Part shown: positions 1 to 64,000 of the stretch, piece after piece
How positions within the stretch are numbered: the first letter of the stretch is position 1
Layout of the letters: each line of letters opens with the position of its first letter
NCBI GenBank assembly: GCA_002708905.1
Contig: PAPM01000034.1
Span: 186,001-250,000 of the forward strand
Origin: Pseudomonadales bacterium
Lineage (GTDB): Bacteria; Pseudomonadota; Gammaproteobacteria; Pseudomonadales; Ketobacteraceae
DNA: 64,000 nucleotides
Direction: 5' to 3'
The notes under the pieces: generated by a model
Seen by the model: the letters and a program-made list of their open reading frames with translations, nothing else
The model's database searches: none
Told to the model about the DNA's origin: nothing
Position numbers and translations under genes: made by a program

Positions 1-669
1 TTGCCTGCCGGAGTTCTGCAACAACTGATGCTGAAGCGGTTGGGGGAAATCACTGAGCTGGACGACATCCAACTGACACCAGCGCCGCCGGAACCGCTGC
101 ACCAGGGCCCGGACTATTCCGACTACCCGGAAATAGAGGGGTTGCAATCTGACCAGCCACCCCCATATCACGACTATGACAGCGGTCATGGCCCGGGACA
201 AACAGACACGGGCAAACCCGGTAAGCGGCAACCAATCAAGCGCAAAGCCCTGCAGAAAACCAAACACCGGGATGAACTCTCCCTGGTGGATGCGACTATT
301 CGCATGCTGCTGAACGCGCCACGGCAGGCGGCTGCCCTTTCCCTGCCGGACGAACTGCAGGGACTACAACTGCCAAGAATGGCTACACTACTGGAACTAT
401 TTGAATTTATTAAGCAAAAACCAGACGCCTCCACGGCCTCCATACTTGGGCATTGGCAGAACCGGGAAGACGGGGACACTATTTTCAAGCTGGCGGCCAA
501 GGAGTTTCTGCTCCCCAACGACGAGCAGAGCCCGGAACTGAGTGATGCCGTCAGGCGGCTTTATTTGCAAAAAGTGGAGCAGGACCTGGATCAAATCATC
601 GCCGACGGCGTCAAAGACAAGAACAAGTTCAAAGAGCTACTACACTTACAGAAAGAATTGTCTAAATAA
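1..669 (+). CDS. dnaG: DNA primase, C-terminal part (partial at window edge)
   Basis: This is the C-terminal 222 residues of DNA primase, cut by the window start; the TTG at base 1 is simply the edge of the window, not a start. The stretch near residues 1-25 (PAGVLQQLMLKRLGEI) resembles the end of the TOPRIM/linker region of DnaG, and the last ~130 residues, mostly helical and charged, correspond to the C-terminal domain that binds the replicative helicase DnaB. The zinc-binding and catalytic domains lie outside the window. The linker (residues ~28-80) is rich in Pro, Asp and Gly and probably disordered. Position directly before rpoD matches the conserved rpsU-dnaG-rpoD macromolecular synthesis locus, which supports the call although the catalytic part is unseen. 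Confidence 0.9.
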   Translation: MPAGVLQQLMLKRLGEITELDDIQLTPAPPEPLHQGPDYSDYPEIEGLQSDQPPPYHDYDSGHGPGQTDTGKPGKRQPIKRKALQKTKHRDELSLVDATIRMLLNAPRQAAALSLPDELQGLQLPRMATLLELFEFIKQKPDASTASILGHWQNREDGDTIFKLAAKEFLLPNDEQSPELSDAVRRLYLQKVEQDLDQIIADGVKDKNKFKELLHLQKELSK

Positions 670-787
670 TCATCGTTTTTGATGAGCATGGAGGCGTTAC
701 TACTGCCTACCAAGCATCACCGAGAGGCCTGAAATGTAAGTATTTATTACCAATAATATCGAGCCAATAAACTCCGCGGGCTGCCGG

Positions 788-816
788 TAGCAACGGCATG
801 CCTTACCCTGTATAAT
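788..816 (+). promoter_or_regulatory. Candidate sigma-70 promoter for rpoD
   Basis: A perfect -10 hexamer (TATAAT, 811-816) lies 38 bases before the rpoD ATG. The best-spaced -35 (TAGCAA, 788-793, 17-base spacer) is weak, matching consensus at three of six bases. It would give rpoD its own transcript besides read-through from dnaG, as known in other gammaproteobacteria. Confidence 0.5.
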
Positions 817-853
817 GCCGCGTTCTTCGCGCACCAGACGGAATGGGCATTTC

Positions 854-2719
854 ATGACCTCCAATACTGAACAGCAAAAGTCCCAGCTAAAACAACTGAT
901 TACCAAAGGTAAGGAACAAGGCTTCCTAACCTATGCAGAGGTGAATGATCACCTGCCGGCTGACATCACCGACCCGGATCAGATCGAAGATATCATTGGT
1001 ATGATCAATGATATGGGTATTCCTGTGCATGAAGTAGCACCGGAAACAGATGAACTGTTGCTCAACGACAACGCCAATAGTACCGATGAGGATGCTGCTG
1101 AAGAAGCTGCCGCCGCACTGGCCTCTGTAGAGAGCGAGCCCGGTCGCACCACCGACCCCGTACGTATGTACATGCGTGAAATGGGTACCGTGGAACTGCT
1201 GACCCGGGAAGGCGAAATCGTTATCGCCAAGCGAATTGAAGAAGGCATTCGCGAAGTGATGCACGCCCTGGCCTACTGGCCCGGCTGCATTGACACCGTG
1301 CTCTCAGAATACCGCCGGGTTACCGAAAACGAAGAAGGCCGTATCTCTGACGTCATCTCCGGCTTCATCTCTGAAGAAGACGAAATCGCATCTCCTACTC
1401 CCGTCAACCAGGCGCCAGAGGCCCCTGCAAAAGATGACAGCGATGACGAAGATGAGGACGAAGATTCCGACGACGACAGTGACGATTCCAGTGACGACAA
1501 CGATATCGATCCGGAGCTGGCGAAAGAAAAATTCGACGAACTGGAATCCCTGTACAAGAAAGCAGAAGCCGCCATTGCCAAGCACGGACGTGAATCCAAA
1601 CGGGCCGAAACCGCACTGGGCAAACTGGCTGACCATTTTGTTACTTTCAAACTGGTACCCCGTCTGTTTGAGCAGGTTGAAAACGAAATTCGTGACACCC
1701 TGGTGGCGATTCGCGCTTCCGAGCGCACCATCATGAACAACTGTATCCGTCTGGCTAAAATGCCGCGGAAAGAGTTCATCAAGAGTTTCCCCGGCAACGA
1801 AGTGGACCTGGAGTGGATCGACCAACACATCAGTTCCGGCAAGGCCTACTCTGAAGGTCTCGCCAACGTGCGCCCGGAAGTTCTACGTGCCCAGCGCCGC
1901 ATGGTACAGCTGCAGGAACACATCACCTTGACCATCCCCGAGATCAAGGAAGTCAACCGCCGCATGTCCATTGGTGAGGCAAAAGCACGCCGCGCTAAGA
2001 AGGAAATGGTGGAAGCCAACCTGCGTCTGGTTATCTCGATCGCCAAGAAATACACCAACCGTGGTCTGCAGTTCCTGGATCTGATTCAGGAAGGCAACAT
2101 CGGCTTGATGAAAGCGGTGGACAAATTCGAATACCGTCGCGGCTACAAGTTCTCTACCTATGCAACCTGGTGGATTCGTCAGGCCATCACCCGCTCCATC
2201 GCGGACCAGGCCCGTACCATTCGTATTCCGGTACACATGATCGAAACCATCAACAAGCTTAACCGGGTATCCCGCCAGATGTTGCAGGAAATGGGTCGCG
2301 AACCCACACCTGAGGAATTGGGCGTGCGCTTGGAAATGCCGGAAGACAAGGTACGCAAAGTCCTCAAGATTGCGAAGGAACCCATCTCCATGGAAACCCC
2401 CATTGGCGATGACGAAGATTCGCATCTGGGCGACTTTATCGAGGACGCCACCATCGATTCACCGGTGGATTCCGCGACCATCGAGGGCTTGCAGGAGGCC
2501 ACCCGCGAAGTACTGGCCGGCCTCACCGCCCGTGAAGCCAAAGTACTCAGCATGCGCTTCGGTATCGATATGAACACCGACCACACCCTGGAAGAAGTGG
2601 GCAAACAGTTTGATGTAACCCGGGAACGGATTCGTCAGATCGAAGCCAAAGCCCTGCGCAAATTGCGGCACCCCAGCCGCTCAGAACACCTGCGCAGCTT
2701 CCTGGACAGTGAAAACTAA
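854..2719 (+). CDS. rpoD: RNA polymerase primary sigma factor RpoD (sigma-70)
   Basis: The product is the housekeeping sigma factor, 621 residues from the ATG at 854; an in-frame upstream ATG at 815 would add 13 residues with no counterpart in other RpoD proteins. Region 1.1 opens with [20 protein letters not shown], region 1.2 carries [20 protein letters not shown], and a long Asp/Glu/Ser tract (residues ~195-215) marks the non-conserved insert typical of proteobacterial RpoD. Regions 2.1-2.4 include [19 protein letters not shown] and [20 protein letters not shown] (-10 recognition and melting), and region 4.2 ends with [20 protein letters not shown] (-35 recognition). Length and sequence are close to the E. 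coli and Pseudomonas proteins. It follows dnaG and precedes a tRNA gene. Confidence 0.99.
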
Positions 2720-2725
2720 AAGCGT

Positions 2726-2760
2726 TTGGCGCCATTATTGAATCCTCGTATAATGGCGCC
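2726..2760 (+). promoter_or_regulatory. tRNA promoter embedded in a perfect inverted repeat
   Basis: A near-consensus promoter (-35 TTGGCG at 2726-2731, exact 17-base spacer, -10 TATAAT at 2749-2754) ends 16 bases before the tRNA. The same bases form a perfect 11-bp inverted repeat (GGCGCCATTAT at 2728-2738 against ATAATGGCGCC at 2750-2760, 11-base loop). No T-run follows, so as an rpoD terminator it would be a weak one; the promoter reading is stronger. Confidence 0.7.
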
Positions 2761-2770
2761 CTCCTCTTGT

Positions 2771-2847
2771 GGGCCTATAGCTCAGTTGGTTAGAGCATCC
2801 GACTCATAATCGGCAGGTCGCAGGTTCAAGTCCTGCTGGGCCCACCA
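2771..2847 (+). tRNA. tRNA with CAT anticodon (Met elongator or lysidine-type Ile2)
   Basis: A 77-base cloverleaf with encoded CCA. The acceptor stem GGGCCTA pairs with TGGGCCC, the discriminator base is A, the D-loop has AGTTGGTTAGA, the anticodon CAT is at 2805-2807 in the loop CTCATAA, and the T-arm contains GGTTCAAGTCC. The paired first base of the acceptor stem rules out initiator tRNA. A CAT-anticodon tRNA after rpoD is also seen in pseudomonads, where lysidine modification often makes it an AUA-reading Ile tRNA; the sequence alone does not settle Met against Ile. Confidence 0.93.
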
Positions 2848-3068
2848 TTTTTTGCAAGATCACAACACCCGTTATCGATACCTAAGCTTGTCCCCCACGC
2901 CCCAGCCAAAATCACGGTAACATTCCCACCCTATCTAGCCGCAAATCACTGGTTTTGTATTAAAGCCCGGGCAGCTTCTGTTTCCATTACTGTGAAGCCG
3001 TCTTTTAAAGAAGCATAATAGATACTATGCTTTCCTGTTGAGCAACTGTCTTCCAAAGGTAATGCATT

Positions 3069-4169
3069 ATGCGTCTGAAAAATAGAAAAGGCCTTCAATT
3101 GTTATTAGTGATCGCTTTTCTATTGGTAGCAAGTGAAATTGCAAGCCGTGGGTACGAGGATTTTTATAGAGGCAAAATGTTACACGCCAAAATCAAGAAC
3201 CCTCATGGGACCGGGTCACACCGGCTAATGTCGGATAAAGTGTTTCATTTGAATGTTTCCGGCAGCCCTATCGAAATCAACCTTAACTCACACGGCATGA
3301 ATTGGCATGAAATAGATCACGACAAAGCAAGAAAGCGCATCGCCATAGTTGGCGACTCTTTTACTTTGGGATGTTGGTCTTCTACCTACAAAAGCAGTTT
3401 TGCCGGTGTTTTTGAATCGATGCTAGACCAATCAGAATTTGAAGTACTGAATTTTGGAGTAGGTGGTTATGGATATGATGATATAGAACTACAGATTTCC
3501 GAAGACATTCTCGCTTATGAGCCTGATATCGTAATACTGGCTTCATACGATGGGAATGATTTCAGAGATACCTATTTAGGGTTAAATAAATATAAAATTA
3601 TAAATAATGATTTTGTTTGGAATGACGACGTTTTGAAAGAAAAAATTCCAGAACAGTATCTCCCCCAAAAAAAGCATTCCGTTATTGAGAGGCTTTCAAT
3701 TGTCAGAAACGTTAGAACCCTCTTAGACCCGATAAAAAAAGGTGAGCTTTTTGATGAGCTAACAATTGATTCGAGTTTCTTGGCAGAAAACTTTTGGTCT
3801 CAAAAAGAATACCCAGAGCTTGCAGTTGAAGCGCGAGACTTGTCTCTTCACACCCTCACAAGTATTTTGGAAAAATTACAAAAGTCGGGTGTCCAATTCG
3901 CCATCGTCAGCCTCCCTTATAAAGAACAAATATATGTAGATTCTGTCGAAAACAGTATTTACAGCATTGATTATCCGCAACTTTATGTCGAAGAGTTTGC
4001 CAAATCCAACTCCATCCCCTATTTAGACGTTCTGCCTGCTCTACGAAACTATGTTCGTTCACATGACGAGCCAATCTTTCATAAATACAGTAATGCTCTA
4101 AATGATACAGGGCATAGAGTTATTGGTGAACAGATCGCGCTTTGGGCTAAGAACAACGTAATAAACTGA
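3069..4169 (+). CDS. SGNH/GDSL-fold hydrolase-like membrane-anchored protein
   Basis: The 366-residue product has a single hydrophobic N-terminal segment (residues ~8-24) that could be an uncleaved anchor or signal peptide, then an SGNH-hydrolase pattern: block I IAIVGDSFTLG (GDS at 95-97, Ser as nucleophile), a GND triplet in ASYDGNDFRD (block III) and a C-terminal DTGH (Asp346, His349) fitting the DxxH of block V. Proteins of this type deacetylate or transfer acyl groups on extracellular glycans, or act as lipases; the substrate is not evident. The gene is clearly richer in A+T than its neighbours and uses AT-rich codons, which suggests acquisition by transfer next to the tRNA. It stands alone between the tRNA and nrtR. 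Confidence 0.7.
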   Translation: MRLKNRKGLQLLLVIAFLLVASEIASRGYEDFYRGKMLHAKIKNPHGTGSHRLMSDKVFHLNVSGSPIEINLNSHGMNWHEIDHDKARKRIAIVGDSFTLGCWSSTYKSSFAGVFESMLDQSEFEVLNFGVGGYGYDDIELQISEDILAYEPDIVILASYDGNDFRDTYLGLNKYKIINNDFVWNDDVLKEKIPEQYLPQKKHSVIERLSIVRNVRTLLDPIKKGELFDELTIDSSFLAENFWSQKEYPELAVEARDLSLHTLTSILEKLQKSGVQFAIVSLPYKEQIYVDSVENSIYSIDYPQLYVEEFAKSNSIPYLDVLPALRNYVRSHDEPIFHKYSNALNDTGHRVIGEQIALWAKNNVIN

Positions 4170-4296
4170 CATAGCATGGAGGCTTTCGCTAACTTAATCG
4201 ATTGCTTCGATGTCTTGGAGTATGCCCAAAACAGCGCACATTCAAACTGCCGTCCTAGCTACAACGATGGTATTAATTAGTTAAACGGATAACACA

Positions 4297-5031
4297 TTGG
4301 ATACCTTCGATACCGAAAAAGAGTTCCTGGCTTCCTACAATATTCATGATTTTGATGTCCCGCTCTGTACGGTGGACATGTGCATTTTCACGGTTAAAGA
4401 TGAACAGTTACAAGTGCTGCTCACCAAACGGGGACATTTTCCAAAGAAGAATCAATGGGCTTTACCGGGCGGCTTTATTGATCAAAGCAAGGATAAGAAT
4501 CTGGATGAAACCGCTTTTCGCAAGCTCAGGGAGAAAACCGGTGTAGCATCACCCTATCTGGAACAAGTGGCAACTATTGGCGGCAGCAAACGTGACCCCA
4601 GAGGCTGGGCGCTTACGGTTTTATATTTTGCATTGATCCCACACGAAGACACAGAATTGAAAGTCGATGCCAGTTCTCTAGAGGTTTCATGGGTACCCAT
4701 CGACCACGCCATGTCTTTAAAACTGGCCTTCGACCACAATGAGTTGTTAAAGCTCAGCAAAGAAAGGTTGCGCAGCAAGGTGCTTTATACTTCGTTACCG
4801 GTACACCTTTTGAATGAAACATTTACCCTGCCTTTGCTGCAAAAAACCTATGAAATCATTCTAAACACGCCACTTCAAAAGAAGTCATTTCGCAAGCGTT
4901 TTCTCGATGCTGGCATCATTGAGGAGACGGGTGAAAAGGAACCTGGTGTTTCCAAGCCTGCGCTACTTTACCGGCTCGTAGACAGCAACAAAGTGCACGT
5001 TTTTCCCCGGACTTTGGAAAGCGCCACTTGA
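4297..5031 (+). CDS. nrtR: NrtR-family Nudix-related transcriptional regulator of NAD metabolism
   Basis: The 244-residue protein joins an N-terminal Nudix-like domain (residues ~20-150) to a C-terminal winged helix (residues ~160-235, LLQKTYEIILN followed by a basic FRKRF). The Nudix box (58-83) has lost canonical acidic residues: its core reads RKLREKTG rather than REUxEExG. This is the NrtR signature, in which the domain senses ADP-ribose or related NAD metabolites instead of hydrolysing them. The opening (FDTEKEFLASY, VPLCTVDMCIFTV) also fits NrtR. The start is taken as the TTG at 4297 because the first ATG (codon 28) would remove conserved sequence; a weak GGAT lies upstream. NrtR usually represses NAD salvage genes, and a nadM-nadV pair lies 38 kb away in this window. 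Catalytic Nudix activity cannot be excluded. Confidence 0.82.
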   Translation: MDTFDTEKEFLASYNIHDFDVPLCTVDMCIFTVKDEQLQVLLTKRGHFPKKNQWALPGGFIDQSKDKNLDETAFRKLREKTGVASPYLEQVATIGGSKRDPRGWALTVLYFALIPHEDTELKVDASSLEVSWVPIDHAMSLKLAFDHNELLKLSKERLRSKVLYTSLPVHLLNETFTLPLLQKTYEIILNTPLQKKSFRKRFLDAGIIEETGEKEPGVSKPALLYRLVDSNKVHVFPRTLESAT

Positions 5032-5053
5032 CCAGCAAACAATATTTAATCCT

Positions 5054-6514
5054 CTATCCAATATTAAAATCATTCCAGCGAGGTTGACGCATCATCTCCT
5101 GGAATTTGCCGATGGATAGCGGCCATATGGTGAGACGGCCCTGAGGATCGATATACCAGCTTTGGCAACCCCTTCCCATCCAGATAGTGTTTTGTGCATG
5201 CTGTTGCAAGTCGGCATTGTCCCGGTCAGTTGCGAGGCGCTTGGGTGTTAATGTTTTTGTTCCACCCCGGATGATTTTATGCAACAACTGCATAAGATAA
5301 TCGCATTGCATCTCAGCAATTTTAATCAGGGAGAAGTTTCCGATGGGACTGTGTGGACCCTGCACCATGAAAAAATTGGGAAAATCCGGTAGTGCCATGG
5401 TCTTGTAGGCTTTCAGCCCATCCGCCCAGTATTGATCCAGCGTAATACCGTTTTCACCCACCAACTTGATAGGCCGTACGTAATTTTGAGCTTTGAAACC
5501 GGTGGCCAGAACCATCACATCCACTTCATGTAACGTGCTATCTTTGGTGCGGACACCATTGGCCTCGATGCACTCAATGCCATCAGTGACCAGCTCTGTT
5601 TGTGGTTGCTGCATGGCGTTATAGAATCCGTCGGACAAAATAAAGCGCTTGCAGCCGAAGGGAAAATCCGGCGTCAGGCGACGACGCAACGCCGGGTCTT
5701 TAACACTTTTTAGATGACGTTCGGCAATCAAACGAAAAGCGTTGATGAACAACACCCGATCTTTGCCAAACCCGCCGCCAAGAATACCGTGATACACATC
5801 GTCGTATCGCTTATGCAGCCATTGTGCTGTGAACGGCAGGCGCCGCATAATGGACTTCGGCCATTCCGAATAGCGGGCATCGAATGCCGGCAATACCCAC
5901 TGGGCGGTACGCTGAAACAGCTTCAATTCGGCGACCTGGTCCACCAAGCCACACAGAATCTGTACCGCGGTTGAGCCGGTCCCAATCACCGCCACCCGCT
6001 TTCCTTTCACAGGCACGTTATGATCCCAACGGGCACTATGGAACATGGCACCTTCAAAGCGATCCAAACCGGGGATGTCCGGATAGTTGGGTTGATGCAG
6101 CACGCCCACGGCGGAAATCAGAATATCCGCCTGAATCTGCTCGCCGGCCTTAGTGGTGATCACCCAACTTGCGTCACCATAGACGGCAGTATCCACTTCC
6201 TGGTTGAAACGTACGTAATCACGCAGGCCGTATTTCTGAAACACGCGCAGGAAATACGCCTGGATTTCGTCGCCATGGGCATAGCGGTGGGAGCACTCAG
6301 GATTCGGCTCAAAGGAATAGGTATACAGATAGCCCGGTACATCGCAGGCCAAGCCGGGGTAGGTATTGTCCCGCCAGGTACCACCTGCCGAACCGGCCTT
6401 TTCCAAGATCTCAAAATCGGTAATGCCCGCCTCCAGCAGTCGGATTGCCACCAACATGCCGGACATGCCGGCACCGATAATGACAATTTTCTTCTTTCTG
6501 TTAGATGCGATCAT
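5054..6514 (-). CDS. Flavin-containing monooxygenase, Baeyer-Villiger type
   Basis: The 486-residue protein has two Rossmann dinucleotide motifs, GAGMSG (residues 14-19, FAD) and GTGSTA (178-183, NADPH), and between them the Baeyer-Villiger fingerprint FEGAMFHSARWD (153-164), matching FxGxxxHxxxW(P/D) with Asp at the last position. Such enzymes insert oxygen next to a carbonyl, turning ketones into esters, or hydroxylate long alkanes as in AlmA-like relatives; the substrate cannot be read here. The start is placed at the ATG at 6514, which has GGAGAG just upstream, rather than the ATG seven codons earlier. It converges with nrtR. Lipid genes downstream make a role in hydrocarbon or ketone breakdown plausible, by inference. 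Confidence 0.85.
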   Translation of the reverse strand: MIASNRKKKIVIIGAGMSGMLVAIRLLEAGITDFEILEKAGSAGGTWRDNTYPGLACDVPGYLYTYSFEPNPECSHRYAHGDEIQAYFLRVFQKYGLRDYVRFNQEVDTAVYGDASWVITTKAGEQIQADILISAVGVLHQPNYPDIPGLDRFEGAMFHSARWDHNVPVKGKRVAVIGTGSTAVQILCGLVDQVAELKLFQRTAQWVLPAFDARYSEWPKSIMRRLPFTAQWLHKRYDDVYHGILGGGFGKDRVLFINAFRLIAERHLKSVKDPALRRRLTPDFPFGCKRFILSDGFYNAMQQPQTELVTDGIECIEANGVRTKDSTLHEVDVMVLATGFKAQNYVRPIKLVGENGITLDQYWADGLKAYKTMALPDFPNFFMVQGPHSPIGNFSLIKIAEMQCDYLMQLLHKIIRGGTKTLTPKRLATDRDNADLQQHAQNTIWMGRGCQSWYIDPQGRLTIWPLSIGKFQEMMRQPRWNDFNIG

Positions 6515-6719
6515 TTTGGCTCTCCGGTCAACCACTTACACCGCTAGGTTAGCCAGCCGCCATAGCGGACACATTGGCCAGAAACAACACAAATCCACTC
6601 ACTTATGGCTAAACCCGGCAATATCCTGTAGTCTGCAGCGCCGCTGTGTTGTCAGCCTGACTTACGGTCCCCTGGCTTGTCGTCACAGCATTTTATTGTC
6701 ACAGGAAACGTAGCTATAT

Positions 6720-8141
6720 ATGAGTTTTACCTTACTGGGTTTGTCTCCTTCCATATTGAAAGCGGTCGCTGAAGAAGGCTATACCGTGCCATCCCCCATC
6801 CAAGCCCAGGCTATTCCGGCTGTACTGGAAGGCCGGGATGTGATGGCGGCGGCGCAGACGGGCACCGGCAAGACGGCTGGCTTTACCCTGCCGATCCTGC
6901 AGCGCCTCTCGCAGGGAGATGCAGCCAAACCCAACCAAGCCAGAGTTCTGGTCCTGACGCCCACCCGGGAACTCGCGGCGCAGGTAGGCGACAGTGTGGC
7001 AACCTATGGCAAGTACCTGCCGTTACGCTCCACCGTGGTGTTTGGCGGTGTCAAGATCAACCCCCAGATGAAGAAGCTGCGTGGCGGTGTCGATGTGTTG
7101 GTCGCCACACCGGGACGCCTGCTGGATCTGTATCAGCAGAACGCGATTCGCTTTGATCAGTTGGAAGTGTTGGTGCTGGATGAAGCAGACCGCATGCTGG
7201 ACATGGGCTTCATCCATGACATACGCAAAATACTGAACCTGTTGCCGCGCAAGCGCCAGAATCTGATGTTCTCTGCCACGTTTTCCGATGACATCCGGCA
7301 ACTGGCAAAAAGCATCGTACATAACCCGGTGGAAATCTCCGTCAGCCCCGCCAATACTACGGCCAATACGGTTGAACAGTGGATTTACCCCACCGACAAA
7401 AAGAAAAAAGCACGGCTGTTGTTGGAGTTAATACGCGAGCACCAATGGCAACAGGTACTGGTATTCACCAAAACCAAGCGCGGCGCCAACCAGCTCACTG
7501 CCTACCTGGAAACCCAGGGTGTCACTGCGCTCGCAATTCATGGCAACAAAAGCCAGGGCGCCCGTACCAAAGCGTTGGCAAACTTCAAGGACGGCTCCAT
7601 ACGGGTGCTGGTAGCCACTGACATCGCTGCCCGCGGCCTGGATATTGATCGCCTACCCCAGGTAGTCAATTATGAACTGCCCAATGTTCCGGAAGACTAT
7701 GTGCACCGCATCGGCAGAACCGGGCGGGCCGGCGCGGTAGGCCATGCGATTTCATTGGTGTGTGCAGACGAGGCAGATCAGCTGTTTGCCATAGAGCGGC
7801 TGATCAATCGTCATCTTGAACGTAATCAGGTTGCCGGCTTTGCACCGGTGCACGAGATTGGAGACTCCCCCAAGCTGCGTCCTCCGGGCCAGAAGAAAAA
7901 ACCCAAAAAACCGAAAAAGCCCAAACAAAACTCTGCTGAACAAAGTGCCACTGTCTCTAAAGCAAAACCGCAAACTCGAAGTAACACGAACGCTACAGAG
8001 AAGAACAGCAGCAAGCCACGCAAGCGTCGCAGCACAACTGCACAGGGAAAGTCAGCAGGTCCTGCAAAGAAACCAACCAAACCCGGCGGCGGCACCAGGC
8101 AAAAAGCGGATCCAAATGCTCCTTTCAGAAAACCTAACTAA
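6720..8141 (+). CDS. rhlE: ATP-dependent RNA helicase, DEAD-box, RhlE family
   Basis: The 473-residue product shows DEAD-box motifs in order: Q motif ([10 protein letters not shown]), motif [22 protein letters not shown], motif II DEAD in [13 protein letters not shown], motif III SAT, and [12 protein letters not shown]. The [19 protein letters not shown] opening fits RhlE. The C-terminal ~90 residues are a lysine- and proline-rich disordered tail ([11 protein letters not shown]) that probably adds RNA affinity. RhlE unwinds short RNA duplexes and takes part in ribosome assembly and RNA decay in the cytoplasm. It stands alone, converging with the acyl-CoA ligase, whose stop lies 6 bases away, with no room for a separate terminator. 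Confidence 0.93.
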
Positions 8142-8147
8142 TGGGGC

Positions 8148-9704
8148 TCAGTTGACCTGCCGTTCCTGCCCTTGCCAGTATATTTTGCGCAACTCGGTTT
8201 TTAATACTTTACCCGCACCGGACAAAGGCAAAGGTTCGGTGCGAAAGGTAATGCTCTTTGGCAATTTATAGCCCGCTATCCGGTCACGGCAATGGCTTAT
8301 GATTTCTTCTTCGCTGACTGTTGCTTCGGGCTTTAGTATCACAATGGCGTGCACTGCTTCTCCCCACTGCTCAGAGGGTATGCCAATCACGGCAACATCC
8401 TGCACCGCGTTGTGACTCATGACGGCATTTTCCACTTCCGTGGTAAAAACATTCTCCCCGCCGGTCACCACCATGTCCTTCACCCGGTCCACGATGTACA
8501 GATGCCCGGTTTCACTGAAGTAACCGGCATCGCCGGTATAGACCCATCCATCCCGCAGCGCTTTTTCTGTTTGATCCGGTTTGTTCCAATAGCCGATCAT
8601 GGTCTGAGGACCTCGCACAATCACTTCCCCGGCCTCACCCAGGTCACAATCGCTGCCATCCTCACGCACACATCGAATATCACTGATACTGGAAGGACGC
8701 CCGGCAGAACGCAACAGGTCACCGCCTTTAACGTGATCAGCCATCGGCAACAAGGTGGCAATGGGTGCCAATTCAGTCTGCCCGTATGCCTGTACCAGAC
8801 CAACGTTGGGCCACATATCCATGCACTGCTGCAACGTAGCCGCCGGCATGGGCGAGGCACCATAAAGAATCATTTCCAGAGACGACACATCGGTGTTGCA
8901 GGCATCGGGATGATTCAACAACATTTTGATCATGGCGGGAACAATCAGGGTATGGGTAATTCGCTCGCTCTGGATCAATTTTAAAACCTTGGCCGGATCA
9001 AACGACTGCACGATGACATGTGTACTACAGGTGAGCGTCGTCGACATGCTGCCCGCCAAATCTGCCATATGAAACATGGGAGCGGCGTGAAGATATCGGG
9101 ATTCCCTTTGCAGCCGAAACTCCGGTAGCGCCGACATGGCGCTGGCCCAGATTGCCCGATGAGACTGCATGACACCTTTGGGAAAGCCGGTGGTTCCCCC
9201 GGTATAAAATATACCTGCCATATCATCGCCACCCCGGTCACTTGCCGGAATGGCTTTGTGTTCAGCAATTAATTCCTCCATCGACAATGCCCATTCCGGA
9301 CATTCCTTGTCACCGATGTAGATTGCAGAACACAGATTCTGCAACGACGCTTGCATTAACCGCACCTGTTCAGTAAAAGCATCATCGAAGAATACCGCCC
9401 GAACATCCGCATCCTTCATCGCATATTCGTTTTCCGCCAGGACCCAACGAGTATTCAGCGGCACGGCACAACAACCGGCCCAGGGAATGGCAAACATTGC
9501 TTCGTAGTAATTGGAACAGTTCAGGCTAAGAATGGCGACGCGGTCAGATTCATTCAATTTCAGGCGCTTTAATGCACCGGCCAGACTGGCGATGCGATTT
9601 TTCACCTGCAGCCAGCTGCGACTACTTTCCTGGTAACGCAAGCACTCGCCATTTGGATTACAACGGGCTGCCCGTTCAATCATTCCCTGCAAAGAAATCG
9701 CCAT
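8148..9704 (-). CDS. AMP-dependent acyl-CoA synthetase/ligase
   Basis: The 518-residue enzyme belongs to the ANL superfamily, which activates carboxylic acids through an acyl-adenylate to acyl-CoA. The AMP-binding P-loop is IFYTGGTTGFPKGVMQSH, followed by YGQTEL and the hinge region YTGDAGYFSETGHLYIVDRVKDMVVTGGENV (split here only by prose), and a C-terminal lysine region ending YKLPKSITF...GAGKVLKTELR. Length and motifs fit medium or long-chain fatty-acyl-CoA ligases. The gene diverges from the wax ester synthase gene at 9890, which uses acyl-CoA as substrate, so the pair could supply and consume acyl-CoA. Chain length specificity is not visible. Confidence 0.85.
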   Translation of the reverse strand: MAISLQGMIERAARCNPNGECLRYQESSRSWLQVKNRIASLAGALKRLKLNESDRVAILSLNCSNYYEAMFAIPWAGCCAVPLNTRWVLAENEYAMKDADVRAVFFDDAFTEQVRLMQASLQNLCSAIYIGDKECPEWALSMEELIAEHKAIPASDRGGDDMAGIFYTGGTTGFPKGVMQSHRAIWASAMSALPEFRLQRESRYLHAAPMFHMADLAGSMSTTLTCSTHVIVQSFDPAKVLKLIQSERITHTLIVPAMIKMLLNHPDACNTDVSSLEMILYGASPMPAATLQQCMDMWPNVGLVQAYGQTELAPIATLLPMADHVKGGDLLRSAGRPSSISDIRCVREDGSDCDLGEAGEVIVRGPQTMIGYWNKPDQTEKALRDGWVYTGDAGYFSETGHLYIVDRVKDMVVTGGENVFTTEVENAVMSHNAVQDVAVIGIPSEQWGEAVHAIVILKPEATVSEEEIISHCRDRIAGYKLPKSITFRTEPLPLSGAGKVLKTELRKIYWQGQERQVN

Positions 9705-9743
9705 AATCCCAGCCTCCGATGGAACAATTTTTATCTATTTAAG

Positions 9744-9774
9744 TTGGGTAGATGCGTAATCCTAAATCTATAAT
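9744..9774 (+). promoter_or_regulatory. Candidate promoter and AT-rich inverted repeat upstream of WS/DGAT
   Basis: A perfect TATAAT (9769-9774) with a TTGGGT (9744-9749) at a long 19-base spacing lies 116 bases before the acyltransferase ATG. Just before its ribosome binding site is an AT-only inverted repeat (AAATAAAA at 9843-9850, TTTTATTT at 9855-9862), which could be a protein site or simply low-complexity sequence. Confidence 0.4.
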
Positions 9775-9889
9775 GGCAGGCATCGCTTGAAAAGATCGTA
9801 ACTTCATGTTTCTCTCAAAGCTTGGGACAAACCACTTATAGAAAATAAAAATAATTTTATTTGCGGAATGAAAAGGGAGTGTTCGATAT

Positions 9890-11383
9890 ATGAAACGACT
9901 GGCAATGATTGACGACACTTTTTTGCGTCTGGAGAGCCGGCGGCAGCCGTTACACATCGGCATGCTGATGGTGCTCCAGCCACCTGAAGGAGCAGGAAAA
10001 GATTTTGCAGCGAATATTGCTCAACGCCTGAAACAATACACAACCATAGCCCCACCCTTTAATCAGCGTCTGGTAAACCGCAACGGAATCCACTACTGGA
10101 CAGAGGATTCTGAACTGGATCTTGATCATCACTTTGTTCATCTCTCCTTACCTGAGCCGGGAAGAATTCGAGAGCTGTTGGCGATGGTTTCCCGTGTACA
10201 CAGCAGTCATCTGGATCGAGCATTCCCCCTGTGGCGACTCTATCTGATCGAAGGCATCGAAGACGGTCGGATCGCCATGTACCTGAAGATTCACCACTCC
10301 ATGACCGACGGTATCGCCGGTATCAAGATGCTGGCGGCATCCATGTCTACGGATCGGCAGACATCCACAACCATGCCTCCGAACTGGTCCATTGGTATCG
10401 CAAAGTCGAAGTACAAACAACCACTACCGGTGCCTACACCGCATTTGACCAGCGTCTCAGCACTACGCTCCGTAGCCCGCGACGGCCTGGTCTCCGGTTT
10501 GAAGTCCGTTCGCGCAGTGGGTCGTGAGCTGTATCATTCGTTCAAAGATTTTCGTACCCACAATCCGGACTTTGCCCTGGGCGGCCAGGCACCGCGAACG
10601 ATATTCAATCATAAGGTAAGCGCATCCCGACGATTTGCCGCCCAGTCCTACTCCATGCCAAGAATACGAGCGGTCGCGCAATCCTGCGGCGGTTCGAGCA
10701 ATGATGTTATTTTGGCAATGTGTGGCGGTGCCCTGAGACGTTACCTGGAAGAGCGCAATGAACTGCCGGATACGCCACTGCTGGCGGCGGTTCCCGTCTC
10801 CGTGCGACGGGAAGGACACACATCTGACGCGGCCAATGAAGTAGCGTTTACCATGGCGCATCTGGCCACACACATCAATGATCCGGTAGAACGACTGAAT
10901 GCAATTAAAAGTTGCATGGATTACAACAAAGAAAAGATCAAAAAACTGTCCCCGGGGGAACTGACTGCCTATGCGGCCATGATGCTGTTACCCGGCGCCA
11001 CCAACAGCTTGTTAGGCTATGCACCAAACAAGGCCTTGGGAACGGTGGTGATTTCCCACGTGCCGGGACCCAGAGAGGATATGTACTGGCAAGGTGCCAA
11101 ACTTTGCGGGTTATATCCAGTGTCGCTGGTGGTGGACAGCGTGGCGCTCAACATAACCATCATCAGCCGTCACGACTTTGTCGATTTCGGCTTGATTGCC
11201 TGCAGCAAAACCGTGCCCAAAGTGCAAATCCTTTTAAAATTCCTGCAAGAGGCCCTGGAAGAACTGGAAGCCAGGCTCGGGTTAACTCACATCGATTCGG
11301 CTCCGCAAATTCCGGCGGAACATCGCGAGAACAACCAGGAAGCTATACCGCAAGCGGAAGCGACCGCCGAATCCAGTCACTGA
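9890..11383 (+). CDS. Wax ester synthase/diacylglycerol acyltransferase (WS/DGAT)
   Basis: The 497-residue protein carries the active-site motif HHSMTDG (residues 135-141) of the HHxxxDG acyltransferases, the PLW triplet (113-115) and a C-terminal region with SHVPGPRE and a two-turn helix typical of bacterial WS/DGAT enzymes. These join acyl-CoA to fatty alcohols or diacylglycerol, making wax esters or triacylglycerol at the inner membrane and lipid droplets. Length is near the usual 450-500. The start ATG has GGGAG ten bases upstream. The divergent acyl-CoA ligase and the nearby TetR gene suggest a lipid storage region. The last 25 residues are a polar tail without conservation. Confidence 0.88.
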   Translation: MKRLAMIDDTFLRLESRRQPLHIGMLMVLQPPEGAGKDFAANIAQRLKQYTTIAPPFNQRLVNRNGIHYWTEDSELDLDHHFVHLSLPEPGRIRELLAMVSRVHSSHLDRAFPLWRLYLIEGIEDGRIAMYLKIHHSMTDGIAGIKMLAASMSTDRQTSTTMPPNWSIGIAKSKYKQPLPVPTPHLTSVSALRSVARDGLVSGLKSVRAVGRELYHSFKDFRTHNPDFALGGQAPRTIFNHKVSASRRFAAQSYSMPRIRAVAQSCGGSSNDVILAMCGGALRRYLEERNELPDTPLLAAVPVSVRREGHTSDAANEVAFTMAHLATHINDPVERLNAIKSCMDYNKEKIKKLSPGELTAYAAMMLLPGATNSLLGYAPNKALGTVVISHVPGPREDMYWQGAKLCGLYPVSLVVDSVALNITIISRHDFVDFGLIACSKTVPKVQILLKFLQEALEELEARLGLTHIDSAPQIPAEHRENNQEAIPQAEATAESSH

Positions 11384-11439
11384 CTACAATGCAGACCATT
11401 AATGCAGGCTATTACATGGGGGCAGGGTTTGGTTTCCGT

Positions 11440-12135
11440 CTACGCCGAAATCGCCCGGCGGCAGAACTCCCAAATATCCTTGGCGAGATCCTTTTTCTTG
11501 GACTGATCGACCTGCGCATTTTCGGAGGTCAGCAATTCTGAATGTACGGTGGTGGAGACCAGGTTGTAGAGCAAGGTAGCAAGGCGCCGGGGGTCATCGT
11601 TTCGCACCACGCCTGCCGCCATACCATCTGCGAGAATTTGTTCGATCAGGGCCACCAATGGCTGCAACGCTCTCTTCAGGTCCGCCGGACGGGATTCCGC
11701 CAGACGCAGGTGCTCGCGGCTTAACGCAGCACCCCGGCGATCGGTGTAGGCTTCGCCCTGAATGCCCCTACCCAGTACGATAAAAGTCACGATCAGGCGC
11801 AATTGCTCCAATGGATTCTCCATAGAGGCCACCCGCTCGGTAAAAAAACGAACCGCTTTGCGAATGGTCTCCTCAAATACCGCCAGCACCAGGTCGTCCT
11901 TACCCCCGAATCGCTCATAGAATGCACGCCGCGACAGCCCGGTACGGGTCAACACCGCACGAATGGTCAGGCCTTCCAGGCCCGCTTCATCCAGCAGCTC
12001 ATAGGCCGCATCAACGATTTTTCGGCTGCGCTCCAGTATCTGGTCCTGGCCCTCTTCCAGCACAGGCTGTGCAGCGCGCTGTTCCCAGTTCGCCGGGTCA
12101 AGGTCTTCTCTGTGGGGGGTTGCAGGCTTGTTCAT
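11440..12135 (-). CDS. TetR-family transcriptional regulator
   Basis: The 231-residue protein has the TetR helix-turn-helix at about residues 40-90 (ILERSRKIVDAAYELLDE..., then LTIRAVLTRTGLSRRAFYERFGGKDDLVLAVF), with a longer than usual polar N-terminal extension. The C-terminal ligand domain is helical and unassigned. It lies convergent to WS/DGAT and divergent to the fatty acid hydroxylase-type gene at 12331; a perfect palindrome in the divergent promoter (12269-12283) is a natural operator. It therefore probably represses the hydroxylase gene and perhaps itself in response to a lipid or acyl-CoA. Confidence 0.88.
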   Translation of the reverse strand: MNKPATPHREDLDPANWEQRAAQPVLEEGQDQILERSRKIVDAAYELLDEAGLEGLTIRAVLTRTGLSRRAFYERFGGKDDLVLAVFEETIRKAVRFFTERVASMENPLEQLRLIVTFIVLGRGIQGEAYTDRRGAALSREHLRLAESRPADLKRALQPLVALIEQILADGMAAGVVRNDDPRRLATLLYNLVSTTVHSELLTSENAQVDQSKKKDLAKDIWEFCRRAISA

Positions 12136-12235
12136 GGAATAAATTAGAACATTTTATAGGGGATCTGTGTTCCGGTATTTCGCCCTTTTTCTTGATTCAT
12201 GTCAACTTGACCTTTCAGAAACCTTAACTTCTTAG

Positions 12236-12283
12236 TTGACTATCGGCCGTAAAAGCGGTTTACTCTCCGAGAACGCTGTTCTC
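12236..12283 (+). promoter_or_regulatory. Promoter with palindromic operator for the desaturase gene
   Basis: A -35 TTGACT (12236-12241), 17-base spacer and -10 TTTACT (12259-12264) place transcription start near 12271. A perfect palindrome GAGAAC-GCT-GTTCTC (12269-12283) straddles that point, where a bound repressor would block initiation. The divergent TetR gene is the obvious candidate regulator; binding is inferred. Confidence 0.55.
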
Positions 12284-12330
12284 AGAATCCATTTTAATGA
12301 GAATCGGTTTACGCCTTGGAGTCTAACAAT

Positions 12331-13143
12331 ATGTCTTTTTTGCCTGAAAACTATCACTTGGGGCTTTCCCTAATCGCATTTGCGAGCATTATCGTCTTCC
12401 AGATCGTCAGCCGGAGCCTGGGTAAATTTATTCCGGTTTTTGGACGTGCAGCCAAGCTGAACAAGGAAACCTACGACAAAAAGATGGAACGGAAGATCTA
12501 TTCTGACAACCAGAAGCTGAACCGCAAGTGGGGGCTGGTAGACACTTTGGTTATCTTTTTCCTGATCATTCCTTTCTGCGTGACGGCGGAGATGCCCCCG
12601 TTGTGGAAAATGGCACTGGACGTCTTCGTCATCCTGATGTTCTATGATTTCTTCTATTATCTGACCCACCGCTTTGTGTTCCATGGTACCGCTGACCGCA
12701 ATGGCCCGTTGCAGTGGGTTCATGCTGTACACCACCAGCAGAAGAACCCTTGCCGTGGCGACTCCAGCTACATCCATCCACTGGAGGTGGCCATCGGCTT
12801 GGGGCTTTATGCCGGCAGCATTCTGGTACTCTCGCTGTTGATGGGTGAGTTCCATGTGGCGACCATCGTCATCACCTGGGTAGCCTTCTCAGAGATCAAC
12901 AACCACAATCACGACCTGTGGGAAGAAGACCGCTTCCCCTACAAGTACCTGAACTATGCATCCAAGATGCACCACGTTCATCACGCTCGTTTCACCGGCG
13001 GCAACTTCGCTACCATCTCACTGCTCTATGACTGGTTATTCAATACCTATGATACCGGTGATGGTTGGGGTAAAAACAAGCGGGAGCCCAGCGCGAGTAA
13101 AACGACCAAGGCTGTTGAAAAGACTGTTGAAACAGCGAACTAA
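12331..13143 (+). CDS. Sterol desaturase/fatty acid hydroxylase family membrane protein
   Basis: The 270-residue product has several membrane segments (about residues 9-27, 75-92, 95-115, 160-185) and the histidine clusters that bind the di-iron centre of this family: THRFVFH, HAVHH (HxxHH), an asparagine/histidine stretch NNHNH and HHVHH (HxxHH). Members hydroxylate or desaturate lipids, sterols, carotenoids or alkylglycerols; the substrate here is unknown. The ATG at 12331 is preferred over the in-frame TTG at 12316 because GGAG at 12318-12321 sits nine bases upstream of it. Its promoter carries a candidate TetR operator. It converges with the TPR gene over a shared hairpin. Confidence 0.85.
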   Translation: MSFLPENYHLGLSLIAFASIIVFQIVSRSLGKFIPVFGRAAKLNKETYDKKMERKIYSDNQKLNRKWGLVDTLVIFFLIIPFCVTAEMPPLWKMALDVFVILMFYDFFYYLTHRFVFHGTADRNGPLQWVHAVHHQQKNPCRGDSSYIHPLEVAIGLGLYAGSILVLSLLMGEFHVATIVITWVAFSEINNHNHDLWEEDRFPYKYLNYASKMHHVHHARFTGGNFATISLLYDWLFNTYDTGDGWGKNKREPSASKTTKAVEKTVETAN

Positions 13144-13153
13144 ACCATTGCAA

Positions 13154-13180
13154 AGAACAGGGGCCCGCGGCCCCTGTTCT
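13154..13180. terminator. Hairpin between convergent genes
   Basis: A perfect 12-bp GC-rich stem (13154-13165 with 13169-13180) and a 3-base loop lies between the convergent stops of the desaturase and TPR genes. T-runs are weak on either side, so it is probably a shared but imperfect bidirectional terminator. Confidence 0.65.
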
Positions 13181-13197
13181 GCGATGAGAGAAACAGG

Positions 13198-16100
13198 TTA
13201 CGCGAGCAGGTAGAGTCTTAACGCCCAGAACAAACGCATCCCCATCGAACCCCGGTAGCTGCTCACCAGATAGCGCCTGACCTGCCGGTTAAATCGCACA
13301 CCAACGTTACTCGCAGAAATCTCCCTGAACTCGCGCTTGGCACGTTTAAAGGCTTCCACCACCGCAGCCGAGGCATGGTCCAGTCCACCTTCCCTGTTCA
13401 CCGTATCCAGAATACAAAGTAATCCAAAGCTGTATTGCTCAAAGCTGGAGAGTTCATTGAACCGAATACGGGCCAGTTGATCCGCATCCAGGGAATGCCC
13501 GCCAAGGAGCACCGCCTGAGCCAACTGCCACAGCAAAATGCGGTCATAATAGGAATCCTCAGGCAGAGATGCCGCAAACTCATTCACCGCATAGGCCTGA
13601 CCCCATTTACCAGCCAAACGCAGGCCGTAACTGTAGAGATAAACCGCCCAGGCTTCGTTACTCTCTCGCTGCCAATTAGGCGCACACCAACGACGCAGTT
13701 TTCTCCAGTTCTGAATGCGGGAGTAATGGAATGTAACCAAAGACCAAAGCCGGCCATTCTCCGCCAGGGCTGACTTGAACTTTTTAATGACCACTTCGGC
13801 AAAGCCACCATATTTGCCGGTACTGAAAATGGCTTCCATGGCATTCATCCAAAGCTCACCACCCGTCTCCAGCGGTTGTAGATACTTCAGGATGGTATTG
13901 GCTTTCTTTTCAAAATCCAGGCAATAAAGTGCCCACAACCAGCCCAGCATGCTGTTGGCCTTGGGGTTTGACAGCTGCTGCTCCAGAAATTGTTTTAATT
14001 CCTTGGCATAGCCCGCATCCACCAGCTCCCGGTAACTGGTCACATAGATCCAGTCATTGCTGTCTTCCGATTCGATCACCCTCGGGAGCAGCTCAAAGGC
14101 CAGATCACGATCCCGGCAACGGGCCGCGGCCTGTAATTCCCGCACCAGAAAATATGGGTTATCCGGATCATGGTGGATAATCTTTTGCGCCCGCGTCAAT
14201 TCCTGCCATTGTTTCTTTTCCAGCAGAAAATCGATCCAGGTCAGACCGTTATATTGGTCTTTTGGCGCCAGTACGACCGCCTTCTCCAGCAAAGCACCAA
14301 TGGCTTCATCGGCAACATCCACATCATTATGCTGCGCTTCAAGATAGATCTCTGCGGCCAGTGTGAGTGTTGGGGGCGAATGGGGGTACAAGCGGACACA
14401 GGTATCCACATGTTTTACGGCCTGGTCGTATTGACCCAGTGTTTGGTTCCACTCCGCCAACAATCTCCAGGCATCGTAATAATGGGGAAAGCGCTGGGTC
14501 AATGGCTCCATTAGCGCAATGGCCTCCTCATAGCGCTGAAACTTGGCTTCCATCCAGGCTTCAAACGCCAATAGCGATACCGGCGGGTTATTGTTCCACT
14601 TTGAGCTATGAATCAGTTCTTTAACCGCCCCAATCCTGTTCAGTCCGAACAGCGCCCGACATTTGATGAGGTTGATGTCCTCGTTTCTGGGATGGTGAAC
14701 CAGGGCCTCATCCAGATACAGCAAACGTTGTTCCAGATCATCCTCAAACTCCGCCAGTTTGCACCATACAGTTACGCTGTGGGGACGTTCCTGCAGAATA
14801 GATTTGGCCAACTCCTTCGCTGCGCCGGGCTTATCGGTTTTCTGAACCAGGCCACGATAACGATCCCATGCCCAATCGTAACGCGGATTCAGCTCCAGTG
14901 CTTTTTCAAGATGTTTGATGGCTGCATCGGTTTTACCTTCCCCGACTAAAAGATCGGCTGCGCAGCCGTGAAATATCGAGTTGGTGGGAGCAAATTCCAG
15001 CGACTTTTGAATCAAGGCCAACGCTTCGTCATAACGCTTTTGGGTTTCAAGCACATCCATGAGGCGGATTATGGCGGATTCCCACTGCGGATTCTGTTTC
15101 AGGGCCTCTTGAAGATCCGACTCCGCCGCCGCAAAATTCTGCGCGAAAAAGTGGATATTGGCTCTACCCAAATACAAACGCGGCAACAAGGGAAACCTGG
15201 CTATTGCCTGATCTGCATAGCCTAATGCACGCTCCAACTGGTCCATTGTCTGCAGATGAGAGAACAGTGCGTACCAGGATTGCCATAAGTCCGGACGAAT
15301 CTCTACTGCCTTTTCCAGAAAACTAAGCAGCTCTTCATCTTTGACCAGATTGCGGGCCACCTCTTTGTAATCGAGAATGCCACTGCCGTAGGAAGTCTGC
15401 TTCATCAGCTGATCCAGTATATAGTTCAGCTCCTTTCGCTTTTCCTCAAAGGTCTCATGGCAACGCAACAAACGGTCAAACACGCCGTCTGCATCGACCG
15501 AATACTCTAATGTGCTGCGATAGATTTTGTGGGCTTTTGCCACCTGCTCCTGCTGAAAATAGATGTCCCCCAGGGCGAGGGATACTTCAACATTGTAGGG
15601 ATTGATTTCATATGCGGTTTCAGCGGCCGCACAAGCTTCATCAAACCGATGTTGGCGCATGAGAATTCTGGCCAGCTGCAAATAGCCATCATAAAGCGAC
15701 GGATGGATCTCAATAATGTGCTTACAGAACGCCTGCTGTTCCTCCAGGCTGCGCTCGAACAACCAATCGAGCTTCATGAACAGCAGTGCTTTATCCTGTT
15801 CATTCAGCTTAAGCCTGGAATCCAGAAACTCAATAGCAGCATCACTGCCTTGGTGACGCCCGAGCAATGCCGCCTGGGACTCAATGACACCATAGTTAAG
15901 GGGTTGCCGCTGCAGGATTTTATTATTGAAATCGATTTCCCGCTCCCAATCACCTCGATGACGGGAGATATCGGCCGCCAGGGATAAACGCGCAACCTCG
16001 GAGAGTTTGTCTTTGCTGCCGTTAAACAACGCAGCAGATTGCTGGGTTTTGCCATTGTAGAGGTAGCTACGAACCAGGCGCTCAATCACTTGGCTATCGT

Positions 16101-18186
16101 CCGGATGCAACGCCAAGGCTTCTTCCATGACGTTCATGGCCTGCTCATCCAATGAAAGCGCACCCAGGGCATAATAGAGTGTCTCAAACGGATAAATGGA
16201 TTTTTTACCCAGTTGTTTGACACGATCCTGCAGCCGTGCCAATGCCTCATCGGTACGCTTCAGGTAACGGGCGGCTTTAAAATAGCTATTGATGTAGCCT
16301 TCGTTCTTGTCTTCCAGTGTGGAACAAAGGCGATAGTACTCAAACGCCTGCTCATACTCTTCTTTGTCCCAATAAACGTTGGCCAGACTCCATAACGCGG
16401 CGGCGTTGGTGGGCTGATAACGCAGGGTGTAGGCTAATAACGCCCGACTGCGTGCAGCCTGGCGATTGTCACTGGACAACTGGTACGCCAACAACTCTGA
16501 TAACAAAGGGTGAGGTTTCGCACCCGCTTTTTCGATTTCGGATTCCAGGAAATCGATCTGGGCCTGGAAGCGCCCAAGTCGTCCCAGGATATGCGCCTTA
16601 TCTGCAAGCAAGTTGAGATCGTCCGGAAACTGCTCCAGCAGCTGATCAACCACGCCCAATTCGGTAAGCGGATCGCGGTTATACCTCGATAACGCTCTTT
16701 TCGCCTGCAGGGTCAAGCGATGATCGGGATTACGTCCAGCCATTTCTGCAAAGCGTTTATCCGCCAACACCCGATCATGCTTTTCCAGGGCCCCGATCAA
16801 CAGGAAATAGTCGTCATAAAGATCCGCCTCTGGAAACTGCAGACCTTCAAGTAACTGCGCTTTATCTGCCGGCAGTATGGCCAGGCAACGAGGCCCGGAT
16901 GAGCGGCATTGCTCGCCCAATTGTTCTATCAGAAACTCCTGCAGCGACGGATAAAAAGGATCACGAATCAGATAAATACCGCGCCGTTGATCGTAGCCAA
17001 CCACGGCCTGTAGATGCGCGGATTGCGGCGCAACTGTAGAAAGGGTAAAAGGAATACCCCGATCAATAAGGGCAAAGGCAATTTCAGGTTCCAGTTTGAA
17101 TTCACGGGCAATCCACCCCTGAGCTTCAGCCCAGCGACGCTCGGCATGATTGGGCGTCCCGTCGTAGCAGATTTCCTCCACCACACCCAAATGATCCACT
17201 GCTGTTCCCCAATACCGACATAATGCGGTTATTGTGGCTGGCGCACAGGTCATATGATGCTGGCGAACGAAAGGTACCTCAAGAATCCTTTGTTGATGCT
17301 GTGAGTTTCGGCGACTTAAATTCTCTCGTACCCGTTTGTAAAAAGGCGATTTCACATCGGACAGAGCAGCATAGGCCGTGTCGATGTCATCCTGTTTGAA
17401 CGCCAACTCATAGGCTGCCACCGAAAACCCTTCAGACATGGAGCCATCGCCTGCCGGGAGCAACGAAGCTGCACGTTCCACACAGGCTCTTGCCTGATCG
17501 AGTTGACCTTCGTCGTAATACAACCGGTAAAGTTGTAGCGCCACCGAAATACTTTCTATTTTGAAAAGATGATGTTGGAGAATGTCGATGGCCGCTGCAT
17601 TGTCATGCTGCAGGGACTTGAGATGGGCTCCATACTGAATGGATGGGCGATGATGACGCTCCATCAGCGTTTGATTTCTGTCCCAGGCCGCTTCGTATTT
17701 ATCCTGATCTGCATCCAGGTACACCTGACCCATCAATACTCGCGGGTTCGTCGGGTCCAGAGAAATAGCCTTATCCAGGTAATTCTGCGCAGTTTCCCAG
17801 TCACGGTACTGCCCATAAATATCCCCCAGCAGAGCAGACCATTGAGCCTGCAATGCGGTGTCAGCACCGTCCAGTTCACCGTAGGCTTTTGCCACCTGCA
17901 GAGCCTGTAACGGGCCCCGGCGATCCAACACTGCCCAAACATAATGATAAATCGCATAGGGATCTGTGTTATCGATGCGCCACAGGCGATATCGACAGGC
18001 TAGCGTTTTACGCCGTAATCCCAATCCATTGAACAGCTCGATTCCCGTCAGAAACTGCTGTCGTTGGTGCCAGTGATGATGATCGCCCCAATGCTTCTCA
18101 GCCAGATTCAACGCTTGCTGGTATAGATTTTTTGCGATCAGATTGGTGACGGCTTCGGTTTTGATTTGCTGTAATTCAGCGGTCAT
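13198..18186 (-). CDS. Giant TPR protein with embedded C39-like cysteine peptidase domain
   Basis: This 1662-residue protein is by far the largest in the window. It has no visible signal peptide or membrane segment at its N-terminus. Residues ~1-295 are helical TPR-like repeats (a clear repeat around LDKAISLDPTNPRVLMG). Residues ~300-425 form a papain-like C39-type domain: RQHHMTCAPATI with oxyanion Gln309 and nucleophile Cys314, SAHLQAVVGYD with His391, and LIRDPFYPS with Asp409, a complete catalytic set. About 1200 residues of further TPR repeats follow (for example KHLEKALELNPRYDWAWDRY). C39 domains cut after double glycine in peptide export systems or act as other amidases; no transporter or small peptide gene is adjacent, so the substrate is unknown. 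Ribosome site AAGGAA precedes the ATG. It lies 201 bases downstream of the phn operon end and probably has its own promoter. Confidence 0.85.
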   Translation of the reverse strand: MTAELQQIKTEAVTNLIAKNLYQQALNLAEKHWGDHHHWHQRQQFLTGIELFNGLGLRRKTLACRYRLWRIDNTDPYAIYHYVWAVLDRRGPLQALQVAKAYGELDGADTALQAQWSALLGDIYGQYRDWETAQNYLDKAISLDPTNPRVLMGQVYLDADQDKYEAAWDRNQTLMERHHRPSIQYGAHLKSLQHDNAAAIDILQHHLFKIESISVALQLYRLYYDEGQLDQARACVERAASLLPAGDGSMSEGFSVAAYELAFKQDDIDTAYAALSDVKSPFYKRVRENLSRRNSQHQQRILEVPFVRQHHMTCAPATITALCRYWGTAVDHLGVVEEICYDGTPNHAERRWAEAQGWIAREFKLEPEIAFALIDRGIPFTLSTVAPQSAHLQAVVGYDQRRGIYLIRDPFYPSLQEFLIEQLGEQCRSSGPRCLAILPADKAQLLEGLQFPEADLYDDYFLLIGALEKHDRVLADKRFAEMAGRNPDHRLTLQAKRALSRYNRDPLTELGVVDQLLEQFPDDLNLLADKAHILGRLGRFQAQIDFLESEIEKAGAKPHPLLSELLAYQLSSDNRQAARSRALLAYTLRYQPTNAAALWSLANVYWDKEEYEQAFEYYRLCSTLEDKNEGYINSYFKAARYLKRTDEALARLQDRVKQLGKKSIYPFETLYYALGALSLDEQAMNVMEEALALHPDDSQVIERLVRSYLYNGKTQQSAALFNGSKDKLSEVARLSLAADISRHRGDWEREIDFNNKILQRQPLNYGVIESQAALLGRHQGSDAAIEFLDSRLKLNEQDKALLFMKLDWLFERSLEEQQAFCKHIIEIHPSLYDGYLQLARILMRQHRFDEACAAAETAYEINPYNVEVSLALGDIYFQQEQVAKAHKIYRSTLEYSVDADGVFDRLLRCHETFEEKRKELNYILDQLMKQTSYGSGILDYKEVARNLVKDEELLSFLEKAVEIRPDLWQSWYALFSHLQTMDQLERALGYADQAIARFPLLPRLYLGRANIHFFAQNFAAAESDLQEALKQNPQWESAIIRLMDVLETQKRYDEALALIQKSLEFAPTNSIFHGCAADLLVGEGKTDAAIKHLEKALELNPRYDWAWDRYRGLVQKTDKPGAAKELAKSILQERPHSVTVWCKLAEFEDDLEQRLLYLDEALVHHPRNEDINLIKCRALFGLNRIGAVKELIHSSKWNNNPPVSLLAFEAWMEAKFQRYEEAIALMEPLTQRFPHYYDAWRLLAEWNQTLGQYDQAVKHVDTCVRLYPHSPPTLTLAAEIYLEAQHNDVDVADEAIGALLEKAVVLAPKDQYNGLTWIDFLLEKKQWQELTRAQKIIHHDPDNPYFLVRELQAAARCRDRDLAFELLPRVIESEDSNDWIYVTSYRELVDAGYAKELKQFLEQQLSNPKANSMLGWLWALYCLDFEKKANTILKYLQPLETGGELWMNAMEAIFSTGKYGGFAEVVIKKFKSALAENGRLWSLVTFHYSRIQNWRKLRRWCAPNWQRESNEAWAVYLYSYGLRLAGKWGQAYAVNEFAASLPEDSYYDRILLWQLAQAVLLGGHSLDADQLARIRFNELSSFEQYSFGLLCILDTVNREGGLDHASAAVVEAFKRAKREFREISASNVGVRFNRQVRRYLVSSYRGSMGMRLFWALRLYLLA

Positions 18187-18387
18187 GGATTTATTTCCTT
18201 ACACTCTTTCAGACGCCAGCCCCCGCAGGTGACCACAACGCTGAAAACCCCAATTTCTAAAAGTTTAGACAGTCCCCCCGCCCACATAAAACTTAGTAAA
18301 GGAAACTGCCAAACAATGAGGTGCAACTGTGCTAGATTTCACATTTTCCCAGGTTCTTGCTGGGGGATAGTGCCATGAACTGAAATG

Positions 18388-19140
18388 TTATTGAACCAGA
18401 AAACTCATGCCATCCCGGGCTACCAGAAAATGGTCCGGTAATGAACGTTGATGCTCTGCCAGCCACTCTTCCATTCCGTGACCAATGTGGGTCAACACCA
18501 TTGTCTTCGGCTGCAGTTGGTGATCTATCCACAACACATCCTCGATACTGTTGTGGCCCGGCAGATTTTCATCCGGACTGTAGGTGCAATCCAACAGTAA
18601 CAGATCGAGATTACTGCTTTTCAGGAATTCCAATGAGGTGGGAGGCAGCCCCTTGGTATCCGTTAAATAGGCAAGGCGCTGCCCATTAATGTCAAAGCAA
18701 TAACCAAAGGTAGGTTTGGAATGAATCAGAGGTATGGGGGTAACCAGTAGCTCACCCAATGAGAAGCAAACGAATTTATTACAGCTTTGAAATTGCAGTA
18801 TTCCCGGGTGCTTATACAAATCCGCGCAGCCTTGAGTATCAGGAGGTGTGTACACTGGAATTACGCAGTTTTTGCCCCACCGCAGATGAAACAGGCCCTG
18901 TACATGGTCGGGATGAAAGTGAGTAAGCAGGATGCCGTCCAAGGTTCCCACGGGAAAGCATTCTGTAATATTGGTCTGCCCCGCATCAATCAAATACCGG
19001 GAATTTCCCAGCTCTATTAGCGCGCTGCAAGGGCTGCGACGTAACTCGGGCAGGATCGCTGCCCTTCGGCAGAGTCCACATTCACAACCATACACCGGAA
19101 ATCCCGCCGCTGCCCCTGTACCCAATAAGGTCAAACGCAT
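18388..19140 (-). CDS. phnP: PhnP, 5-phospho-ribosyl 1,2-cyclic phosphate phosphodiesterase
   Basis: The 250-residue metallo-beta-lactamase-fold enzyme opens cyclic ribose phosphate, the product of C-P bond cleavage, to ribose 1,5-bisphosphate. It shows the N-terminal LLGTGAAAGFPVYGCECGLC with the family's extra zinc-binding cysteines and the metal motif THFHPDH. It is the last gene of the C-P lyase operon and overlaps the end of phnN by 10 bases. Length matches the E. coli protein. The reaction assignment follows from the established C-P lyase pathway and the operon context. Confidence 0.93.
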   Translation of the reverse strand: MRLTLLGTGAAAGFPVYGCECGLCRRAAILPELRRSPCSALIELGNSRYLIDAGQTNITECFPVGTLDGILLTHFHPDHVQGLFHLRWGKNCVIPVYTPPDTQGCADLYKHPGILQFQSCNKFVCFSLGELLVTPIPLIHSKPTFGYCFDINGQRLAYLTDTKGLPPTSLEFLKSSNLDLLLLDCTYSPDENLPGHNSIEDVLWIDHQLQPKTMVLTHIGHGMEEWLAEHQRSLPDHFLVARDGMSFLVQ

Positions 19141-19697
19141 ACCGGCATGTGTTCCCCTGTCAATATTGTTAAAAGCTGCGAGCCTGCCCGTTCAAGTTTA
19201 CCACCGTTATCAATACACATAAGACGCGGATGGTCCACTTGAGCGTCAAGTAGATTTGCTCGCTGCAAGCGTTGCTCTAGTGCATGCCCCCGCTCTCGAC
19301 CTCTGTTTTCAAGACGAGAACGGAGCTGTTCATCACTGGCTGTAATCAGGATTGGTACCAAATCAGGATACCTTTGAGCGGCTTGTCCAAGGTAGGCCCG
19401 CGAACCGTTCACCACCACCGACAAGCCGATATCCTGCCAATGATTTATTTCCTGACCAATGCCATAGTTTGCACCATGACTACGCCAGTGCAGGGCGAAG
19501 CAACCGGACTCAAGACGCTGATTAAACTCCGCCTCACTTAGTTCAATATGGTTCTCGCCCCCGGCGTTGGCAGCTCGGGTGATGTAGCGATGGGCAAATA
19601 CAACCCCTGACTCTGGCGGCAGATGGCTGCGGGCATAACGCAGCAGGCTATCCTTCCCCACACCCGAGGCGCCCATCACATAATAAAGATTAGCCAT
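19131..19697 (-). CDS. phnN: PhnN, ribose 1,5-bisphosphokinase
   Basis: The 188-residue kinase phosphorylates ribose 1,5-bisphosphate to 5-phosphoribosyl pyrophosphate, returning the sugar from phosphonate breakdown to nucleotide synthesis. A guanylate kinase-like P-loop, GASGVGKDS, lies at the N-terminus. The start is taken as the ATG at 19697 (MANLYYVMGASG), which overlaps the phnM stop by eight bases; the longer reading starting at 19775 adds 26 residues lying over phnM. Downstream it overlaps phnP. Confidence 0.92.
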   Translation of the reverse strand: MANLYYVMGASGVGKDSLLRYARSHLPPESGVVFAHRYITRAANAGGENHIELSEAEFNQRLESGCFALHWRSHGANYGIGQEINHWQDIGLSVVVNGSRAYLGQAAQRYPDLVPILITASDEQLRSRLENRGRERGHALEQRLQRANLLDAQVDHPRLMCIDNGGKLERAGSQLLTILTGEHMPVCV

Positions 19698-20841
19698 GAT
19701 CGAACTGAATCTTGTAGACCGGCTCACCGTGAACCCAGACTTGGGAGACTTGGGGTAACCCACCTGGACTGGCAACTGCGATTAAATCCGCCCGCTTTCC
19801 CAGAGCGATTTCCCCGCGATCATGTAAGCGGGCAGCCCGCGCCGGGTTGGCCGTAACCAAGCGCACCGCAGACGGCAAATCCAGCACCGACTGCTCTACT
19901 ATTTTCATTACCGCAACGATTAGTGTGGCAGGGTGATAGTCCGCACACAGACAATCCGCCACACCTTCCTTGATTGCATCGATAGCGCGCATCGAACCGG
20001 ACTGACTCATGCCACGAATGATGTTGGGAGCACCATATATGGTGGACATCCCAACCGCTTTTGCAGACTGCGCTGCCGCCATAGTAATGGGAAACTCAGA
20101 AATATCCGCACCAATACCACTCATGGTAGCGACCCTGACTGGCGAATCGTCATCGTGACTGGCGACTGATATTCCCGCTTTATGGGCTGCCTTAGCCAAC
20201 GTCTGCATGCGCTGGTAAGCCCCCGTAGCGGCTTCCAGTTTACGCTCCACAATAACGTCCACTTCGTCGTGGCTTTTACGATAAGTGCGGGACAGATAGT
20301 CACGATAAGCAGCCAGATCTTTGAACTGGCCTTGTCCCGGCGTGTGATCCATCATGGATATCAAATGCATGGATTGCTCAGACAGCAACTCCAATAGCAC
20401 CGGCAATCCGGTTTCATCGGTAATTTCGTAGCGACAGTGCACCCTGTTATCCACCAGACCGTGAGGATTCCAAGTGTGGACTGCGCGCGCCACTTGAGCC
20501 GCCATGGCATTGTTTCTCACACCCAATTCATCATTGGCAAAAGACAGCGCGTGATAGACGGTTGTGATGCCAGCTGCCGCGTTGCGTTTATCTGCCTGGG
20601 CACAGGCAAAATCGAGAGGAAAATGCACATTGGGTCTGGGCTCAACTTCCTTCTCCAAGGCATCGCAATGTAAATCGATCATGCCCGGCATAAGCAGCTG
20701 GCCAGCCAGATTCGTTTCCACCGCGTGGCTTATATTTTCCGGACAAATAGCGTTGATGACACCGTCCTCCAGAAGGATCGATGCATCTTCGAGTACTTCA
20801 TCGGCAAGCACCACTCGTGCATTAGTGAGGTACATTTTCAT
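19690..20841 (-). CDS. phnM: PhnM, alpha-D-ribose 1-methylphosphonate 5-triphosphate diphosphatase
   Basis: The amidohydrolase-fold enzyme (383 residues) removes diphosphate from the ribose-triphosphate phosphonate to give the C-P lyase substrate. The metal-binding MIDLHCDALEKE and later SHDDDSP are seen. The ATG at 20841 is chosen because GGAGG lies nine bases upstream; two other in-frame ATGs at 20847 and 20862 are too close to or upstream of that site. It overlaps phnL by 20 bases and phnN by eight. Confidence 0.94.
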   Translation of the reverse strand: MKMYLTNARVVLADEVLEDASILLEDGVINAICPENISHAVETNLAGQLLMPGMIDLHCDALEKEVEPRPNVHFPLDFACAQADKRNAAAGITTVYHALSFANDELGVRNNAMAAQVARAVHTWNPHGLVDNRVHCRYEITDETGLPVLLELLSEQSMHLISMMDHTPGQGQFKDLAAYRDYLSRTYRKSHDEVDVIVERKLEAATGAYQRMQTLAKAAHKAGISVASHDDDSPVRVATMSGIGADISEFPITMAAAQSAKAVGMSTIYGAPNIIRGMSQSGSMRAIDAIKEGVADCLCADYHPATLIVAVMKIVEQSVLDLPSAVRLVTANPARAARLHDRGEIALGKRADLIAVASPGGLPQVSQVWVHGEPVYKIQFDHG

Positions 20842-21577
20842 TGGCATATTCCTCCATAACATTAGACCTGACAGCAGGAACTTTTAACTCCACCAGGGAA
20901 TCAGCCAGCCGCTCCACCAACTCCGTTTGATGAAAAATGGCCAGCATTGCTACTCCCTGTTGCTTAAGTTTTTCAAGTTGAGCCACCACAAGTTCCGTTG
21001 TGTAAGGATCCAGGCTCGCCGTTGGTTCATCCAGAAGCAACAAGCGCGCGCCAAAAACAAAGCCCCGTGCAAGATTTACTCGTTGTTTCTCACCACCGGA
21101 GAAGGTGGCTGGTGAAATCCCCCACAATGCCTCAGGCACATTGAGTGCTGCCAGCATGGTTCGCGCCTGTTCCAGCGCATCATGACGCGTCACGCCCTGC
21201 ACGATCAGAGGCTGAGCCACCACTTCCTCACAGGACTGTCGCGGGAGCACATGCAAGAACTGGGTAACAAACGCAATCTCCTGCCGTCTGATTGCCAGCA
21301 AGCAGTGAGGATCCGCCTGCGCGAGATCCACCTCATCATTGGTTGCGGTCCGATATAGGATCTTCCCGGATCCAGCGAGATAGGTACCATAGATGCCTTT
21401 AAGCACACTGGATTTTCCAGCACCCGTTGGCCCCACCAAGGCTGTCAATTTACCCGAGAATACGCTCAGGGTTACATCACTGGCAGAAGGGATTCTCTTG
21501 TCTTGCTCATGCAGGAAGAAACTTTTGGAAAAGTTATCGACTCTCAGCACCGCTTGCTCAGTCACGCTTAACTCCAT
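20822..21577 (-). CDS. phnL: PhnL, ABC-type ATPase subunit of the C-P lyase system
   Basis: The 251-residue ATPase has Walker A GPTGAGKSS, signature FSGGEKQRVNLARGF and Walker B LLLLDEPTASLD. PhnL resembles a transporter ATPase but is needed, with PhnG-H-I, for coupling phosphonate to the ribose of ATP. A 43-base gap separates it from phnK, the largest break within the catalytic genes. Confidence 0.93.
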   Translation of the reverse strand: MELSVTEQAVLRVDNFSKSFFLHEQDKRIPSASDVTLSVFSGKLTALVGPTGAGKSSVLKGIYGTYLAGSGKILYRTATNDEVDLAQADPHCLLAIRRQEIAFVTQFLHVLPRQSCEEVVAQPLIVQGVTRHDALEQARTMLAALNVPEALWGISPATFSGGEKQRVNLARGFVFGARLLLLDEPTASLDPYTTELVVAQLEKLKQQGVAMLAIFHQTELVERLADSLVELKVPAVRSNVMEEYANENVPH

Positions 21578-21620
21578 AACAACATCATAATAGTTTCAAG
21601 GCAGTCATCTATCGCTAAAC

Positions 21621-22457
21621 TCATAGAGCAGACGCCACCAGCCTTTGCGTATAAGGTTGCTGGGGATCTTCCAAAATCTGATCAGTCAAACCACTTTCGA
21701 TCACATGGCCATATTTCATCACCAGCGTTCGGTCAGCCAGCAAACGGATCACCCCCAAATCATGAGTGACCACAATCATTGCGGTTTTTGACTGCTGTTG
21801 TATTTCCAGAATCAGATCGAGAATGGCAGCCTGAACAGACAAGTCAAGACCGGTAGTAACTTCATCCAACAGCAGCAAAGGAGGATTGGTTGCCAACGCT
21901 TTTGCAATCTGCACACGTTGCTGCATTCCGCCGGAAAAATTTTTTGGTAACTCATCCATTCGCTCTGGTAACACTTCAGTCCGACGCAGCAAATCAATGG
22001 CCCGGTTACGTATTGCGCTGTAATTATAATTACCCGATACCAACAGCCGCTCGGCAATATTGCCACCGGCAGAGATTTCGAAATTAAGACCAAGATGAGG
22101 ATTCTGATAAACCATGCCGAATTGCTGAGTGGCCAGGTATCGTTGCTGGGCACGATTAAGCTCAAACATAGACAACCCTGTGGGGGATTCCACACCGTAA
22201 TAGGTTGCTGAACCGCTGGAGGGTACTTCATCAAAGTTCAAGCACTTCACTGCCGTGGATTTACCTGAACCGGATTCCCCCATAATGCCAAGAATCTCCC
22301 CGGCATAAAGATCAAAGGAAACATTGCTGGCGGCAACCACGCTGCCACAACGGGGGCAGACATTCGTTTCGTGTTCCGGGCCAGTGAGATCGAAGCATTG
22401 GTCACAACCCACACCATAGCGTTTAGACAGGTCACGCACCTCCAGCACTTTATGCAT
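21621..22457 (-). CDS. phnK: PhnK, ABC-type ATPase subunit of the C-P lyase complex, with Cys cluster
   Basis: The 278-residue protein binds the PhnJ subunit of the C-P lyase core complex. It shows Walker A GESGSGKST, signature FSGGMQQRVQIAKAL and Walker B LLLLDEVTTGLD. Between the first strand and the Walker A motif is an insert with four cysteines, CDQC at 18-21 and CPRC at 34-37, a zinc-ribbon-like arrangement that E. coli PhnK, as I recall it, lacks. The start is the ATG at 22457, overlapping phnJ by eight bases; a longer in-frame reading to 22622 lies entirely over phnJ and is rejected. Confidence 0.93.
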   Translation of the reverse strand: MHKVLEVRDLSKRYGVGCDQCFDLTGPEHETNVCPRCGSVVAASNVSFDLYAGEILGIMGESGSGKSTAVKCLNFDEVPSSGSATYYGVESPTGLSMFELNRAQQRYLATQQFGMVYQNPHLGLNFEISAGGNIAERLLVSGNYNYSAIRNRAIDLLRRTEVLPERMDELPKNFSGGMQQRVQIAKALATNPPLLLLDEVTTGLDLSVQAAILDLILEIQQQSKTAMIVVTHDLGVIRLLADRTLVMKYGHVIESGLTDQILEDPQQPYTQRLVASAL

Positions 22458-23340
22458 GGCTCTTTTCCTTATCCAAACCGGCTTGAGACCCGACCAACAA
22501 CTGTTGATTACACCAATCGGCATCAGAACATCGGTATACCGGCTCTGCAGTCGAGGAATCCACGTATTCATCAAGAAAACTGCTACGACAACCACAACGG
22601 GCACAGGCTCGACGCTCACCATGTTCGTCGAAAAAGGCTTCTACCCTGAATGGAATATCGTCAAATACAAGGGGCTCAGCATCGGTGTAGGGGGGAACCG
22701 CATAGATCTTTTTCTCCCGACCTGCCCCCAGCAGAACCAGCGCTGAAGATTGATTCAACTTCGGCACATCCCAGCGCGGAATAGGTGATGGATCAATCAC
22801 ATAATGATGATTAATCCGCGTTGGATAGCGATGTGACAACGTGATTTCATCGAACTGCACGATATCTTCATAGAGTTTTACCAGTAACCTGGCATAGTCA
22901 CCCTCACCATGCATTTGCTTGCGCTTATCTTCCGATGCCTCCACCACGACCAAAGGATCCGGATAGGGAACCTGCAATACCAGCAACTGATCTTCACGCA
23001 ACGGAGCTTCAGGAATCCGATGACGGGACTGAATCAGATCAGCATCCTCCGTTGAGCTAGTCGTATTTACACCCGGGCACGTCATCTCGATAAACTGCCG
23101 GAGATTAACCGCGTTGACCGAGTCATCTGAACCCTGATCAATCACTTTCAGGGTGTCACCCGCACCTATCAGGGCCAAGGTAAGTTGTAATCCACCAGTG
23201 CCAAACCCCCTCCCCATAGGCATCTCCCGGCTGGAGTAAGGCACCTGATAGCCGGGAATGGCCACGGCTTTCAAAGCCGTTCGACGCACCTCTTTTTTGG
23301 CGTACTCATCGAGAAAGCCGAACCGATTTTCTGTGCTCAT
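22450..23340 (-). CDS. phnJ: PhnJ, carbon-phosphorus lyase (radical SAM)
   Basis: PhnJ (296 residues) breaks the C-P bond of ribose 1-phosphonate 5-phosphate using a 4Fe-4S cluster and S-adenosylmethionine. The family's unusual cluster motif CX2CX21CX5C is exact: Cys246, Cys249, Cys271, Cys277. The glycine proposed to carry the radical lies in IPGYQVPY (Gly30), and GTGGLQLTL follows. Its stop overlaps phnK and its ATG overlaps the phnI stop as ATGA. With PhnG, H, I it forms the core complex in the cytoplasm. Confidence 0.97.
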   Translation of the reverse strand: MSTENRFGFLDEYAKKEVRRTALKAVAIPGYQVPYSSREMPMGRGFGTGGLQLTLALIGAGDTLKVIDQGSDDSVNAVNLRQFIEMTCPGVNTTSSTEDADLIQSRHRIPEAPLREDQLLVLQVPYPDPLVVVEASEDKRKQMHGEGDYARLLVKLYEDIVQFDEITLSHRYPTRINHHYVIDPSPIPRWDVPKLNQSSALVLLGAGREKKIYAVPPYTDAEPLVFDDIPFRVEAFFDEHGERRACARCGCRSSFLDEYVDSSTAEPVYRCSDADWCNQQLLVGSQAGLDKEKSHA

Positions 23341-24452
23341 GACCGCTCCCCATTCATCTTGCCCTGGGTGGTTCGCAAACGATCCATATCCGATTGGAAG
23401 GTCACGTAATGCGGCATCTTATAGTGCGTACAGAACCCCATAGAATCGATACCATCCACATGCAACAACACGAATTCAGGATCTTCAGACGGGTTTGTCG
23501 GCCCCTGGTCCATGCCAATTTGCAGGGAACGATCCAGGATGGCCATGCTAATAGCCTTCACTTCGTTATGCCCAAAGCAAGCACCGTAACCCAGCGTAAA
23601 ATATGGCATATCGGCCTTCCCATTACCCTCATACATGGCCACCACTTCACATTCCGTGATTTCAACTTCACCCACTTCCATCGGTCTTCCCGTAACGGGA
23701 TGTGGCAGCATAACCGGAAGAAAACCCACTCTGAGTTCTGCAATCGTGGGATGAATATCGCCGTAGCCACGCATATTGGAGTAAGCAATGCTGAGCAACG
23801 CACCCTGCTCACCCCGTGCCATCGTCGCCAGCGCCGCAGACCTTGGCACCGGAAAGATAAGAGGTTCCCTGGTGATGTCGAAAGCATCCAGGCCTCTGCG
23901 CTGTGGATCAGAGGGCGCAATCAGACCCTGCTCCCTAAGCGCATCCAATACTTTAGGGAACGTATCAGGGATCTGATCCAGCGCAAGATCCGTTGTTGAT
24001 TGAAACCAGTCACGCGTGATGGACTGGAACTGCTCCTCGGATTCATTTAGTAACTCCATTCGCAGTAAGCGCAGATGATAATCCGTATTGGCGCCGAGCA
24101 CCTGCCCGCCGGGAATATCCTTGAATGCAGAGGAAATCCTGCGAGTAATCCGCATTTGGCGGGTATCCAACACTTCTGTTTCCGTCAACCGGGGCACCGT
24201 CGAACGATAAGCGCGCAATATAAAAGCAGCTTCCAAGCTATCACCTTGCGCTTGCTTGATGGCTAACGAGGCAAGCTCCGGATGATAAACCCCACCTTCG
24301 GACAACACTCTCTGGTGTAACAAGCGTAACTGATGCTCTATGGTTTCAGTGGCTAGCGGAGTCCCCTCCGCTTGTCGTGCCCGCAGTAACTCACACACCC
24401 GTTGACTGGCGGCAATAGCCTGAGCCCCACCTTTGATGGCAACATACCCCAT
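23337..24452 (-). CDS. phnI: PhnI, C-P lyase core complex nucleosidase subunit
   Basis: PhnI (371 residues) catalyses the exchange of adenine of ATP for the phosphonate, with PhnG, PhnH and PhnL. The opening MGYVAIKGGAQAIAASQRV and the later GYGACFGHNEVKAISMAILD are typical. The start is set at the ATG at 24452, which shares its A with the stop of phnH (TGATG); a longer reading to 24569 covers phnH and is rejected. Confidence 0.95.
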   Translation of the reverse strand: MGYVAIKGGAQAIAASQRVCELLRARQAEGTPLATETIEHQLRLLHQRVLSEGGVYHPELASLAIKQAQGDSLEAAFILRAYRSTVPRLTETEVLDTRQMRITRRISSAFKDIPGGQVLGANTDYHLRLLRMELLNESEEQFQSITRDWFQSTTDLALDQIPDTFPKVLDALREQGLIAPSDPQRRGLDAFDITREPLIFPVPRSAALATMARGEQGALLSIAYSNMRGYGDIHPTIAELRVGFLPVMLPHPVTGRPMEVGEVEITECEVVAMYEGNGKADMPYFTLGYGACFGHNEVKAISMAILDRSLQIGMDQGPTNPSEDPEFVLLHVDGIDSMGFCTHYKMPHYVTFQSDMDRLRTTQGKMNGERS

Positions 24453-25003
24453 CAGCACACCTCCACTTGGGTGGTTCGGGGTATCCCGACAACAGAAGAC
24501 TGATCCACCAGCAACATGTCCACGCCCAGAGGAAAGGCAGAGATCCACTGTTGCCGCTGCGACAACCACGCAGGGTCGAGTCCTTCCAGGTCTCGTTGCA
24601 GAACACCCTTTACACCAGGGCCCACCATCTTCAATCTGAGATTCCCATCATTCACTGAGGCGACCCGGACAATCAACGTGGCGGACCTTTCCGGACTGGA
24701 TAGGGTTCCTAACCTGGGATTTAACGCAGGGGCGAGATCACCTCTACACAGTATGAAGTCGGCCTGATCCGAGCTGCTTTTTTGTGCCTGCAACAGGAGC
24801 CAGGCATCCAGGTCGAGCAGACAATCATGATCAGACAGCGATACTTCAGCGTCCACAAGGGTTGCCAGTATTGCCAACGTAGCATTCTCACTGCCCGACG
24901 CGGGCAAACGCTGCACTTGTCCTGGATACGACATTGCCTGCAATAAAGAGCGATAACACTGCTGCTGTAAAGCCGGGGTCCAGATTGCATCAAGCTCAAT
25001 CAT
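24452..25003 (-). CDS. phnH: PhnH, C-P lyase core complex subunit
   Basis: The 183-residue PhnH is a structural subunit of the PhnGHIJ core complex needed for phosphonate activation. The opening TPALQQQCYRSLLQAMSYPGQ matches the family's FR.LL.AMS.PG pattern. The ATG at 25003 gives the same eight-base overlap with phnG as other pairs in this operon; a start seven codons earlier (25024) is also possible. Confidence 0.92.
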   Translation of the reverse strand: MIELDAIWTPALQQQCYRSLLQAMSYPGQVQRLPASGSENATLAILATLVDAEVSLSDHDCLLDLDAWLLLQAQKSSSDQADFILCRGDLAPALNPRLGTLSSPERSATLIVRVASVNDGNLRLKMVGPGVKGVLQRDLEGLDPAWLSQRQQWISAFPLGVDMLLVDQSSVVGIPRTTQVEVC

Positions 25004-25463
25004 TGTCGCTCCCTGCATCAGCATCCAGTAAGGAAAAATCGACCCGGGTTTGAGCCAGAATGGATTTCCTTTCTAACTCCGTTTCAAGCTGCAACTGCAC
25101 ACCCATCTCCACCAAATCCAACACACGCTCCCAGCCCGGCAGCCGTCCTGCCAACACAGCATCGCACAACGCAAGGTATTCAACGCGCTCCGCACTGTCA
25201 TCCATCACCAGTGCCCCACCTTCAGCCATCAATCCTTCCGCTGTGGTGACTGAAACCCGGCACTGTGAAAGTGGAAATTCCCCTAGATAAAAGGCCTCCC
25301 CCATGGTGCTGTCACGCAACTTGAGCATGCCCAGTCCGACCTGAGGCACCGCAGTAGGCCGGATAATCCAGTCTGACGGAAAGGTTTCCACCAGCGTTTT
25401 CAAATCCTGAGCCGGAACCCGCGTCAACGCAGAAAGCCAGCACTCTCGATCAACTTCATTCAT
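24996..25463 (-). CDS. phnG: PhnG, C-P lyase core complex subunit
   Basis: This 155-residue protein matches PhnG, which helps transfer phosphonate to ATP. The features seen are the N-terminal RECWLSALTRVPAQDL and the central GGALVMDDSAERVEYLALCDAV segment. It is the first gene of the catalytic part, 42 bases after phnE, and overlaps phnH. Confidence 0.92.
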   Translation of the reverse strand: MNEVDRECWLSALTRVPAQDLKTLVETFPSDWIIRPTAVPQVGLGMLKLRDSTMGEAFYLGEFPLSQCRVSVTTAEGLMAEGGALVMDDSAERVEYLALCDAVLAGRLPGWERVLDLVEMGVQLQLETELERKSILAQTRVDFSLLDADAGSDND

Positions 25464-25505
25464 TGTGTTAGATATCTATACAAGTTGGCGTTTTTTAAAA
25501 TCTGG

Positions 25506-26504
25506 TTACATGGTTTTATTGCGAAGCTTTTGTGAAATCACTTCCAGTGTCACCACCGTGATGAATATAACCAACAAGATTGTGGTGACATGGCCATAGT
25601 CGAACAAATCCCAACGGCCTTTCAGTTCCATACCAATACCCCCCGCTCCCACTATCCCCAGCACCGTCGCAGTACGGATATTTCGCTCAAAAATGTACTG
25701 CACATAAGCAATCCAGGCTGGCAACACATGGGGTATCACAGCGAAGCGCAACACTTTTACTGCGCTAGCGCCGGACGCCTTTAACGCCAATTGCGGACCA
25801 GGCGGTGCATTCTCTATTTCGTCGGCAAAGAATTTACCCAGTACCCCACTGGTGTGAATCGCCAGTGCCAGTACTCCGGCAATGGTTCCGAATCCATACA
25901 TCAATACAAGGAACAGGGCCACAATCAACTCCGGCATTGCGCGGTGAAAGCTCAACCACACCCTTGCCAGGGTGTACACAAGCTTATGAGGCGTGTAGTT
26001 GCGGCTGGACAAAATGCCCAATGGCAACGCAATCATTGCTGATATGACGGTGCCCCAGAATCCCATTTCGATGGTTTCCCACATACGCAGCAACACCCGG
26101 GAGAGATAACCTAATGGCTCTACCAGAAACTCCGCTTTCTCCACTTGCCAGGTATCAGTGAGCGCATCGTAATTACGCTCTTCCGCCACTTCGACTGTAG
26201 CAAGCCAGGGTAAGTTATCCCGATCAAAATTTTCCAGGCGGTTTACCGGTGTACGTTCGGAAATCTGCAGCGGGAAAGCCTGCTTGCCAAAACGTATGGC
26301 GCCATCGAGAACCGGCGATTCGCCTATGCCGATAACGGACAACGCTGCCTGACTGGTTTCCACCAAAGCCCGATCCATCTCCGTATTGTGCGCAGACCAC
26401 GACAACAGTACAAAAGCCATCATCAACACCAGGATGTTGCGAGGTGTAACGGTCCGATGTAATTCCCATTGCTCCCAGGATCGCGCTGATTGCTGCGTGC
26501 TCAT
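25506..26504 (-). CDS. phnE: PhnE, phosphonate ABC transporter permease
   Basis: The 332-residue inner-membrane permease has an N-terminal membrane segment (residues ~22-40), a periplasmic-type stretch, then the ABC permease domain with the coupling-loop pattern around ALKASGASAVKVLRFAVIPHVLPAW. It imports phosphonates together with PhnC and PhnD. It is somewhat longer than the E. coli protein because of the first ~120 residues. Its ATG overlaps the phnC stop as ATGA. Confidence 0.94.
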   Translation of the reverse strand: MSTQQSARSWEQWELHRTVTPRNILVLMMAFVLLSWSAHNTEMDRALVETSQAALSVIGIGESPVLDGAIRFGKQAFPLQISERTPVNRLENFDRDNLPWLATVEVAEERNYDALTDTWQVEKAEFLVEPLGYLSRVLLRMWETIEMGFWGTVISAMIALPLGILSSRNYTPHKLVYTLARVWLSFHRAMPELIVALFLVLMYGFGTIAGVLALAIHTSGVLGKFFADEIENAPPGPQLALKASGASAVKVLRFAVIPHVLPAWIAYVQYIFERNIRTATVLGIVGAGGIGMELKGRWDLFDYGHVTTILLVIFITVVTLEVISQKLRNKTM

Positions 26505-27280
26505 GCCGCCTCCATCTGGGGTGCACTCTTTCGTTTACTTACCCTGGGCTTGATTGCTTCATACAGTTCACTTTGGATCGCAGAGTCCATTGCTTCCGGT
26601 GAACCATCGTAGAACACTTTGCCATCCCTTAATGCCACTACCCGATCCGCAAACTCCAGGGCATAGTCAATCTGGTGCAATGTGCAAACCACAGTAGCAT
26701 CATGCAAACGCGCTGCGGACTTCAGGTTATTCAACACACCACGACTCATGGTGGGATCAAGGCTGGCCACGGGCTCATCAGCCAGCACGACTTTGGGTTC
26801 GCACATAAAAGCCCGGGCTATGGCAACTCTCTGTTGCTGACCACCTGATAGCTCAGATGCACGTCGATAAAGGTGCTTTTCCTCCAAACCCACCTCCTGT
26901 AACAAACGGCAGGCTTTTCTCTGTTGATCCTTGGGGAAAAATTTAATCAGGCTGTACCAGAAATTCACTTGCGGTAAAACACCAGACAGCACGTTGTGCA
27001 ACACAGACAATCTCGGCACCAGATATAGCTGTTGGTGGATCATGCCGATTTCCCTCTGAATAGCTGTACGGCTCTTTTTGTCGAGTTCAATCCCGCCCAC
27101 ATGAACAGAGCCACATGTTGGCTCAACAACGCCATTCACCATGTTCATGAGGGTGGACTTTCCAGCACCGGATGGACCCAGGAGCACGCAAAACTCGCCC
27201 TTTCTAACATGAAGCGATACGCCATCAACGGCTTTCGTACCATCATCATAAACACGGCTAACGTTACTGAGCTTTAACAT
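26501..27280 (-). CDS. phnC: PhnC, phosphonate ABC transporter ATP-binding protein
   Basis: The 259-residue ATPase powers phosphonate import. It shows Walker A GPSGAGKST, Q-loop region IGMIHQQLYLV, signature LSGGQQQRVAIARAF and Walker B VVLADEPVASLDP. It lies 15 bases after phnD and overlaps phnE. Confidence 0.95.
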   Translation of the reverse strand: MLKLSNVSRVYDDGTKAVDGVSLHVRKGEFCVLLGPSGAGKSTLMNMVNGVVEPTCGSVHVGGIELDKKSRTAIQREIGMIHQQLYLVPRLSVLHNVLSGVLPQVNFWYSLIKFFPKDQQRKACRLLQEVGLEEKHLYRRASELSGGQQQRVAIARAFMCEPKVVLADEPVASLDPTMSRGVLNNLKSAARLHDATVVCTLHQIDYALEFADRVVALRDGKVFYDGSPEAMDSAIQSELYEAIKPRVSKRKSAPQMEAA

Positions 27281-27295
27281 GTGGCATCTCCTTGA

Positions 27296-28216
27296 TCAGC
27301 GCTGACCGGCCTTATCGATCATTTCGGCCTTAACCTGATCAGTGACCGCAGACAATTTGGACAAGGCGTCAAAAATTTTCTTCACATGAAAATCCGTGTC
27401 ATAGCGGTCCACTTTTTTACCGCCATAACCTCGAATCATCTCTGGATCGATTTTCGTATGAATTTCACTGAATGCCTTGCGCAATTTCGCTTTCATTTCA
27501 TCCGACAGCCCGCGGTTCATCGCCATTGGAGGGTTGGGAATAGGCTGCGACTTAGCCAGAGATCCGAAACGCTGGGCATCAATTGCCCCCACGCTCACAG
27601 CCTTGCCAAAAGAGTTATAGGAAGCGGCGGCTGCATCGACTTTACCTTCAGCCAAAGCCGCCAGCGATGCGGAATGTGAACCCGCAATAATAATCTTCTT
27701 AAGGTCTTTAACCGGATCAACCCCATCAGCTATCAACATGGCAACCGGAAAGTTGAATGAGGAAGTGGAGCTGGGACTACCAAACGCCATGCTTTTTCCT
27801 TTCAGGTCAGCGATGGTTTTGATACCACTGTCCTTGGCGACAAAAATTCCGGAATAATAGGAAGCATCACCATCCAGCACATCAACTGCCAGCAGATCCA
27901 CACCGCATTTTTCGTTAGCCTGGCCAAAAGTCACCGCGCCGTACCAGGCGATATCGGTCTGATCATTACACATTCCCTCCACCACCGCGGCATAACTGGC
28001 GCCCGCCTTAAGATCAAAATGGATACCATAATGCTTGGTGATACCATTAAACACCGGCGCATAATCCATCGTGATATCATTAGATCCAGTATCTGTGGGC
28101 ACCATCAGCACTCTCAATGGATGTTCCTTTGACCCGTCCCCCAACGAACCTGCCATTACAGCCGGCGTAAGTGTCAGCATTGCGGCAGCAGCCAGCAACC
28201 ATCGTTTAATTTTCAT
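27296..28216 (-). CDS. phnD: PhnD, phosphonate-binding periplasmic protein
   Basis: The 306-residue protein starts with a signal peptide (MKIKRWLLAAAAMLTL, cleavage near AVMAG) and has the phosphonate-binding fold: LRVLMVPTDTGSNDITMDYAPVFNGI, the QTDIAWYGAVTFGQANEK ligand region and AFGSPSSTSSFNFP. It delivers phosphonates to PhnCE in the inner membrane. A typical RBS (gaggagtaaac) precedes the ATG. Confidence 0.94.
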   Translation of the reverse strand: MKIKRWLLAAAAMLTLTPAVMAGSLGDGSKEHPLRVLMVPTDTGSNDITMDYAPVFNGITKHYGIHFDLKAGASYAAVVEGMCNDQTDIAWYGAVTFGQANEKCGVDLLAVDVLDGDASYYSGIFVAKDSGIKTIADLKGKSMAFGSPSSTSSFNFPVAMLIADGVDPVKDLKKIIIAGSHSASLAALAEGKVDAAAASYNSFGKAVSVGAIDAQRFGSLAKSQPIPNPPMAMNRGLSDEMKAKLRKAFSEIHTKIDPEMIRGYGGKKVDRYDTDFHVKKIFDALSKLSAVTDQVKAEMIDKAGQR

Positions 28217-28247
28217 GTTTACTCCTCTGTCTTAACGTTTTAATTGA

Positions 28248-28979
28248 TCAAGGTTGAATAGAAAGTTGAGCAGCATCCCCCCGGAATCGTGTGACCACGT
28301 ACTCAACCGGCGTTTGACATTCTTGTGACACATTGACGCTCTTCACCCGTAGCACGGGCAGATTTTTAGGCATATTCAAAACACGGGCATCTTCGGCTTC
28401 AGGCAGCGCGGTACTAATCAGTGATTGTTTACGCTGTAACTTGATGTTGAAGTGGCTTTCCAGAAAAAGATGGAGAGAACCTCCATGATAGTGATCAAAT
28501 ACCCATTCATATTTCGGAAAAGGCAAATAATGGGAAATCACACAGAAAGGCTTGGCATCGACTGATCGCAGGGTTTCCAGGAATACCACCTGATCTCCCG
28601 ACTCAAGCTGCAGATGCTCTGCAACACCACCCTGGGCTGTAATGATCTGCTTGCGAATCACTTTGCTGTCGGTGGTAACACCCAGTGTTTCGAGGTTCTC
28701 TGTAAAACGTGTACGCTGCCCGATACAATAATCTATGGTTGGCGCCAGGACGCATACGCCCCGCCCATGTTGGCGCTCAACAATGCCATCCACAACCAAC
28801 TCATCCACTGCCCGTCTCAATGTATGTCGATTCACATTGTAGCGAGCCGCCAGCTCAGACTCGGATGGCAGCATCTCCCCCGCCCGGTAGAAGCTTTGAA
28901 TATCCCGACGCAGGGCAACGCTGATCTGTATATATACCGGTAGGGATCCGGCACCACGCTGGATTGGACGTACAGACAT
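28248..28979 (-). CDS. phnF: PhnF, GntR/HutC-family regulator of the phn operon
   Basis: The 243-residue protein has an N-terminal winged helix of the GntR type (PVYIQISVALRRDIQSFYRAGEMLPSE..., split here: LAARYNVNRHTLRRAVDELV is the recognition part) and a C-terminal UTRA ligand domain (from residue ~90, ending VEYVVTRFRGD). It is the first gene of the operon, which suggests autoregulation together with the transport and lyase genes. GAGG eight bases upstream of the ATG at 28979 is the ribosome site and lies inside a near-palindrome that could be its operator. Confidence 0.93.
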   Translation of the reverse strand: MSVRPIQRGAGSLPVYIQISVALRRDIQSFYRAGEMLPSESELAARYNVNRHTLRRAVDELVVDGIVERQHGRGVCVLAPTIDYCIGQRTRFTENLETLGVTTDSKVIRKQIITAQGGVAEHLQLESGDQVVFLETLRSVDAKPFCVISHYLPFPKYEWVFDHYHGGSLHLFLESHFNIKLQRKQSLISTALPEAEDARVLNMPKNLPVLRVKSVNVSQECQTPVEYVVTRFRGDAAQLSIQP

Positions 28980-28987
28980 CTAGATAA

Positions 28988-29063
28988 CCTCGTTGTAATG
29001 AGGCTCACTCTAGAGATTGATTGTTACAGAATGCAGTATGATTTGGTTTCAGTTGTATGAAAT
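28988..29063 (-). promoter_or_regulatory. phn operon control region: near-palindrome and candidate Pho box
   Basis: Two elements lie upstream of phnF. A near-palindrome (28988-29003, CCTCGTT-GT-AATGAGG, one mismatch) covers the phnF ribosome binding site and could be a PhnF operator. Further out, 29046-29063 read on the minus strand gives ATTTCATACAACTGAAAC, which matches the two-part Pho box CTGTCAT-N4-CTGT(C/A)A(C/T) at about ten of fourteen positions. PhoB control of phn genes is known in E. coli; both sites here are by-eye candidates. Confidence 0.35.
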
Positions 29064-29109
29064 CAGGACAGATCAATCCAGGCAGCCACCAGTGGACGGT
29101 TTACCCGCA

Positions 29110-30840
29110 CTATTTGGTGGCCTGCCTTAACAGCATCTCTTTACCTATGGCTGGCAGCTCTGAGCGTTGAAAGGCTTTTCCATTCCAGTATATAACCCGG
29201 ATACTGTCCATATGCTCGGGATCAAATTGTACGCGCAACCGGTTGGGATGCCCTGCCGGGTCCAGTTCGAGCACTTCAATAGAAATCGACTCAGTATGTA
29301 CTTGAAACCCAGGCTCCAGGGGTTGCCGCGACAAATCCCGCACCGTTTGCTCAAACTCATTCACCATCCCGTGCTCAGACTCAATAATCAGCACGGACGC
29401 ACTGACACGCTGAATAATAAACTTCATCGGATCGGAAGAAATCAACCACAGCTTCTCCGCTACAGTCTGTTTGTGGGCGAAGCGCATTGGCGTAGTAGCC
29501 AGTGCAATGGGCATACTCACACCAAACAGCAGCACTCTTTCCCGGTTGCTCTCGATGGGAATTGTTTGAGTTGCCTGCAGGCCCATTAACCGGCTCCAGA
29601 CCTGAGGACTGTAACTGAACAACGGCATCAACAGAGGCGACAGGATTAAGTGGATGGCAAACAGAGCATAGGCCCCGAAGCGAATAACTCTGGATGTTAT
29701 CTGGTGCAGAGTAACCGCCTCGAACAGCATACCCAACAATGCCGACGCCCCAATCCCCACCATCATCAAATTGCGATCAGCAGGAATAGTCGAACTAACC
29801 GGTCCCGCCGCCAACAGGCACCCCAACGCCCAAAAACGTGCTTCAGGAGACCGCTTCAAAAGCGGCAGCAACACCAGGAACACCAAAGCGACAAAAAACA
29901 GAGAAAACAAAGAAAAAATCACCATGCCTTTTGGATTGAAACCAAACACATCGGCAGGTATCAAGCCAAACTGGGCAAACAACAGTACGGGAATTCTTTC
30001 CCAAACCTTACTCAGAAAAATCAGTGGGGACTCAAGGGGGTCAATATAATTAGTGTCTGAGTTGTCGGCGCCAAAATTGCCAAGTTTATAGAGCAGCCAC
30101 CATGCAATGCTTATCACCACATATGGCCAGAGTGCTATGAGTGCCTTCCCGGGCCCGGCCTTGTCTGCCATCAGGGCGTATGCGCCTAGGTAGGCGCAAG
30201 TGCTGATGCCCAGTTCTCCACTGAACAAACTGCACAACAACCAGAAGAGACTGACCAGCAAGGTGCGCAACCCGCCTGTATCCCGCCAATCCAGGTACCA
30301 TAACAGACACAGCACGCCAAACAGGCTGGCCATAATTGCATTGCGGTTGGCCACCCAACTCAAACTCAGACCGTGCGTGCTATCCCATAGATAAACGGCC
30401 AACGCACCAGCCACTGCCAAAGGAGACATCTGCATTCGGCTATACAGGCGCTGCAGTGCCGCCCCCAGCCCCAGATACAAAACAAGACTGTGGACATGCA
30501 TCATCAGCGCTGAATTCCGCCATAACTGATGGTCCAACCAATGGCTCAGCTCTGCGAGCGGACGCCAAAACTGGTAGCGGAAACCCTCATAGGTCCACCA
30601 CGGAATCACCCCTCGATCGATTAATACTTGGGTACGTTCCGGAGAGGCATCAACCCAGGAGAACAATCCAAATAAAGACCAGTCATTAGCAGGTGGAATA
30701 TCGATATCAGGATGCAGCAAAGCGTAATGAATGTAATCATCCCCTAACCAGCCGGAGAAAAGGGCAGGCAGAGTCAGCACGATAGTAATGACCACCAGCG
30801 CCCAGTAGGGGAAATATTGTAACCTGTTCAGGTATACCAT
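29110..30840 (-). CDS. Polytopic membrane protein, GT-C glycosyltransferase-like (copy 1)
   Basis: The 576-residue protein has about ten membrane segments up to residue ~400 and a polar C-terminal domain of ~150 residues. In the first outer loop it has a DDY motif (WLGDDYIHYA), reminiscent of the acidic pair used by GT-C lipid-linked sugar transferases, then WRPLAELSHWLDH, LSWVANRN and SGELGIS. I do not recognise a named family. It is clearly paralogous to 37955-39904, sharing the order DDY, RP..., HWLD, HSLV, SWVA.RN, S.E.GI and YxDP..SP. It lies 32 bases downstream of the acyltransferase gene, so the two are probably co-transcribed and may act on surface glycans. Function is inferred from topology only. 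Confidence 0.65.
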   Translation of the reverse strand: MVYLNRLQYFPYWALVVITIVLTLPALFSGWLGDDYIHYALLHPDIDIPPANDWSLFGLFSWVDASPERTQVLIDRGVIPWWTYEGFRYQFWRPLAELSHWLDHQLWRNSALMMHVHSLVLYLGLGAALQRLYSRMQMSPLAVAGALAVYLWDSTHGLSLSWVANRNAIMASLFGVLCLLWYLDWRDTGGLRTLLVSLFWLLCSLFSGELGISTCAYLGAYALMADKAGPGKALIALWPYVVISIAWWLLYKLGNFGADNSDTNYIDPLESPLIFLSKVWERIPVLLFAQFGLIPADVFGFNPKGMVIFSLFSLFFVALVFLVLLPLLKRSPEARFWALGCLLAAGPVSSTIPADRNLMMVGIGASALLGMLFEAVTLHQITSRVIRFGAYALFAIHLILSPLLMPLFSYSPQVWSRLMGLQATQTIPIESNRERVLLFGVSMPIALATTPMRFAHKQTVAEKLWLISSDPMKFIIQRVSASVLIIESEHGMVNEFEQTVRDLSRQPLEPGFQVHTESISIEVLELDPAGHPNRLRVQFDPEHMDSIRVIYWNGKAFQRSELPAIGKEMLLRQATK

Positions 30841-30872
30841 AGAGCCACGCCGCTTCTCTTGCCGTAAACCGA

Positions 30873-31802
30873 TTAAGCTACCTGTTCAGTGTCTTTGCCA
30901 CTGTATAACGTTGTGAAGGGCAATTTGAAAGGATGCCGCTTTCCGTTCAGCAACCAACCTATAAAAGTAGAACGTACCAGTAGGTGATAACTCAACACAC
31001 TTAACGACAAGGTCATGATCAGGACCAGGGAGAACTTAATTTCACGCGCTATCGGCCAATGCTCTATCAACATCGGTACCGCGACCGTTATCGGCAAATG
31101 TATCAGGTAAACCCAATAAGACGCTTCTGAAAGGTAACGGGCCAACCGACTGAAATGATCACACAAACACCTATAAAGCGCCAAGACAAACCAGCACACA
31201 AAGGCATAGTAACCACCCAGAAAAAAAGCACCATACCAAACCAGCGCACCGGGATTTTCCTGATCTTCTTGCACATGCACAGAAACGGTAACAACGAACA
31301 AAACCAACATCACCAGCGCGATGGCAAGCTTGCTTCCCCATCGGGTAATACTGTCAAAGAATGCCTCACGCAAATGATATGCAACCATGCCCGTTGCAAA
31401 GTAAAAGGCATACATCAGGAATACTTTATTATCCAAACCCAAGCCTACGGGCGCATCCAGCACATAACTGCCGGAGTAAACATGGATCAATGCAATGCAC
31501 ACCGCCAACCCCCAGGGCAGCCAGGGCGCAATCCGCATAGCTCGTCCATCAGAAAAGATGCGATTCATCAGCCACTGCAGCGGCAGTGCAGCAAACAAGC
31601 CGGCCACCAGAAAGAACACCTGCATACGGAAGCTGTGTATAAAATTGATCAGTATGGAATACCCCTGATGGGTGCCCTCTGACTTATAAGGCCATAATTC
31701 CCCGGGCGGCATATTGTCATAGCTCCCAGCAGCATGCAGGACAATACCCAGCAACATCATGTGAGATCTGAGCTGATCAAGAAAATGAATTCGCCGGTCC
31801 AT
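30873..31802 (-). CDS. Membrane acyltransferase, acyltransferase-3/OpgC-like
   Basis: The 309-residue integral membrane protein opens with RRIHFLDQLRSHMMLLGIVLHAA, the first-helix pattern of acyltransferase-3 proteins that move acetyl or succinyl groups onto glycans or lipids, and has about nine membrane segments ending with YWVYLIHLPITV, another family hallmark. It is shorter than the usual 350-400 residues. The ATG at 31802 follows a G-run at good spacing; a TTG at 31809-31811 is an alternative. It probably forms an operon with the GT-C-like gene. Confidence 0.75.
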   Translation of the reverse strand: MDRRIHFLDQLRSHMMLLGIVLHAAGSYDNMPPGELWPYKSEGTHQGYSILINFIHSFRMQVFFLVAGLFAALPLQWLMNRIFSDGRAMRIAPWLPWGLAVCIALIHVYSGSYVLDAPVGLGLDNKVFLMYAFYFATGMVAYHLREAFFDSITRWGSKLAIALVMLVLFVVTVSVHVQEDQENPGALVWYGAFFLGGYYAFVCWFVLALYRCLCDHFSRLARYLSEASYWVYLIHLPITVAVPMLIEHWPIAREIKFSLVLIMTLSLSVLSYHLLVRSTFIGWLLNGKRHPFKLPFTTLYSGKDTEQVA

Positions 31803-32002
31803 ATGGCACAACCCCCAGGGAACATCCTATATTTCAATCAAATTACTGATTTTAAAGAATCAAATTTACCGCGCAGGTACTTTGCGGCCAACAGTAACAA
31901 ATATCTGCTGAGCGCGTATTATGACTAACCAGATGTACTGATTACAGCGCTGAATTGTACAGCTTGTGTTTCAAAGGCTGTTGCAGCCACTTCACAGAAG
32001 TG

Positions 32003-33472
32003 TCATATTTTGCTGCGTAAGCGTCGGGACACTCCATCAACTAACATATTCAAAACGGCGGTGACGATTATCAAGAGAAATGCCCGCTCATATCGAATCT
32101 CTTCAAACGCTGAGTCAATATAGAATCCCAAGGTAGCCACCCCAAGAATACCCATGATCGCACTTTCCCGCAGAATCACTTCCCATCGATAAAACAGAAA
32201 CGCCAGCATGGCTGGAAATCTTCTGGGTGTTTCAACGTACGCATAGAAAGCAACACCTGTGGGATCATCCGGGCGCCTCACACGGTTTCGATATTCCACG
32301 TCACTGGCATTGGCCACCAGGAACGCAATCAAGCCGCCATTGTGCAAGGCAAGTGCAAACACCACCGGCAAACCCGAAGGGCCAAGCAATAACAGAAGAA
32401 CATAGGCCAGTACCATCTCAGGGGTGCAACGCAACACCAACAAAACAAACCGGCCCGGCCAGCGCATAATCGACCCGGCCAGCACCTGAGTCGCCATCGG
32501 ATAAGCAACCAATACCAACAGCCCCGTCAAAACCACGGCCACCTGGGTTAATAACAGGGTCTGCCACAATCCCGGCCATATCTGCGAATCAAACATCATG
32601 ACCAGCCAGTTCCGGAAGCCCTCCCAATCCCCATCCAATAGCACGCTGGGCCATATATCCCGGGAGACAAATTGCCATAACGAGCCACCGCCCTGGAAGC
32701 CAACGGTGTCGGGCAGCATCCAAATCGCAGCAACGATGTAAGGCACAATCAACCAACGGCGCAACCAGAAACGGATCGAGGCAATCAATAGCAAAAACGC
32801 CCACAGCAACGCGCCGGCCTCGCTGTATTGGCCTTGCTTGAACGCGGTCTCCAGGTGAAACCCCAGTGTCGGCAAGCCTATAAAGCCCAGAATTGCACTG
32901 GAACGCAGCGCACATTCAAACCGGTAACGGGTGTAACTCAGTAATGCAGGCCAGGACTGGGGAATCAGGGTGTAACTAAAGCGTTTGACCAGCCCAACTG
33001 AAGAAGCAATAGTTTGAGCGGGTTGCTGAGATTGCTGATGAAAGATCTCCGCAAATACTTTGGCAAACACACCGGTAAAAGGCACCATGATGGCTAACAG
33101 CCCCGTCAGCGGGCTGATGCCATACAGTTGCATGAAGATAAGCCCCCAAAATAGTTCGTGCACGGAACGCACGGAGGCACACAACAATCGGACAGGCCGC
33201 CAATCAAAGACCAGGGCCAATAGTAATCCCAGAGGCGCTGCCACTGTGATAGCCAGCAACGCAAACGCCACCGTCTGCAACAGCGCGTTCAACAAGGATG
33301 GTAAATCCGCCCAGCCTGGGGTCAGAAGCCCCCAACCGATCCGCGCCAGCTCCTGCCACGGATCAACGGGGTACACCTGAAAATCCACAAAGAATAATGC
33401 GAGCAAAGCGGCCGCCATCATGGCCAGGCAAACAGTATTCAACCGGCGCGCACTGGAAGGCTGGAATTTCAT
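32003..33472 (-). CDS. Fused two-domain PhnE-like ABC permease, predicted selenate importer
   Basis: The 489-residue protein contains two tandem ABC permease domains, each with a PhnE-like coupling segment: about residues 60-250 (IASSVGLVKRFSYTLIPQSWPALLSY) and 270-485 (AFYAYVETPRRFPAMLAFLFYRWEV). Each half ends with a similar ILGFIGLPTLGFHLETAF or ILGVATLGFYIDSAFEE block, showing internal duplication and fusion of what is usually a homodimeric PhnE subunit. It starts at the ATG at 33472, overlapping the ATPase stop as ATGA. With the ATPase and binding protein downstream of selD and selU it probably imports a selenium oxyanion rather than phosphonate; this rests on context and family resemblance. 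Confidence 0.75.
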   Translation of the reverse strand: MKFQPSSARRLNTVCLAMMAAALLALFFVDFQVYPVDPWQELARIGWGLLTPGWADLPSLLNALLQTVAFALLAITVAAPLGLLLALVFDWRPVRLLCASVRSVHELFWGLIFMQLYGISPLTGLLAIMVPFTGVFAKVFAEIFHQQSQQPAQTIASSVGLVKRFSYTLIPQSWPALLSYTRYRFECALRSSAILGFIGLPTLGFHLETAFKQGQYSEAGALLWAFLLLIASIRFWLRRWLIVPYIVAAIWMLPDTVGFQGGGSLWQFVSRDIWPSVLLDGDWEGFRNWLVMMFDSQIWPGLWQTLLLTQVAVVLTGLLVLVAYPMATQVLAGSIMRWPGRFVLLVLRCTPEMVLAYVLLLLLGPSGLPVVFALALHNGGLIAFLVANASDVEYRNRVRRPDDPTGVAFYAYVETPRRFPAMLAFLFYRWEVILRESAIMGILGVATLGFYIDSAFEEIRYERAFLLIIVTAVLNMLVDGVSRRLRSKI

Positions 33473-34197
33473 GAGGTGCGGATTACCCACCCATCATTTT
33501 TGGTAACCGGTGCATTATGATCAAGGGGGGATTCAGTCTGGGTATAGAGCTCATCAAGCTGATCACAGCTCAATGCTTTAACCGGTGAATCGCAACAAAG
33601 CCTGCCATCGCGCAGCACCAGCACCCGGTCAAAGTGCTCCAGTGCGAGCTGGCGGTTGTGCAAACTGATCACGGCCGTTTCATGTTGTTGCAGCACATAA
33701 GCCAACAGGGACTGCGCCTGCACAGGATCGATAGACGAAACCGGTTCGTCTCCAAGAAAAACCGGCTGGTGCCGATACAGGGCTCGGCCGAGGGCAACCC
33801 GTTGCCGCTGGCCCCCGGACAAACGGTCCACTGAGTGCCACAATTTATCGTCCAACCCCAGTGTCTGCACAATCTGTGATATTTCTGCAACGCCCGTGCG
33901 CAAGGGGCGCACCAGATTCCAAAGAGCTGCAATCGTACTGACCCGGTCCAGCCCGCCCATAAATATATTGTGGTAAACCGAAAGCAAATCAACCAAACCA
34001 CCACCCTGAGGTTGCAGCGCACTTAATGCGGATTGCTGCTCATACAGGACAGTCAGTAACGTTGATTTCCCTGCCCCGGACGGCCCCAGCAGAGCGACCT
34101 TCTCCCCACGACTAATCGTCAGCGTGATGTCATCCAGCACCGGGGTTGAACCGTAGCGGAATGTGAATCCATTCAGTTCAAACAGGCTCTCATTCAT
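33469..34197 (-). CDS. PhnC-like ABC transporter ATP-binding protein, predicted selenate importer
   Basis: The 242-residue ATPase has Walker A GPSGAGKST, signature LSGGQRQRVALGRAL and Walker B FLGDEPVSSIDP. The stretch between Walker A and the Q-loop is shortened compared with PhnC (LQPQGGGLVDLLSVYHN follows only about 14 residues after the P-loop helix). The ATG at 34197 overlaps the end of the binding-protein gene by eight bases, and the stop overlaps the permease start, so the three genes are translationally coupled. A longer reading starting at 34263 lies over the binding-protein gene and is rejected. Confidence 0.8.
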   Translation of the reverse strand: MNESLFELNGFTFRYGSTPVLDDITLTISRGEKVALLGPSGAGKSTLLTVLYEQQSALSALQPQGGGLVDLLSVYHNIFMGGLDRVSTIAALWNLVRPLRTGVAEISQIVQTLGLDDKLWHSVDRLSGGQRQRVALGRALYRHQPVFLGDEPVSSIDPVQAQSLLAYVLQQHETAVISLHNRQLALEHFDRVLVLRDGRLCCDSPVKALSCDQLDELYTQTESPLDHNAPVTKNDGWVIRTS

Positions 34198-35047
34198 CCA
34201 GCAGTCCGATGGCTTTGGCCGTCGCCTCGATCGGCGCATAATCCGCATTGCTGGCCGGCACAAAACTTTGCCGCGGGAAGCTGGCCAGCAAATCCGGATC
34301 TTTCATATTCAACAGTGCTTCGCGTACTTTTGATTTGAACCCGTTACCAAAATGTTGGTCCACATCGCCCCGCACTGTCCATTGATAGTCTGGATAGGTG
34401 GGTGTGGTCCAGATTACCTGAACCTTCGAGAGATCTATTTTTCCAGCCGCCAATTCACTATCCCATACGCTGTAATTCACCGCACCTACCTGATAGGCAC
34501 CAGCCTGCACCTGAGCGATCGTGCGGCTGTGGTCACCGGAGAAACCGACCCGGGAGAACACCGCTTCCGGCGCTGCCTTGAAGTGTTCGCGCAGATAGAA
34601 CTCCGGCATTAAACGACCGGACGTGGAACCTTTGGAGCCAAAGGTAAAAGTCATCCCTTTGAGTTCGGACGGCAATGCTGCAGACGGCTGCAGGGCCGCC
34701 GATTTATGGGCAATAAAGTAGGATTTGAAGAACTGGTCTTCATAACCCTGGGCCAGAGCTTCCGAACCCGGCACCAAACGCCGTGCCTGTACCCCCGACA
34801 AACCACCGAACCAGGCCAGTTGCACCTGATTATTGCGGAATGCGGTGATGGCAGCAGCGTAGGATTTTACCGGAATGTATTGAACCTCAACGCCAAGCTC
34901 TTTTGCCAGATAGTCCGCCACTTTGCCAAAACGCTGTTGCAGATGGGATTCATCCTGATCAGGTATGGCAGTGAAAACAAACGCATCAGCCCGGACCAAC
35001 AATGGCACCCATAAAAGCAACACACACCAAAAACGGATTATTGGCAT
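34190..35047 (-). CDS. PhnD-like periplasmic binding protein, predicted selenate-binding
   Basis: The 285-residue protein has a signal peptide (MPIIRFWCVLLLWVPLLVRA) and the PhnD/PtxB fold: FTAIPDQDESHLQQRF, YIPVKSYAAAITAFRNNQVQ, LAWFGGLSGVQARRLVPGS, and FTFGSKGSTSGRLMPEFYL. As far as I recall, the LAWFGGLSGVQAR and STSGRLMPE patterns belong to a PhnD-related subfamily named in NCBI family models as putative selenate ABC transporter binding protein because it sits beside selenium genes. Here it lies eight bases after selU in the same operon, which supports that. Phosphonate or phosphite remain possible ligands. Confidence 0.8.
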   Translation of the reverse strand: MPIIRFWCVLLLWVPLLVRADAFVFTAIPDQDESHLQQRFGKVADYLAKELGVEVQYIPVKSYAAAITAFRNNQVQLAWFGGLSGVQARRLVPGSEALAQGYEDQFFKSYFIAHKSAALQPSAALPSELKGMTFTFGSKGSTSGRLMPEFYLREHFKAAPEAVFSRVGFSGDHSRTIAQVQAGAYQVGAVNYSVWDSELAAGKIDLSKVQVIWTTPTYPDYQWTVRGDVDQHFGNGFKSKVREALLNMKDPDLLASFPRQSFVPASNADYAPIEATAKAIGLLDE

Positions 35048-35054
35048 CTCGACA

Positions 35055-36191
35055 CTACCTCTTGCATATCATTAATGAATCAGCGGACCCGGCCAGAAAG
35101 TCCTGCACCGCCTGCCTATCCCCCCGGAACACCACCAGCTCCTTGCGCTTGCCGATCTGATAGTCGTACATGGGGTCATAGTATTCCACCAGCAGGAATC
35201 GAATCAGGTCTCGATGCTGGCTGGGATCACCTTGTCTGTGGGCCGCAAGGGCGGCTTCCAACAACACACTGATTTCCTTGTAGCGCACACCACCCAGTCG
35301 CTTGCGCACCCGGTACAATGATTTGGTGAGATCTTCTGCGAAGGCTTCAAAACCTGCTTCTTCACCTAAAAACTGTTGCCATTCCTGGAGTTTTATCAGT
35401 ATGTAATTGCGGTAGCTGTGTTCGATGCGCTCCTCCAGGCTTGCCTCCAGAAACACCACCGGAGCCTGCCCCATCGCCTGAGACAAAACAGGTGGCAGGG
35501 AACACCGCCCGATCAATCGGCTCTCATCTTCAAATAGAATCGGTAATCCGGCTTCCTGTGCCTGCTGATTCGCTTTCAACATCGCAACCGCCACACCATT
35601 TTCAAAATTCAGCTGGGTCGGTTGTCCGCCCGGGCGACGACCAAACGCAGAGCCCCGGTGATGGGCAATAGCTTCCAGATCCACTGCGTTGGGCCGTGAC
35701 TCGATCAGCGACGTTTTATTGCAACCGGTACGACCACCCAGTACCAACAACGGGCTATCCGCACAGAGTCGCTCAAATTCGTCCAGCAGAAACCGGCGCA
35801 ATGCCTTATAGCCGCCACCGATTCTTGGAAAATCACAGCCGGCCTCACGCATCCAGTCCTGACAAATCTGGCTACGCAATCCGCCCCGCCAGCAATAGAG
35901 ATAACCGTTGGGATGACGCTCCGCAAAATCCACCCAGGCTGCCGTACGCTCAGCCTGCTTCTCACTGTCTACCAGCTTTCGACCCAGTTCGATAGCCGCT
36001 TCCTGGCCGTGCTGTTTGTAACAGGTCCCCACCTTGGCCCTTTCTTCGTTGGTCATCAACGGCAAACTGACACTGGTGGGAAACGCGCCCCTTTCAAATT
36101 CAACGGGCGCGCGGGTATCGATCAGCGGAATATCATTCAGGAAAATCTGCAGGAAATCCCCGCTATCAGGCTTGGCATCCGGACGACTCAC
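35055..36191 (-). CDS. selU: tRNA 2-selenouridine synthase SelU (MnmH/YbbB)
   Basis: SelU replaces sulfur (through a geranyl intermediate) with selenium at the wobble 2-thiouridine of Lys, Glu and Gln tRNAs, using selenophosphate. The N-terminal rhodanese domain has [18 protein letters not shown] and the catalytic Cys100 in [10 protein letters not shown]; the C-terminal P-loop domain has GGRTGCNKT (152-160), where an Asn replaces the usual small residue before Lys, then [16 protein letters not shown] and EDESRLIG. The GTG at 36191 is chosen because it overlaps the selD stop as GTGA; a TTG at 36206 would add five residues. The 378-residue length is normal. It follows selD and precedes the predicted selenate transporter. 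Confidence 0.95.
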
Positions 36192-37228
36192 AACACTTCC
36201 ACCCAATGGTCGCCACCCGCAGCTTTTAATGCTCCGATGCTTTGCGCATACAGCCCCTGCTCCGCCAACATCGCCTCCAACGCATTCGCCTGCTTCGGAT
36301 GTACAGCAATCAGCAAGCCACCACTGGTCTGGGGGTCACTGAGAAGATTTCGCCTGGATTCATCCATAGAGGCCAGCTTGTGCCCATAACTCTCCAGATT
36401 GCGGCCAGTGCCGCCAGGCACACAACCCAGCGCGAGATACTCAAGGGCTTCAGGAATCACCGGTACACGATCGAACAGTATGGAGCCCAGTACACCACTG
36501 CCTTCACAGAGTTCCAATAAATGCCCCATCAACCCAAACCCCGTGACGTCAGTCAGGGCCGATACCCCCTCCAGCTTGGCTACCTGGGCACCCACCCGAT
36601 TCAGCTGGCACATGATATCCCGGGCTATATGAGTGTGTTCACCCTTCAGTTTCTTCTGTTTCTGCGCCGTGGTCAGGATACCAATACCCAAGGGTTTGGT
36701 AAGGTAAAGCTTGTCCCCCGCCCTTGCAGCGTTATTCTGTTTCAAATGCTCACGCTGGGTGAGTCCGGTTACTGCCAAACCGAAGATGGGTTCCGGCGCA
36801 TCAATACTGTGTCCCCCTGCTAACGGGATTCCCGCATCCGCACAGGCCTGGCGGCCTCCATCCACGACCCGCTGGGCAATATCGGCACCAAGCAGGTTCA
36901 CCGGCCATCCCAGAATCGCGATCGCCATCAAGGGTTGCCCGCCCATTGCGTAGATATCACTGATGGCGTTGGTGGCCGCAATCCGCCCAAAATCAAACGG
37001 ATCATCGACGATCGGCATGAAGAAGTCCGTGGTACTGAGCACAACCTGTCCGTCACCCAGATCGTAGGCCGCCGCATCGTCCTTACTGCTGTTACCCACC
37101 AATAGCTGAGGAAATTCCGGTAATTTCAGCTGGGAAACCAGAATCTGATCCAACACCTTGGGAGAAATTTTGCAGCCACAACCCGCGCCATGACTGAATT
37201 CTGTCAGGCGAATGGGGAAATTGGTCAT
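36188..37228 (-). CDS. selD: Selenide, water dikinase SelD
   Basis: SelD (346 residues) makes selenophosphate from selenide and ATP, the selenium donor for SelU and, where present, selenocysteine synthesis. The active-site loop is [11 protein letters not shown] with Cys17 and Cys19; the catalytic position is an ordinary Cys (TGT), not an in-frame UGA. Also seen are a glycine-rich ATP site and [18 protein letters not shown]. The ATG at 37228 has the strong ribosome site AGGAGG; a longer reading to 37309 is rejected. It heads the selenium operon. No selA, selB or selC is in this window, so use for tRNA selenation is the only visible role. Confidence 0.95.
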
Positions 37229-37338
37229 GCCTTGGCCTCCTAATGTAAACTGGAGAGCAATGATACGGGTTGAGGGGAATTTTGTCAGCGCGCAATTGGT
37301 CAACCGCAATTACTTTTCGGCGTGCCTTTGTGACATCA

Positions 37339-37358
37339 ATTCTACGTCAACGCAGAAT
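37339..37358. repeat. Imperfect inverted repeat between selD and the DJ-1 gene
   Basis: ATTCTACGT and ACGCAGAAT (nine-base arms, one mismatch, two-base centre) followed by a T-run lie in the divergent promoter region. It could be an operator or a small leader hairpin for the DJ-1 gene; no more can be said. Confidence 0.3.
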
Positions 37359-37394
37359 TTTTCTCTTATTGACCAGCGACAAAGGAAACGGCTT

Positions 37395-37949
37395 ATGCAC
37401 GCCAAAACAGCACTAGTTCCCATTGCCGAAGGCTCTGAGGATATCGAAACGGTTTGTATTATCGACGTCTTGCGAAGAGCAGGTGTGGAGGTAACCGTTG
37501 CCAGCGCTATGGGGACAGAAAGCCTGGAAATTACCGCCGCCAGAAAAACCCGTATCGTCGCGGATACCCACATCAACCAGTGCCTTGATCAGACTTATGA
37601 CCTGATCGCGTTGCCGGGCGGGCTTCCCGGAGCCGAACATCTGCGTGACTGCGCGGCCCTGATTGAGTTACTGAGTTTACAGAAATCCAGCGGACGTTGG
37701 TTCGCTGCTATCTGCGCAAGTCCGGCCGTTGTATTTGCCAGTCATCGGCTGGAAAGTGATGTGGCAACCACCGCCCACCCGGGCTTCACCAACAAGCTGA
37801 CCCGATTTCGCGACGCTCGGGTAGTGGTGGACAAAAACTGCATCACCAGTCAAGGGCCGGGAACCGCTCTGGAATTTTCCCTTGCCCTGGTGGAGGCACT
37901 GCTCGGCCCGGAGAAACGGACCGAGGTGGCAGCCCCTATGGTCCTGTGA
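37395..37949 (+). CDS. DJ-1/PfpI family protein (YajL-like)
   Basis: The 184-residue protein has the DJ-1 pattern: ALVPIAEGSEDIET with the conserved acidic residue, IALPGGLPGAEHL, and the reactive nucleophile-elbow cysteine in AAICASPAVV (Cys107). YajL-type members act as oxidative stress-responsive chaperones or deglycases; the latter activity is debated. The ATG at 37395 is preceded by AAAGGAAA; a longer reading from 37212 lies over the selD start and is rejected. It diverges from the selenium operon, and a link to thiol or selenol stress is only a guess. Confidence 0.88.
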   Translation: MHAKTALVPIAEGSEDIETVCIIDVLRRAGVEVTVASAMGTESLEITAARKTRIVADTHINQCLDQTYDLIALPGGLPGAEHLRDCAALIELLSLQKSSGRWFAAICASPAVVFASHRLESDVATTAHPGFTNKLTRFRDARVVVDKNCITSQGPGTALEFSLALVEALLGPEKRTEVAAPMVL

Positions 37950-37954
37950 ACCAC

Positions 37955-39904
37955 TTACTGCGCTTCGGGATCGCAATTCCAGCAGATATCCACCAGGCTA
38001 CGTTTCTCTACATCAAGCGGCCCCGGATAGAACCGGGTTTCTCCCAATTGCAACGGCTGCATCGGAAGGTAGCGGCGGGATTCCCAGTCATACCACTGCC
38101 ACAGCATATTGTCGGGGTCCACAGCGCTGTCAAACGAGATACTTAATCGGGTTGGGCTCCCATCCATCTGCTCCAGCACCGACACCGTCATGTCCCCGGA
38201 TTGAAAGACATCCCCCACTCGATAGTGGAAGCTCGATTCCGTCATCAACCCCTGCAGCATCTGCACATAATGTGCTTCTGAAAATGCAGGAACACCCCCT
38301 TGCAGGTCGGTAATCTTCGCATCAATGGTTAACGGCAAACCCACCGGTGCATGCAACTCGAATGCCCTGTTCCCCTTGCGGGTCAGGTAGAACGAGGTCA
38401 TACCCGGCGCCACAGAGTTCATCGAATTCGGCACCAGACCGTATTCGTAAAACCACGAAAAGGGCAAGTAAAACTCGCGGATTGTGGCGCGACTGTTGAC
38501 CACCACCAGAGAGCGATTCCCGTTAGATGCGAGCAACGCTTTCTCAACACTTTGATATTGCATATCGCCGGCACGAACAACCGGTAACAGAGTGGAGCTT
38601 ACGGCAAACGACATCACAGACGGTATGACAAAGTGCACAGCAATTACCACCTGAGCGAAGAGTCGCGTCATGCGACTCCGTTCCAAATTCATCATCTCAT
38701 GCAGCCAGAGCGACAGCACCCAGAAAAACCCCAGGGAGATAAATACCCCACTTCGAGAGCTTCCGGTGATCAACGCCGACGCTGGCACTGCTGCCAGAAT
38801 GGAACCCATCAACATGAACCGAACCAAAGCATTGCGTCGCAGTAAAGGCAGGATCAAATAAATGCCCAGCAACGCCACTGCGGCACAAATAAGCGCAGCC
38901 CAAATGCGCAAGGACGGATTCAATGAGGGAATAAAACCATCAATCCCCGTGATCATGCTAGCCAACAAGACCGGCAGCGTCGACACCAAAGAAGATACAA
39001 ATTCAACGGGAGAACCCACCGGATCAAGGTATAAGCCGATGCCACTGGCACCGTACCCCAAAGAGCTGTAGAGCAACCGCCACGTGACCACCAATAACAG
39101 GTAGGGCAAGAGCGACAAGGCAGTGCTGCGCAATGATGCTCTCTCTACAAACAGCAGGTACGCGAATAAGTATCCCGCCAAACCAATCCCCGCCTCGGCC
39201 GAGAGCAAGCTCACAAAAAGCATGCCCAATGACAGCAACAGAAACCTGACCTGATTCTGCTGCCGCCAGGCAATGAACTGCTCTAACGCAAAGGTACCCG
39301 CCGCGCCGGCGATAAAGACATTACGCGCGGCCACCCAGCTGAAGTTAACAAAATGGCTATAATCCACCACCACGAACAAGGTTCCCAGCACGGCAACGGA
39401 TGCCCGGGGTGACAGTTTCCAACACAACCTATAGGTACAGTAACCAAGCAACAGCAAGTACACCAGACTGTGCAGCATCTGAAACGGCAACCAGTTCGGC
39501 GCAATGCGGTAATCAAGCCAATGGGTGAATGCAGAAACCGGACGCAGTGGATTCATCTTCGGCGCTGACGCCGCCCACCAGGGGAGATTGCCATAATCCT
39601 TATACGCCTGTACCGTCTCTGCTGGAGGCGAGTAAAAATGGAACGCTTGCAACAGCCCCTGCGTGACACTCTTGTCAGGGTCAGCAAGAATCATCCCTTT
39701 TTCAAATAACGTTTTCCCGCCAACTATATTGGCCCGAATCAAATAATCGTCGGTAGACAGCGAATTAAACGGCATGGGCATATGGGTTAACACCACCATA
39801 AGCAAAACAACCGCCAGCCCCATGCGATAAGACAGATTCATTCGACGCAACAGCCCTGTAGATTGATTCAACGGCTGTACTTCTGTAACCAATTCACCCC
39901 CCAA
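37955..39904 (-). CDS. Polytopic membrane protein, GT-C glycosyltransferase-like (copy 2)
   Basis: The 649-residue protein is a diverged paralogue of 29110-30840. It has a first membrane helix (residues ~30-46), an outer-loop TDDYLIRANI motif, then LRPVSAFTHWLDYR, FSWVAARNVF, SAEAGIG, YLDPVGSP, about ten further membrane segments and a polar C-terminal domain of ~200 residues. The topology and early acidic pair recall GT-C lipid-linked sugar transferases, but no named family is recognised. It lies four genes from copy 1 with the selenium operon and DJ-1 gene between. Its stop lies five bases from that of the DJ-1 gene. Confidence 0.65.
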   Translation of the reverse strand: MGGELVTEVQPLNQSTGLLRRMNLSYRMGLAVVLLMVVLTHMPMPFNSLSTDDYLIRANIVGGKTLFEKGMILADPDKSVTQGLLQAFHFYSPPAETVQAYKDYGNLPWWAASAPKMNPLRPVSAFTHWLDYRIAPNWLPFQMLHSLVYLLLLGYCTYRLCWKLSPRASVAVLGTLFVVVDYSHFVNFSWVAARNVFIAGAAGTFALEQFIAWRQQNQVRFLLLSLGMLFVSLLSAEAGIGLAGYLFAYLLFVERASLRSTALSLLPYLLLVVTWRLLYSSLGYGASGIGLYLDPVGSPVEFVSSLVSTLPVLLASMITGIDGFIPSLNPSLRIWAALICAAVALLGIYLILPLLRRNALVRFMLMGSILAAVPASALITGSSRSGVFISLGFFWVLSLWLHEMMNLERSRMTRLFAQVVIAVHFVIPSVMSFAVSSTLLPVVRAGDMQYQSVEKALLASNGNRSLVVVNSRATIREFYLPFSWFYEYGLVPNSMNSVAPGMTSFYLTRKGNRAFELHAPVGLPLTIDAKITDLQGGVPAFSEAHYVQMLQGLMTESSFHYRVGDVFQSGDMTVSVLEQMDGSPTRLSISFDSAVDPDNMLWQWYDWESRRYLPMQPLQLGETRFYPGPLDVEKRSLVDICWNCDPEAQ

Positions 39905-39945
39905 TAATCATCGTTCCCCACGAGTTCCGGCCGCTAAAAACAGGT

Positions 39946-41202
39946 TCATGCGGACATGGCGGCCGGCAAGTCACCGTGACTTGGCCCGGGTTTAATTCCT
40001 TGGCTCTCGATTCGCATTGATAACTGTTCTACCAAGTCATCCATCCCCTCGTCAGAGATCAATGTCTTGTTCACAGACCATACAACCTCGGTACAGTTCT
40101 CGTTTGTCATCGTCAGCACAACAAGTGGCGCGCCCAACGGCGAGGCAGGAATACCAAACGCCGTCTGCGCCTGGAAATACTCCGCAGAAAAGTCGGCCAG
40201 ATTGATATTGCCCATGTGAGACGTGGTCCCACTGCATCGGAATCGCGGGTTAGAAAAACGTTTCTTCATGGCCCACTTTTCCACGCAATGCAGTAGCATT
40301 AGGGGGAAAACAAAGGTCAATTTCGATGTGAGCGAATTGATGGCTATGGGGAGTTCCTGCTTTTCTCCCATGACTTTCTTGATCTTCTTTAACAGGTGGC
40401 GCTCGCTGTCATCTGGCTCGATATCCATTCTGAGCAGCCCCACCATATTCGCCATGGTACGCTCACCCGGAGCATGCCGGCGCAAGTTTACCGGCATGTG
40501 GATACGCACTGAACCAGCGCCGTCGCCTCTGGCCAAAGCCGATATGGCCAGAATCGATTTGAGTAGAATTTTCTTATCGCTACCCGGCATGGTGACTCTA
40601 CGCCAGTGACGGGACCGATCTAAATTGTTCCGGTCAATCGCAGGCAGCTTGTAAGGAAACGGCGCATTCGTCACTGTCGGCGGAATAGCATCGAGATTAC
40701 CGTGGGGCAATTTTTCCATAACCAGTTTTGAGTTAAAATGCTCGGGCGTTTCCCGTTTCAAAACCTTGAAAAAAGCCCTGGCAAATTCCACCAGACCAAC
40801 CCCATCAGTGGCCGCGTGATGGACCCTGAAAACCAGAAAGGTGTGACGTCCAATCACCTGCACAATCTCAGCCACAGGCCCTTCAATCAAATCCAGCGGT
40901 GTATCAATAAAATCCGATGCTTTATGACACTGGCCATCCCAATCCCGATGAATGGTTCGCACAGCGGGGAGTGGCCCGGTATCAGACCAGTATTTGGCAA
41001 TCCAGAAGCCTCTGAGACGAGCTTTCAAAATGGGACAATAACGTACCACGTCTTTCACAGCGTCTTTCATCTTGTGCTCAGGAATCTTGCCCACACCTTT
41101 TACCACCAAGTGACAACCTATCTGGTTTGGGTGGCTTTTTCGGTAGCCGGTAGCGGCATAAGACAAATCCGCAAGGGATAATCTACGAACAAACGACATC
41201 AT
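39946..41202 (-). CDS. HHxxxDG acyltransferase (WS/DGAT or condensation-domain superfamily)
   Basis: The 418-residue protein carries the active-site motif HHAATDG (residues 128-134) of the chloramphenicol acetyltransferase-like superfamily that includes WS/DGAT enzymes and peptide synthetase condensation domains. It is shorter than the WS/DGAT at 9890 and lacks its PLW triplet, with LDLIEGPVAEI at the corresponding place, so the acyl acceptor could differ. It has no carrier-protein neighbour. Its start overlaps the stop of a small upstream ORF as ATGA. Role in lipid ester synthesis is likely but unproven. Confidence 0.72.
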   Translation of the reverse strand: MMSFVRRLSLADLSYAATGYRKSHPNQIGCHLVVKGVGKIPEHKMKDAVKDVVRYCPILKARLRGFWIAKYWSDTGPLPAVRTIHRDWDGQCHKASDFIDTPLDLIEGPVAEIVQVIGRHTFLVFRVHHAATDGVGLVEFARAFFKVLKRETPEHFNSKLVMEKLPHGNLDAIPPTVTNAPFPYKLPAIDRNNLDRSRHWRRVTMPGSDKKILLKSILAISALARGDGAGSVRIHMPVNLRRHAPGERTMANMVGLLRMDIEPDDSERHLLKKIKKVMGEKQELPIAINSLTSKLTFVFPLMLLHCVEKWAMKKRFSNPRFRCSGTTSHMGNINLADFSAEYFQAQTAFGIPASPLGAPLVVLTMTNENCTEVVWSVNKTLISDEGMDDLVEQLSMRIESQGIKPGPSHGDLPAAMSA

Positions 41203-41414
41203 TCACGACTCATATACCAAGCATCGTCTTCGCCACTGCCAACAGGGAAGTGGCCACCAATCCCAAGCAGGTCTGCCTCCGGTTGCACAAATAAGGTCCC
41301 TCTGTAGCGCCGACCAAGCCAATGCCTAACTGGTTGAAAATCCGGGTTTTCTTTAATCTTCTGAAACACAGGGCCGCAGCCCACTGATACATAATACGTT
41401 TTATGTATCATCAT
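41199..41414 (-). CDS. Small unknown ORF coupled to the acyltransferase
   Basis: A 71-residue reading frame (alternative ATG one codon in) ends in an ATGA overlap with the acyltransferase start, which suggests translational coupling. The sequence (HWLGRRYRGTLFVQPEADLLG) has no motif I recognise, and the ribosome site is poor (GAG very close to the start). It may be a small gene, or the 3' remnant of a longer one. If it is not real, 41203-41665 holds no gene, and I see only promoter-like AT-rich patches there. Confidence 0.4.
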   Translation of the reverse strand: MMIHKTYYVSVGCGPVFQKIKENPDFQPVRHWLGRRYRGTLFVQPEADLLGIGGHFPVGSGEDDAWYMSRE

Positions 41415-41665
41415 CTCAAGCAGGATTTCCCAATCCTTACCGTTGACGCAAAGCCATCGGGCACAGGGCAGCAGTACAAAGGGGTAATGACGTTATCAAC
41501 GGGTTTATAGCCTACCGCCCAACACATTCCTGCTGCTGGACGATAAAGCCTGGTCTTAGGTATTTTGGGTGATGAACAATACCGGCAGCGGTAGAGGGCC
41601 TGGATTTTCCACAGCGAAATGTGCTACTTCTTTAGCGACTTCCTAATTCCGTTGTGTTGTTCACT

Positions 41666-42004
41666 ATGAATATCTGGGCTATCGACAAAGATGTCAGCAT
41701 CAAGCATGTACTCTTGTTGCTAAACAATCACCTCGGGGAAGGCTCGTTCAAGCTGGACGCAACGAGCAATGTACACGCCAAAGCCGTTTATCTTGAACAT
41801 CCCGATGATCCGGGCTGCAGAGCCTATCTGTTCACAACGGGACAGGAAGCAGACCGTTACGGTCTGCACCTTGAATACCCGGAGTCCACCGTCAACAGCA
41901 ATCTGATTGATGCTTATGAAAACCTGAAGCTCGTACCCCTGCTGAATATCCTGGCAGTGCACTTTGATATCAGTGAACTCAAGAACCTGGATTTGCTGGG
42001 CTAG
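41666..42004 (+). CDS. Hypothetical protein
   Basis: A 112-residue protein (MNIWAIDKDVSIKHVLLLLN...) with a mixed alpha/beta look and no signal peptide or membrane segment. I do not recognise a family. The ATG at 41666 is chosen over a TTG four codons earlier; neither has a clear ribosome site. Its TAG stop and the TAG stop of the convergent VOC gene share the palindrome CTAG at 42001-42004. Codon use looks like that of neighbouring genes, which argues for a real gene. Confidence 0.6.
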   Translation: MNIWAIDKDVSIKHVLLLLNNHLGEGSFKLDATSNVHAKAVYLEHPDDPGCRAYLFTTGQEADRYGLHLEYPESTVNSNLIDAYENLKLVPLLNILAVHFDISELKNLDLLG

Positions 42005-42426
42005 TCCCTCAGTCCGCGATCCGCATCTTCAGCACCGGGCCCCAGGGGCTGCCCGTAACTGAATTCCACATAATTCCCAGAAGGATCTTTGACACCGCAA
42101 TAGTAACCAACTGGATAGGGGTCCTCCCGCGGCGGCCAGATTAATACCCCGTCCTCCCTGGCCATATCAGCAATACGATCCACCTCATCTCGCGATGCCA
42201 TCGCAAAGCCAAGGTGGGCGTAATCCGGTTCGTTGTGCTGCACCGGTTGCCCACCCACCATTAGCACAAAGATCATCTCCTGCTCCCTGCCGACTTCAGC
42301 CATCCAGCAAATGTGGCGGTTATCCCGCTCGTGAATAACCTTCATGCCGCAATAGCGCTGGTAGAAATCCACGCTGGCCTCCATGTCCACCACATGCAGG
42401 GCAACATGTGTCAAATTCGCTTTCAT
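42001..42426 (-). CDS. VOC-family (glyoxalase/dioxygenase fold) protein
   Basis: The 141-residue protein has the vicinal oxygen chelate fold: LTHVALHVVDMEASVDFYQRY at the start (metal-ligand His8), AHLGFAM in the middle (His) and DPSGNYVEF near the end (Glu), the usual metal ligands. It resembles glyoxalase I-like lyases; substrate unknown. Its ATG overlaps the stop of the small upstream gene (ATGA). Confidence 0.85.
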   Translation of the reverse strand: MKANLTHVALHVVDMEASVDFYQRYCGMKVIHERDNRHICWMAEVGREQEMIFVLMVGGQPVQHNEPDYAHLGFAMASRDEVDRIADMAREDGVLIWPPREDPYPVGYYCGVKDPSGNYVEFSYGQPLGPGAEDADRGLRD

Positions 42427-42644
42427 CGATCAAATCCTATGAATCTCTGCAGTATGGACTGTAATTCGTCCACACTCATATCTATGTGTTCCACTACCCG
42501 TCCATACAGCATGACTGTTGGCACATTGCGTCCACCCAATTCTTGCTGGGTTTGCTGGAGGCAATACAACACCACCCGCTCACGACGGGTCAGTCCATCC
42601 CGCACGTCCGGCAGGTAATCCCGGGGATCAGGTTGATCTTCCAT
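42423..42644 (-). CDS. Small conserved-looking protein of unknown function
   Basis: A 73-residue helical, charged protein (EDQPDPRDYLPDVRDGLTRR at the start; HIDMSVDELQSILQRFIGF at the end). No family recognised. The ATG at 42644 is preferred over 42650 because AGGAG lies seven bases upstream of it but is nearly adjacent to the other. It overlaps the VOC gene by four bases and diverges from nadM. Confidence 0.6.
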   Translation of the reverse strand: MEDQPDPRDYLPDVRDGLTRRERVVLYCLQQTQQELGGRNVPTVMLYGRVVEHIDMSVDELQSILQRFIGFDR

Positions 42645-42682
42645 CAGCATTCTCCTGTATTTCTCCTGCGTGGTACCAACAC

Positions 42683-42749
42683 TATACCAGACAATACTGT
42701 ATAAATTACCAGATGAACTGATAGTGTCTCTATGCCACTATCAGTTCAT
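42683..42749 (+). promoter_or_regulatory. nadM-nadV promoter region with perfect 14-bp inverted repeat
   Basis: A -10 like TATAAA (42700-42705) is followed at the expected start point by a perfect inverted repeat: ATGAACTGATAGTG (42713-42726) and CACTATCAGTTCAT (42736-42749), nine bases between. Over the -10 lies TATAC-N11-GTATA (42683-42703), and GT-N7-AC, the core described for NrtR sites, occurs at 42699-42709. These are candidate operators for the NrtR encoded at 4297; the long repeat could also fold as a 5' leader hairpin. Confidence 0.5.
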
Positions 42750-42835
42750 GCACAGCGTGGGATTCACGCTGGCAACCACGGCGGCAGATGGACAGACCAA
42801 CTACCGCTTAAACAGTACAGCAAGGAGTTTGCTGC

Positions 42836-43882
42836 ATGAGCAACCAGGCTTTCGATTTTCTCGTCTTTATCGGCCGCTTCCAGCCCTTCCACTTGGGCCA
42901 TCTGTCCGTCATCCAGGCGGGCTTACAACAATCCCGTAATTTAATCATCCTGTGTGGCTCCGCTCACCAACCACGATCCTCACGCAATCCCTGGACCGTG
43001 TCTGAGCGCGAATCCATGATTCGCAGCACCCTCACGGCTGAGGACAACAAACGGGTCTTTATCGCACCTCTGATGGACATGATCTATAACGATGAAGCCT
43101 GGGTGCGTAACGTTCAAGCGACGGTAAACGGCATTGTCACCGCGCAGCATACCACTCCCCACAGACCTGCCAGGGTTGGACTCATTGGCCACGACAAGGA
43201 TCAGAGTTCCTATTACCTGAACCTGTTTCCCCAGTGGGGCGCGGTTTCCGTGGACAATCTTGATCAGCTGAGTGCCACCCCTATTCGGGAAGCATTGTTC
43301 AATAAAGAAGGTGAACCTGCAAAAGCGATCCAACAGAGCGTGCCACCATCAGTACACCAACAACTGATTCAGTTTTGCGCCGGTGATGTCTATGTAGCAT
43401 TGCAAAAAGAGTTTCAGTTTATCGCCAACTATCGCAGAGCCTGGGAACAAGCGCCCTATCCCCCCACATTCGTTACGGTGGACGCGGTGGTTGTGCAAAG
43501 TGGCCATGTATTGATGGTGGAACGTCGGGCCCGGCCGGGAAAAGGCCTGCTGGCGTTGCCCGGGGGGTTCGTCGACCAGGGCGAAAAACTGGTAGATGCC
43601 TGCCTGCGGGAATTGCGGGAAGAAACCCGCTTGAAGGTGCCGGTACCGGTTTTGAAAGGTTCCATAAAATCCCAGCAGGTGTTTGATGATCCACACCGGT
43701 CGGCACGGGGCCGCACAATCACCCACGCGTTCTATATGGAACTGCAACCGGACAAAACGCTGCCCAAGGTAAAAGGCGGCGACGATGCCCGCCACGCTCT
43801 GTGGATACCGTTGGCGGACCTCGACCCGACGCAAATTTTTGAGGACCACTATTTCATTATCCAGGAAATGACCGGACTGTAA
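42836..43882 (+). CDS. nadM: NadM bifunctional nicotinamide-nucleotide adenylyltransferase/Nudix hydrolase
   Basis: The 348-residue protein joins an N-terminal NMN adenylyltransferase (GRFQPFHLGH at 13-22, nucleotidyl transferase HxGH, and SATPIREAL near 146-154) to a C-terminal Nudix domain with an active-looking box at 243-266 (GGFVDQGE ... LRELREETRL), a likely ADP-ribose pyrophosphatase. It converts nicotinamide mononucleotide to NAD and recycles ADP-ribose. AAGGAG lies eight bases before the ATG. It is followed after 62 bases by nadV, whose product is its substrate. Confidence 0.95.
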   Translation: MSNQAFDFLVFIGRFQPFHLGHLSVIQAGLQQSRNLIILCGSAHQPRSSRNPWTVSERESMIRSTLTAEDNKRVFIAPLMDMIYNDEAWVRNVQATVNGIVTAQHTTPHRPARVGLIGHDKDQSSYYLNLFPQWGAVSVDNLDQLSATPIREALFNKEGEPAKAIQQSVPPSVHQQLIQFCAGDVYVALQKEFQFIANYRRAWEQAPYPPTFVTVDAVVVQSGHVLMVERRARPGKGLLALPGGFVDQGEKLVDACLRELREETRLKVPVPVLKGSIKSQQVFDDPHRSARGRTITHAFYMELQPDKTLPKVKGGDDARHALWIPLADLDPTQIFEDHYFIIQEMTGL

Positions 43883-43944
43883 TCCCTTTAAACGGAACTG
43901 GGATAGACCCGGTTCCAATCATCCATCAATGGAGGATTTCCATT

Positions 43945-45375
43945 ATGAGCACGTTCAAACGCAACATCATTTTGAATGCCGATTCCTACAAGGCTTCACA
44001 CTACCTGCAGTACCCACCGGATACCAGCGTGGTGTCCAGTTACATTGAAGCCCGCGGCGGACAATTCAAACAAGCCGTATTCTTTGGTCTGCAGATGTTT
44101 ATCAAGGAGTACTTATGCACACCCATCACCATGGACGACGTGGCTGAAGCCCAAGCCATTTACTCCGCCCACGGTGTGCCTTTCAATGAAGCGGGATGGC
44201 GTTACATCGTCGAGCAATACAATGGCTATCTGCCCATCGAGATTGAAGCGTTGCCGGAGGGAACCGTCATACCGGTACGCAATGCCCTGGTTCAGGTGAA
44301 GAATACCGACCCCAATTGTGCCTGGTTGACCAGCTATGTGGAGACTGCCTTGCTGCGTGCAGTGTGGTACCCCACCACTGTGGCCACTGTCTCCTGGCAC
44401 TGCCGACAGATCATTGCGCGCTATCTGCGGGAAACGGCGGGAAATGTGGACGGTATAGATTTTAAATTACACGACTTTGGCGCTCGCGGTGCCACTTCAG
44501 AAGAAGCTGCTGCCATCGGTGGTGCTGCACACTTGGTGAATTTCCAGGGCACTGATACCATCAGTGGCATCCTGGCAGCACGTCGCTTCTATGATGCGGA
44601 GATGGCGGGTTTCTCTATCCCTGCCGCAGAGCACAGCACCATCACCAGCTGGGGCAGGGACAACGAAGCCCAGGCCTATGCCAACATGCTGGAGCAATTC
44701 AGTGGCCCCGATAAATTAGTAGCAGTGGTGAGCGACTCGTACGATTTGTGGAACGCCATCGACAACATCTGGGGTGACGAATTGAAGGCCAAAGTGGAAG
44801 CCACTGGCGGCACCTTGGTGGTACGCCCCGACAGTGGCGATCCTGTCAGCGTGGTGTGTGAAACCATTGAGCGCTTGATGAATCGCTTTGGCTACGAGGT
44901 CAATTCCAAAGGTTATCGGGTTTTACCGCCATGTGTGCGGGTGATTCAGGGAGACGGCATCTCTTTGCAGACTATCGAGGCCATCTTGCAAGCCATGCAA
45001 CAGCGCAAGCAAAGTGCAGAGAACATTGCGTTTGGCATGGGCGGAGAACTGTTGCAGAAAGTCAATCGCGACACCATGAAATTTGCCATGAAAGCGTCTT
45101 CCGCCAAAGTAGGTGGATTGTGGCGGGATGTATTCAAGGATCCCATCACTGATCAGGGTAAGCGCTCCAAGAAAGGTCGTTTGGCTGTAATCATAGACGC
45201 GAGCGGGGAATATAAAACCATTCGCGAGCAGGACCTGGGGCAACGGTGTAACCAACTGCAGACCGTGTTCCGAAACGGCCAGTTGGTGGGAGAGTGTTCC
45301 TTTGAGCAAATTCGTGAACGGGCTGCTGGGGGTGCAACCGAACACAAATCCGATGCGCTGGAGGCAATCGCCTGA
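43945..45375 (+). CDS. nadV: Nicotinamide phosphoribosyltransferase NadV
   Basis: The 476-residue enzyme makes nicotinamide mononucleotide from nicotinamide and PRPP, the first step of the two-step non-deamidating salvage route completed by NadM. Typical features are DSYKASHYLQYPP near the N-terminus, HDFGARGATSEEAA, the active-site region PAAEHSTITSWG and VVRPDSGDPVSV. A strong ribosome site (GGAGG) precedes the ATG. A terminator closes the operon. Confidence 0.96.
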   Translation: MSTFKRNIILNADSYKASHYLQYPPDTSVVSSYIEARGGQFKQAVFFGLQMFIKEYLCTPITMDDVAEAQAIYSAHGVPFNEAGWRYIVEQYNGYLPIEIEALPEGTVIPVRNALVQVKNTDPNCAWLTSYVETALLRAVWYPTTVATVSWHCRQIIARYLRETAGNVDGIDFKLHDFGARGATSEEAAAIGGAAHLVNFQGTDTISGILAARRFYDAEMAGFSIPAAEHSTITSWGRDNEAQAYANMLEQFSGPDKLVAVVSDSYDLWNAIDNIWGDELKAKVEATGGTLVVRPDSGDPVSVVCETIERLMNRFGYEVNSKGYRVLPPCVRVIQGDGISLQTIEAILQAMQQRKQSAENIAFGMGGELLQKVNRDTMKFAMKASSAKVGGLWRDVFKDPITDQGKRSKKGRLAVIIDASGEYKTIREQDLGQRCNQLQTVFRNGQLVGECSFEQIRERAAGGATEHKSDALEAIA

Positions 45376-45404
45376 GTTGAATCTCCGACTCTGTCATTGA
45401 ACCT

Positions 45405-45450
45405 GCTCAGCGGATGTCGCACCCCAACGCAACATCCGCTGAGCTTTTTT
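45405..45450 (+). terminator. Rho-independent terminator after nadV
   Basis: A perfect 13-bp stem (45405-45417 with 45432-45444), 14-base loop and six T (45445-45450) closes nadM-nadV. Confidence 0.9.
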
Positions 45451-45546
45451 GTATATGAGCAGACCTGAATAACGGATGACGTGAGCCGCGCTTTTACCTA
45501 CAATCGCTCCTCAGCAGCAGGCTGCATTTGTTATCAGGGGGAATGC

Positions 45547-46617
45547 ATGGATCAGGCAAAACTGTTGGTGGATACCGGCGCCACAGCAACTCGTCATGGT
45601 GAAGCCCTGCTTTTTCATGAAGGACTCTATCAAATCAGCAGGCAATGCTACGCCTGGATGGTGCCTAACGGCTCGTGGGGTGAAACCAACATCGGCCTTA
45701 TCGACTGCAATGGCAAGAGTGTTTTGGTTGATACCTGCTGGGATTTGAATTTCACTCAACATATGTTGAACGCCATGCGACCGGTGATTGCACGCTCGCC
45801 GATTGAAACCGTCATCAACACCCATTCAGATGGTGACCACTGCTGGGGCAACCAATTATTCAAAGGGCGTGAAATTGTCGCCACCCGGGCCTGCCTGGAT
45901 CAGATGCACCATACCAAGCCATCAGCCTTGGCCGCCCTGCAGCATAGTTGCAAGGCATTAAAACACGTTCCTTTTGGCGGCATGCGTTGTTTCTCCCATT
46001 ACATGGAAGACATGTTGGCACCCTATCATTTCACTGATGTGCAGATCACCGATCCCACCATCACTTTCCAGCATGAACACTGTTTAAATATTAACGGTAA
46101 AGATTTTGTGTTGTATGAAGTGGGGCCGGGCCACACCAGCGGTGACGCCATCGTCTATGTTCCTGATGAAAGTGTGGTCTACGCGGGTGACATTGCCTTC
46201 ATCGGCAGTACGCCCGTGATGTGGAGTGGTCCCTTGGAAAATCTGGTGGCCGGTTTGCAAAAACTGCTGTCACTGAACGCGAACATTATGGTTCCTGGTC
46301 ATGGCCCTCTGGCCAGCCGCAATGACATACAAAATATTATCGACTACTGGCACTTTGTTCACGAACATATTCACGCGCTCTATCAACAGGACATGCTGCC
46401 CCATGAAGCGGCCAGTAAAGTGATGCGCAGCAAGACATTTTTACATTCACCCTATGCGAAGTGGAGTTGTGCAGAACGCATGGTCACGAATGCATTTACG
46501 CTCTATCGACATTGGGGAGCCAAATTAAAGTCCTTGCCGGAACCCATAGGCACCCTGGACATTCTGCGCAAACAAGCGCTTGTGTCTCAGGATGTGTCGC
46601 CGCTTTTATCTGCTTAA
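45547..46617 (+). CDS. Metallo-beta-lactamase-fold hydrolase
   Basis: The 356-residue protein has the MBL metal motif INTHSDGDHCWGN (HxDxxDH-type variant HSDGDH), GPGHTSGD, YAGDIAFIG and PGHGP, enough for a binuclear zinc site. No signal peptide is apparent. The ATG at 45547 has GGGGGA six bases upstream; a GTG at 45481 would add 22 residues without family support. Relatives include quinoprotein-associated and SoxH-like hydrolases; the substrate is unknown. Confidence 0.82.
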   Translation: MDQAKLLVDTGATATRHGEALLFHEGLYQISRQCYAWMVPNGSWGETNIGLIDCNGKSVLVDTCWDLNFTQHMLNAMRPVIARSPIETVINTHSDGDHCWGNQLFKGREIVATRACLDQMHHTKPSALAALQHSCKALKHVPFGGMRCFSHYMEDMLAPYHFTDVQITDPTITFQHEHCLNINGKDFVLYEVGPGHTSGDAIVYVPDESVVYAGDIAFIGSTPVMWSGPLENLVAGLQKLLSLNANIMVPGHGPLASRNDIQNIIDYWHFVHEHIHALYQQDMLPHEAASKVMRSKTFLHSPYAKWSCAERMVTNAFTLYRHWGAKLKSLPEPIGTLDILRKQALVSQDVSPLLSA

Positions 46618-46766
46618 AAACCGCTAAAAACCTAGGCTCGCAGTGATCGTTTATTGGCACAGCGATATGCTGCGAGTCCACTTCCAAGGGTAAGCGGGCC
46701 ATTCCTCACCTTTAACTCGTATTGATCATGGACCCTCTGACGAATCGGGGTTTATTCTCCACTCCG

Positions 46767-46778
46767 CTCGTGCACGAG
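46767..46778. repeat. Perfect 12-bp palindrome upstream of secreted hydrolase
   Basis: CTCGTGCACGAG lies 101 bases before the hydrolase ATG, in a 262-base gap that otherwise holds no gene. It may be a regulator site; no partner is evident. Confidence 0.3.
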
Positions 46779-46879
46779 TGAATCGTTTCACGACCCCAGT
46801 TCCAAAACATCACGCGCAGATGTGCAGGAATTGTTGTTGGGTGTCCACCAAGATCGACACTAAAAAAGGACTTTTTCTC

Positions 46880-47776
46880 ATGAACAAACGTTTCTCTCTG
46901 ACTGGAGTAAAAATGCTCGCGCTGGGTCTGGCTGTAGGTAGTGCATTCGCCGCGAGTGCACAGGCTGCAGACTGCCCTGCCGGCGCCATTTGTCGTTATG
47001 ATGAACAACCCGGAGGTTATACCGGCGATGGCCCCTATCGAGTTGGCGACTACAGCATATCCACTTTTCAGGCCGCCGGTGGCGCCACTGTGTATTATCC
47101 CACTAACGCCACGCCGCCTTTCGCAGCACTGGTGTTCTGCCCTCCCTACACTGGCGTGCAGTACATGTATCGTGACTGGGGACCATTTTTCGCTTCTCAC
47201 GGCATCGTCATGGTCACCATGGACAGCGAAACCACCCTTGACACGGTGGATCAGCGGGCGGATCAACAACGTGAAGTACTGGATTTTCTCAAGCGCGAGA
47301 ACACCAACTCCCGCAGCCCACTCTATGGCAAACTGGCTACCGACCGCTTCGGCGTTACCGGTTGGTCCATGGGCGGTGGCGCCACCTGGATCAACTCCGC
47401 TGATTACTCCGGGCTGAAAACCGCGATGAGCCTGGCGGGCCATAACCTGACTGCGCTGGATCCGGACTCCCGGGGTTACAGCACCCGCATCCCCACCCTA
47501 ATCATGAATGGCGCGCTGGATACCACATACCTGGGTGGCCTGGGCCAATCGGACGGCGTCTACAACGCCATTCCCTATGGCGTGCCCAAGGTGTTTTATG
47601 AAGTCTCCAGCGCTGGACATTTTGCCTGGGGCAGCCCCACTTCTGCGTCGGATGACGTGGCAAAGGTTGCCCTGGCCTTCCAAAAGACGTTTCTGGAGGG
47701 CGACACCCGTTGGGCGGAATACATTCGACGCCCCTTCTGGGGAGCCTCAGAATGGGAAACCGCAAATCTTCCTTAA
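46880..47776 (+). CDS. Secreted alpha/beta hydrolase, cutinase/PETase-like
   Basis: The 298-residue protein has a clear signal peptide (cleavage near SAQAA, residue ~30) and a catalytic triad of Ser163 in GWSMGGG, Asp214 in MNGALDTT and His247 in SSAGHFAWG. The segment CPPYTGVQYMYRDWGPFFASHG resembles the oxyanion-Tyr/GP.(F/L)ASHG part of bacterial cutinase-like polyesterases such as PETase, and TTLDTVDQRADQQ follows as in that group. The Trp that stacks on aromatic substrates near the Ser loop in PETase (PW in that region) appears as GHN here, so activity on aromatic polyesters is doubtful; aliphatic esters or other secreted substrates are equally possible. The ATG at 46880 follows AAAAAGGA; the upstream reading from 46778 is rejected. 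Confidence 0.82.
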   Translation: MNKRFSLTGVKMLALGLAVGSAFAASAQAADCPAGAICRYDEQPGGYTGDGPYRVGDYSISTFQAAGGATVYYPTNATPPFAALVFCPPYTGVQYMYRDWGPFFASHGIVMVTMDSETTLDTVDQRADQQREVLDFLKRENTNSRSPLYGKLATDRFGVTGWSMGGGATWINSADYSGLKTAMSLAGHNLTALDPDSRGYSTRIPTLIMNGALDTTYLGGLGQSDGVYNAIPYGVPKVFYEVSSAGHFAWGSPTSASDDVAKVALAFQKTFLEGDTRWAEYIRRPFWGASEWETANLP

Positions 47777-47798
47777 GCAGTTAGCCTTAAAAGCAGTT

Positions 47799-47822
47799 CG
47801 CCGGGTGCAGAAGCACCCGGCG
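47799..47822. terminator. GC-rich hairpin after the secreted hydrolase
   Basis: A 10-bp stem (47799-47808 with 47813-47822) and AGAA tetraloop sits 22 bases after the stop. No T-run follows, so termination would be weak. A TTGACA (47824-47829) and a TTGACG (47839-47844) with an AT-rich stretch beyond give a likely promoter for the next gene, though no ideal -10 is seen. Confidence 0.5.
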
Positions 47823-47905
47823 CTTGACAATATGACTATTGACGTCATGCGCATTGCGTTATATTTTGTATTACATTAATTGCAGACTTATTCGGAGCCC
47901 CGACT

Positions 47906-48409
47906 GTGCCTGATCCAGAAGCCCCAGACAAATCGGACCGCAAACCGGCAGCCCGGCGTCGGGGGCGCAAACCTGCGGCCGCAGACGAGCGTAAGGACCG
48001 GGTGATTCAGGCTCGGGTCCCGGAGGACTTGGAGGCCACCCTGAAGCAGGCGGCGGAGAAGCGGCGGATGTCTGTGTCACACCTGATTCGTAATGTGTTG
48101 GAAGACACCTTTACCCTGGTGGACAACATTGTGGCGGATTCCAGCGCCCTGGTGGAACAGGTAAGCCGGGATGCCAAGCGGGTCGCCGCCAGTGTGCGGG
48201 GGGAATGTGATTCCCCCAAAACAAATGCGGAGGCACTTCTGGATTCCGTGGATGCCTGGCAGGACGTGATCGTGAACAAGCCCGGCCAATGCATTGAATG
48301 TGGTAAAGGGCTGAAGCGGGGACAGCGGGCCTACCGGGGCTTAAGCCCCTTGCAGCAACCGGATACGCCGGCGGTTTGGCTATGTACCGATTGCCTGGAG
48401 CAAATGTAG
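47906..48409 (+). CDS. Ribbon-helix-helix-like protein with C-terminal zinc motif
   Basis: The 167-residue protein has a basic N-terminal tail (KPAARRRGRKPAA), a ribbon-helix-helix-like segment (residues ~32-65, VIQARVPEDLEATLKQAAEK then MSVSHLIRNVL), a helical middle and a C-terminal pair CIECGK ... CTDC that should bind zinc. This combination suggests a DNA-binding regulator, possibly autoregulatory. The GTG at 47906 has GGAG eight bases upstream. A good terminator follows. No named family is recognised. Confidence 0.7.
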   Translation: MPDPEAPDKSDRKPAARRRGRKPAAADERKDRVIQARVPEDLEATLKQAAEKRRMSVSHLIRNVLEDTFTLVDNIVADSSALVEQVSRDAKRVAASVRGECDSPKTNAEALLDSVDAWQDVIVNKPGQCIECGKGLKRGQRAYRGLSPLQQPDTPAVWLCTDCLEQM

Positions 48410-48413
48410 TTTG

Positions 48414-48435
48414 AACCGGCTCTGCCGGTTTTTTT
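48414..48435 (+). terminator. Rho-independent terminator
   Basis: AACCGGC-TCT-GCCGGTT (48414-48430) followed by more T to 48435, directly after the RHH/zinc gene. Confidence 0.88.
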
Positions 48436-48484
48436 AGAACCCAAAACGTAATACAAAAAAAGACAACACTATCGAGGACCCAAC

Positions 48485-50023
48485 ATGGCTACCACTCCCG
48501 AACAATCCAGTTCCCGTAATGAAGGACTCAAGGCGTGGCTCAATGTAATGAATGCCTCCCTCTGCGCGCTGGAGCAAACCGTTTGGCAAGGTCGCGAGCT
48601 GGCGGAACAGGCCATCAACACACTGAAAAAAGTGAGTGACGGCGTTGACCAGGCCAAGGACGAATACGATGCCCTGGCCAAAGAAGCGGCCCAGTGGCCC
48701 GCCCGGGTAAAGCGGATGAAAGCTACCGGTTGGATGCTGACGCGCATTACCACCAGTTATCGCCTGTGGGGTATCAAATCGGCGTTCATTCCCCGCAGCA
48801 AAACGCCGGCAGCCCTGTCCCGCTTACACCGTAAAAACGCCCGTTTATTCCGCGACGTTTCCCTCAGCCAGGGTGGTGCTTTTCTTAAGGTAGGTCAACT
48901 GTTGTCGGCGCGGGCAGACATCTTGCCGAAACCCTGGGTGGAAGAGCTGCGTGTGCTGCAGGATCAAGCTTCTCCCGTGGACTTTGAAGACGTGCGCCAG
49001 GTGATTGAAACCGAATTGGGCGATACCCTGGACAACCTGTTCGCAGAATTCAATCCGGAGCCTATCGCCGCCGCCAGTATCGGCCAGGTGCATGAGGCGT
49101 TCCTGCCCAACGGGCAGAAAGTTGCCGTAAAAATTCAACGGCCGGGACTGGAGCACATCATCGACCTGGATATGACGTTGCTGAAGCTGTTCACCACCAG
49201 CATTGCTTCCATGCTCCCGCCCACCGACCTGGATACGATCACCAACGAAATTGAACGCACTATTCGTGAGGAATTGGACTATCGCTGCGAAGCCAAGGCA
49301 ATGGTACAAGTGGGTGACTTCCTGCGTGATGTGCCCAATGTCACTGTGCCCCGCCCAATTCCGGGCTTTGCCCGCAAGCAGGTGTTGGTGAGCAACTTTG
49401 TTGATGGCAAACCGCTAATGACCGAGTTGGATCGCCTTCAGTCCGAAGGTGATGAAGCTGGTCTTGCGGACCTGCTTGGCCGCCTGCTGGACCTCTATCT
49501 GCGACAGGTGTTACAAGCCGGTGTGTTTCAGGCCGACCCCCATCCGGGCAACCTGCTGGTCACTACTGACGGCACACTGGTGCTGTTGGATTTCGGTTGC
49601 ACCATGACGTTGTCGGAGCGATTCCGCGAAGGCTATTACAATGTACTGGGCGCGGCACTGATGGGCGAACGCGATGTTATGGCCAAAGAATTGGTTGCCA
49701 TGGGTTTTGCAACCCGCAGCGGCAAGCCTGATACATTATTGGCATTTGCTGACGCCATGCTGTCGCAAATTCAGCGTACTGCATTTGAAATGAGTCAGGA
49801 CAAACCGGCTTGGCCCAGCCAGAGCGATATTCTGGCGGGAGCGAAAAACCTGTTGGCGCAAGCAGAAGCCGACCCGGTGGACAAGCTGCCCCCGGAGTTC
49901 ATTATGCTGGCGCGGGTATTCACGACGTTGGGTGGCCTGTTTATGCATTACCAACCCAAAATTGACGTCAATACCTATTTGTTCCCACACTTGGTAGGAC
50001 CGGCGTTAAGCCAGGCCATCTGA
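48485..50023 (+). CDS. ABC1/AarF-family atypical kinase (UbiB-like)
   Basis: The 512-residue protein has the ABC1 (COQ8/UbiB) kinase features: LKVGQLLSARADILP (KxGQ), EPIAAASIGQVHEA (Ala-rich loop), VAVKIQRPG, RCEAKAM and QADPHPGNLLVTTDGTLVLLDFG (catalytic and metal-binding). These small-molecule-type ATPases or kinases support ubiquinone or other lipid metabolism. The ~85-residue N-terminus is specific to this branch and it lacks the two C-terminal membrane helices of UbiB, so it is probably a second AarF-type protein rather than UbiB itself. GAGGAC lies before the ATG. Confidence 0.86.
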   Translation: MATTPEQSSSRNEGLKAWLNVMNASLCALEQTVWQGRELAEQAINTLKKVSDGVDQAKDEYDALAKEAAQWPARVKRMKATGWMLTRITTSYRLWGIKSAFIPRSKTPAALSRLHRKNARLFRDVSLSQGGAFLKVGQLLSARADILPKPWVEELRVLQDQASPVDFEDVRQVIETELGDTLDNLFAEFNPEPIAAASIGQVHEAFLPNGQKVAVKIQRPGLEHIIDLDMTLLKLFTTSIASMLPPTDLDTITNEIERTIREELDYRCEAKAMVQVGDFLRDVPNVTVPRPIPGFARKQVLVSNFVDGKPLMTELDRLQSEGDEAGLADLLGRLLDLYLRQVLQAGVFQADPHPGNLLVTTDGTLVLLDFGCTMTLSERFREGYYNVLGAALMGERDVMAKELVAMGFATRSGKPDTLLAFADAMLSQIQRTAFEMSQDKPAWPSQSDILAGAKNLLAQAEADPVDKLPPEFIMLARVFTTLGGLFMHYQPKIDVNTYLFPHLVGPALSQAI

Positions 50024-50105
50024 TTTGGACTGGCTGTTTTAACCCTGTTTTAACCTCAGGTTCTGTGTAATGATGCGGCCCTGCTTATTACCCAGAATCT
50101 GAGTT

Positions 50106-51305
50106 ATGAAACAACCGTCAGCCGCGGAATTTATCGCCCTGGTGGCCATGCTGATTTCTCTGGTGGCGTTGTCCATCGATTCCATGCTGCCCGCCCTGCC
50201 TGCTATCGCTGCAGAGTTTTCGCTAAGCGATCTCAATGACCAGCAATACATTATTACCAGTCTGTTCTTGGGGCTGAGTCTTGGCCAACTGATCTACGGC
50301 CCCCTCTCTGATGCGTATGGCCGCAAGTATCCCATCTACGCCGGCATTGGCATTTTTGTGATTGGCAGTGTGCTGTGTCTGTTAACGCCCTCTTACGAAC
50401 TCTTGTTGGCAGGACGCTTTCTGCAGGGCTTGGGTGCATCCAGCGCCCGTATTGTCACCCTGGCCATCGTGCGGGATCGATTTGAAGGTGCCGCCATGGC
50501 GAGGATCATGTCCTTTGTGATGGCTGTGTTCATCTTCATTCCTGCGCTGGCGCCTTTACTTGGACAGAGCATTCTGTTTTTTGGCGACTGGCATCTGATC
50601 TTTGCCTTTATTCTGATTTACGGATTAGTGGCTGTAACCTGGTTTGGGGTGCGTCTGGAAGAATCCCTGCCAGCACAACACCGGCGTCCACTTAGCTTAA
50701 AGAGCTTGGGGCAGGGAATCGTTTTCATCTTCAAGCAACCGGTAAGCATGGCTGCCATCGTCGTGGCGGGTCTGATGTTCGGCGGTTTTGTTGCCTATCT
50801 CAGCACTGCGCAACAAATCCTGGGGGATCTATATCAAACCGGCGACGCTTTTGCTTTGTATTTTGCCTTGCTCGCGCTGGGCATCGGGCTGGCCTCAATT
50901 GTGAATGCCCGCATTGTGTCGCGCCTGGGTGTATTGCGGGTATGCCTGCTGGGACTGGTGCTGCAATGTGGGTTGTCACTGGCGATGGTTTTAGTCAGCG
51001 TGCTGCTGTTCGATCAATTGCCTCCGCTCTGGCTGTTCATGCTGTATTGCTTTCCCCTGTTCTTTTGTCTGGGCCTGCAATTCGGCAATCTCAATGCATT
51101 GGCCATGCAGCCACTCGGCAATATAGCCGGGCTGGGGGCTTCGGTTTCTGGTGCAGTATCCACCATGATTGCCATACCGCTGGGGGCATTTGTGGGTCAA
51201 CTCTACAACGGCACTCCCACGCCCTTGATAACAGGATTTTTGGTATTTGGTATTGTGGGGTTGCTGTTCCTGCTGGCGTTGAAAAATCGCGGGGATATAA
51301 ACTAG
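50106..51305 (+). CDS. Bcr/CflA-type MFS drug or small-molecule exporter
   Basis: The 399-residue protein has twelve predicted membrane segments and MFS motif A GPLSDAYGRKYPI after helix 2, and AGRFLQGLGASSARIVTLAIVRD, typical of Bcr/CflA exporters (bicyclomycin, chloramphenicol and similar). The direct substrate is unknown. Its TAG stop is followed without a gap by the GTG of the EamA gene, so the two are co-translated. Confidence 0.88.
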   Translation: MKQPSAAEFIALVAMLISLVALSIDSMLPALPAIAAEFSLSDLNDQQYIITSLFLGLSLGQLIYGPLSDAYGRKYPIYAGIGIFVIGSVLCLLTPSYELLLAGRFLQGLGASSARIVTLAIVRDRFEGAAMARIMSFVMAVFIFIPALAPLLGQSILFFGDWHLIFAFILIYGLVAVTWFGVRLEESLPAQHRRPLSLKSLGQGIVFIFKQPVSMAAIVVAGLMFGGFVAYLSTAQQILGDLYQTGDAFALYFALLALGIGLASIVNARIVSRLGVLRVCLLGLVLQCGLSLAMVLVSVLLFDQLPPLWLFMLYCFPLFFCLGLQFGNLNALAMQPLGNIAGLGASVSGAVSTMIAIPLGAFVGQLYNGTPTPLITGFLVFGIVGLLFLLALKNRGDIN

Positions 51306-52181
51306 GTGCAGGGATACGTATTCGCCACTGTTGCCGTATTGATTTGGAGCGGCTTCATTCTGGTTTCTCGTTTCGGCGGCATCGGCCCCTTGTTGCCCGC
51401 CGATGTCATTGCCATTCGCTATGCCACCTGTTCCCTGCTACTGCTCCCGGTATGGCTATTCATCTATCGTTTTAATTTACTCAACATCCGATTGGTTGTG
51501 GCTGCATTGATTGGAGGACTGGGGTACGCATTGTGTGCATTTCAAGGCTTTCAATCTGCTCCGGCCTCCCATGCAGCAATATTGCTGCCGGGCCTGTTAC
51601 CGCTGATCATTTCCATGATCAGCTACGGGACCAAAGCGGAAGCCTTCACACCGATCAAGTGGATCGGCATCGCATCCATCAGCACGGGTATCTTCTGCTT
51701 GTTCTGGTTTGAGATTCTGACGGACGACGGTATCCGGGGCGGACAACTCTGGTTTGTCGGCGCCGCACTTTGCTGGGCGGTGTTTTCTGTATTAATCAAG
51801 CGCTGGCAGATTTCACCCTGGCAGGCCACCGTCAGCCTGGCGATGATCACTGCCTTGGCCTATCTGCCTGTCTATATTTTCTATATGGAGAAAAATATCG
51901 CCGTGGAGCATTGGCGCCACATCGCGCTGCAAAGTGTGTATCAGGGTTTTCTCGCCACCATCGTGCAGATGCTCTGCTATGTGCAGGCCGTACGCCGCAT
52001 CGGCCCCGCCAACATGGGCTCCATGATGGCTCTGGTGCCGTTGATTGCCGGGTTCTCAGCGGTATTTCTTTATGATGAGCCTCTCGGTCCTCCGCTGATT
52101 ACCTGCCTGATTTTGGTGAGCCTGGGTGTGTGGGTTGCCAATCTGAAAAGGGCTTCAAAAGCGCTAAAACCTATCCCTTAA
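51306..52181 (+). CDS. EamA/DMT-family transporter
   Basis: The 291-residue protein has about ten membrane segments in two EamA repeats (residues ~5-135 and ~150-285), the drug/metabolite transporter layout used for amino acid or metabolite export. The GTG at 51306 is immediately after the previous stop. A bidirectional terminator follows. Confidence 0.86.
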   Translation: MQGYVFATVAVLIWSGFILVSRFGGIGPLLPADVIAIRYATCSLLLLPVWLFIYRFNLLNIRLVVAALIGGLGYALCAFQGFQSAPASHAAILLPGLLPLIISMISYGTKAEAFTPIKWIGIASISTGIFCLFWFEILTDDGIRGGQLWFVGAALCWAVFSVLIKRWQISPWQATVSLAMITALAYLPVYIFYMEKNIAVEHWRHIALQSVYQGFLATIVQMLCYVQAVRRIGPANMGSMMALVPLIAGFSAVFLYDEPLGPPLITCLILVSLGVWVANLKRASKALKPIP

Positions 52182-52202
52182 GCTTCCATTAAAGCCAATC
52201 AA

Positions 52203-52236
52203 AAAAAGAAGGCGGGGTATTACCCGCCTTCTTTTT
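52203..52236. terminator. Bidirectional rho-independent terminator
   Basis: A 14-bp stem including A and T tracts (52203-52216 with 52223-52236) and six-base loop lies between the convergent EamA and aldehyde dehydrogenase genes. Both strands show a T-run after the hairpin. Confidence 0.93.
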
Positions 52237-52274
52237 ATTACGGCAACTTATTACAGCAACGCGCTTTTATCGCA

Positions 52275-53702
52275 TCAGGCAGATTGAGAACCAAACACCG
52301 TTTTCACTTCCAGATATTCTTCAAAGCCTTCCCGGCCCCACTCGCGACCGTTTCCGCTCTGTTTAAATCCGCCGAAGGGGCAGGAAAAGTCGATCTCGGC
52401 ACCGTTGATGTGTACGTTTCCGGTCCTTAGACGGGCCGCAATCTTTAACGCATGCTCCTGACTGCCCGAAACATAACCGGACAGGCCGTAAGGAGTGTCG
52501 TTGGCGATGGCTACCGCGTCGTCCTCATCCTGATAAGGCAGGATGGACAATACCGGGCCAAAGATCTCTTCCCGGGCAATCGTCATCTGGTTGTTCACGT
52601 TGCTGAATATAGTGGGTTTCACAAAGTAACCTGCTTCCAACCCTTCCGGTTTGCCCGGTCCGCCGATGACCAACTCGGCGCCTTCATCAATGCCTGTCTG
52701 AATCAGCCCTTGAATCTTGTTGTATTGCACTTCACTGGCCACCGGACCAATGGTGGTACCCTCTGCGTCAGGCATACCTGCAACTATGGTTTCAGCAGCG
52801 GCTTTAGCAATGGCGGTGGCTTCTGCCAAACGTGCCGCCGGCACCAGCATGCGGGTAGGCGCGTTACAGGATTGGCCACTGTTCATGAAGCAGCCTTTAA
52901 CGCCACCGGCCACTGCTGATTCAAAATCGGCATCGTCCAGAATGATATTGGCAGACTTGCCACCCAACTCCTGGGCGACGCGCTTCACCGTATCCGCCGC
53001 CGCTTTCGCAATGGCCACGCCGGCACGGGTACTGCCGGTGAAGGAAACCATGTCCACGTCCGGATGCGATGTCAACGCACTGCCGACACCGGCACCATCA
53101 CCGTTTACCAGATTGAAGACACCGGCCGGCAATCCCGCCGCATCCACTATTTCAGCAAAGATCATGGCGTCAATCGGTGCCACTTCGCTGGGCTTCAATA
53201 CCATGGTGCAGCCGGTGGCCAGGGCAGGCGCCACTTTGCAGGCAATCTGGTTAATCGGCCAGTTCCAGGGTGTGATCAATGCGCAAACGCCGATTGGCTC
53301 TTTATGCAAGCGATGGGCTCCCCGCACCTCGTCAAACTCGTAGGTTTTCAATACTTCCAAGGCCTGCATAAAGTGCCCGAGCGCAGCAGGAGCCTGCGCG
53401 GCTTTGGCGAGCCACATGGGCGCACCCATTTCCTGGGAAATCGCCGTCGCCAGATCCTCCAACCGGCTTTGGTAACCGGCAATGATGGCTTCCAGATAGC
53501 CTATCCGCTCTTCCCGGCTGGTTTGGGACCAGGTGGTGAAGGCGGCTTTGGCTGCGGCCACCGCTTTATCCACATCCGCCTTGCTGCCGAGGGAAATCAT
53601 TCCCATCGGCTGTGCCGTAGCCGGATTAATGACTTCCAGGGTTTGCTCCGCTTCCGGTCGCACCCATTTTCCATTGATATAAAAGTTTGTGTATTCGTAC
53701 AT
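52275..53702 (-). CDS. NAD(P)-dependent aldehyde dehydrogenase
   Basis: The 475-residue enzyme shows family motifs: PWNWPINQIACKVAPALATG, FTGSTRAGVAIAKAA, the general base in ELGGKSANII and the nucleophile in NSGQSCNAPTR. It oxidises aldehydes to acids; length and motifs fit betaine/medium-chain aldehyde dehydrogenases, exact substrate unknown. AGGA precedes the ATG by seven bases. It lies 87 bases downstream of the amidase gene on the same strand and may be co-transcribed. Confidence 0.92.
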   Translation of the reverse strand: MYEYTNFYINGKWVRPEAEQTLEVINPATAQPMGMISLGSKADVDKAVAAAKAAFTTWSQTSREERIGYLEAIIAGYQSRLEDLATAISQEMGAPMWLAKAAQAPAALGHFMQALEVLKTYEFDEVRGAHRLHKEPIGVCALITPWNWPINQIACKVAPALATGCTMVLKPSEVAPIDAMIFAEIVDAAGLPAGVFNLVNGDGAGVGSALTSHPDVDMVSFTGSTRAGVAIAKAAADTVKRVAQELGGKSANIILDDADFESAVAGGVKGCFMNSGQSCNAPTRMLVPAARLAEATAIAKAAAETIVAGMPDAEGTTIGPVASEVQYNKIQGLIQTGIDEGAELVIGGPGKPEGLEAGYFVKPTIFSNVNNQMTIAREEIFGPVLSILPYQDEDDAVAIANDTPYGLSGYVSGSQEHALKIAARLRTGNVHINGAEIDFSCPFGGFKQSGNGREWGREGFEEYLEVKTVFGSQSA

Positions 53703-53789
53703 TCTGCAGTCCTGTTGCTATTAATTTATGGTAGTTCTCGACTTGCTTACTTCATTTCCACTCTCAAAAATTGCCGACCTGATTTCAGA

Positions 53790-55268
53790 CTAATAACCCG
53801 GCGGTGGTTGAAACCCACCAAATGAGCCCGCCATCAGATCCGCAAAACGTAAAGCCATCTTATCCTGGAATGGTGCCGCCACTATTTGCAGGTTAGCGGG
53901 CAAATTGGAAGCGGTCATGCCCACCGGCGCACTGGTTGCCGGTAAACCCAATAACGATACCGGAGCCACCCACATAAACAGATCCATATAACTGCGCTGT
54001 TCATGGCCGATCGGGATTTTACGCTTCGCCAGATTGGCAAGTTGCTCATGGGGATGGGCCGTCGTCGGCGTCGGTGGCATCAACACCAGATCATATTCGT
54101 CAAATACAGTGAGGAATTTTTGACGGATATGTTGCACCCGTTCATCACGACGTTGGTAATCCGCGAAACTCATATCCAATCCCTTGAGGAAGCGGGAAAA
54201 GTGCTTCGGCACCTGAATAACATTTTCCAGCAGGCGAGCAAACCAACCCAACAATGCCATGCCGCGCCGCACCACAGCAGGTTGTGCCACGCCGGCCACC
54301 GCGCCCAGCTGGCTGATGTAATATGGATAGATATCCTCCAGGCAAAAACCTGCGGGCTGACCGCGCTCCACCGTCGCACCTGCAGTCTTGAGCTTATCGG
54401 CGACTTCCAGATACAAGTACTGTAACTGCGGATCAATCGGGCACAGATCGTCATCGATCCACAACAACACTTTAAAATCGGCCAGGCTGTGTTTGCTGCA
54501 GTTGGGCAAATCAATTTTCCAGCCTGCCGCCAACAGCGGTGGGGGCGCCACCAGAACGTCCATTAATAACTGCAGGTCCTGGGCGGAACGCGCCATGGGA
54601 CCGGCCACGGCCATGCTGGTGGGTTCCCGCAACGTGCCTGGAGGGCCAGGGATATGACCCCGCAGTGAAATAATCCCCGGTGTGGGTTTGTGCCCATACA
54701 CTCCGCAATAGTGGCAAGGGGTGCGGATGGAACCTGCCAGATCACTGCCCAATTCAGCCGGCGTAATGCCCGCTGCCAGAGCAGCTGCTGACCCTCCTGA
54801 AGAACCACCGGGGGTCAACCCGGTATTCCAGGGATTATTGGTCGTCCCATAGACTTTATTGAAACTCTGCAGATCCGAGGCCAGATACGGCACATTGGTT
54901 TTGCCGAAGATAATGGCACCGGCATCCTGCAATCGCTGGACCGCAACCGCAGATTGCCTGGGCCGGTGGTATCGGTATTCCGGTGCGCCGGCGACACAGG
55001 TCATGCCCGGTACTTCGTAGGTATCTTTCACCGTCATCGGTAATCCGTGCAGCAGCCCCAGGCTGATCCCTTCTGCAGCCTTAGCATCCGCCTCGTCTGC
55101 CAGCTGGCGTGCGGCGGCATAATCCATTTCCACCACAGCATTGATGGCTTTATTTTTCTCTTCCAGACGAGCGATGTAATGCTCCAACAGCGCCCGGCTG
55201 CTGATCTCGCCGGTTTTTAACTGACGGAGCAATTGGGTAGCCGTCATATAAGTCCAATCTGCCGACAC
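53790..55268 (-). CDS. Amidase (amidase signature family)
   Basis: The 492-residue protein carries the Ser-cisSer-Lys catalytic set: Lys in MTVKDTYEV, Ser in GGSSGGSAAALAAG and Ser in GSDLAGSIRTPC. The last motif has Ala-Gly where Gly-Gly is usual (GSDLAGS) and ends TPCHYCG. It hydrolyses amides; relatives act on fatty acid amides, aryl amides or as other specificities. The GTG at 55268 has GAGG seven bases upstream, better than the TTG at 55274. Confidence 0.87.
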   Translation of the reverse strand: MSADWTYMTATQLLRQLKTGEISSRALLEHYIARLEEKNKAINAVVEMDYAAARQLADEADAKAAEGISLGLLHGLPMTVKDTYEVPGMTCVAGAPEYRYHRPRQSAVAVQRLQDAGAIIFGKTNVPYLASDLQSFNKVYGTTNNPWNTGLTPGGSSGGSAAALAAGITPAELGSDLAGSIRTPCHYCGVYGHKPTPGIISLRGHIPGPPGTLREPTSMAVAGPMARSAQDLQLLMDVLVAPPPLLAAGWKIDLPNCSKHSLADFKVLLWIDDDLCPIDPQLQYLYLEVADKLKTAGATVERGQPAGFCLEDIYPYYISQLGAVAGVAQPAVVRRGMALLGWFARLLENVIQVPKHFSRFLKGLDMSFADYQRRDERVQHIRQKFLTVFDEYDLVLMPPTPTTAHPHEQLANLAKRKIPIGHEQRSYMDLFMWVAPVSLLGLPATSAPVGMTASNLPANLQIVAAPFQDKMALRFADLMAGSFGGFQPPPGY

Positions 55269-55361
55269 AATCAAACCTCAAATAAGTCATTGGGCTCACC
55301 ATTATGCAGGGTACAAAATGGGGCGAAACGGTTAAAGTCGACAAAATTCCGTCAGAACAGG

Positions 55362-55619
55362 TCACTTTTCCCACGTAGCCAGCAGCAACAGTTTCTGGGG
55401 ACGGGATAATTTTTTGATCGCGGCTTCCCGACTGGCCGCATCCGAGCGGCTTGCCAGGGTTTCTGAATACACCAACGTCACGGGGCGTCGCACCCGGGTG
55501 TAGCGGGCTCCCACCCGGCCATGGTTGTGCTCTTGGGTCCGGCGCTCCAGATCGGTGGTAATCCCGGTATAGAGCGAATCATCGGCGCAACGCAACATGT
55601 AGACATACCAGGAGGCCAT
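55362..55619 (-). CDS. GIY-YIG nuclease-domain protein (YhbQ-like)
   Basis: The 85-residue protein is one GIY-YIG domain: WYVYMLRCADDSLYTGITTD (the YV-Y/YTGIT core), RRTQEHNHGRVGARYT with Arg, and a Glu in REAAIKKL. Members may nick DNA in repair. It starts at the ATG at 55619, sharing the A with the upstream stop (TGATG), so it is coupled to the zinc peptidase gene. Confidence 0.9.
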   Translation of the reverse strand: MASWYVYMLRCADDSLYTGITTDLERRTQEHNHGRVGARYTRVRRPVTLVYSETLASRSDAASREAAIKKLSRPQKLLLLATWEK

Positions 55620-56290
55620 CAGCGCAACCACCGGATCCAGCGCAATGCACCCAACACACTGGCCAACGATGCACTGACATAAGTGAATGCGCACGCCCTC
55701 AGGATCTTGCGGGCGGCCAACATATCCTGGGCAGAGAGGTAGCGACCTTCGGCCAATATGGGTAGTGCCTTATTGAAACTGGCATCCCACTCCACCGGCA
55801 GGGTAATCAGGTGCAGCAAGGTGGACAGGAGGACGCCGACCACAATCATCAGCACCGCCAATCGCATGATCCCGGGGTTCACCGTCATCAGTGGCAGCAA
55901 CAAAATCGCCCCCTGGGCCATACGCGAGGCCCACAGCGCCAACACTGCCAGCCGATTGCGGGTTTGCAAGCCACCGGAGCCCTGGAAATGCTGGATGGCA
56001 TGGCCCACCTCATGGGCTGCCACCACCATGGCCGTTACTGACTTCCCCTCATAATATTCCGGGCTCAGCCGCACCATTTTCTGTTGCGGATCATAATGAT
56101 CCCCTTGCTTGGTCGGTTCCACACCCACACCGTTAACGGCGAAACGGTCCAACAGGTGGCGGGCGAACTCCCCTCCGGTACCGGGAATATCCTTACTGGG
56201 CGCGCTGTGCTTACTGAGAATGCGCCGGGTCGCATATTGCGGATAGAACATTAAACCCATGAGCAGCAAGACTGCCAAAACATAAACCAT
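55619..56290 (-). CDS. Neutral zinc metallopeptidase, YugP-like membrane protein
   Basis: The 223-residue protein starts with a membrane helix, has the zinc motif AAHEVGHAIQH near residue 93, and two or three further membrane segments. It matches the YugP family of membrane metallopeptidases of unknown substrate. Its stop overlaps the GIY-YIG start. Confidence 0.9.
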   Translation of the reverse strand: MVYVLAVLLLMGLMFYPQYATRRILSKHSAPSKDIPGTGGEFARHLLDRFAVNGVGVEPTKQGDHYDPQQKMVRLSPEYYEGKSVTAMVVAAHEVGHAIQHFQGSGGLQTRNRLAVLALWASRMAQGAILLLPLMTVNPGIMRLAVLMIVVGVLLSTLLHLITLPVEWDASFNKALPILAEGRYLSAQDMLAARKILRACAFTYVSASLASVLGALRWIRWLR

Positions 56291-56436
56291 GACTTTTCAA
56301 CACATTAGCAAAACGAATGGCGACATCGCTTAATTTAATTGATCGTTGCGGCAATAGAAACCTTTGCCTATATGGATAGCATATTCCAATTTGGCCATTG
56401 CACCATCAGGCGTATCCCGTAATGAGGAAGTAAACC

Positions 56437-58404
56437 ATGCGCGATGAGCACCTGCCCATGAGCGGGGATCGCTATTTTCCAAAAAGCAGTCTATTCGGGG
56501 GGCTGCTTCTGTTGTTCATCCTAAGTGGTTTTTTATTTTTGCACACGTCACCGGCGGCATTGCGCACGCACACGGCTTTGCAGCTGGAAAGCGATACCGG
56601 CCCCATAAGCCTTGGCCGCTATATGGAATATACCGAGGCGTTGGAGCAGGAGTCGAAACCGGGTCAGGTTGTTGCCCGCGCTCCCACCTGGCAGCCATCG
56701 GATTCGGATGCCATCAGCCTGGGTTACCAATCTGCGCCCTACTGGTTTCACGTTAGCTGGAACACCACCGACATGGAGGGTCCGTGGATTCTTGAGATCA
56801 GCAATTCACACCTCGATTCCATCGACGTTTTTCTGCTGGCAAGCAATCAACTGCTGCAACACTGGCATACAGGTGACAAGGTCCCCTATGCCCAGCGCCC
56901 GCTTGATCACCCCATGTTTACCTTCCCGCTTGAACTGCAGGCAGATAGTCAGTACGAACTCTATATTCTGATCAGGAATACAGAGGCCATGGAATTACCG
57001 GTTCGTCTTTATTCTCACGCGCAGTTTCTCACCTATAACACCATGCGTTCCTGGGTCGACGGCATTTTCAATGGCTTTCTGATTATCATGGCCGCCTACA
57101 GCATTGCGCTGTATACCATCCTCAAGGATAAAAGTTACCTCTACTACGTCTCTTATATTTTTTCCATGTTGATATTTTTCATGTATCAGCAGGGGCTGCT
57201 CTACAAACTGATCTATCCGCAATGGCCCGACGTTCAGCACTATCTTCCGATCATCACTTCACTTTATATATTTCTGTCCATCGCGCTGTTCTTTCGTGAA
57301 TTGCTTGACCTGCCGAGACTGGTGCCCAAGCACTGGCTGATTTACAAAATATTATTGGTATTGCATGGGTTCTATTGCACGCTGTTCTGGTTTATTGATT
57401 ATCAGACTGCCATGTATCTGCTGATCATCAACACCATTCTGTCGACGCTGATGGCGGTCAGCTCCATCATCAGCCTGGCCATGAGAGGCTCTCGCTCAGC
57501 CCAAATAGTATTGTCGGGCTGGACCCTTCTCTTATTCTTCCTGATCACTTTCACTGCAGCCAAAACCGGGGTCATCTATAACGAGTTTATGGCGGTATAC
57601 GGGCTGCGCATCGGCATCAGTTTTGAAATTCTGATTTTTTCCTTCGCCCTGTCGTTCCGAATCAACCAGGAACGCAAGGAAAAAGAACTGGCACTGGAGC
57701 AGGCGAACCGGGAACGTAACGAAAAACTGGTGGCGCAGGAGTTGGCTCTGCAACGGGAGATCGAAGCCAACCAGGCCAAGGAAGATAAACTGAAGATTGA
57801 AATACGGCACCGGGAGAATCTGGAATTGCTGGTGGAAGAGCGCACGGCCGACCTGGAACGTACGCTGCAGGAACTGGAGAAATCCAACCATGAATTGGCA
57901 CTCTTGAGCAGCCGGGACAGCTTGACCGGACTTTACAACCGGCGGCTGTTTGACATCAAGCTGGACGAGTACTGGAACCTGGCACAACGTAATGATCAAC
58001 CGTTGTCACTGCTCATTGTAGACATTGATCATTTCAAGCAGATCAACGATACCCGGGGTCATCAGTGCGGCGACTATGTATTGGAGGCGTTTTCCCGGCT
58101 ATTGGTGGATTGCCTGCACCGTCCGACAGACTTTATCTCCCGTTATGGCGGAGAGGAATTCGCCATACTGCTGGCAGAGACGCCGCTGCAAGGCGCCGAG
58201 AACATTGCCGATAAAATCGTTTCCCGAGCCGCCGCCGAAGAACTGCAATGGGAACAACGGGCTTTTCATATCAGTGTCAGCATCGGAATCGCCACCCGTT
58301 CAAAGCATGCCGACACTTCACCCTCATCCCTGGTGGCCCACGCCGACTCGGCACTGTATGAAGCCAAACATCGGGGCCGGAACCGCTGGATTAGTAGTCA
58401 CTGA
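56437..58404 (+). CDS. Membrane diguanylate cyclase with 7TMR-DISM sensor
   Basis: The 655-residue protein has an N-terminal membrane segment (~20-40), a periplasmic 7TMR-DISM extracellular domain (~50-200), seven membrane helices (~205-400), a coiled coil (~405-490) and a GGDEF domain. The active site is GGEEF (571-575) and an inhibitory RxxD site (RPTD, 562-565) lies exactly five residues before it, so c-di-GMP feedback is likely. It makes the second messenger c-di-GMP at the inner membrane in response to an unknown carbohydrate-like or other periplasmic signal. Confidence 0.95.
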   Translation: MRDEHLPMSGDRYFPKSSLFGGLLLLFILSGFLFLHTSPAALRTHTALQLESDTGPISLGRYMEYTEALEQESKPGQVVARAPTWQPSDSDAISLGYQSAPYWFHVSWNTTDMEGPWILEISNSHLDSIDVFLLASNQLLQHWHTGDKVPYAQRPLDHPMFTFPLELQADSQYELYILIRNTEAMELPVRLYSHAQFLTYNTMRSWVDGIFNGFLIIMAAYSIALYTILKDKSYLYYVSYIFSMLIFFMYQQGLLYKLIYPQWPDVQHYLPIITSLYIFLSIALFFRELLDLPRLVPKHWLIYKILLVLHGFYCTLFWFIDYQTAMYLLIINTILSTLMAVSSIISLAMRGSRSAQIVLSGWTLLLFFLITFTAAKTGVIYNEFMAVYGLRIGISFEILIFSFALSFRINQERKEKELALEQANRERNEKLVAQELALQREIEANQAKEDKLKIEIRHRENLELLVEERTADLERTLQELEKSNHELALLSSRDSLTGLYNRRLFDIKLDEYWNLAQRNDQPLSLLIVDIDHFKQINDTRGHQCGDYVLEAFSRLLVDCLHRPTDFISRYGGEEFAILLAETPLQGAENIADKIVSRAAAEELQWEQRAFHISVSIGIATRSKHADTSPSSLVAHADSALYEAKHRGRNRWISSH

Positions 58405-58598
58405 CAACCCTCTTTTTTTGGCAGAATGATTGCATCAGCGCTCTGACGGTAAGTACAGGGACAGACCATCAGGTTAAAGACACCGTTTTTTTGTCGTAAA
58501 TACAACCTGGAAATTTCCACTGCGTCGGATTTATCACAACCCTCAGATGGCTTGCCGAAAAACCAAAACCATACCTTTTACGTTAACGATTTCACGCT

Positions 58599-58997
58599 AT
58601 GATCCGGTTTATTGTCATCCATTTGCATCGCACCAGCGCCCGGTTGCGCTTTCTCAATTTCAGTAATTACCTGTGCGGGCCGACACCACTGCCCAAACTG
58701 ATTGAACTGACCGTTGCCCCCAAGGGTAATGCCCCCAGCGAGCATCCTTCTTCCTCTCTGAAAAACCTGCGTGCTTATTTAAGGCTGGAAGAATCCCAAC
58801 TGGAACTGGTGCCTGAATTCCGTTGCTGGATTGAAGCACCCGGGGAAGTAATCCCCATTTACATGGCGGTGGCCAGTGGGCCGGACCCATTCGCTGCACC
58901 CGCCGGTAGCCAATGGATCGGACTACCGGAGAGTTGGATGTTCACGCCCCTGGAGCGTGAACTGATGCGGGAAGCTTACGAGTTCCTGCTGACCTGA
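58599..58997 (+). CDS. Hypothetical protein
   Basis: The 132-residue protein has no recognised motif; it is a soluble-looking mixed sequence with Pro-rich turns (LTVAPKGNAPSEHPSSSLKN). No clear ribosome site precedes the ATG. It stands between the diguanylate cyclase and the convergent unknown gene; 195 bases upstream hold no gene. Codon use fits the genome. Function unknown. Confidence 0.6.
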   Translation: MIRFIVIHLHRTSARLRFLNFSNYLCGPTPLPKLIELTVAPKGNAPSEHPSSSLKNLRAYLRLEESQLELVPEFRCWIEAPGEVIPIYMAVASGPDPFAAPAGSQWIGLPESWMFTPLERELMREAYEFLLT

Positions 58998-59010
58998 TTA
59001 ACTCGCCCAA

Positions 59011-59469
59011 TTAACTGGCATAGTAGGCACTGCGCAGTTTCATCAAGCTGGGAGCACGCAATTCCTGACTATCGCTGCTGCGGGTCACCACATAATCGGT
59101 ACCGTCCAACACGATTTCTTCGCCACCCTCGGCAAAGGCCACCACGTTACGCTCCTTCACCCACTTGTGACGGTAGCTACCGCCTTTGGATTTGCTGAAG
59201 TCAGCCACGATGCCCGCATGGGGAGGATTCACTACCACCACCCACCACGGCGTGTGTGGGTCATAAGACCAGGCATTGCCCACGGTTTCCGGTGGCAGGA
59301 AGCGCTCCACCAAGGTTTCGCCCACCACACCATGCTGATGGCGACCGGCCGCATCAACAGGCAATCCGTTCTTGGGTTCACGGGTTTCCAGCACCTCTTC
59401 ATTCACAAAGGCTTCCAGGGCAGGCAGTACGCGATGAGTGGCCCCATCCAGGCTTTTATGCTCAAACAT
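59011..59469 (-). CDS. Hypothetical protein
   Basis: The 152-residue soluble protein (starts FEHKSLDGATHRVLPALEAF) has no family I recognise. It is rich in Trp, Tyr and charged residues (NAWSYDPHTPWWVVVVNPPH). The ATG at 59469 follows AGGAGAG, which decides it over the longer reading to 59565. It converges with the unknown gene at 58599. Confidence 0.7.
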   Translation of the reverse strand: MFEHKSLDGATHRVLPALEAFVNEEVLETREPKNGLPVDAAGRHQHGVVGETLVERFLPPETVGNAWSYDPHTPWWVVVVNPPHAGIVADFSKSKGGSYRHKWVKERNVVAFAEGGEEIVLDGTDYVVTRSSDSQELRAPSLMKLRSAYYAS

Positions 59470-59630
59470 ATTTACTCTCCTAAAAAAATTGTCGCATTTG
59501 TTGCATACAAAAATAGGAATAGCAAAGCCTGTGCCAGCCGCCGCACTTGATCCCAATTGCGCCACTGATGGACAGTGTACTGGAATGAAGTGACGGACGT
59601 TGAAGAAAAACTACTGACCCAAAAAGGATA

Positions 59631-59655
59631 AAAAAAGGGGAGCCTAGCGCTCCCC
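59631..59655 (-). terminator. Rho-independent terminator overlapping a stop codon
   Basis: Read on the minus strand, a 7-bp stem (59655-59649 with 59643-59637) encloses the TAG stop of the metal-dependent hydrolase gene and is followed by a T-run (59636-59631). Confidence 0.85.
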
Positions 59656-60498
59656 TGCTTCCAGGTATTTACTTTTTATGGCATTCAATTCTGCAAAACG
59701 CTGATGCTCCCATGGATGAAAATCCTTCTTGTAAAAATCCAGGTATTCGGGGAGCAGCTTGCGTACCATGCCTTTTCGGCCCAGGAAATAGCGGGCGCCT
59801 TTCAGCCACATTTTCCAATTACCCATTTGATCCGTCGCACGCAACAACTGGGTGGTGCTGACCGCCGTCTCGGCCACGAACAGCACGGTTAACAACAACA
59901 TCTGGGAACGCCGCAACCACTGATCATCCACTACCTGCTGGTACACATCAAACGCTACGGCCTTGTGTTCGGTTTCTTCAATAACATGCCAGGCCCAGAT
60001 CTTACGCAGTTCCGGCGCCAGCTTTTCCAACTCTTCCGGCGCCTTGGTCATGAAAAAATCCGCCATGATAGCAGTGATGTGCTCGGCGCAAACGGTGTTG
60101 GCCAGCTGGCGTTCCCTGGACCAGTTATCCCGCATCCATTGCGCCATTTTGGTCATGCGCTTTTCAATTCTCAGTACCGGGAAGCCCTTACGCTTCATCA
60201 GATCATTCAGGGCATCGTGTTCCTTGGAGTGGTGGGCTTCCTGTCCGATGAAGGCTCTAATCTGCTTCTTTAATTCGGGATCACTTATCTGGTCCTGAAA
60301 ATTGCGCACGCTTTGAATAAACTGCTTCTCCCCTTCCGGGAAAGTGGCGGAAAGTGCGGTGAGGAACATGGTCAGGAGCGCATCGTGGTCATACCAGAAA
60401 TCCGGAATATCATCCTTGAAGTCAAAATCCATGCGCCGAACTTTGATACCCACGTCTACGGCTTCCATGGTATTCAGCTTGTTGGCGGCTGCAGTCAT
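59644..60498 (-). CDS. Metal-dependent hydrolase (ferritin-like di-iron family)
   Basis: The 284-residue protein has a pattern of Glu/His helices: FIGQEAHHSKEHDALN, AEHITAIMADFF and HVIEETEHKAVAFD, which together would bind two metal ions, as in the family annotated 'metal-dependent hydrolase' (PF10118). No function is established for it that I know of. AGAGGG precedes the ATG. A terminator encloses its stop. Confidence 0.85.
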   Translation of the reverse strand: MTAAANKLNTMEAVDVGIKVRRMDFDFKDDIPDFWYDHDALLTMFLTALSATFPEGEKQFIQSVRNFQDQISDPELKKQIRAFIGQEAHHSKEHDALNDLMKRKGFPVLRIEKRMTKMAQWMRDNWSRERQLANTVCAEHITAIMADFFMTKAPEELEKLAPELRKIWAWHVIEETEHKAVAFDVYQQVVDDQWLRRSQMLLLTVLFVAETAVSTTQLLRATDQMGNWKMWLKGARYFLGRKGMVRKLLPEYLDFYKKDFHPWEHQRFAELNAIKSKYLEAGER

Positions 60499-60597
60499 AG
60501 GGTTTCCCTCTGAGTCATTATTAGTATTTATGTGTTAGGGATTATGACAGTGGACAGGCAAGCGCCATTAGGGGCAGGAGGGACAGATCACTTGTCA

Positions 60598-61038
60598 TTA
60601 GTGGCCAACGAGATCCCCCGTCGCCCCGGTTAACCAGATCACTACCGCGTAACGGGCGCCTTTGCCGATACCGCAAAGGAGCAGCAACACCCACCAGCGC
60701 ACTTTCATTACACCGGCAATGAACGTCAGGGCATCGCCTCCCACGGGTAACCAGGCCAACAGCAAACTCCAGCTGCCGTAACGTTGAAACCAGGCTTGGG
60801 AACGATGCAGTGATTCGGCTTTGAAAGGAAACCAACTGCGGTTTTCGAAATGCAGGAGGTAGCGCCCCATGACCCAGTTCACCCAGGCCCCCAGGGTATT
60901 TCCCAAGGTTGCAGCCCCCCACAGTGCCCACACATTCTTACCTTCCAGCAGCAACGTCACCAGCACCACTTCGGAATAAAACGGCAGCAGAGTGGCTGCC
61001 AGGAAGGCACTGAGAAACAGCAGCCCGTAACTGATCAT
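60598..61038 (-). CDS. yqaA: YqaA/DedA-like inner membrane protein
   Basis: The 146-residue protein is a small SNARE-associated/DedA-type membrane protein: LPFYSEVVLVTLLL, the GNTLGAWVNWVMGRY pattern and LLAWLPVGGDALTFIAG, with 3-4 membrane segments. DedA relatives move lipid carriers or keep envelope homeostasis. Its ATG overlaps the upstream stop (ATGA), making it the third coupled gene after the amidoligase and amidotransferase. In E. coli yqaA lies beside gshA, another amide ligase gene; whether that is meaningful is unknown. Confidence 0.87.
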   Translation of the reverse strand: MISYGLLFLSAFLAATLLPFYSEVVLVTLLLEGKNVWALWGAATLGNTLGAWVNWVMGRYLLHFENRSWFPFKAESLHRSQAWFQRYGSWSLLLAWLPVGGDALTFIAGVMKVRWWVLLLLCGIGKGARYAVVIWLTGATGDLVGH

Positions 61039-61790
61039 GAAACCTGTGGATCCTGTAAGGTAAGATGGCTGTCATTGCGACGAACCGCCCGGGCAAACAT
61101 GGAAAACAGTCGACGCTGGGTGCGCTGGTAGGGCAGGTATTCCGGATGCCATTGCAGTCCCAACAGAAAACCATACCGGCCTTCGATGGCTTGGATAAAG
61201 CCGTCGCGGTCCCTTCCCACCACCGAGAGCCCATCACCAATGCGCTCAATGGCCTGCTCATGTAAGCTGTTTACCCTGATCGCATTGCGGTTCAATTCAG
61301 CCACCAGGCGACTACTACTCTCCAGATCAACCCACTTGATCGGTCGAACGCTGCGCCGGTTAGGCGTAACCCTGCGCAGAGGCCTGATATCCTGGTATAA
61401 AGTACCACCGGCTACCACATTGATCAGTTGGGCTCCCCGACAGATTCCGATCATGGGCAGGTTGGCTTGCAGAGCCTGCTGGATCATCGCGATCTCAAAA
61501 CGATCCCGCTCCACATCATAGCGCCGCCGCGGGTGCCACTCACCGCCGTAATGCTCGGGTTCAATATCGTCACCACCACCGATGACAATACCATGCACCG
61601 GTTGCTGGGGCATGCCGGTGTGGGCCGTCACATACACACATCTTAATCCCACTAATCCCAACATAAAGCGCGTTGCCCACCAGGCAAATGGGAAGCGTTT
61701 GTGGGGTCCGGTTACCGCAATCAAAGGGGATTCCTCCGGAGTATGTGCGATGGGAGCCTGTTCAATGGGCGCCTGCCGTTGGATAGTCAT
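61035..61790 (-). CDS. Class I glutamine amidotransferase/gamma-glutamyl hydrolase (peptidase C26, PuuD-like)
   Basis: The 251-residue protein has the class I triad: Cys117 in IGICRGAQLIN, His215 and Glu217 in LGLQWHPEY, and the GGGDDIEPEHYGGE segment of PuuD/peptidase C26 enzymes. PuuD splits gamma-glutamyl-GABA in polyamine breakdown. The first 20 residues are not conserved. It overlaps the amidoligase stop (ATGA) and the yqaA start, so the three are translated together. A gamma-glutamyl amide made by the amidoligase would be a natural substrate. Confidence 0.9.
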   Translation of the reverse strand: MTIQRQAPIEQAPIAHTPEESPLIAVTGPHKRFPFAWWATRFMLGLVGLRCVYVTAHTGMPQQPVHGIVIGGGDDIEPEHYGGEWHPRRRYDVERDRFEIAMIQQALQANLPMIGICRGAQLINVVAGGTLYQDIRPLRRVTPNRRSVRPIKWVDLESSSRLVAELNRNAIRVNSLHEQAIERIGDGLSVVGRDRDGFIQAIEGRYGFLLGLQWHPEYLPYQRTQRRLFSMFARAVRRNDSHLTLQDPQVS

Positions 61791-62785
61791 TCCTCCTGTA
61801 ACAAGCTGCGTGACGTATTAAGCCACTCGGAGTCGAAAGGTGTGGTGAACGAGTGCAGGTATTTGCTGTAACGGGAACAAAAGTGTTGCAACCGATCCGG
61901 CGCCGTGGCCAGCCGCTCCACCTCCAACCAATGTCTCCAGGGTCGATCCAGATTCCAGTTTTGATTATCGATATCGCAGTTGGGCAAGCGGTAATGCAAA
62001 GTAGGCCGGGACTTGATGCGCGGATCATCCAGGCGGTTACGCACCCGGGGTTCATCCAGAAACGCAAACAGCGGCAGCATGTCCATACTGCGGTTACGGG
62101 TGGGATTGTAATCAATATAGTCGTCGATGAGTTGTGGCAGACCAGGTTGGTAATCCCTATCGATCACCAGTTGAATGTAGTCCTTGCCGAAGTGTTTTAT
62201 GTAGTTGGTGAGCTTACGGGTAAGATCGATTTGATCCTGGTCCGCAAGCCACTCATACAAGCACAGATACGCCCGCAGATAAGCCAAAATGGTCTCTGTA
62301 CCGGTGGCGGGTAATTCCGGGTTCAGATGCAGGCCGAAGGCATAGCGAATGCTGTTACGGGTCCCCAGGGCGCCGGCATCCCGCAGCCGGTTGAACAACT
62401 GAGACACCTCCGGTAACCGGGAAACCGGTACCGGCGGTGTCACCAACTCCCAGGGCACAAACTGTTCCGCCGCCTTGGTGAGCAGTTCAGTGGCCACGGC
62501 TTCAATGGAAAACTCATCATCCAGATCACCGGATTCCTCCATCAGCGCCCCCAGGGACTTGATGTAGGTGGCATCCAGTTCAATACCGAATTTTCCCAGC
62601 TCAGTGTCGTGAATAGAAAATTCAAAACTGTTGTGACGCTCCAGTCGACCGCCAAACTGATCCCGCACCGCCTGGATGATCTGGGTCGGCTCCAGACCGG
62701 CGAACTCCAGCTCCACACCCACCCGGCGCTCAGCTCCGGACTCAGTATGGATTGCAGGTGGTAACCACAGGCTGGTATCCATCAC
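61787..62785 (-). CDS. Amidoligase-family enzyme (carboxylate-amine ligase)
   Basis: The 332-residue protein starts with the family core RRVGVELEF (residues 20-28), and has the SIRYAFGLHLNPELP segment with His as expected for the putative amidoligase family (PF12224), whose members are glutamine synthetase-like folds proposed to form amide or peptide bonds using ATP. It lies 35 bases after potD, which brings in polyamines, and is coupled to a C26 hydrolase. It may gamma-glutamylate a polyamine in place of PuuA. This is inference from context. Confidence 0.85.
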   Translation of the reverse strand: MMDTSLWLPPAIHTESGAERRVGVELEFAGLEPTQIIQAVRDQFGGRLERHNSFEFSIHDTELGKFGIELDATYIKSLGALMEESGDLDDEFSIEAVATELLTKAAEQFVPWELVTPPVPVSRLPEVSQLFNRLRDAGALGTRNSIRYAFGLHLNPELPATGTETILAYLRAYLCLYEWLADQDQIDLTRKLTNYIKHFGKDYIQLVIDRDYQPGLPQLIDDYIDYNPTRNRSMDMLPLFAFLDEPRVRNRLDDPRIKSRPTLHYRLPNCDIDNQNWNLDRPWRHWLEVERLATAPDRLQHFCSRYSKYLHSFTTPFDSEWLNTSRSLLQEE

Positions 62786-62820
62786 AACAGGCCTCCACTC
62801 TCAAGAAATTCAATTTGGAA

Positions 62821-63852
62821 CTACTTACCCGTCTTCAGCTTTTCCCAATAGTCATTGTAAAGCTTCAGGGCATCACCAACGTCGGTCTGGAATTCACCAT
62901 TGGCGACGGTATCGGCGTCCGGGAAGATGATCTTGTTGCTGCGTACATTCTCATCCAGCAGTTCATAGCCTTTCAGGTTCGGCGTGGCATAGCCGATCTC
63001 TTCACTACAGAGTTTGGCGATGTCCGGGCGCAACATAAAGTTAATAAATTTGTGCGCGGCTTCCACATTGGTGGAACCAGCCGGAATGGCGAAGCTGTCC
63101 ACCCAGAAAATAGCGCCTTCCTTTGGGTAAATATAATCCAGGTCAGGCATTTCTTCCTGGGCCATAATGACTTCACCATTCCAGATCATACCCAGATCCA
63201 CATCTCCGGCCATATAGGGTTCGCGCGGCGCATCGGAGTTGAACACCAACACATTAGGCATTAACTGTTGCAGTTTTTCGTAGGCTTGGCGAATTTCGTC
63301 CGGATTGGTGGTATTGGCAGAATGACCATTGATTTTCAGGGCCATATGAAAAACTTCCCGCACGTCGTCCGTCAACAACAGCTTGTTCTTCCACTTGGCA
63401 TCCCACAGATCCGCCCAACGGGTAATGGAGCCCTTTGCCAGCGCTTCCGTGTTGATACCAATTCCCGTGCTGCCCCACATATAAGGGACACTGTACTGGT
63501 TTTCAGGATCATAGGGCTTGTCCAACAGTGCCGGGTTCAGGTTTTTCAGGCCGCTCAGCTTGCTTTTGTCCAACGGCTGCAGCAGGCCTTCGGCCCGCAT
63601 CTTGGCAATGTAATAGGTTGAGGGCACCACCACATCATAACCTTTGCCTTTCTGCAATTTCAGCTTGGAATACATCACTTCATTGCTTTCGAAGGTGGTG
63701 TAGTCCACTTCGATACCGGTTTCTTTGGTGAACTGCTCCAACACCCCTTCAGGCAAATATTCGGACCAGTTATAAAACACCAGTTTTTCGGCAGCTTGCG
63801 CTGTGACGCTGCAGGCCAACAAAACAGGAACCAGCAAAGATCTCAGTTTCAT
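62821..63852 (-). CDS. potD: PotD, spermidine/putrescine-binding periplasmic protein
   Basis: The 343-residue protein has a signal peptide (cleavage near AQAAE) and closely resembles E. coli PotD: FYNWSEYLPEGVLEQFTKE, VVPSTYYIAKMR, LLTDDVREVFHMAL, LGMIWNGEV and IFWVDSFAIPA, which include the acidic and aromatic polyamine ligands. It works with PotABC. The ATG shares its A with the potC stop (TGATG). Confidence 0.95.
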   Translation of the reverse strand: MKLRSLLVPVLLACSVTAQAAEKLVFYNWSEYLPEGVLEQFTKETGIEVDYTTFESNEVMYSKLKLQKGKGYDVVVPSTYYIAKMRAEGLLQPLDKSKLSGLKNLNPALLDKPYDPENQYSVPYMWGSTGIGINTEALAKGSITRWADLWDAKWKNKLLLTDDVREVFHMALKINGHSANTTNPDEIRQAYEKLQQLMPNVLVFNSDAPREPYMAGDVDLGMIWNGEVIMAQEEMPDLDYIYPKEGAIFWVDSFAIPAGSTNVEAAHKFINFMLRPDIAKLCSEEIGYATPNLKGYELLDENVRSNKIIFPDADTVANGEFQTDVGDALKLYNDYWEKLKTGK

Positions 63853-64000
63853 CAGGTTTTCCTTCTTAATAGCAATGGAACAATGATTACAACGACTAAA
63901 GAAATCAGCATGAGCAAGGTGGCCAGCACATTCACCTCCGGTGAAACACCCACCTTCACCATGGAAAACACCCGGATGGGCAGAATTTCGAATCCCGGGC
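63852..64000 (-). CDS. potC: PotC, polyamine ABC transporter permease (partial, C-terminal end)
   Basis: The last ~48 codons of potC, running off the window. The readable end PIRVFSMVKVGVSPEVNVLA matches the coupling and last helix region of PotC, followed by a hydrophobic helix and basic RRKT. It overlaps potD by one base. potA and potB are expected beyond the window. Confidence 0.9.
   Translation of the reverse strand, partial: PGFEILPIRVFSMVKVGVSPEVNVLATLLMLISLVVVIIVPLLLRRKT

Follow-up and report, generated by a model that had tools for sequence, protein, structure and literature searches.

An amidoligase and C26 hydrolase pair in an apparent operon with a polyamine importer in Ketobacter: a candidate gamma-glutamyl capping module

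The Puu route of polyamine use relies on the importer PuuP and on PuuA, a ligase of the PF00120 family. In a genome of the genus Ketobacter, the genes of a polyamine ABC importer are instead followed by an amidoligase gene of another family and by a gene for a hydrolase of family C26. What would such a pair make and break, is the substrate a polyamine, and does the amidoligase take the place of PuuA? We address these questions from a 64,000-nucleotide stretch of that genome, analyzed as a whole and called the window here, and from related loci in other genomes.

The gene run and its joints

The genes named in the original prediction are real and lie on the minus strand in the predicted order: potC, potD, the amidoligase gene (AMD), the C26 gene and yqaA. 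Only the 3' end of potC falls inside the window (63852 to 64000; the gene continues to G000:C33:250649), with potB and potA beyond it. PotA (592 bits, cut-off 482), PotB (408 bits, cut-off 348) and PotC (393 bits, cut-off 326) all exceed their NCBIfam equivalog cut-offs; the polyamine-binding protein encoded by the potD-like gene (62821 to 63852) falls short of the PotD equivalog NF007048 (472 bits against 582). AMD (61787 to 62785, 332 amino acids) starts at a GTG, or at an ATG one codon later, preceded by GGAGG. It is followed by the C26 gamma-glutamyl hydrolase-like gene (61035 to 61790, 251 amino acids) and by yqaA (60598 to 61038, 146 amino acids), which encodes a YqaA-like VTT-domain membrane protein (50 bits, cut-off 33.9). 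A gene for a PF10118 predicted metal-dependent hydrolase lies on the same strand 99 bases after yqaA (59644 to 60498), and its membership in the operon is doubtful.

The joints are tight. potC and potD overlap by one base (TGATG), AMD and C26 as well as C26 and yqaA share ATGA overlaps, and a gap of 35 bases separates potD from AMD; the predicted gap and overlap types are thus present, with three overlaps rather than the four first counted. Outside the window, potB and potC overlap by 17 bases and potA and potB lie 9 bases apart. A search for promoter-like and terminator-like sites listed none in the potD-AMD gap; overall, promoter-like sites were fewer than in shuffled sequence (3 against 5.2), and terminator-like sites numbered 12 against 7.7 (sd 2.4). 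We infer that potABCD and AMD-C26 are co-transcribed from one apparent operon.

A ligase with a predicted glutamine synthetase-like fold and a PuuD-like hydrolase

The AMD protein belongs to Amidoligase_2 (PF12224; 220 bits against a curated cut-off of 22), a family present in 100 of 390 genomes sampled from the bacterial order. It had no NCBIfam match, including to GGputSyn (NF045547), and at E 0.001 Pfam returned PF12224 only, with PF00120 absent. Neither hhalign against PuuA (probability 0.3%) nor a profile comparison with the glutamine synthetase (GS) gene product linked to speA in the same genome gave a match, and a sequence search for solved relatives found none that was convincing (all E above 0.2). 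The predicted model (pLDDT 90.5) nevertheless points to a GS-like fold, and so to a ligase of the GS/GCS fold: VIA aligned it with a GS at Z 13.2 (rmsd 3.6, 213 aligned), with GmaS at Z 12.2 and with 1-naphthylamine GS at Z 12.4, and all 50 rows among the VIA matches listed were of the GS family. With Foldseek alone, no match reached E 0.001 (best 1.9e-2). The expectation of a ligase from a family other than that of PuuA was therefore borne out in sequence, though with a GS-like predicted fold. Residues E25, E27, E69, D71, E113, R230, R232, R260 and R266 are invariant in 52 of 52 AMD sequences. By our reading of the sequence motif, H264 presumably replaces the metal-site glutamate of GS, which counts against the reading that we prefer below. 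Among viruses, seven stretches carried the AMD pattern and none was confirmed as a relative.

The C26 protein scores well above the PF07722 cut-off (153 bits against 20.5) and has a Cys-His-Glu triad (C117, H215, E217) that is invariant in 41 of 41 sequences. In fold comparison it comes closest to SpuA, lin1909 and PuuD (E 7e-21 to 1e-16), with amidotransferases behind them from 2e-12, so that its description as PuuD-like holds in the sense that it is structurally nearest to gamma-glutamyl(polyamine) hydrolases. It shares fold and triad with SpuA of Pseudomonas aeruginosa and with PuuD at 22 to 30% identity (30% to PuuD), below the cut-off of the PuuD equivalog NF008471 (66 bits against 266).

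Neighbors of the amidoligase and the tie to polyamine import

From 187 stretches, we dropped those without a tblastn match to AMD or with an identical core, leaving 173 loci that are distinct in a 300-base AMD core and whose counts are unweighted for phylogeny. They were drawn from family, class, order and genome-contig samples, one of which consisted of the best 80 of 581, and relatives of the window are therefore over-represented. Of the 100 PF12224-positive genomes, 88 contributed a wide stretch (8 + 80) and 12 a short locus. Genes were called with our own script, which missed some (e.g., potA in locus L261); neighbor families were assigned with Pfam and NCBIfam on representatives only and otherwise by tblastn, and neighbor distances, in the 173-locus survey and at the loci with GGACT, run from alignment ends.

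AMD is immediately followed by C26 in 157 of 170 loci, too often for the order to be due to chance, and likewise in 40 of 42 short loci, partly from the same genomes. AMD-C26 is a conserved unit. Such near-constant pairing, together with a match of C26 to the GATase family (49 bits), could also be expected of a two-subunit amidotransferase like MurT-GatD, in which C26 would feed glutamine-derived ammonia to AMD for amidation of a carboxylic acid. We consider this improbable: SpuA, lin1909 and PuuD rank before the amidotransferases as fold matches of C26, and 13 of the 170 loci lack an adjacent C26, three of them having GGACT. GGACT is gamma-glutamylamine cyclotransferase, and ammonia supply is not known for this family.

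Families that cleave gamma-glutamyl bonds recur beside AMD in separate parts of its tree, some clades of which are weakly supported. In raw counts, GGACT occurs at 6 of the 173 loci in four clades, three of the six loci having no C26, and GGT at 7 loci in three clades, each time on the same strand and 30 to 83 bases upstream; in L102, an EgtC-like protein overlaps AMD. A YqaA-like VTT protein within 4.5 kb of AMD at 63 of the 173 loci might suggest that the target of modification is a protein or some molecule of the cell envelope and that YqaA takes the product, or the lipid that carries it, to the other side of the membrane. This is very unlikely given that YqaA was not seen at the remaining 110 loci, where C26 is mostly retained, and that no envelope biosynthesis gene was prominent among the neighbor representatives scanned.

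How general is the tie to polyamine import? A close PotBCD operon adjoins AMD at 1 of the 173 loci, the one in the window, although 160 of them have more than 3 kb upstream, and four congeners (G010, G011, G012 and G014) have AMD-C26 but lack a PotD orthologue (no match above 36%). A general polyamine link, which would show as co-occurrence of potD, amidoligase and C26 across genomes, is therefore not supported. In two further genomes, G007 and G013, potABCD is located elsewhere than AMD. In the nearest relative, G014, a 44-base relic of potD remains at AMD. Its alignment score is 66, whereas 200 block shuffles (2-base blocks) reached no more than 33 and 31 control segments no more than 28; a search of G010 and G011 showed no such relic. 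Because mpaB adjoins AMD in G010, G011 and G014, potABCD might be taken for a recent insertion in the window genome, but the relic weakens that reading and suggests loss of pot in G014 instead.

A second lineage offers a partial counterpart. At L261 and L266, sister loci in two genomes of one genus from a family other than that of the window genome, AMD has as its neighbors a Pot-like importer, a PuuR-like regulator and, in place of C26, GGACT, so that a link between the amidoligase and polyamine genes does recur elsewhere, if not generally. The likeness is loose: PotD and the binding protein share only 25% identity, the regulator scores 153 bits where the PuuR cut-off is 211, and the L266 ATPase scores 372 where the PotA equivalog requires 482.

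A quite possible alternative, though short of even odds, is that the gamma-glutamyl compound formed and cleaved by AMD-C26 here, as elsewhere in the family, is not a polyamine derivative (but an osmolyte, a peptide with a gamma-glutamyl bond or a derivative of some other amine) and that the joining of potABCD to the pair in the Ketobacter lineage was a chance event. The pair occurs without pot at nearly all loci, G014 retains it after decay of pot, and besides GGT its recurrent neighbors (raw counts of 173) include NhaA (5), glutamate dehydrogenase (2), AI-2E-type permeases (17), glutamate-synthase-like proteins (8) and EctC (3). Many names among the best 80 of 581 loci suggest marine or saline habitats, judged from the names, a bias that may reflect phylogeny and the choice of the closest 80. 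EctC near AMD is confined to three loci with one gene order (L055, L100 and L101), and ectC and AMD are not significantly associated (ectC in 6 of 20 AMD genomes and in 51 of 349 others; one-sided p = 0.07, two-sided p = 0.10); an osmolyte link through ectoine synthase was accordingly set aside and remains a lead. The PuuR-like regulator and Pot-like importer of L261 and L266 likewise count against a non-polyamine substrate.

Relation to the Puu pathway and a possible capping role

Had AMD replaced PuuA, the two should avoid each other. Across the same 20 and 349 genomes, the former including the window genome and one weak AMD match (G213), PuuA at E <= 1e-60 occurs in 2 AMD genomes and 38 others (p = 1.0), and at E 1e-45 in 4 and 54 (p = 0.53). 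PuuA is no rarer where AMD is present, and the two are distributed independently. The window genome itself has a PuuA-like GS, with none closer to PuuA (33%, 173 bits against a cut-off of 650), whose gene sits beside speA with ALDH-like and Fe-ADH-like genes, away from AMD. This placement and likeness led us to reject the single PF00120 gene as a housekeeping GlnA; a search of the window genome gave no second, GlnA-like match, and each of five congeners searched has one, GlnA being assigned there from the match pattern. For PuuB, the best full-length match in the window genome has 25% identity (E 2.7e-7), with two shorter matches of 36 and 152 residues. Of the two absences to be checked, that of puuB is borne out in that no full-length match exceeds 25% identity, and for puuA the genome has the PuuA-like, speA-linked GS at 33%; the proposal that AMD replaces PuuA is not supported.

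These results also make it highly improbable that the unit is a replacement catabolic route in which AMD serves for PuuA and C26 for PuuD and imported polyamines pass to central metabolism. A genome without a close PuuA or a full-length PuuB above 25%, and a C26 resembling PuuD, would fit such a route, but the AMD run has no PuuB-like or PuuC-like gene, no oxidase and no aldehyde dehydrogenase, and a PuuA-like GS with ALDH-like and Fe-ADH-like genes lies beside speA elsewhere. Across the 173 loci, AMD rarely has a Puu homologue nearby, and those seen are distant (PuuA at 1, 32% identity; PuuC-like at 8, 30 to 40%; PuuE-like at 2). The genes found, which include no PuuB, do not add up to a catabolic route of the Puu type.

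The best reading is that AMD-C26 is a ligase/hydrolase pair for gamma-glutamyl amides. AMD would act as an ATP-dependent GS-fold ligase that links an amine to the gamma-carboxyl group of glutamate, with C26 as the matching hydrolase that removes the glutamate, giving a reversible "capping" switch. Since potABCD and the pair seem to form a single operon, a polyamine is the most likely amine, either taken up via PotABCD or made in the cell, and its gamma-glutamylation is plausible. With glutamate as presumed acyl donor and polyamine as presumed acceptor, capping may lower polyamine charge or toxicity, or store polyamine for release by C26; YqaA would be an accessory membrane protein. We give this reading as a whole, a reversible gamma-glutamyl capping switch that acts on polyamine and is linked to pot in the window genome, a probability of about one half.

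The logic of importer, ligase and C26 hydrolase resembles that of E. coli Puu (PuuP-PuuA-PuuR-PuuD-PuuB-PuuC-PuuE), as does the PuuR-like regulator of L261 and L266. Here, however, the ligase is outside PF00120, an ABC importer replaces PuuP, and PuuB, PuuC and PuuE are missing from the run. Iyer et al. reportedly predicted in 2009 that Amidoligase_2 (PF12224) pairs with a glutamine-amidotransferase-like hydrolase, and are said to have noted an AIG2/GGACT partner in fungi. Both partners are common to those predictions and our loci; our loci differ in the tie to a polyamine importer, the proteobacterial GGACT partner and the GGT and EgtC-like neighbors counted here. What is new is the link to an importer and the exchange of one gamma-glutamyl-cleaving partner for another.

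A precedent for a ligase and a GAT-like hydrolase that reverses it is described for AtdA1/AtdA2 (PMC11335346). AtdA1/AtdA2, for aniline, and NpaA1/NpaA2, for 1-naphthylamine, work as we propose for AMD-C26, but their GS-like ligases are of another sequence family, their substrates are aromatic amines, and dioxygenase genes follow. Amidoligases have been reported from phages (PMC6209634, PMC10945688, PMC3890496, PMC10580990), and phage-ZRK32 is reported to have genes for a glutamine amidotransferase, an amidoligase and a gamma-glutamylcyclotransferase together with glutathione synthase (PMC10945688). That likeness is one of description, not sequence; the genes are phage-borne and are discussed as nitrogen and amino acid metabolism, with no importer mentioned in the available part of the source. 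Among the matches listed from the open-licence literature, available in part, we found no assay of a PF12224 enzyme.

AMD-C26 is a common but little-studied pair, mostly found without an importer. The neighbors of AMD point to a concrete reaction, formation of a gamma-glutamyl amide with a swappable release enzyme, and the pot-AMD operon offers polyamine as the first candidate substrate. We suggest only tentatively, as a rather doubtful extension, that PF12224 enzymes are gamma-glutamyl-amine (here -polyamine) synthetases of a second lineage independent of PF00120, forming reversible capping modules with an interchangeable release enzyme (C26, GGACT, GGT or EgtC-like) that were wired at least twice to polyamine-type importers. 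If true, a bacterial route of polyamine capping would have been overlooked by PuuA-based annotation.

Gene order and distribution

On the minus strand of the window (G000:C33:186001-250000, from the Ketobacter genome G000), the 3' end of potC (63852-64000), potD (62821-63852), a PF12224 amidoligase gene (61787-62785), a PF07722 gene encoding a C26 gamma-glutamyl hydrolase-like protein (61035-61790) and a yqaA-like gene follow one another in this order. Extending beyond the window edge reached potA, potB and potC upstream, with mpaB divergent from potA. A gap of 9 bases separates potA from potB, potB and potC overlap by 17, and 35 bases lie between potD and the amidoligase gene, a gap in which the site scan detected no promoter-like or terminator-like site. 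Four overlaps were originally counted, of which three fall inside the stretch: TGATG at potC/potD and ATGA at both amidoligase/C26 and C26/yqaA. PotA, PotB and PotC met their NCBIfam cut-offs; PotD fell below its own. The yqaA-like gene (60598-61038) encodes a VTT protein and is followed after 99 bases by a PF10118 gene; a 132-aa open frame at 58599-58997 had no Pfam or NCBIfam match.

The original prediction was of a polyamine importer coupled to the amidoligase and C26. The latter two are the conserved unit: C26 directly follows the amidoligase in 157 of the 170 loci with more than 800 bases downstream, from 173 distinct loci. PotB, PotC and PotD close to those of the window occur at its own locus alone among the 173, 160 of which have more than 3 kb of upstream sequence. 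A YqaA-like gene lies within 4.5 kb in 63/173. A set of 42 short amidoligase loci, whose genomes partly overlap the larger set, showed C26 as the next gene 40 times, and none of the 42 showed pot genes. Pairing of the amidoligase with a hydrolase is in itself not new, having reportedly been described by Iyer et al. in 2009. With G000 included in each count, PF12224 was present in 7/15 genomes of the family, 100/390 of the order, 20/369 of the class and 24/398 of the phylum (control genomes, 0/14).

In three congeners (G010, G011, G014), mpaB adjoins the amidoligase gene with pot genes absent between them. The amidoligase nearest to that of the window is the G014 copy (82%), and the G014 mpaB-amidoligase gap carries a 44-base potD fragment with an alignment score of 66; 200 block shuffles reached no more than 33, and 31 other window segments no more than 28. 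This fragment implies that the pot-amidoligase joint predates the split of G000 and G014, and that G014 lost the importer while retaining amidoligase, C26 and YqaA. No PotD orthologue was found in G010, G011, G012 or G014 (best match, 36%; G014 is 93% complete). Orthologues occur away from the amidoligase in G013 (77%) and G007 (62%), and in G006 (64%), a genome without the amidoligase. G013 has a lone C26 gene (68% to that of the window) at a distance of about 6 kb from potABCD, and its amidoligase (43%) is at a separate site, with yqaA and without adjacent C26. On the G013 stretch (L162:308-3101 and 11161-13467), the lone C26 gene and the neighboring gene for a sodium/hydrogen exchanger are divergently oriented. 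Divergent from potA are an ergothioneine-like pair, a sulfatase-modifying-factor-like gene and a gene for a histidine-specific methyltransferase.

Predicted chemistry and the Puu genes

By sequence, the amidoligase had no convincing relative of known structure. Its predicted model (pLDDT 90.5) gave matches to GCL, YbdK and glutamine synthetase at E values of about 0.02 with Foldseek alone; when Foldseek's own matches were re-examined with VIA, the model aligned over its length with glutamine synthetases (Z 13.2, rmsd 3.6, 213 residues), and the 50 listed matches included GmaS (Z 12.2) and 1-naphthylamine glutamine synthetase (Z 12.4). Residues E25, E27, E69, D71, E113, R230, R232, R260, H264 and R266 were invariant across 52 sequences. 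The first invariant motif appears similar to the ExE of glutamine synthetase, and HYRLP to its metal/arginine strand, with histidine replacing glutamate. The C26 triad was kept in 41/41 sequences, and the C26 model was closest to SpuA, lin1909 and PuuD (E values of 7e-21 to 1e-16), with amidotransferase domains ranking after these, from 2e-12. Identity to PuuD by BLAST was 30% over 180 positions.

The suggestion that the amidoligase replaces PuuA was not borne out. Across the class (369 genomes), a PuuA-like gene (E <= 1e-60) was present in 2/20 genomes with the amidoligase and 38/349 others, so the amidoligase neither replaces nor follows PuuA. Puu homologues near the amidoligase are few: PuuA in 1/173 loci (32%), PuuC-like in 8/173 (30-40%) and PuuE-like in 2/173. 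In G000, E. coli PuuA matched one gene (33%), which misses the GlnA, GSIII and GGputSyn cut-offs and lies in a same-strand run with speA and aldehyde-dehydrogenase-like and iron-alcohol-dehydrogenase-like genes (G000:C38, L165:4963-10909); this run could serve to gamma-glutamylate either agmatine or putrescine. PuuB had one full-length match (25%). No GlnA-like glutamine synthetase was matched in G000, and five congeners each have one; this is perhaps an assembly gap.

Neighbors from gamma-glutamyl-cleaving families

Neighbors of the amidoligase speak for gamma-glutamyl bonds. Within 4.5 kb, gamma-glutamyltranspeptidase gave seven matches (family confirmed on one representative), all upstream of the amidoligase in the same orientation at distances of 30-83 bases. 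Gamma-glutamylamine cyclotransferase (GGACT, PF06094; three representatives confirmed) is found in 6/173 loci at a distance of 14-155 bases, on the same strand in four. These loci fall in three and four clades of the amidoligase tree, respectively, and NhaA recurs at five loci in three clades; several of these clades are weakly supported. GGACT is present and C26 missing at L260, L261 and L266; both are present at L108, L129 and L223. At L102 (6446-8908), the gene overlapping the amidoligase on its upstream side is EgtC-like (136 bits, under the cut-off of 219) and is preceded by an ATP-grasp/GNAT fusion, possibly a pathway to a longer gamma-glutamyl product. As raw counts over amidoligase loci alone, as are those for the three families above, glutamate dehydrogenase was nearby in 2 loci, glutamate-synthase-like genes in 8 and AI-2E permeases in 17; many loci have C26 and none of the other recurrent neighbors. 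Just past amidoligase-C26, L055 (5789-8046) has EctC-like, glutamine cyclotransferase and formate/nitrite transporter genes, an order shared by L100 and L101 (loci titled Salinisphaera; L101, Endozoicomonas). In L134 (5644-8842, Salinivibrio; also L135 and L141), two genes lie upstream of the amidoligase: one for an ATP-grasp protein, the other for a product of 662 aa that matches no Pfam family.

The L261 and L266 loci, from two genomes of one genus in a different family from Ketobacter, provide an independent link to a candidate polyamine-type importer. GGACT and a cupin/HTH regulator, which among NCBIfam models scores highest with PuuR (153 bits, short of the cut-off of 211), precede the amidoligase, and an ABC operon is divergent from the regulator. 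Its ATPase in L266 (372 bits) passes the PotA-subfamily cut-off (356) and misses that of the PotA equivalog (482), the permease is PotB/PotH-like below its cut-offs, and the binding protein is SBP_bac_8 with 25% identity to PotD.

A proposed reversible gamma-glutamyl cap

PuuA, PuuD and PuuR are described in the available text of PMC9397018, and a phage with amidoligase, glutamine amidotransferase and gamma-glutamylcyclotransferase genes is already published, according to the accessible part of PMC10945688. Within the available portions of the open-licence literature, no report was found of a PF12224 enzyme assay or pot link. The simplest account is a reversible gamma-glutamyl cap, put on by the amidoligase and removed by C26, as in the aniline pair AtdA1/AtdA2, which available passages of PMC11335346 describe in these terms. 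Two importer-linked lineages suggest that the acceptor may be a polyamine, although the family is mostly without such importers.
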